Below are positions 1-49,516 of a DNA stretch of 49,516 nucleotides, in pieces (position 1 is the stretch's first letter; every line of letters begins with the position of its first letter). The notes under the pieces are model-generated. The model did not search any database and had not been told where the DNA came from. It saw nothing but the letters and a program-made list of their open reading frames with translations. A program made the translations under genes and the position numbers. The stretch comes from Candidatus Amoebophilus sp. 36-38 (GTDB taxonomy: Bacteria > Bacteroidota > Bacteroidia > Cytophagales > Amoebophilaceae), in contig MKUM01000024.1 of assembly GCA_001897825.1 (NCBI GenBank), forward strand, positions 1 through 49,516, given 5' to 3'.

Positions 1-156
1 AACAACCGTATAGGAGATATAGGAGTGGAGGCCCTTGCAAATGGAAATCTTGCTGCGCTCACTTCCCTGAATTTGGGAAGCAACAGCATTGGTCGTGAGG
101 GTAATAAAGCTTTGAGAGCTTGGGCAAAGAAAAAATTTATAAAACTAAATTTTTAA
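1..156 (+). CDS. C-terminal fragment of a leucine-rich repeat protein
   Basis: The window opens inside a reading frame that runs from base 1 to a TAA at 154-156, giving 51 residues. The visible part has two LRR-like cores, NNRIGDIGVEALA and LTSLNLGSNSIGREG, of the ribonuclease-inhibitor-like type (LxLxxNxIGxxGxxAL). It ends in a basic tail, WAKKKFIKLNF. LRRs of this kind are protein-binding surfaces and are frequent in amoeba symbionts. The N-terminus and any effector domain lie outside the window, so a function cannot be assigned. It differs in repeat sequence from the LRR protein at the other end of the window. Confidence 0.7.
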   Translation, partial: NNRIGDIGVEALANGNLAALTSLNLGSNSIGREGNKALRAWAKKKFIKLNF

Positions 157-289
157 AAGTAGTTGAAGGAACGACCAGTTTAACTGTTGTCATAGGATAT
201 TTTCCTTTGCTCAGCGTGACCCCAAGTCGAAAGCTTTTAAATAGGGGATAAGCTTTATCTGGAACTAAGGCATAATTTATTGAATAACA

Positions 290-757
290 TTACTTAGTTG
301 TTTTAACACCCATTTTAGTTAGAAAGCTGTCTATAGGTTCCCATAACTCAATTTTGTTACCATCAGGATCCATAATATGAACAAATTTTCCATAGTCATA
401 TGTCTCAATCTTATCAAGGATAGTCACACCATTTTCCTTTAGTTTTTTCACAAGTCCTTCAATATTCTGAACTCTGTAATTAATCATAAACTCTTTTTTT
501 GAAGGTGTGAAATAATCGGAACCTTTTTCAAATGGGCTCCATCTAAGATAGTTGATTTCGTCAGGTCTATTAGCGTTTCTAAATTCAAATGGCGAACCGT
601 AGTCGTCAATTGCTAAACCAAGGTTTTTTCCATACCATTCTCTTGTCTCTTTTGGGTTTTTAGAGCTAAAAAATATACCACCTATGCCTGTAACTCTTGG
701 TGTCGTATCGTTATTTAATGTTGTTTTCTGTTCTGGTTTATTTGTTTTGTTGTTCAT
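290..757 (-). CDS. VOC-fold (glyoxalase/bleomycin-resistance family) protein
   Basis: A 155-residue protein with one vicinal-oxygen-chelate fold of two beta-alpha-beta units. The first begins near residue 23 (VTGIGGIFFSSKNPKETREWY, read GIGGIFFSS then the WYGKNLGL helix). The second begins near residue 92 (FMINYRVQNIEGLVKKL) and ends in the family hallmark DPDGNKIELWEP, whose Glu is a usual metal ligand. The usual N-terminal metal-binding His is not evident, as the strand reads GGIFFSS. The substrate is therefore unknown and the enzyme may not be a classical glyoxalase I. The first 20 residues are polar and look disordered. The gene lies 32 bases downstream of the dehydrogenase gene on the same strand, so the two are probably co-transcribed. 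Confidence 0.8.
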   Translation of the reverse strand: MNNKTNKPEQKTTLNNDTTPRVTGIGGIFFSSKNPKETREWYGKNLGLAIDDYGSPFEFRNANRPDEINYLRWSPFEKGSDYFTPSKKEFMINYRVQNIEGLVKKLKENGVTILDKIETYDYGKFVHIMDPDGNKIELWEPIDSFLTKMGVKTTK

Positions 758-789
758 ATTATTTTTATTTTTTAGTTAGCCAATAATAT

Positions 790-1602
790 CTATCCTTTGC
801 ATGAACTATGCTTTTTAGGAGAAGCCGAGCTACCAGCTAAAATACCTCCATCAATCGTAAGTTCAATTCCAGTAATATATTTTGATTCTTCAGATCCTAA
901 ATAGAGTACGGCGTATGCAACATCCATAGGTTCCCCCATATGACCTAACGGTATAGTTGAACTAATTGTAGTAATCATTTCTTGTCGCTCACTTTCAGTA
1001 TTGCCTAACATCGGATCCCATAGAGGAGTTAATATAGCTCCGGGGTGCAGCGAATTACACCGAATGTTATAGCCATTTTCAGCACAGTAGAGGGCAACAG
1101 ACTTAGTATGGTTCCGTATAGCTGCCTTACTAGATGCATAGGCGCTAGCACCCGGTATTCCAACAATACCGGATCTAGAGGACATATTGATAATGGAGCC
1201 ACCTTGATCTTTCATTAAACTAATCCCGTATTTACATCCCAAAAATGCCCCATCTAAATTGATTTTATGTACATACTGCCAAGCTTTCAGGGAAATATTT
1301 TCTGGATCTTGGGGGCCAAGCTTTTGGCTAAATCCTATAATACCTGCATTGTTAAACAAAATGTCTAATTTCCCAAATTCTTTGCCAACCGCACGTATTA
1401 CTCCCTGCCATTCATGCTCATTGCCTACATTCAGTGCATAGAACTTTCCCCGAATAGAATCAGCAACTGATTTTCCTTCATCAACTAAAATATCTGTTAT
1501 GATCACAGTTGCACCTTCACTTGCTAAAAGTCGTGCTGTTGCTAGGCCAATACCTCTGCTACCGCCTGTAATTAATGCAATTTTATTTTGTACTCTACCC
1601 AT
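790..1602 (-). CDS. short-chain dehydrogenase/reductase (SDR), NAD-type
   Basis: A 270-residue classical SDR. Visible motifs are the Rossmann glycine motif TGGSRGIG (residues 12-19), Asp37 at the end of beta-2 (ITD), NNAG at 84-87, Asn115, the catalytic Ser near 142 (NMSSRSG) and YASSK with Tyr155 and Lys159. Asp37 is the usual sign of NAD(H) preference over NADP(H). The C-terminal TIDGG motif is typical of the 3-oxoacyl reductase/3-alpha-hydroxysteroid type. The substrate cannot be told from sequence; SDRs are often annotated too specifically. It is the first gene of a probable two-gene unit with the VOC protein. Confidence 0.9.
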   Translation of the reverse strand: MGRVQNKIALITGGSRGIGLATARLLASEGATVIITDILVDEGKSVADSIRGKFYALNVGNEHEWQGVIRAVGKEFGKLDILFNNAGIIGFSQKLGPQDPENISLKAWQYVHKINLDGAFLGCKYGISLMKDQGGSIINMSSRSGIVGIPGASAYASSKAAIRNHTKSVALYCAENGYNIRCNSLHPGAILTPLWDPMLGNTESERQEMITTISSTIPLGHMGEPMDVAYAVLYLGSEESKYITGIELTIDGGILAGSSASPKKHSSCKG

Positions 1603-1936
1603 AAAAAACCATTTTGTATGGTTAGCAAGTAAATATATTGGAATTTAAGTTGATTATCAATTTATAGTCATTTAGCTTGCAGGGCTCTATAGCTTTTTTA
1701 CCAATAGTCATACATGTTATTATTTAACATAAATTATGTAAGTGATCATTTTAAAATAGAAACTGTGTAGAGAAGAGATAAAACTCAAACGATCGGATTA
1801 TTCTAAATTATCATACCATGTAAATTGATATAATGCCAAATTAACGTTGATCCGTATATAATAGAGTAAATTAACCTATTATTAAAAGTAGGTACTAAGC
1901 AACTTATTCCCAATAAGATTTTATATTTGCTAGAAG
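1603..1936. other. intergenic region between divergent genes
   Basis: About 330 bases of A+T-rich sequence between the minus-strand SDR gene and the plus-strand STAND gene. I see no convincing reading frame, RNA gene or palindrome. It must carry the promoter of the SDR/VOC unit. A candidate promoter for the STAND gene lies at its right edge. Confidence 0.5.
1922..1929 (+). promoter_or_regulatory. candidate Bacteroidetes -7 element of STAND paralogue 1
   Basis: TATATTTG fits the Bacteroidetes consensus TAnnTTTG and starts 42 bases before the ATG at 1964. The same motif sits 38-42 bases before the ATG of the other two paralogues (5332, where the last base is A, and 8850), within conserved flanks. 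No clear -33 TTG element is visible. If it is real, transcription would start near the TTG at 1937, which argues for the ATG as start codon. Confidence 0.4.
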
Positions 1937-1963
1937 TTGTTTGCTTACCATTTTGAGATAACT

Positions 1964-4900
1964 ATGTTAAACCAAAGTAAGTTTTCTAGAAAGGCAAAAT
2001 TATTTAGTCAAACTAGCCTAAGCCGTTTAGTCTTCCTTATTGCTTTATTACATGTATCTGCTTTGCAAGCAGACAATCTCCCTTCTGAATTACCTTCCCA
2101 CCAATCATCAAATCTTGTAAGCTTCTCAGGAATGGTAAAGATAGGCCTTGGTGATATCCCAGAAAAAGAAAATTTTAGTCTTGAATATTCTATTAAAGAA
2201 AGGGCTTACTTGGACCTTCTGGAAAGAGATATCCTTCCCTATTTAAAGCGAAAAACTAATAAACCTCCTACCTGCTTTATTAGTTATGCTTGGGGGGACC
2301 CTTATCATGAATATTGGGTGAAACGTTTTTGTGAGATGCTCAATAAAGCAGGAATACAGGTTGTGTTAGATAGATGGACGATTAAGACAGGGAATATTTT
2401 AAATGAATTTGTTAGAAAAATAGAAGAGGTTGACTGGGTGATCGTAGTAGGTACGAAGCTATATTTAGAAAAATATAACAAACGAGCAACTGATTCTAAA
2501 GAAAAAGAGCATGTAGCTAGGTTGGAAGGACAATTGATAGAGTACTTAGTTAGGTATAGTACCGAAAAGGGAAATAAAGTTGTTCCTATTTTATTGGAAG
2601 GGACAGCAGAAGAAAGTTTACCCTTTATGCTACGCCATAAAGTTTTTACTGACTTTAAGAGTGATTATTTTGAGGAACTATTAAAGTTTGTTCATGATTT
2701 ATATAATGTTGATAATCGAGACAAATACTTTGAAGGAATTATAGAGAAGTTTAAGAGATACACTATAGCAGCAGGTGAACATATAACAGAAGTAGAGCGG
2801 AAAGCATATGAGGAAAAGAGAAAGGAGGGGATACTAGCATTGGATAAGGAAATAAAAGAGGAAATTGATTTATATAAGGAGAAAGTATTCAAGCTAGCAG
2901 AAGAATTAGTAGAAAGGGGGAATTATATAGAAAAAGAGCTAACCCTACCGATGAATAGTGTCTTCCCTAGACTTCATAGCTATATTCCTCAAGCTAAAGT
3001 AAATGGCTATGTACCTAGAAGAAAGGAACAACAAGACCTAAGACAAAAGTTAAAGAAAGAAGGTGTATGTGTAGTGTATGGACATGGTGGGGTAGGTAAG
3101 AGTACATTAGCGGTCCAGTATGGACATCATCAAAAAGACCAACAAGCTGTATGGTGGATGAACGCTGAGACAGGAGTCAAACTAGTAACGAGTTACGAAA
3201 ATATCGCTCAAGAGCTAAGTATAGATTATCAGCAGTTAGCTCAAGCGTTAAAACAGCAGCCTAATCAATATCTCTCAAAACTAGCCAGAAAGGTCTACAA
3301 TACTTTAGTAGATCGTCAACAACCCGCTTTACTCATTTTAGATAATGCGGTAGATCTTAGTTTAATAGCTGGGTGCTTGTTGCATCGACCATCTTTGGTA
3401 GAGGTCATTATTACGACTAGAAATAAAAGAGATTTTGAAAATTATACGCAAGTGAAATTGGATGCTTTTTCTAATGAGGAAGGGAAAGTATACATTCAGA
3501 AAAGACTACAATCACTCGAACCCAGTGAGCAAAAGATAGAAGACCTAATTAAAGAAGTAGGACTAATACCGCAAAAGCTAGCTCTAGCTACAGGCTATAT
3601 TAGAGAAATAAAACCTATGAATGTAGAAAAATACATTCATAAGTTAAAGGAACTTAAGAAACAGGATAAAAAAGGAAAGGGAAAGCTGATGTTACCTGAG
3701 GTAAGTTTAGGATTAGAGACCCTAGGATTAAGTTCTCAGTTGGTGATGCGGTATGGAACCTATTTAGATCCAGATTTTATCCCGTTCTCATTGGTAAGTG
3801 CTTTATTAAGGATAAGTGATGAAGAGGAACTAGACACTATCTTAGCTGTGCTAGAAAGATTATCTTTAGTAAAGATTATAAATGGTCCGAGTAAACAAGG
3901 CATTCAAATACATCGAGAAATACAAGTAGCCTGTAAAGAATACCAAAGGTGGAAAAAAGAAATAAGAAACAAGACAGAAGAACAAGCTTTAGTAAAATCG
4001 CTACTACAGACACTAGTTCAATGTATGCCTGAAATATCCAAAGAACCTGATGATACCTGGAGTCAAGCAAAACTTTATGCTACCAATGTAACTAGTGTAT
4101 TAGCAAAGGTACCCAGGGTGATATCTATATACCCCTTGTTAGCTATTTTATCTCATCGTATGGCTGTTTACAGTAGAGCACTAGCTTGTGACTACCTGGC
4201 GGCACTGTCTTTTCATCAGCAAGCCCTTGAAATATATCAGCAAATTTATAAAGAGAAAAATCATCCGAACATAGCTACTTCAATCTACAATTTAGGATAT
4301 GTTTATATAAAGCTAGGCCAATATGAAGAGGCATTAAAATATTCGAAACAAGCTTTTGAAATGAGACGGGCTATCTACACAGGTAACCATCCAGATGTGG
4401 CTAATTCTCTTGATAATCTGGGATTAGTTTATGACCTGTTAGGTGAATGTCAAGAAGCGTTGAAGTATTTGAAACAAGCTCTTGAAATAAGACAGACCAT
4501 CTATCCAGGCAATCATCCGGATATAGCTAGTTCACTCAATCACATAGGAAGAATTCATTCCCGTTTAGAACAAAACGAAACAGCATTAAAGTATCATGAG
4601 CAAGCCCTTAAAATGTATAAGGTGATTTATCCAGGCAATCATCCTCGGATAGCTAATTCACTGAATAATATAGGAACGGTTTATTTCAAGCTAGGGCAAC
4701 TTCGAGCAGCATTAAAATATTATAAACGAGTCCTTAAAATATATCAAGCCTCGTATATGGGCAGTCATCCACATATAGCTATAGTGCTCAATAATCTAGG
4801 AAATGTTTATTATATGCTAGAACAACACGATGAAGCGTTGAAGTATTTGAAGCAAGCCCTTGAGATTCGCCAGCAAGTACTCTCTACCAATCATCCTAAT

Positions 4901-5146
4901 ATAGCTACTTCACTAGATAACTTAGGAACTGTTTATCAAGCTTTAAAGGAACATAAAGAAGCCTTAAAATACTATAAGGCAGCTCTTGAAATTCGCCAGC
5001 GAGCACTTCCTGCTAGTCATCCTGATATAGCTAGTTCACTAAATAATCTAGGATCAGTTTATCAATTTTTAAGTCAGAATGAAGAGGCTTTGAAGCATTA
5101 TGAACAAGCTCTTAAGATGTCAGGTTCTGTATCTAGACAACCCTAA
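1964..5146 (+). CDS. exported SEFIR/TIR-like - NB-ARC - TPR STAND protein, paralogue 1 (frameshifted C-terminus)
   Basis: 1060 residues from the ATG. An in-frame TTG at 1937 would add nine residues but lies at the expected transcription start. Residues 1-38 form a signal peptide with a basic N-terminus, hydrophobic core LVFLIALLHV and ALQA|DN cleavage site. Residues about 102-225 are SEFIR/TIR-like (TCFISYAWGD, GIQVVLDRW, DWVIVVGTKLY, VVPILLEG). An acidic helical linker leads to an NB-ARC-like NTPase: P-loop GHGGVGKST at 373-381, Walker B-like LLILDN at 456-461, TTRN at 484-487 and IPQKLALA. About eight TPR units of 42 residues (EALKY..ALE......NHP.IA.SLNNLG) follow from about 742. STAND proteins of this layout normally use the TPRs as sensor and the N-terminal domain as effector; with a signal peptide, a periplasmic or host-directed role is possible. 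The target is unknown. The end is truncated by a frameshift. Confidence 0.85.
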   Translation: MLNQSKFSRKAKLFSQTSLSRLVFLIALLHVSALQADNLPSELPSHQSSNLVSFSGMVKIGLGDIPEKENFSLEYSIKERAYLDLLERDILPYLKRKTNKPPTCFISYAWGDPYHEYWVKRFCEMLNKAGIQVVLDRWTIKTGNILNEFVRKIEEVDWVIVVGTKLYLEKYNKRATDSKEKEHVARLEGQLIEYLVRYSTEKGNKVVPILLEGTAEESLPFMLRHKVFTDFKSDYFEELLKFVHDLYNVDNRDKYFEGIIEKFKRYTIAAGEHITEVERKAYEEKRKEGILALDKEIKEEIDLYKEKVFKLAEELVERGNYIEKELTLPMNSVFPRLHSYIPQAKVNGYVPRRKEQQDLRQKLKKEGVCVVYGHGGVGKSTLAVQYGHHQKDQQAVWWMNAETGVKLVTSYENIAQELSIDYQQLAQALKQQPNQYLSKLARKVYNTLVDRQQPALLILDNAVDLSLIAGCLLHRPSLVEVIITTRNKRDFENYTQVKLDAFSNEEGKVYIQKRLQSLEPSEQKIEDLIKEVGLIPQKLALATGYIREIKPMNVEKYIHKLKELKKQDKKGKGKLMLPEVSLGLETLGLSSQLVMRYGTYLDPDFIPFSLVSALLRISDEEELDTILAVLERLSLVKIINGPSKQGIQIHREIQVACKEYQRWKKEIRNKTEEQALVKSLLQTLVQCMPEISKEPDDTWSQAKLYATNVTSVLAKVPRVISIYPLLAILSHRMAVYSRALACDYLAALSFHQQALEIYQQIYKEKNHPNIATSIYNLGYVYIKLGQYEEALKYSKQAFEMRRAIYTGNHPDVANSLDNLGLVYDLLGECQEALKYLKQALEIRQTIYPGNHPDIASSLNHIGRIHSRLEQNETALKYHEQALKMYKVIYPGNHPRIANSLNNIGTVYFKLGQLRAALKYYKRVLKIYQASYMGSHPHIAIVLNNLGNVYYMLEQHDEALKYLKQALEIRQQVLSTNHPNIATSLDNLGTVYQALKEHKEALKYYKAALEIRQRALPASHPDIASSLNNLGSVYQFLSQNEEALKHYEQALKMSGSVSRQP

Positions 5147-5228
5147 TCATTTCGGCATACAGATAGTCACAGGAAATATAGAAAAACTTAGAGAAGAGCC
5201 ACGAAAGACGAAGCAATATCATGTGTAG
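5124..5228 (+). pseudogene. out-of-frame remnant of the C-terminus of STAND paralogue 1
   Basis: Just past the stop at 5144-5146, the +1 frame from about 5124 reads VLYLDNPNHFGIQIVTGNIE and then KLREEP, ending at TAG 5226-5228. This matches the conserved ending of the other two paralogues (DLYPENPDHPDIQMVKGNIE, then KL). The natural C-terminal cap has therefore been lost from the frame by a small insertion or deletion between about 5117 and 5127. The shortened protein ends SVSRQP instead. Confidence 0.8.
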
Positions 5229-5331
5229 GAAAGTAGATATATGATATCATCCCTTAACCAGCTTAATGTAGGCCACAGAGGGGATAGGATGAATAATTAA
5301 TAGAATTTGTACAAATTCCTTCTAAAGATTT

Positions 5332-5339
5332 TATATTTA
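5332..5339 (+). promoter_or_regulatory. candidate -7 element of STAND paralogue 2
   Basis: TATATTTA, one mismatch to TAnnTTTG, lies 42 bases before the ATG at 5374. It sits in a block nearly identical to that upstream of paralogue 1 (AAGATTTTATATTT.CTAG), which suggests that the promoter was duplicated with the gene. Confidence 0.35.
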
Positions 5340-5373
5340 CTAGAAGTTGTTTGCTTACTATTTTGAGATAACT

Positions 5374-8300
5374 ATGTTAAAGCAAAGTAAGTCTTCTAGA
5401 AAGGCAAAATTATTTAGTCAAACTAGCATAGTCCGTTTAGTCTTCTTCATTGTTTTATTAAATGTATCTGCTTTGCAAGCAGACAATCCCTCTACTGAAG
5501 CATTTTTCCAACAATTATCAAATTCTGTAAGCTCCTCAGGTATGGTCAAGATAGGTCTTAGTGCTATCCCAGAGAAAGAGAATTTTAGCCTTGAATATTT
5601 TATTAAAGAAAAAGCTTATTTGAAACTATTGGAAAGGGATATCCTTCCCTATCTACGGCAAAAAAATAGTAAACCTCCTACTTGCTTTATTAGCTATGCT
5701 TGGGGAGATCCTTATCATGAATATTGGGTAAAGCGTTTTTGTGAAATGCTTCATAAAGCAGGGATACAAGTTTTATTAGATAGATGGATAATTAAAAAAG
5801 GAAATATTCTAAACGAGTATGTTAAGAAGATAGAAGAGGTTGACTGGGTGATCGTAGTAGGGACCAAGTTGTATTTAGAAAAATATAACAAACGAGCAGC
5901 AAATTCTAAAGAAAAAGAGCATGTGGCTAGGTTAGAGGGACAATTAATAGAATATTTAGTTAGGTATAGTACCGAAAAGGGAAATAAAGTTGTCCCTATT
6001 TTATTGGAAGGGACAGTAGAAGAGAGCTTACCGTTTATGTTACGGCATAAGATTTCATCTGAGTTTATAACGAATGACTATTTTGAAGAATTATTAAAGC
6101 TTGTCCATGATTTATATAATATAGATAATAGAGACAAATACTTTGAAGGAATTATAGAGAAGTTTAGGAGATACACTATAGCAGCAAGTGAGCATATAAC
6201 AGAAGTAGAGCGAAAAGCATATGAGGAAAAGAGGAAGGAGGGGATACTAACATTGGGTAAAGAGATAAAAGAAGAGATTGATTTATATAAGGAGGAGGCA
6301 TTTAAGCTAGCAGAAGAGTTAGCAGAAAGAGGTGATTATATAGAGAAAGAGCTAAACCTACCGACAAGTGGTGCTTTCTCTATACTTCATAGTTATATTC
6401 CTCAAGCTAAATTAAATGGGTATGTATCTAGGATGAAAGAACAACAAGAACTAAGACAAAAATTAAAGAAAGAAGGTGTATGTGTGCTGTATGGGCATGG
6501 AGGGGTAGGTAAGAGTACATTAGCAAGCCAGTATGGACATAATCAAAAAGAACAACAAGCTGTATGGTGGATGACTGCTGAGACAGGTGGCAAACTAATA
6601 ACGAGTTACGAAAATATCGCTCAAGAGCTAGGGATAGATTATCATCAGTTAGCTCAAGCATTCAAACAGCAGCCTAAGCAATATCTCCCAGTACTAGCCA
6701 GAAAGATCTACAATACTTTAGTAGATCGTCAACAACCTGCTTTACTTATTTTAGATAATGCTGTAGATCCTAGTTTAATAGCTGGGTGCTTATTGCACCG
6801 ACCATCTTGGGTACAGATTATTATTACCACCAGAAATAAAAAAGATTTTGAAGATTATACGCAAATGAGATTGGATGCCTTTTCGTATGAGGAAGGGAAA
6901 ATATATATTCAGAAAAGGCTACAACTACTCCAACCTGGTGAAAAGGGGATAGAAGCCTTAATTAAGGAGGTGGGATTAATACCGCAAAAGCTAGCTTTAG
7001 CTACGGGTTATATCAAAGAAATAAAACCTATGAGTGTAGAAAAGTACATTCATAAGTTACAAGAGCTTAAAAAACAAGATAAAAAAGGGAAAGGAAAGCT
7101 GATGTTACCTGAGGTAAGTTTAGGTTTAGAAACTTTGGGACTAAGTTCTCAGTTGGTGATGCGCTATGGAACCTATTTAGATCCAGACTTTATTCCGTTT
7201 GCATTGGTAAGTGCTTTATTAGGGGTAAGTGATGAGGAGGAATTAGATACTATCTTAGCTGTGCTGGAAAGATTATCTTTAGTAAAGATTATAAATGATC
7301 CAAGCAAGCAAGGAATTCAAATACATCGAGAAATACAAGCAGCCTGTAGAGAATATAAGAATTGGGAGAGAAAAGTGAAAAACGAAGTAGCAGAACAATT
7401 TTTAGTAAAATCGTTGCTACAGACGCTAATTCAATGCATGCCTGAAATAGCTAAAGAGCCTGATGCTACCTGGACACAAGCAGAACTTTATGCTACCAAT
7501 GTAACGAGAGTATTAACAAGTGTATCCAAAATGGTAGCTATATACCCCTTGTTAGCCATTTTGTCTAATCGTATGGCTGTTTACAGTAAAGAGTTAGCTT
7601 GTGACTACCTGGTAGCTCTTTCTTTTCATCAGCAAGCCCTTGAAATATATCAGCAAATGTATAAAGGAAAAAATCACCTGGACATGGCCAAATTATTAAG
7701 TAATATAGGAATGGTTTATGCAGAACTAGGCCAATGTGAAGAAGCACTAAAGTATTCGAAACAAGCTCTTGCAATGGTTCAAACTTTATATTCTGGCAAT
7801 CATCCAGAAATAGCTGTTTCTCTAAATTCTTTAGCTTGGATTTATTTCGACTCAAACCGACCCCAAGAAGCATTAAAATATTCAAAGCAAGCTCTTGAAA
7901 TGGGTCAAACCTTATATTCTGGCAATCATCCAGAGATAGCTATGTCTCTCAATGGTGTAGGAGATGCTTATTATGAATTAGCTCAATATAAAGAATCATT
8001 AAAGTATGATCAACAAGCTCTTGAAATGTGGCAAATTTTGTGTACAGGCAATCATCCGGCAGTAGCTATCTCGCTAAGTAATTTAGGAACTACTTATCGA
8101 CAGATAGGTCAATATGAGGAAGCCTTAAAGTATTACGAACAAGCTCTTGAGATGAGGCAATCTATGTATTCTCCCCATCATGCATCTGTAGCTCACTCCT
8201 TACATCAGCTAGGAGTAGTTTATAGAAAATTAGGTCGATATGAAGAAGCGTTGAAATGTCACAAGCAAAATCTTGAAATATATCAAACCTTGTATGCTGA

Positions 8301-8772
8301 CAATCATCCTAATATGGCTAGGTCACTTCATTACCTAGGGAAAATTTATCAAGCTTTAGGTCAATCTCAAGAAGCCTTAAAATATTATCATCAAGCCCTT
8401 AAAATGTACCAAGCTGTGTATTCTTACAATAATAATTCGGATATAGCCGATTCCTTAAACAGCCTAGGAGCAGCTTATAAAGATTTAGGTCAATATGAAA
8501 AAGCCTTGAAATATTCGGAGCAAAGTCTTAAAATAATGCAAGACTTGCATTTTGGCAATCATCCGATTATAGCTACCTCGCTCAATACTTTAGGAGAAGT
8601 TTATCAAGTTTTAGGTAAATATGAACTGGCGTTGGAGTATTATCAGCAAGCCCTCAAAATGAGACAAGACTTGTATCCAGAGAATCCTGACCATCCTGAT
8701 ATACAGATGGTTAAAGGAAATATAGAAAAACTTGGAGAAGAATTACGAAAAACAGGACAAGATCATGAATAG
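5374..8772 (+). CDS. exported SEFIR/TIR-like - NB-ARC - TPR STAND protein, paralogue 2
   Basis: 1132 residues from the ATG at 5374; the upstream TTG at 5347 is less likely for the reason given for paralogue 1. The order is the same: signal peptide (core LVFFIVLLNV, then ALQADN), SEFIR/TIR-like domain (FISYAWGDPYHEYWVKRF, VLLDRWIIKKG, WVIVVGTKLYLEKY), charged linker, and NB-ARC with P-loop GHGGVGKST and LLILDNAVD. Nine TPR units follow, with an intact cap ending NPDHPDIQMVKGNIEKL. The effector and NTPase parts are highly similar to paralogue 1, whereas the TPR arrays differ in number and sequence, as expected if the TPRs define what is recognised. One TPR linker carries an extra residue (YSYNNNSDIAD). 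It is the second of three tandem copies. Confidence 0.88.
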   Translation: MLKQSKSSRKAKLFSQTSIVRLVFFIVLLNVSALQADNPSTEAFFQQLSNSVSSSGMVKIGLSAIPEKENFSLEYFIKEKAYLKLLERDILPYLRQKNSKPPTCFISYAWGDPYHEYWVKRFCEMLHKAGIQVLLDRWIIKKGNILNEYVKKIEEVDWVIVVGTKLYLEKYNKRAANSKEKEHVARLEGQLIEYLVRYSTEKGNKVVPILLEGTVEESLPFMLRHKISSEFITNDYFEELLKLVHDLYNIDNRDKYFEGIIEKFRRYTIAASEHITEVERKAYEEKRKEGILTLGKEIKEEIDLYKEEAFKLAEELAERGDYIEKELNLPTSGAFSILHSYIPQAKLNGYVSRMKEQQELRQKLKKEGVCVLYGHGGVGKSTLASQYGHNQKEQQAVWWMTAETGGKLITSYENIAQELGIDYHQLAQAFKQQPKQYLPVLARKIYNTLVDRQQPALLILDNAVDPSLIAGCLLHRPSWVQIIITTRNKKDFEDYTQMRLDAFSYEEGKIYIQKRLQLLQPGEKGIEALIKEVGLIPQKLALATGYIKEIKPMSVEKYIHKLQELKKQDKKGKGKLMLPEVSLGLETLGLSSQLVMRYGTYLDPDFIPFALVSALLGVSDEEELDTILAVLERLSLVKIINDPSKQGIQIHREIQAACREYKNWERKVKNEVAEQFLVKSLLQTLIQCMPEIAKEPDATWTQAELYATNVTRVLTSVSKMVAIYPLLAILSNRMAVYSKELACDYLVALSFHQQALEIYQQMYKGKNHLDMAKLLSNIGMVYAELGQCEEALKYSKQALAMVQTLYSGNHPEIAVSLNSLAWIYFDSNRPQEALKYSKQALEMGQTLYSGNHPEIAMSLNGVGDAYYELAQYKESLKYDQQALEMWQILCTGNHPAVAISLSNLGTTYRQIGQYEEALKYYEQALEMRQSMYSPHHASVAHSLHQLGVVYRKLGRYEEALKCHKQNLEIYQTLYADNHPNMARSLHYLGKIYQALGQSQEALKYYHQALKMYQAVYSYNNNSDIADSLNSLGAAYKDLGQYEKALKYSEQSLKIMQDLHFGNHPIIATSLNTLGEVYQVLGKYELALEYYQQALKMRQDLYPENPDHPDIQMVKGNIEKLGEELRKTGQDHE

Positions 8773-8849
8773 AAAAATATAAGATGAATAAATTCTATTA
8801 ATTTGGCGAAGTTAATTTTTTGCAAATGTCCTCTGAAGGTTAGCACTTT

Positions 8850-8857
8850 TATATTTG
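8850..8857 (+). promoter_or_regulatory. candidate -7 element of STAND paralogue 3
   Basis: TATATTTG matches TAnnTTTG and starts 38 bases before the ATG at 8888. The flank TTGCTA.AAGT is shared with the other two paralogues, although the rest of this intergenic region has diverged. Confidence 0.38.
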
Positions 8858-8887
8858 CTAAAGTCCGCTTGCTAATTATTCAAGATA

Positions 8888-24803: not shown

Positions 24804-26411
24804 CTATGCTTGTTTCTCATGCTGTTTCCAGTATTCATAAGCTTCATAATCACCAGGATATTCTTTAATCTTCTTATCTTCAAGATACCAAATTTTGTTA
24901 GCAACTTGTGCTACAAAATGCCGATCGTGAGATACAATAATTACTGTCCCTTTATATTGTTGTAGGGTTTGTGCCAAGATATCAATCGATATCATATCTA
25001 GGTGGTTGGTAGGTTCATCCAATAACAAGAAGTTAGCTTGAGATAAGAGCACTTTAGCTAGTGCTACACGTGATTTTTCACCTCCTGAAAGTACCTTTAT
25101 TTTTTTATATACGTCATCTTTTGTAAATAAAAACATACCTGCAATCTTTCTTAACTCTGTTTCAGATTTGCCTACACCTACTTCTTGCAATTCCTGGAAA
25201 ATGGTGTTTTCTAGATTCAAAGATTCTAGTTGATGCTGGGCATAAAAGGCAGTTGTTACCTGATGACCTTGTTCTATGTTAGCACTATCAGCAGACTCTT
25301 GGCCAGCTATAATACGTAATAAAGTACTCTTACCTTTTCCGTTAGCACCAATCAATGCTATTTTATCTCCCCGTTCTATCGTTGCCTGCGCTTGGTGTAG
25401 TAGTTCAAGATCTTCATATCTTTTGCTAACCTGAGAAAGTTTGGCTACAATTTTACCTGCTGTCTGCTGCGTATCAAAATTAAATTTGACAGTGGGCGCA
25501 CTAGTAGTTATAGACTCTACCCGATCTATCTTTTCTAGCATTTTGATTCTAGACTGTACTTGTTTCGCCTTGGTAGATTTATAACGGAAGCGATCTATAA
25601 AACTTTCTGTTTGTTCTATTTTCTTCTGCTGATTTTTGTAGGCGTTTTCCTGTAATTCTGCTTTTGCTGCCTTTTCAGCTTGATAAAAGCTGTAATTGCC
25701 CGCATAGGGGTATAGTTGTTTATTGACAACTTCTACAGTTTTATTAGTCACATTATCTAAAAAACGTCTATCGTGAGACACTACGATAAAAGCATGTTCA
25801 TAGTTTTGTAAATAACCTTCTAGCCATTGTATGGATATTAAGTCTAAGTGGTTGGTGGGCTCATCGAGCATAAGTAATGCAGGTTTCTGTAATAATAGCT
25901 TGGCCAACATCACTCGCATTCTCCAGCCTCCAGAGAATTCTTCTAGAGGTCTATCTAAATCTTTTGTGGCAAAACCCATTCCCTCCAATACTGCATCTGC
26001 CTTAGCTTGTGCTTCATATCCATCTAGTTGACCTAACTTTTCTTGTAAATCTGCAAGTTTATCTACCAGACTATCTTCATAATTGGTTTCCATCTGTTTG
26101 AGCACTTCCTCGATCTTTTTCTCTAGCTCCAAGACCTCCTCAAATGCTTGCATAGCCACCTGACGTATGCTATCCTGCGAACGAAAAGAGAGCAAATCTT
26201 GATCTAAAAAGCCAAGGGTACATTCTTTATTCCTACCAATATTGCCTGAGTCTGGGATTAAATTACCAGCGATAAGTTTAAGTAAGGTAGATTTTCCAGT
26301 GCCATTTAATCCAATAAGACCTATTTTATCTTTTGGTTTAATGAATAAAGACGCGTTTTCGTAAAGAGCTCTTGCACCCACATGATAGGTTAGTGCATTA
26401 ATGGTTAACAT
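24804..26411 (-). CDS. ABC-F family ATPase (ribosome-associated)
   Basis: 535 residues with two ABC ATPase domains in tandem and no membrane segments, the ABC-F hallmark. Domain 1 has Walker A GLNGTGKST (34-42) and signature FSGGWRMRV. Domain 2 has GANGKGKST and LSGGEKSRV. Both carry LLLDEPTNHLD-type Walker B stretches. The linker between the domains is the basic helical P-site tRNA-interaction motif region (QKKIEQTESFIDRFRYKSTK, near 263-282). ABC-F proteins bind the ribosomal E site and relieve stalled translation; some confer antibiotic resistance. The general layout fits the YbiT/Uup-like housekeeping group, so no symbol is given. Confidence 0.93.
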   Translation of the reverse strand: MLTINALTYHVGARALYENASLFIKPKDKIGLIGLNGTGKSTLLKLIAGNLIPDSGNIGRNKECTLGFLDQDLLSFRSQDSIRQVAMQAFEEVLELEKKIEEVLKQMETNYEDSLVDKLADLQEKLGQLDGYEAQAKADAVLEGMGFATKDLDRPLEEFSGGWRMRVMLAKLLLQKPALLMLDEPTNHLDLISIQWLEGYLQNYEHAFIVVSHDRRFLDNVTNKTVEVVNKQLYPYAGNYSFYQAEKAAKAELQENAYKNQQKKIEQTESFIDRFRYKSTKAKQVQSRIKMLEKIDRVESITTSAPTVKFNFDTQQTAGKIVAKLSQVSKRYEDLELLHQAQATIERGDKIALIGANGKGKSTLLRIIAGQESADSANIEQGHQVTTAFYAQHQLESLNLENTIFQELQEVGVGKSETELRKIAGMFLFTKDDVYKKIKVLSGGEKSRVALAKVLLSQANFLLLDEPTNHLDMISIDILAQTLQQYKGTVIIVSHDRHFVAQVANKIWYLEDKKIKEYPGDYEAYEYWKQHEKQA

Positions 26412-26562
26412 ACTTGAGATATTTTAAAAGGCAAATATATGAATTTAGCCATTACCTATGCATTAAGATAGGCTAAAGGGAAGCAATTTAATAAAAAATT
26501 TAAACTTTATTTGATTGATATAGAAAGATTTATGATCAAATTGCTCATTCACTCAAGTTTAG

Positions 26563-27081
26563 CTATTTCTGCCTATATACTTTGGAGATAATGACATACA
26601 CTACACCGACAAAGGCTGTCAATATAATGATGCTAACTAACTCAAATGCAAGTCCATATGTTCCTAATATTTGATATCCCAATTCCTGAATTGTTCCAAC
26701 GATTATATTTGGTGTAGGTAAGATAAATTTTTGAATACTTTGTTTGCATAAATACCCAATAAACAGCACAAAAAAGGCGAGTATACTACCTACAATAATG
26801 GTGTTATAAGTGAATTTTTTACCTAAATTATTTGTATCTACTAAGTTTGGTTTAATAAATAAGAGACTAGCTACGAGCAATACCAACATCCCTCCTATAT
26901 ATACACTTAGCTGTATCATGGCTACAAAGGTTGCTCCCTGTAAAAAATAGAGTGCTGATAAGCATATAACTACAAGAATTAAATTGATAATTGCATGAAT
27001 GATATGAGCAGTGAAGAGGATGCGGACTGCTCCAAAGGCTACCAATACCATAAGCAAATAATATAGGAAGTTGATAAGCAT
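26563..27081 (-). CDS. nuoJ: NADH-quinone oxidoreductase subunit J
   Basis: 172 residues, five predicted membrane helices (for example FLYYLLMVLVAFGAVRIL and LVSIIILTAFVGVVYVI). The conserved NuoJ segment ALYFLQGATFVAMIQLSVYI followed by GGMLVLLVASLLFIKP is present. NuoJ is a membrane-arm subunit of complex I near the quinone end and takes part in coupling proton movement. The gene starts six bases after nuoI. Unusually, no nuoK follows: the next gene on this strand is an ABC-F gene, so the usual H-I-J-K-L-M-N order is broken here. Confidence 0.92.
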   Translation of the reverse strand: MLINFLYYLLMVLVAFGAVRILFTAHIIHAIINLILVVICLSALYFLQGATFVAMIQLSVYIGGMLVLLVASLLFIKPNLVDTNNLGKKFTYNTIIVGSILAFFVLFIGYLCKQSIQKFILPTPNIIVGTIQELGYQILGTYGLAFELVSIIILTAFVGVVYVIISKVYRQK

Positions 27082-27086
27082 TGTAA

Positions 27087-27668
27087 CTAATTGTAGGTTG
27101 GCTCGTTGGATATTTCCGGCTTTGCAGCTTCATTTTTATGAGCTAGGTGTTCTGCCCATATTTGCTTCTTTTCAATAATTTCTTGTTCATTCATTTCAGC
27201 AAATGATATTTTATGTTCTAGCACATCGAACACGCTAAAATCATATTCTGATGTCATGGTTAAGCAATCTGTAGGACAAACAGTAGTACAAAGTCCACAG
27301 AAACAGCATTTGGCCAGATCTATATCAAACTTAGCTGCATGGATTCGCTTTTTCATTCCATTGCTGGTTGTGCCTATCACATCAGGAGCTGGTATGGCTT
27401 CTATTTCAATGCAGTCTACAGGACAAATTTTGGCACACTTATCACATACGATACAATCTTCTATGGCATTATGGAGTTTATAGCGACCTCTGTCTGGTAT
27501 GGGCAATTTTTCGTGAGGATATTGTAAGGTTATCGTACTTCCATCTTGATGTAAAGTAACGCGGTTTTTAGGCACGGCGGATCTTATACTCTGGTACAGA
27601 TGACTTCCAGTAAGCTGAAGGGCATTCCAAAGGCTTTGAATGTGTTGAAACAGATTTTTGGGTCGCAT
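27087..27668 (-). CDS. nuoI: NADH-quinone oxidoreductase subunit I (2x[4Fe-4S] ferredoxin)
   Basis: 193 residues. Two CxxCxxCxxxCP motifs bind the N6a and N6b clusters: Cys72, 75, 78 and 82 (CIVCDKCAKICP) and Cys121, 124, 127 and 131 (CCFCGLCTTVCP). NuoI passes electrons towards the quinone site in the peripheral arm of complex I. It lies between nuoH (24-base gap) and nuoJ (5-base gap), clearly one operon. The C-terminal tail after 140 is polar and of normal length for Bacteroidetes. Confidence 0.95.
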   Translation of the reverse strand: MRPKNLFQHIQSLWNALQLTGSHLYQSIRSAVPKNRVTLHQDGSTITLQYPHEKLPIPDRGRYKLHNAIEDCIVCDKCAKICPVDCIEIEAIPAPDVIGTTSNGMKKRIHAAKFDIDLAKCCFCGLCTTVCPTDCLTMTSEYDFSVFDVLEHKISFAEMNEQEIIEKKQIWAEHLAHKNEAAKPEISNEPTYN

Positions 27669-27692
27669 GTATAAGTAACCTAAGTAATCGAT

Positions 27693-28802
27693 TTACAATA
27701 TAAGAAATTGCCACCAGATGGTTATTAATAGGGTAAGTAATCCTAGTGGAATTAAATATAGCCAACAGAATTTGATAAACTGATCTGTTCGTAAACGAGG
27801 GAAAGTCCATTTAATCCACATTTGAATTAGAATAACCAACATTGTTTTGCCAAATAACCAAAAAAAAGTCCATATACTCCCTAACCAGGTACATGGATAG
27901 CCATTGGTATAGGTGGCTAGTTTGAGTGGTCCTATATTAGGAAAAGGGCTATTCCAACCTCCCCAAAATAAAATAACGCCGAACAATGCCATTAAAAAAA
28001 GCAGGGCATATTCAGATAACATCATCCAAGCCCAATATAGACCTGAGTATTCTGTATGGTAACCAGCAATCAACTCTGATTCGGCCTCAGCCAAATCAAA
28101 GGGAATTCTATTGCTGATAGCCAATGAGGTTATGAAAAAAATGATGTATGCTATACTTAAACAAGGCATGCGGAAAATATTCCAACTAAATATGCCTCCA
28201 ACTTGCGTGACTTCTAATCCTTTAATGCCTAAGAAATAGCTAATTGGTGTATGGTTTGGATCTAAACCGTATGTGCCAAGGCCCTGGTAAGAAGAAATCA
28301 TACCTAAGTCTAAATTCCGGCATACCACAACCACGCATAGTACACTAAGCCCCAGCGGAATTTCATAAGCTAGGAATTGTGCAATTGCCCGGATGGCTCC
28401 TAGGCGGGCAAATTTATTATTGGAAGCCCAGCCTGCTAGAAGGATGCCTACAACTTTTAGTGAGACCATTGCTAGAAGATAAAGCAACCCTGTATGGGTA
28501 GGTGCGCCAAGCCATGTATTGTTAACTGGTAAAACAACGAAACCTGCCACTATTGTAATTAATATCCAAATAGGGGCTAATACAAAAAGCTTTTTATTGG
28601 CTTCTTGCGGAATGATTATTTCTTTTTGAACAAGCTTCAATAAGTCGGCTAAGGTTTGTAAACTTCCTTTGTATCCTACTTCCATAGGACCTAGACGATC
28701 TTGTATAAAGGCAGCTAGTTTACGCTCTATATAAACTGCTACAAGCATAAAAAGCAGCAGAAAAGGAAGATAAAAGTAGAGTGTAGGAATATTAACAAAC
28801 AA
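27693..28802 (-). CDS. nuoH: NADH-quinone oxidoreductase subunit H
   Basis: 369 residues, about eight membrane helices. NuoH signatures are the N-terminal YIERKLAAFIQDRLGP segment (near 24-39), the NRIPFDLAEAESELIAGY stretch with its conserved acidic residues, and HTEYSGLYWAWMMLSEY. NuoH forms most of the quinone-binding pocket where the two arms of complex I meet. It starts two bases after the end of the small Cdd1-like gene, so that gene and nuoHIJ are probably co-transcribed. No nuoG or other complex I genes lie upstream in this window. Confidence 0.95.
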   Translation of the reverse strand: MFVNIPTLYFYLPFLLLFMLVAVYIERKLAAFIQDRLGPMEVGYKGSLQTLADLLKLVQKEIIIPQEANKKLFVLAPIWILITIVAGFVVLPVNNTWLGAPTHTGLLYLLAMVSLKVVGILLAGWASNNKFARLGAIRAIAQFLAYEIPLGLSVLCVVVVCRNLDLGMISSYQGLGTYGLDPNHTPISYFLGIKGLEVTQVGGIFSWNIFRMPCLSIAYIIFFITSLAISNRIPFDLAEAESELIAGYHTEYSGLYWAWMMLSEYALLFLMALFGVILFWGGWNSPFPNIGPLKLATYTNGYPCTWLGSIWTFFWLFGKTMLVILIQMWIKWTFPRLRTDQFIKFCWLYLIPLGLLTLLITIWWQFLIL

Positions 28803-28804
28803 GG

Positions 28805-29077
28805 TTATTTCTTATGTTTTTCGAACTTATTTCCACGAACCTTTGACCATTCCCACCAGGGTGTTTTTTCGCCTGTCTTGGCTTCATGAATAATGGCTGC
28901 AAAGACATCCCAATTACAGGGATTCTGAGTGCTGCCCTTTATGATTCCCAATCGGTGAAATAGCTCATCTGGGTCAGCTTTGGCCAACTGTTGGATACTC
29001 GTAATGTCCAAAAGTTCAAGGTCCTTTAGTGTAGCTTTTCCCACATTTTGTAGGGTTAATAACTCATGTTTAGCCAT
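28805..29077 (-). CDS. helix-hairpin-helix protein of the Cdd1 ('pathogenicity locus') type
   Basis: 90 residues. LLTLQNVGKATLKDLELLDI (residues 6-25) is a helix-hairpin-helix motif, followed by ADPDELFHRLGI and the conserved NPCNWDVFAAIIHEA. This order fits the Cdd1 family, small HhH proteins that may bind DNA but have no agreed function. The gene is directly before nuoH with only two bases between them and 34 bases after atpC, so it sits in a housekeeping transcription unit. The link to complex I is likely positional only. Confidence 0.75.
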   Translation of the reverse strand: MAKHELLTLQNVGKATLKDLELLDITSIQQLAKADPDELFHRLGIIKGSTQNPCNWDVFAAIIHEAKTGEKTPWWEWSKVRGNKFEKHKK

Positions 29078-29111
29078 ATGTTATATGGTTGGTTAGATGC
29101 TTCTTTCGTAT

Positions 29112-29348
29112 TTATATTTCTACTAAAATTGTAACTTGATTATCGTGGGCTGAAACTATTCCTTGTTGAATCATTAATTCGTTTTTTTCACCCTCATTCA
29201 CATAAGTAATTTTTCCTGGCTCTAATGAGCTTATGATAGGTGCATGATTTGCTAGTATCTGAAAAGCCCCTGCGCTACCTGGAATGGTTACACTAGTTAT
29301 ATGGCCTTCAAAAATTTGTTTGTTCGGAGTTAAGATAGTCAGTTTCAT
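29112..29348 (-). CDS. atpC: F1-ATPase epsilon subunit, short form
   Basis: 78 residues: the beta-sandwich domain of epsilon (MKLTILTPNKQIFEG, PGSAGAFQILANHAPII, GIVSAHDNQVTILVE). The C-terminal two-helix inhibitory domain of the about 135-residue enterobacterial form is absent, as is common in Bacteroidetes. Epsilon joins the catalytic head to the rotor of ATP synthase. Normally atpC follows atpD; here the gene upstream is an MlaF-type ATPase, so atpC is detached from the other ATP synthase genes, at least locally. Confidence 0.9.
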   Translation of the reverse strand: MKLTILTPNKQIFEGHITSVTIPGSAGAFQILANHAPIISSLEPGKITYVNEGEKNELMIQQGIVSAHDNQVTILVEI

Positions 29349-29473
29349 AACGTAATAATAATTTAGGTAATCCCAGTTCCCAAGTTACAAATTGATTAAC
29401 AACTTGGATTAATTAATAAGCTAAACATTTCTAGCAGTTAGCCCAAAAAGGATCTTATTATGTTTTATTTATG

Positions 29474-30226
29474 TTAGTCAGGGCTTTTTATTAACTGTAA
29501 CATTCTGCTAGCAAAAAGAAAATCTTTAAGAGATTGCACATCAGTATGAAACAACTCCTTAGAAGTACCTTCCCAAGCTTTTTTTCCCTGATCTAAAAAC
29601 AAAATACGATCTCCCACAGTAAATATGGTATCTAGGTTATGAGTTACTATTACAGTAGTAATATTGTATTCATGGGTAAGTTCCTGTATTAGCTCATCTA
29701 TTAATAAAGATGTTTGAGGATCAAGCCCCGAGTTAGGTTCATCGCAAAATAAGTACTTGGAATTATTGACTATGGCTCTGGCTATACCCACTCTTTTTTG
29801 CATGCCTCCGCTAAGTTCACTAGGAAGCTTTTTATTGACATTGCTAAGCCCTACTCGTTCTAAACAAAAGTTGACACGATCTAGCTTTTCACTTTTAGGC
29901 ATATCGGTAAGCATATCTAGGGGAAACATGACATTTTCTTCTATATTTTTAGAATCAAACAAAGCGCCACCCTGAAATAACATACCGATCTCTCGTTTAA
30001 TACTGATAATGGTATTTCTACTCCCTCCTAGTATATCTCGACCGTCGAACGTAATACTTCCATGACTGGGTTGTATGAGCCCTACAATACATTTAAGAAG
30101 CACACTTTTACCAGTACCACTGGTCCCAATGACTAAGCTTATTTTCCCTCGCTGAAAATGACCACTAATATCATCTAAGACTAGCTTGCCATCAAAGGAT
30201 TTACTAATGTGGTTAAATTCAATCAT
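29474..30226 (-). CDS. mlaF: MlaF-type ABC transporter ATPase (phospholipid transport)
   Basis: 250 residues. Walker A is GTSGTGKS (residues 33-40), signature ELSGGMQKRVGIARAIV, Walker B YLFCDEPNSGLDP and switch His in VTHNL. The motif SGGMQKR and the close link to an MlaE-type permease identify the Mla/Ttg2 group, which moves phospholipids between inner and outer membrane to keep lipid asymmetry. It begins 17 bases after the permease gene on the same strand. No MlaD-like MCE-domain gene is next to the pair. Confidence 0.88.
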   Translation of the reverse strand: MIEFNHISKSFDGKLVLDDISGHFQRGKISLVIGTSGTGKSVLLKCIVGLIQPSHGSITFDGRDILGGSRNTIISIKREIGMLFQGGALFDSKNIEENVMFPLDMLTDMPKSEKLDRVNFCLERVGLSNVNKKLPSELSGGMQKRVGIARAIVNNSKYLFCDEPNSGLDPQTSLLIDELIQELTHEYNITTVIVTHNLDTIFTVGDRILFLDQGKKAWEGTSKELFHTDVQSLKDFLFASRMLQLIKSPD

Positions 30227-30243
30227 TACTTTATTTTAAGAAA

Positions 30244-30996
30244 TTATAAAAGTAATTGCGTTAGTACATAGTCAGCCGCTAAAATAGCAATACAACTATT
30301 AGTCACAGCTTCGGTGCTTGCCCTTCCTACTGCTACAGCCCCTCCAAACACATAAAATCCTTTATAAGCAGCAATCGAGCTTACTAAAAAAGCAAAAGCT
30401 AGTGATTTATAAATTGCAAATTGAATGGTGTAGGGCTCAAACATCAAACGGATTCCATAGATATAATCTTCGGCTGCCATAGGTAACACAAATTTTGCTG
30501 CCAAGTACCCACTATAAATCGATAAAGTGCCTGATAAAATAACTAGCAATGGGTACATGAGTATACTGGCTAAAATCTTAGGAAGTACTAGATAGGTGGT
30601 TGGATTGATTCCCATAACTTCTAGTGCATCAATTTGCTCTGTAATACGCATGGAACCTAGCTGACTGGCAATATTAGATCCTACTTTTCCTGCGAATATA
30701 ATTGCCATTATCGTAGGTGCTAGCTCGAGTATAACCATATTACGAACTCCATAGCCTACTAAAAAATCTTGTACAAAAGGAGATTTAAGATTATAGCTAA
30801 TCTGAATACAAGTTACAGCGCCCATAAATATGGAAACAATCACTACAATGGTAAGAGATCGAATGCCTATATCTATACATTCATCTATAATTTGCTGAAA
30901 ATAGATCTTCCACTTTACTCTATTAGAGAACATAGAGCATAGAAAAATAGAATAAGCTCCTACACTTTTTAGGGGATATGTTAAATATTTTAACAA
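30244..30996 (-). CDS. mlaE: MlaE-type ABC permease (phospholipid transport)
   Basis: 250 residues with five or six membrane helices. Conserved MlaE segments are FMGAVTCIQISYNL, ELAPTIMAIIFAGKVGSNIA, the IDALEVMGINP loop that contacts the ATPase, and the C-terminal GAVAVGRASTEAV. It is the inner-membrane part of a phospholipid transporter with the MlaF-type ATPase just downstream. The start was taken at MLKYLTYPLKSVG, which gives the usual family length. About 200 A+T-rich bases separate it from the metal-transport operon upstream. Confidence 0.9.
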   Translation of the reverse strand: MLKYLTYPLKSVGAYSIFLCSMFSNRVKWKIYFQQIIDECIDIGIRSLTIVVIVSIFMGAVTCIQISYNLKSPFVQDFLVGYGVRNMVILELAPTIMAIIFAGKVGSNIASQLGSMRITEQIDALEVMGINPTTYLVLPKILASILMYPLLVILSGTLSIYSGYLAAKFVLPMAAEDYIYGIRLMFEPYTIQFAIYKSLAFAFLVSSIAAYKGFYVFGGAVAVGRASTEAVTNSCIAILAADYVLTQLLL

Positions 30997-31199
30997 AATA
31001 GCTTTATTAATTTTAAAAGATTAATATAATTTTTCTACTTCTAACTATAAAATACACTTTATTTCTTTTTGTAGTATATAGCTGGAATGCCAAAATTAAA
31101 TATAAAGATTATAAAATATTTATCGGTGATCAATTTTAAGAAAACATTAGTGTTTAGTTTTTTCAAATATCTAAAAGCCTTTGATTATTTACGTTAACT

Positions 31200-32501
31200 T
31201 TACTTAGTTCTCTGGTCATTATTATTTTCTAATAACTTGGATAACTCCTTAACTAATTCAGGTGTTAACACATGTTCTATCAGTTCTGCATTCTCATGGG
31301 TGTAAATGGGTTCTATTTGTAGATATTTGCTCAGATACAACTCCCAAAGACGATGTTGCTGCGTTATACGTTGACCTTCGTTTTTGCCTGCACCTGTCAG
31401 GCGCCATTTATCTCCTTTATGATACAGGAATCCACCGTTTTCTAAAAACTTAATTCCTTTTATAAGCTTGTCAATAGATATAGGCCGATGGTATATAAGG
31501 TCTTGTATAGACCTAAAACCAAAGGAATCATCATTCTTTTCTCCTAGTTCATAAAATAACTTGAGTATATTTTCTTGTAAAATTTTTTGTTGATGGCGTT
31601 GTTGACGTAGTCTTCTTGCTACAATACCTTTATGTGGGGCAAATAGAAAAGAAACATAAGCAATAGTAGTAACGACCAATACAATCCAAGGGCCTGTTGG
31701 CATACCTGGGATTATATATGATATAAAACTACCTAAAAGTCCGGATAAAAGCCCAAATAGGGCTGCTAGGCCTACCATTGTTAAAAGACGATCGGTCCAA
31801 AAGCGAGCAGCAGCAGCAGGAGTAATGAGCATTGCAGCCATTAATACGATCCCAACTGCACGGATACCTATTACAATAGCTAATACAATAAGGCTGGTGA
31901 ATATAAATTCGAGTAAGCTTACTGGTAACCCAAGGGATTGAGCAAAAGCCTTGTCAAATGCAATCAAAGTAAATTCTTTAAAAAAGCTGCCAATCGTTAT
32001 TAAAATAATTAAACCTAATATGCTTAACAATATTAAGTCCTCACCTAGTAACGCCGCTGCTTTACCAAATAAATAGTTATTAAGACCTACTTGGGCTACA
32101 TTAGCTGAATTTTGAATAATAGAAAGTAACAAAGTGCCTATTCCAAATGTAATAGAAAGTAATAGGGCTATAGCTATATCTTCTTTTATTTTAGAGTATT
32201 TAGTGAGCATATCTATTAGCAGTAGGGCTAGCCAACCGGTTGCAAAAGCACCTATAGCTAGATAAATAGGATGCTTGGTGCCTGTGCACATAAAAGCGAT
32301 ACAAATACCTGGAAACACCGCATGTGCTGTTGCATCTCCCAGTAAAGCCTTTTTTTTAAGCAAAGCAAAAGTACCTACAATAGCTGCACTGCTGGTTAGT
32401 AGCATGGTCCCTAATACTACGTATCGAATGTTGGGATCGGATAAGGTAAAGAAATCAATAAAAGTTCTCATTGTATTAGAGCTAAGCATAAAAAATAACA
32501 T
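31200..32501 (-). CDS. metal ABC transporter permease fused to a DtxR-like C-terminal region
   Basis: 433 residues in total. Residues about 12-290 are an ABC-3 family permease (TroC/MntB/ZnuB type) with eight or nine helices and the motifs LGDATAHAVFPGICIAF and MAAMLITPAAAARFW. The remaining about 140 residues are soluble and resemble a DtxR/MntR regulator: a winged-helix-like part (LIKGIKFLENGGFLYHKGDK) then RLTGAGKNEGQRITQQHRLW, with LWELYLSKYL and a HENAELIEHVL metal-site-like stretch. The separate regulator of this operon has the same RRHRLWEVFL and EELEHVQ segments. The tail may sense metal and gate transport, or be a relic. Starts at MLSSN or MRTFI, five or eleven codons later, are also possible. 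Confidence 0.88.
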   Translation of the reverse strand: MLFFMLSSNTMRTFIDFFTLSDPNIRYVVLGTMLLTSSAAIVGTFALLKKKALLGDATAHAVFPGICIAFMCTGTKHPIYLAIGAFATGWLALLLIDMLTKYSKIKEDIAIALLLSITFGIGTLLLSIIQNSANVAQVGLNNYLFGKAAALLGEDLILLSILGLIILITIGSFFKEFTLIAFDKAFAQSLGLPVSLLEFIFTSLIVLAIVIGIRAVGIVLMAAMLITPAAAARFWTDRLLTMVGLAALFGLLSGLLGSFISYIIPGMPTGPWIVLVVTTIAYVSFLFAPHKGIVARRLRQQRHQQKILQENILKLFYELGEKNDDSFGFRSIQDLIYHRPISIDKLIKGIKFLENGGFLYHKGDKWRLTGAGKNEGQRITQQHRLWELYLSKYLQIEPIYTHENAELIEHVLTPELVKELSKLLENNNDQRTK

Positions 32502-32650
32502 TCTCTCATTAGCAAAGGATTGTAGCTCATTACTTGAAAGTTTGTTTAGGTTTTTTCATAAATAAACCAAATGCAGGAAAAAATTCCTTGAAAAACAGAT
32601 GATTGCGATTTTTGAGCATTACTTCACTAAACATTTTTAATTCTTTTCTG

Positions 32651-33445
32651 CTATTCTGCTTCCTTGATAGGAAACTCCGTTTTCTCCATTAAATCACCTA
32701 CTTGAGTTAAAAGCGTCAACTTCCCTCCATAAGTTGCTTGCAATAGGTTGGGCTTTAGTATATCCTGTACAGGACCAGCACCAACCAAACGCATATTTAA
32801 TAAGATAGCCCAATCAAAATACTGGGGGGCTGTTTGTAGGTCATGGTGTACGACTATAATAGATTTGCCTTGTGCAGCCAGATCCTTTAACAGGGTAATA
32901 ATCGATTTTTCAGTAGCAGCATCTACTCCTACAAACGGCTCATCCATAAAATATAGGTCTGCTTCTTGTGCCAATGCCCGAGCTAAGAAAACACGTTGTT
33001 GTTGCCCACCTGATAACTGACCTATTTGGCGCTGAGCCAAGTGCTGCATTTCTACTTGTGCTAATGCCTGCATTGCTATTTCTTTGTCTATTTGACGAGG
33101 TCGCTGAAAAAGCCCCAAATGTGCATATCTACCCATCAGTACTACATCAAATACAGAGGCAGGAAAGTCCCAATCTACAGAGTTTCGCTGAGGTACATAA
33201 CTTACTCGTCTACTAACTTCTTGAAGGGTTTTTTCAAAAATTTTGATCGAACCACTATCAATAGGTATTAATCCCATAACAGCCTTAATAAAAGTAGATT
33301 TGCCAGCACCATTAGGGCCTATTATACCAATAACTTTGCCGATAGGCAATTCCAAATTTATATCCCATAAAACTGGTTTCTGGCCATAAGAAATAGATAA
33401 ATTATGTATATTTAATAAAGATATAGAATCGTTTTGGTTATTCAT
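32651..33445 (-). CDS. metal (Mn/Zn/Fe) ABC transporter ATPase
   Basis: 264 residues from the ATG at 33445 (MNNQNDS). That ATG lies just past the TAA of the binding-protein gene (stop at 33447-33449), the natural start in a tight operon; an in-frame upstream ATG at 33478 would overlap that gene. Walker A is GPNGAGKST, signature LSGGQQQRVFLARAL, Walker B DLYFMDEPFVGVDA and switch His in VVHHDL. Homologues energise TroABC/MntABC-type uptake of manganese, zinc or iron. It is followed after 149 bases by the permease gene. Confidence 0.92.
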   Translation of the reverse strand: MNNQNDSISLLNIHNLSISYGQKPVLWDINLELPIGKVIGIIGPNGAGKSTFIKAVMGLIPIDSGSIKIFEKTLQEVSRRVSYVPQRNSVDWDFPASVFDVVLMGRYAHLGLFQRPRQIDKEIAMQALAQVEMQHLAQRQIGQLSGGQQQRVFLARALAQEADLYFMDEPFVGVDAATEKSIITLLKDLAAQGKSIIVVHHDLQTAPQYFDWAILLNMRLVGAGPVQDILKPNLLQATYGGKLTLLTQVGDLMEKTEFPIKEAE

Positions 33446-33446
33446 T

Positions 33447-34364
33447 TTATTTAAGTGCATCAACAATAGTTTGGACATTTGTACTAACCATTCCTATGTA
33501 GGTTCCTTGCCACGCATCTTCTTCCCCTAAAGCATCAGAGTAAAGCTCTTGGCCTAACGTGACCATATGGCCTCGTTTTCTACAGCCTTCTACAACAGCT
33601 CTTAATGGTTTATTAGGAACGGAGTTTTCAGGGAATATAGCTTTAATATTTCGTTTTATAATGAACTCAACCAGGTTGGTTATATCTCTGAGTCCACAGT
33701 CTGTTACAGTAGATATACCTTGTAATCCTTTCACTTCTATGTCATATGCCCGACCGAAATAAGTAAAAGCATCATGAGCTGTAATAAGTACACGTTGATT
33801 TTTAGGAATTTCTTGAATAGACTTTTGGATCTTTTCGTGCAGTTCATCAAGCTGCTTAACATATTTCTGTGTATTTTCTTGGTAGTAATTAGCTGATAGC
33901 GTATCTATTTTCTGCAAGCACTCACTCATGTATAGAAGGGCCTGTTTCCAAAGTAATACATCAAACCAAATATGTGGATCTAATCCATCTACATATTTAA
34001 AATCTCCTAAATAGTTCACTGTATCAATACCATCACTAGCTGCAAAAACAGGGTTTCTTTTGCTGAACTTAGCCAATATATCTGCCATTTTTCCTTCTAA
34101 GTGTAACCCATTATAAAAGATAATGTCTGCACGACTAAGATCTTGTATATTCTGTGGAGTTGCTTTATAGGCGTGAGGATCTACTCCAGGCCCCATCAAT
34201 TTTATTACTTGGGCGCTATCTCCTACAATATTTTCAATAGCATCTCCAATAATGCTTGTAGTAGCAACTATTTTACAAGTAGAATGGGCATATAGCTTAT
34301 ATCCACTATTTCCCAACAGGATAATCAAGAGAAGAACCAATTTATAACCAGGTGATCTTAACAT
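33447..34364 (-). CDS. metal ABC transporter periplasmic binding protein (TroA/ZnuA cluster)
   Basis: 305 residues. There is a signal peptide with hydrophobic core LVLLLIILLG and no lipobox. Metal ligands of the cluster A-I fold are all present: His64 (GVDPHAYKATP), His131 (LDPHIWFD), His197 (TAHDAFTYF) and Asp277 (YSDALG). Three His plus one Asp is the pattern of TroA-like proteins, which bind Mn(II), Zn(II) or Fe(II). No His-rich loop of the ZnuA type is present, which favours manganese or iron over zinc; this is an inference. The start overlaps the end of the regulator gene by seven bases. Confidence 0.92.
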   Translation of the reverse strand: MLRSPGYKLVLLLIILLGNSGYKLYAHSTCKIVATTSIIGDAIENIVGDSAQVIKLMGPGVDPHAYKATPQNIQDLSRADIIFYNGLHLEGKMADILAKFSKRNPVFAASDGIDTVNYLGDFKYVDGLDPHIWFDVLLWKQALLYMSECLQKIDTLSANYYQENTQKYVKQLDELHEKIQKSIQEIPKNQRVLITAHDAFTYFGRAYDIEVKGLQGISTVTDCGLRDITNLVEFIIKRNIKAIFPENSVPNKPLRAVVEGCRKRGHMVTLGQELYSDALGEEDAWQGTYIGMVSTNVQTIVDALK

Positions 34365-35017
34365 ATTATAAGTAAATTATCACTAGCCTTAGGAGATATA
34401 GTTATTCCTATGCTTCCATCAATACTTATTTCCATAGACTGATCAAAAGAATTTTTTTCTAGGACTTTAACTACTGCTCCCAAGTAAATATTTTTTTTAT
34501 TGAGGTATTGCAAAAATGGTGCTGAATCATCTTTTACAGCTACTAGAGTACCTGTAGATCCTATTTCTAGCTGGCTGAGTACTATTTGTGCTTGTGTTTT
34601 TATCTCTCCATGTATGTCAGGAATCGGCTCGCCATGAGGACTATAAGAAGGATGATCCAAATAATCATCTAGCCGCCGTATAAGCAGATCAGATTGAACA
34701 TGTTCTAATTCTTCAGCAACTTCTTGTACTTCATCCCAGGTAAATTTAAGTTTTTTTACTAAGAATACTTCCCATAACCTATGTCTACGCAATATTTGCA
34801 TAGCTTTTGCTGTTCCTGGTGCAGCTATATTGACTCCTTGATATTTTTGATAGATAATCAAGCCTTTTTGATGTAGCCGCTGAATCATATCTGTAATAGC
34901 TGCGGGGCTTGTACCTAAGTAATTAGCTAGGCTATTGGTAGACACCAGTTGTTGTCCGCCATTTGAGAGATGATGAATGACTTTAATATAATTCTCTTCC
35001 GTATGGGTAAGGTCCAT
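34358..35017 (-). CDS. DtxR/MntR-family metal-dependent repressor
   Basis: 219 residues. The N-terminal winged helix-turn-helix (residues 1-65: HTEENYIKVIHHL, VSTNSLANYLGTSPAAITDM) is followed by the metal-binding dimer domain (AMQILRRHRLWEVFLVKKL, EVAEELEHVQSDLL, HPSYSPHGEPIPD). A C-terminal SH3-like domain lies at about 148-219. Such proteins repress metal uptake genes when Mn(II) or Fe(II) is plentiful. It heads the operon with the binding protein, ATPase and permease and therefore probably controls itself and them through the palindromes at 35092-35158. Confidence 0.92.
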   Translation of the reverse strand: MDLTHTEENYIKVIHHLSNGGQQLVSTNSLANYLGTSPAAITDMIQRLHQKGLIIYQKYQGVNIAAPGTAKAMQILRRHRLWEVFLVKKLKFTWDEVQEVAEELEHVQSDLLIRRLDDYLDHPSYSPHGEPIPDIHGEIKTQAQIVLSQLEIGSTGTLVAVKDDSAPFLQYLNKKNIYLGAVVKVLEKNSFDQSMEISIDGSIGITISPKASDNLLIIC

Positions 35018-35091
35018 GAGTTTATTCTATTAGAGTTCTTGGTTTTGCAAAAACTCTCTTCTAAGAGCAATAATACGACAAATTAAGTAAG

Positions 35092-35109
35092 TCTAAAAAT
35101 TATTTTAGA
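35092..35109. promoter_or_regulatory. candidate operator palindrome of the metal operon (proximal)
   Basis: TCTAAAA and TTTTAGA are perfect 7-bp arms around ATTA. The site lies 75 bases upstream of the regulator start and 14 bases from the larger palindrome, with which it shares a CTAAA/TTTAG element. A weak -7-like TTAATTTG reading towards the regulator is at about 35079-35086. Confidence 0.45.
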
Positions 35110-35123
35110 TAAATCTAATATAT

Positions 35124-35158
35124 TTAAGTTAGCCTAAATTTGTTTTAGGCTAACTTAA
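35124..35158. promoter_or_regulatory. DtxR/MntR-type operator palindrome (distal)
   Basis: Perfect 15-bp arms TTAAGTTAGCCTAAA and TTTAGGCTAACTTAA around TTTGT. Each arm resembles the known DtxR box core (TTAGGTTAGCCTAACCTAA), which supports a metal-repressor operator. It lies about 105 bases upstream of the regulator gene. An intrinsic terminator is a less likely reading, as no gene ends here. Confidence 0.65.
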
Positions 35159-35472
35159 AATCAGCTTGTATTAGGTATCACATTATATTACAAAAGTTGT
35201 GACTTAATAGGTTCATTATTTTACTGCCATGATCCACTTAATCTTTTGAATTATTTTCCACCAAATTTTATTTGTTAATTGAATTTTATTTATTGAAAAT
35301 CAGGTGGTTATATATTTTTCTTAAACTTATGATTTATATTAAATTTTAGTACTTTACCTAGATTAATCTTGTTTATTATATGCATTTTAAACATCTAGTT
35401 TTACCCCAAAAATATACCTATACAAATTTGCTAACGAGCCTTTTTTTAGCTTTTTTTGAAAGACTTTAGAAT

Positions 35473-35600
35473 AGAGTTCTTACATAATCAAGAATTGAGT
35501 TTATCTGAGCAGGAAGAAATTTGCGAGAAACCGAAGTTTACTGCAATAAGTAAATATGAAGAACCAATTACTGACGAACGCAGAGGACTCAAGGCGACGG
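35473..35600 (-). repeat. dispersed repeat with degenerate REP end, copy upstream of dapD
   Basis: Read on the minus strand, this segment matches 47821-47940 over most of its length: CCGTCGCCTTGAGTCCTCTG, then TTCGTCAGTAATT, then GGTTTCTC.CAAATT and TTCCTGC, then CAATTCTTG. The first part is a decayed class A REP and the second part resembles the direct repeats that flank the RAYT genes. It ends 17 bases before the dapD start codon, so the dapD promoter must lie in or beyond the repeat. Confidence 0.7.
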
Positions 35601-35616
35601 TTAGGCAAGAACTTTA

Positions 35617-36468
35617 ATGACCAAAACTATACTTCAGCAAGAAATGATAAATGCAACTTGGATACAAGCCATAGAAAACGCCTGGCAAGACAGAGAGCTA
35701 CTCAGTCAACCAGATGTGCAACATGCAATAAGAGGGGTCATAGAAGCCTTAGATACGGGTTTAACTCGTATAGCTGTAAGCACTGATGAAGGGTGGCAAG
35801 TAAATGAATGGGCTAAAAAAGCTGTTTTACTTTATTTCCTCATCCAACAGACTGAGATAATGGAAATAGGGAAATTAACATTTTATGACAAAATACCTTT
35901 GAAACATAATTTTAAAGAGCTTGGTGTCAGGGTAGTTCCTCCTGGTATAGTTCGATATGGAACTTGCTTGAGACCAGGTGTTATTATTATGGCTTCTTAT
36001 GTAAATATTGGTGCATATATAGGAGAAAATACCATGATTGATATAGGAGCTGCTGTAGGAAGCTGTGCACAACTAGGTAAAAATATTCATTTAAGCGCTG
36101 GAGCAGCCATTGGCGGAGTTTTAGAGCCTGTGCAAGCAAAGCCAGTTATCGTAGAAGATGGTGTATTTATAGGTGCTAAATGCTCTGTTGTAGAAGGGAT
36201 TGTTGTAGGACGTGAAGCGGTATTAGGAGCAAATGTTACCCTAACAGCTAGCACACATATATTGGATGTTACTGAACCAGGAGAACCCAAAGAATATCGA
36301 GGATATATTCCAGAGAGGTCGGTAGTTATTCCAGGCTCCTATTCAAAGAAATTTCCTGCTGGAGAATATGCGGTGCCCTGTGCATTAATTATTGGAAGAA
36401 GAACTCCAAATACAGATTTAAAAGTTTCTCTGAATGAGGTTCTTAGGAAATTTGATTTAAATCTTTAG
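35617..36468 (+). CDS. dapD: tetrahydrodipicolinate N-succinyltransferase
   Basis: 283 residues, start at ATG 35617. After an N-terminal helical domain, the left-handed beta-helix hexapeptide repeats are clear (GVIIMASYVNIGAYIGENTM, MIDIGAAVGSCAQLGKNIHL, VIVEDGVFIGAKCSVVEGI). The stretch VRVVPPGIVRYGTCLRPGV near 105-123 is diagnostic of DapD. The enzyme transfers succinyl from succinyl-CoA to tetrahydrodipicolinate in the diaminopimelate/lysine pathway, so the organism probably makes or once made meso-DAP for peptidoglycan. A dispersed repeat lies just upstream, and its last 7 codons plus the following 45 bases are copied at 42471-42536. Confidence 0.95.
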   Translation: MTKTILQQEMINATWIQAIENAWQDRELLSQPDVQHAIRGVIEALDTGLTRIAVSTDEGWQVNEWAKKAVLLYFLIQQTEIMEIGKLTFYDKIPLKHNFKELGVRVVPPGIVRYGTCLRPGVIIMASYVNIGAYIGENTMIDIGAAVGSCAQLGKNIHLSAGAAIGGVLEPVQAKPVIVEDGVFIGAKCSVVEGIVVGREAVLGANVTLTASTHILDVTEPGEPKEYRGYIPERSVVIPGSYSKKFPAGEYAVPCALIIGRRTPNTDLKVSLNEVLRKFDLNL

Positions 36469-36524
36469 TTTAAGTACGATGTTGTTTCAAATAGCTCCAG
36501 GTCTACCCTATCTTATAGTCCTAT

Positions 36525-36540
36525 CGCCATCAGAGTCTCT
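36525..36540. repeat. partial REP (half site)
   Basis: CGCCATCAGAGTCTCT matches one arm and part of the loop of the class A palindrome (compare CCATCAGAGT at 42630). No complementary arm follows. It lies in the 193-base space between dapD and rlmN and is probably a decayed REP. Confidence 0.4.
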
Positions 36541-36661
36541 TAGTGTAGTAGTTATCTGACTGCTTGGTAAAGCAGTTACCATTTTAAAAAGATCATTTGT
36601 TTTTAAGACCACTTTAGCTAATTTTGCCATTATTCTACTTGGATAGCTTAACTCTTTTAAA

Positions 36662-37855
36662 TTGTTTTTACTGTTGGGTACTACAAAAAATTTCTTTGAT
36701 TTAACGATAGAAGAGTTACGCACAGCCATAGAGCTATTAAAAGGACCTGCTTTTCGTGCAGACCAGATATGGAGATGGGTATATCAGCTAGGCGTACAGG
36801 CCTTTTCAACCATGAATAATGTACCCTTATTATTCAGAGAGACACTAGGCCTACATTATAGTTTGGAACGTACCCAGGAACATCAAGTACTTATTTCAAA
36901 AGATAAGACAATAAAGTGGTTACTTGCTTTCAGCGATGCCAATCAGGTAGAAACGGTGTGGATACCTGAGCAAACCCGTAGTACCCTCTGTATCTCTTCT
37001 CAAGTAGGGTGTACATTAAATTGTAAGTTTTGTCACACAGGTACACAACCATTGGTACGTAACCTCAGGGCAGGCGAAATAGTAGCCCAGCTGCTTCATG
37101 CAAAAGATGTACTCCAAGATTGGCCCTCTCATGCTCCTACCAGAAAAATTAATAATATCGTGATGATGGGAATGGGTGAACCGCTCCTTAACTATGAGCA
37201 AGTGGCCAAAGCTATCCAGATTATGACGCACCCGCAAGGGCTTGATATCTCTCGGAAAAAGATTACCTTGTCTACTTCAGGTATAGTTCCTCAGATTAAA
37301 CGTTGTGCCGAAGAATTAGGTGTTAACCTAGCCATATCTCTACATGCTGTAACAGACGAATTGCGTAATTATCTAGTACCCATCAATAAAAAATATCCTA
37401 TTAACGAATTACTCCAAGCCTGTAGAGACTATGCATCAATAACAGGATATAGAAGAATTACATTTGAATACGTGATGCTCAATGGCATCAATGACAGTCC
37501 TGCTGATGCTAAAAAATTAGTAGCCTTGATTAAAGGCATACCTGCCAAGATCAACTTGATCCCATTTAATCCATGGCCAGGAACCGAGTTTGAGTGTTCA
37601 ACAGAGTCAAATATCAAGCAGTTTGCTGCTATTATAGAAAAAGCAGGATATATAGCACCTGTTAGGACTCCTAGAGGAGAAGATATCATGGCAGCTTGTG
37701 GCCAGTTAAAGTCTGCTAGCATCAAGGCAAAAGCTTATCAAGCTTCCTATCGCCCTCAGAGTCACTCGTTAGAGGACTCTGAGAAATTGGGAATAGAAAA
37801 AATGGCGACAGAACTAGAAAAACTAAGCCGAGCCGTCTTAGCTAAGAAGGAATAA
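36662..37855 (+). CDS. rlmN: 23S rRNA/tRNA (adenine-C2)-methyltransferase
   Basis: 397 residues. This radical-SAM enzyme methylates A2503 of 23S rRNA and some tRNAs. The [4Fe-4S] motif CTLNCKFCHTG, the MMGMGEPLLNY stretch and the C-terminal catalytic Cys in MAACGQL are present, as is the N-terminal helical domain (AFRADQIWRWVY). No ATG start exists: after an in-frame TAG at 36644, the first start options are TTG at 36662 or 36674. The C-terminus carries an in-frame REP palindrome (37751-37784, coding RPQSHSLEDSEK) between the normal end of the enzyme and a 23-residue tail. The region coding this tail, with its downstream flank, is copied at 42734-42848. Confidence 0.93.
   Translation: MFLLLGTTKNFFDLTIEELRTAIELLKGPAFRADQIWRWVYQLGVQAFSTMNNVPLLFRETLGLHYSLERTQEHQVLISKDKTIKWLLAFSDANQVETVWIPEQTRSTLCISSQVGCTLNCKFCHTGTQPLVRNLRAGEIVAQLLHAKDVLQDWPSHAPTRKINNIVMMGMGEPLLNYEQVAKAIQIMTHPQGLDISRKKITLSTSGIVPQIKRCAEELGVNLAISLHAVTDELRNYLVPINKKYPINELLQACRDYASITGYRRITFEYVMLNGINDSPADAKKLVALIKGIPAKINLIPFNPWPGTEFECSTESNIKQFAAIIEKAGYIAPVRTPRGEDIMAACGQLKSASIKAKAYQASYRPQSHSLEDSEKLGIEKMATELEKLSRAVLAKKE
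37751..37784. repeat. REP-like palindrome inside the rlmN reading frame, class A
   Basis: CGCCCTCAGAGTC then GACTCTGAGA with an 11-base loop ACTCGTTAGAG. The arms and loop match the left REP of the RAYT units (CCTCAGAGTC-ACTCGCAGAG-GACTCTGAGG) except for one extra loop base. That extra base helps keep the rlmN frame open through the element. Confidence 0.85.
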
Positions 37856-37881
37856 ATGTCAAGTGCTAGATATTTATAATT

Positions 37882-38064
37882 TACTATTTCATATTTAGCT
37901 TAACTCTTACTACCACAAGTCCGATTTCTCACAAATTCTTTCTGCCTAAAGAAGTAAATTCTTGATTTCGGAAGAACTCTATTTTATTTAGTAACTTTTT
38001 TGTAACGAGCCTAATAATACAATCAATAATATAAAACTTTATTCCCAATTTTTTGATATATTAT
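37882..38064 (+). repeat. direct repeat R1 of the RAYT array
   Basis: About 183 bases (from TACTATTTCATATTTAGC to TTTGATATATTAT), repeated at 38771-38954 and 39661-39844. R1 differs from the other two at a few positions and is one base shorter, so it is the older copy. It directly follows the rlmN gene. The inner part (TTTCTCACAAATTC, TTCCTGCC-like, AATTCTTG) is related to the dispersed repeats at 35473 and 47821. Confidence 0.85.
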
Positions 38065-38070
38065 CAACGC

Positions 38071-38100
38071 CCTCAGAGTCACTCGCAGAGGACTCTGAGG
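38071..38100 (+). repeat. left REP of RAYT copy 1, class A
   Basis: Perfect 10-bp arms CCTCAGAGTC and GACTCTGAGG around ACTCGCAGAG. It lies 28 bases before the GTG start of the transposase gene, close enough that the hairpin could form in its leader RNA. Confidence 0.85.
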
Positions 38101-38128
38101 AATAAAAAAACATGATCAAAATTTTGAA

Positions 38129-38662
38129 GTGTATTTTTGTACAATTACATGCTATCAATGGCTTCCGCTGATTGAGGAATCTCAAACATATGATGCAGTA
38201 TACCAATGGTTTAACCACCTGATCAAGGACGATTGCCAAATAACAGGATATATTATTATGCCTAATCATCTCCATGTCTTACTATATCCAACTCATCCAG
38301 TTAAATCCTTGAACCAACTTGTTGGTGAAGGAAAGAGATTTATTGCTTATGAAATTGTAAAGGGCTTAGAGCAACATGGAAAATCATCCCTACTTGAGAA
38401 ATTAAGAAACGGTGTGAGAGCGAAAGAAAGGATAAAAGGCAAGAAACATCAGGTATTTCGTCTGTCATTTGATGCTCGTAGGTGCTTTAACGAGAAAATG
38501 TTAGAACAAAAGCTCTCTTATATACATCATAATCCGGTTAAAGGTAAATGGTCTTTAGTAGATGATTATGTTAATTATCCCTACTCAAGTGCAAATTATT
38601 ATGAAACGGGCAAGCTAGGTCCTGTTGCAATAACGCATTATAAAGAGCTAGGTAAAGACTGA
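38129..38662 (+). CDS. REP-associated tyrosine transposase (RAYT, Y1 family), copy 1
   Basis: 177 residues from a GTG. The HUH motif is PNHLHVLL (His47 and His49), and the probable catalytic Tyr131 lies in KLSYIHHNPVKGKWSLV, followed by YPYSSANYY; this order is diagnostic of RAYT proteins in the IS200-like superfamily. They nick single-stranded REP DNA through a covalent tyrosine link. The open frame extends ten codons upstream (KHDQNFEV in front of YFCTI) without a canonical start, so the N-terminus may be slightly longer or the start may have been lost. The protein is identical to copy 2, 890 bases downstream. Confidence 0.88.
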   Translation: MYFCTITCYQWLPLIEESQTYDAVYQWFNHLIKDDCQITGYIIMPNHLHVLLYPTHPVKSLNQLVGEGKRFIAYEIVKGLEQHGKSSLLEKLRNGVRAKERIKGKKHQVFRLSFDARRCFNEKMLEQKLSYIHHNPVKGKWSLVDDYVNYPYSSANYYETGKLGPVAITHYKELGKD

Positions 38663-38727
38663 GCGTATCATCTTCAGAGCCAAGATAAAATTGATCTTAG
38701 AATCAAAAGTAAAAGCCTAAACCTTAT

Positions 38728-38763
38728 CGCCCTCAGAGTCCTCTGTGAGTGACTCCGAGGGCG
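38728..38763 (-). repeat. right REP of RAYT copy 1, class A
   Basis: CGCCCTCAGAGTC and GACTCCGAGGGCG, 13-bp arms with one mismatch, around CTCTGTGAGT, followed by GGAAA. It is inverted relative to the left REP by its loop sequence and lies 65 bases past the transposase stop. Confidence 0.85.
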
Positions 38764-38770
38764 GGAAATT

Positions 38771-38954
38771 TACTATTTCATATTTAGCTTAACTCTTACT
38801 ATCACAAGTCCGATTTCTCACAAATTCTTCCTGCCTAAAGAAGTAAATTCTTGATTTAGGAAGAACTCTATATTTATTTAGTAACTTTTTTGTAACGAGC
38901 CTAATAATACAATCAATAATATAAAACTTTATTCCCAATTTTTTGATATATTAT
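38771..38954 (+). repeat. direct repeat R2 of the RAYT array
   Basis: 184 bases between the two RAYT units. It appears identical to R3 (39661-39844) and slightly different from R1, which supports duplication of an R-REP-RAYT-REP unit of 890 bases. Confidence 0.85.
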
Positions 38955-38960
38955 CAACGC

Positions 38961-38990
38961 CCTCAGAGTCACTCGCAGAGGACTCTGAGG
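38961..38990 (+). repeat. left REP of RAYT copy 2, class A
   Basis: Same 30 bases as the left REP of copy 1: perfect 10-bp arms CCTCAGAGTC and GACTCTGAGG around ACTCGCAGAG. Confidence 0.85.
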
Positions 38991-39018
38991 AATAAAAAAA
39001 CATGATCAAAATTTTGAA

Positions 39019-39552
39019 GTGTATTTTTGTACAATTACATGCTATCAATGGCTTCCGCTGATTGAGGAATCTCAAACATATGATGCAGTATACCAATGGT
39101 TTAACCACCTGATCAAGGACGATTGCCAAATAACAGGATATATTATTATGCCTAATCATCTCCATGTCTTACTATATCCAACTCATCCAGTTAAATCCTT
39201 GAACCAACTTGTTGGTGAAGGAAAGAGATTTATTGCTTATGAAATTGTAAAGGGCTTAGAGCAACATGGAAAATCATCCCTACTTGAGAAATTAAGAAAC
39301 GGTGTGAGAGCGAAAGAAAGGATAAAAGGCAAGAAACATCAGGTATTTCGTCTGTCATTTGATGCTCGTAGGTGCTTTAACGAGAAAATGTTAGAACAAA
39401 AGCTCTCTTATATACATCATAATCCGGTTAAAGGTAAATGGTCTTTAGTAGATGATTATGTTAATTATCCCTACTCAAGTGCAAATTATTATGAAACGGG
39501 CAAGCTAGGTCCTGTTGCAATAACGCATTATAAAGAGCTAGGTAAAGACTGA
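39019..39552 (+). CDS. REP-associated tyrosine transposase (RAYT), copy 2
   Basis: 177 residues, identical in sequence to the copy at 38129, with the same GTG start, HUH motif PNHLHVLL and Tyr131. Because DNA and protein match completely, both copies should be functional or defective together. Having the only two copies in the window in tandem suggests duplication by recombination between the flanking direct repeats rather than independent insertions. Confidence 0.88.
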   Translation: MYFCTITCYQWLPLIEESQTYDAVYQWFNHLIKDDCQITGYIIMPNHLHVLLYPTHPVKSLNQLVGEGKRFIAYEIVKGLEQHGKSSLLEKLRNGVRAKERIKGKKHQVFRLSFDARRCFNEKMLEQKLSYIHHNPVKGKWSLVDDYVNYPYSSANYYETGKLGPVAITHYKELGKD

Positions 39553-39617
39553 GCGTATCATCTTCAGAGCCAAGATAAAATTGATCTTAGAATCAAAAGT
39601 AAAAGCCTAAACCTTAT

Positions 39618-39653
39618 CGCCCTCAGAGTCCTCTGTGAGTGACTCCGAGGGCG
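39618..39653 (-). repeat. right REP of RAYT copy 2, class A
   Basis: Same sequence as the right REP of copy 1 (arms CGCCCTCAGAGTC and GACTCCGAGGGCG, loop CTCTGTGAGT). It is followed directly by direct repeat R3. Confidence 0.85.
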
Positions 39654-39660
39654 GGAAATT

Positions 39661-39844
39661 TACTATTTCATATTTAGCTTAACTCTTACTATCACAAGTC
39701 CGATTTCTCACAAATTCTTCCTGCCTAAAGAAGTAAATTCTTGATTTAGGAAGAACTCTATATTTATTTAGTAACTTTTTTGTAACGAGCCTAATAATAC
39801 AATCAATAATATAAAACTTTATTCCCAATTTTTTGATATATTAT
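39661..39844 (+). repeat. direct repeat R3 of the RAYT array
   Basis: Third copy of the 184-base repeat. The match stops at TTGATATATTAT: R1 and R2 continue with CAACGCCCTCAG (left REP), R3 with AGATAAAGGATCC, the unique leader of the ankyrin gene. That junction marks the right edge of the array. Confidence 0.85.
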
Positions 39845-39920
39845 AGATAAAGGATCCCAATTATTAAGGCCCAACAACAAGCATATTCTTTGCTTAACTC
39901 AATATTGAAATCATTAAATA

Positions 39921-49516: not shown

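Follow-up and report, generated by a model that had tools for sequence, protein, structure and literature searches.

Does a tandem pair of identical transposase genes, each enclosed by inverted hairpins, record the recent movement of a REP-bounded unit, or did the doubling come about in another way? RAYTs have been described as domesticated transposases, with genes that remain in place and REPs that move. The locus lies in a 49,516-nt stretch of DNA (contig MKUM01000024.1, positions 1–49,516; hereafter the window) from Candidatus Amoebophilus sp. 36-38. An original prediction, made from the letters of the window, had taken its host to be an amoeba symbiont, in agreement with the Amoebophilus-type symbiont genome from which the contig comes, and had read the doubling as a sign of present or recent mobility.

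Layout of the array, its gene and its hairpins

Self-comparison of the window sequence established that 972 nt (37983–38954) recur at 38873–39844 with no mismatches and a spacing of 890 nt, an identity whose length alone excludes a chance origin; the predicted arrangement, two identical transposase genes 890 bases apart in an array of R repeats and REPs, is exact as described. The two units stand head to tail in the contig, in the order R-REP-RAYT-REP-R-REP-RAYT-REP-R. The first consists of a left REP (38068–38100, plus strand; 10-bp stem, 1-nt bulge, 3 bp and 3-nt loop), RAYT copy 1 (38129–38662, plus strand) and a right REP (38731–38763, minus strand), and the second repeats the series with a left REP (38958–38990, plus strand), RAYT copy 2 (39019–39552, plus strand) and a right REP (39621–39653, minus strand). 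Both open reading frames are identical, each coding for 177 residues from a GTG, with the HUH motif as NHLH and the catalytic Tyr in YIHHNP. The opposite orientation foreseen for the left and right REPs likewise held, the two being inverted and 94% complementary.

Three direct repeats, all on the plus strand, flank and separate the units: R1 (37878–38064; 187 nt), R2 (38767–38954; 188 nt) and R3 (39657–39844; 188 nt), the last lying upstream of an ankyrin-repeat gene at 39921–42272. In each R the left part (about 105 nt in R1) is one degenerate half of a MITE-like repeat dispersed in the genome, the remainder being 82 nt that adjoin the ankyrin gene, and this right part is the same in R1, R2 and R3. 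R2 and R3 show no differences; the left 105 nt of R1 hold every departure from them, namely one 1-nt indel and four substitutions. The MITE-like repeat, which has inverted ends (AGAGTTCTTCCGAAACC), occurs in R1–R3 and in at least 40 places in this genome, and also near window positions 35583 and 47831; it often encloses REP hairpins of the B type described below. Elsewhere in the window, a 2500-residue protein encoded on the minus strand (12513–20015) has, by eye, cysteine-protease-like, lipase-like, NTPase and TPR parts, and three paralogues encoded opposite it on the plus strand (1937–12277) have TIR-like, NTPase and TPR parts, again by eye.

The gene is a RAYT, as predicted, a label that rests on structure, motifs and REP association. 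Its product matched the NCBIfam model NF047646 (REP_Tyr_transpos) over the full profile with an E-value of 8.4e-19 and 67.9 bits, short of the curated cut-off of 80, which is an annotation threshold and not a biological feature; because sister proteins whose genes lie between inverted REPs reach 69.7 and 59.4 bits, that cut-off is too strict for the lineage to which the gene belongs, here called lineage A. An AlphaFold model (pLDDT 86) found its best fold match in the E. coli RAYT-REP complex 4er8 (Foldseek 1.3e-4), with a VIA-align Z of 11.8 and an rmsd of 3.1 over 128 residues, the next row having a Z of 8.2; phmmer against PDB sequences returned nothing useful, whereas the fold search did find matches. 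Residues N46-H47-x-H49 of the HUH motif and the single Tyr, Y131 of YIHHNP, are invariant in nine relatives, and so are NP, GKW and SSA. These relatives come from free-living Cytophagales and Chitinophagaceae and have 45–67% amino acid identity, and in the tree the window gene falls among sequences of Cyclobacteriaceae and other Cytophagales, at a distance from the remaining RAYTs that this genome encodes; a plasmid search for the RAYT gave distant relatives only (24–29%).

The A-type REPs adopt a fold of a 10-bp stem, one unpaired base, three further pairs and a loop of 3–6 nt, and DNA folding of single REPs agrees with this bulged hairpin. In a set of 21 REPs, drawn from this genome and from relatives in Cytophagales, standard pairs fill 96% of the pair cells and 8 of the 13 pairs have changed on both sides, a level that none of 500 shuffles reached. 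The foot is C-rich (e.g. CGCC, TCCC), and the canonical GT[AG]G tetranucleotide 5' of the hairpin is absent. Free-living relatives (50–67% amino acid identity) carry the same REP, and wherever both sides are readable it forms an inverted pair with a mirrored bulge, so that the inverted pair is probably ancestral to lineage A.

Origin of the doubling

The step from tandem copy to mobility did not survive closer analysis, because the joint of the repeat lies inside R and not at the REP ends, and because R2 has the composition of an R3/R1 recombinant. As read from the contig, the doubling does not support RAYT mobility and points instead to recombination or assembly. The left part of R2 carries R3-type variants and lacks those private to R1, and its right part is common to all R copies, so that R2 fits the form expected of an unequal crossing-over between R1 and R3. 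With a probability of just under 0.6, we favour the reading that a REPtron (RAYT-A with its two inverted REPs) was doubled by unequal homologous recombination between R repeats. The REP-RAYT-REP unit would first have lain between two older 187-nt direct repeats, and recombination between R1 and R3 would then have turned it into a tandem array. By analogy with the biochemistry of E. coli TnpAREP, the RAYT protein would bind single-stranded DNA at the bulged REP hairpin, and its HUH/Tyr site may have cut REP DNA, helping REPINs to copy to new places; we infer this past activity, as we do the mechanism of the doubling and its reality in cells.

Whether the contig overstates the copy number is the most substantial competing concern. 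It is possible, though less likely, that the genome holds a single R-REP-RAYT-REP-R unit and that the assembler walked the R loop twice. The draft looks like a short-read graph assembly, a single unit between R1 and R3 would already make a loop in such a graph since their right 82 nt are identical, and two contigs start with the same 76 nt, as short-k graphs give. Exact-repeat statistics on 803 kb of this draft's contigs, window included, yielded just two exact repeats longer than 125 nt, both of them simple tandem double walks: the array, with a period of 890 nt, and a tandem with a period of 891 nt at the start of contig C37. As no other non-terminal exact repeat of that length occurs in the 803 kb, "two copies" denotes what the contig shows and not a measured copy number. 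Yet repeats of 85–125 nt were resolved elsewhere, so that reads should be long enough to cross an 82-nt repeat and the extra copy may well have read support; assemblers collapse copies more often than they add them; and unique flanks are present on both sides of the array. On balance the duplication is somewhat more likely than not to be real.

Local transposition, with the RAYT carrying its own REP-bounded unit to a neighbouring site, is improbable. The repeated block does hold a complete REP-RAYT-REP, and family B units elsewhere in this genome give the impression of having moved whole, but the block also takes in R, which has limits other than REP ends and which a transposing REP-RAYT-REP would not copy; the recombinant composition of R2 and the absence of the conserved start from both gene copies speak against it as well. 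Least probable of all is an ordinary IS200/IS605 insertion sequence, which would account for the HUH/Y1 fold common to IS608 and ISDra2 TnpA and for a weak match to Pfam Y1_Tnp (under its cut-off for lineage A), but the IS200 model NF033573 gives an E-value of 0.03 and 14.5 bits (cut-off 55) as against 8e-19 for NF047646, the NHLH, YIHHNP and SS motifs belong to class 2 (PMC6006769), inverted REPs flank the gene and REPINs lie elsewhere, and no tnpB was recognised by eye among the neighbouring ORFs.

RAYTs and REPs across the genome

The present state of the two copies suggests decay. Relatives begin with M-S-T-H and about ten residues ahead of the first strand, and both window copies are without this region. 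Relative to a second RAYT-A locus, on contig C37, the window copies have lost 36 nt between the gene and its left REP, a deletion that on this comparison has removed the conserved MSTH start and left GTG 38129 as the only usual start. This GTG has no obvious ribosome-binding site, and such sites are often absent in Bacteroidota. A frameshift restoring an ATG at 38112 was considered and dropped, the by-eye alignment with C37 consisting of substitutions and the upstream 36-nt deletion with no indel at that point. With the conserved N-terminal start region lost in both, the two RAYT copies may be inactive.

The C37 locus (8113–9028) is a pseudogene with a frameshift and in-frame stops, and it also holds a 223-nt partial tandem repeat (98%), so that the array is not the only case of local duplication at a RAYT locus; the joint of this repeat coincides with the left REP edge. 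Comparison of the window RAYT with its decayed C37 counterpart gave a dN of 0.114, a dS of 0.75 and a dN/dS of 0.15, so that the protein had long been under selection. Most simply, RAYT-A is read as a formerly active lineage now decaying. The same contig opens with an 891-nt exact tandem of nine ankyrin units (1–1835), possibly an assembly loop.

The original prediction would have fallen had the genome contained no other REPs of this family. A BLAST search of the genome with a 99-nt REPIN query returned 33 matches, the array itself included, and these comprise about 8 REP doublets (REPINs), about 12 dispersed single REPs and the REPs at the two RAYT-A loci, and sites with the exact palindrome likewise occur; the census is that of the BLAST search, two-mismatch pattern counts having been discarded since a reversed control pattern gave more matches. 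The same query had no match in four kin of the family (two of the same genus) or in one other Cytophagales genome, and an A. asiaticus-like congener (G001) has no REPs of the A-type family. The A-type REPs and RAYT-A accordingly occur together, having been either gained together or lost elsewhere.

Among the dispersed single REPs of the window, one (20640–20674, minus strand) has a compensatory T-A to C-G change in its stem, and another (37751–37787, plus strand) lies across the 3' end of rlmN. This rlmN shares 95% DNA identity with that of G001 up to 37745, six bases before the REP, which spans the place where the congener's gene stops; the congener's stop codon is absent here, and the open frame continues across the REP to give an RlmN with about 37 additional residues (37745–37855). 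On contig C72, two REPINs (52243–52341 and 52436–52533) lie 193 nt apart with one difference in 98 nt and differing flanks, a pattern that makes them a candidate case of fairly recent REPIN copying.

A second RAYT family, B, is represented by five dispersed RAYT-like genes, each enclosed by inverted hairpins whose foot is GTGG or GTGC. The genes lie at C23:19363–19872, C8:22751–23269, C23:8099–8608, C50:3170–3673 and C56:3915–4429, and the units at the last three are absent from the corresponding sites of G001, according to an empty-site comparison that covered family B and the C72 flanks. At these three intergenic sites G001 keeps both neighbour genes, the matched ends being separated by roughly 130–190 nt that contain neither a RAYT nor a REP. 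The B-type REP consensus finds 71 sites in the genome, against 0 for the reversed control, and three family B proteins score 79, 77.9 and 78.8 bits on NF047646 (cut-off 80).

Three of the B copies are 87–89% identical to one another, their similarity ending at the REPs, and are more alike than the flanks of the B sites are to G001 (74–80% identity), so that, if rates are similar, at least some family B copying would postdate the split from the congener. G001 itself contains the 5' part of a B gene together with the left REP (C1:1808390–1808560), broken off beside another palindrome family (TCGCTCGGTTATGCCGAGTGAC), and loss of B units in that genome is therefore a possible alternative. No target-site duplications were seen around the family B units, an absence that is expected for this enzyme class but is not proof. 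Better evidence for the mobility of REPs and REP-bounded units does exist at loci other than the array, notably those of family B, and these units are a more interesting lead than the duplicated array, whose chief interest would be as a case of recombination between repeats. A Bacteroidota symbiont with two RAYT lineages, REPINs and a REP across a gene end is a place to test whether whole REPtrons still move, and REP-bounded units at sites that are empty in a congener add to its value for that purpose. Published work has held that such REP-RAYT units do not appear to move, and no sign of recent transposition was reported in A. asiaticus (PMC3196728).

Comparison with known systems

The gene and its hairpins form a real system of an already known kind. 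Among characterised elements of the same genus, ISCaa10 of A. asiaticus 5a2, of the IS200 group (PMC3196728), also encodes a Y1 transposase, but by its description it is set apart by a length of 147 residues and 527 bp and by having no inverted REPs. The REPINs recall those of Pseudomonas fluorescens (PMC3116915), which are likewise dispersed pairs of inverted REPs with about 30 nt between the two; Pseudomonas REP families number tens or hundreds of copies (PMC2817692), as against about 8 doublets here. With E. coli TnpAREP (4er8) and the group 2 REPs, the locus has in common the fold over 128 residues, a REP hairpin interrupted by a bulge and inverted REPs on both sides. The two proteins are 17% identical, and the REPs found here differ in their C-rich foot, in having no GTAG before the stem and in a 1-nt bulge where E. 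coli has a mismatch pair.

A close likeness is to the RAYT/TnpAREP subclass 2.6 (group 5), which is found in Bacteroidetes and described by the motifs NH[LIV]H, WQ, YIH[QN]NP and SS (PMC6006769). Its proteins, of about 179 residues, share with the window gene NH[LIV]H, YIHxNP and the downstream SS motif, and atypical hairpins, found again elsewhere in the genome, border its genes too. In the motif check, NHLH, SS and the Bacteroidota host agreed and YIHHNP was near, whereas FR, within VFRLSFD of lineage A, stands in place of the consensus WQ. Apart from this replacement, the window gene would fit a subclass 2.6-like RAYT of a Cytophagales lineage, as judged from motifs and host phylum. What sets the present locus apart from the published subclass is that two tandem copies stand in the contig, that their start region is missing and that the REP structure is defined: the covarying, bulged REP found in several genera of free-living Cytophagales puts a definite structure to the "atypical" REPs reported for Bacteroidetes RAYTs.
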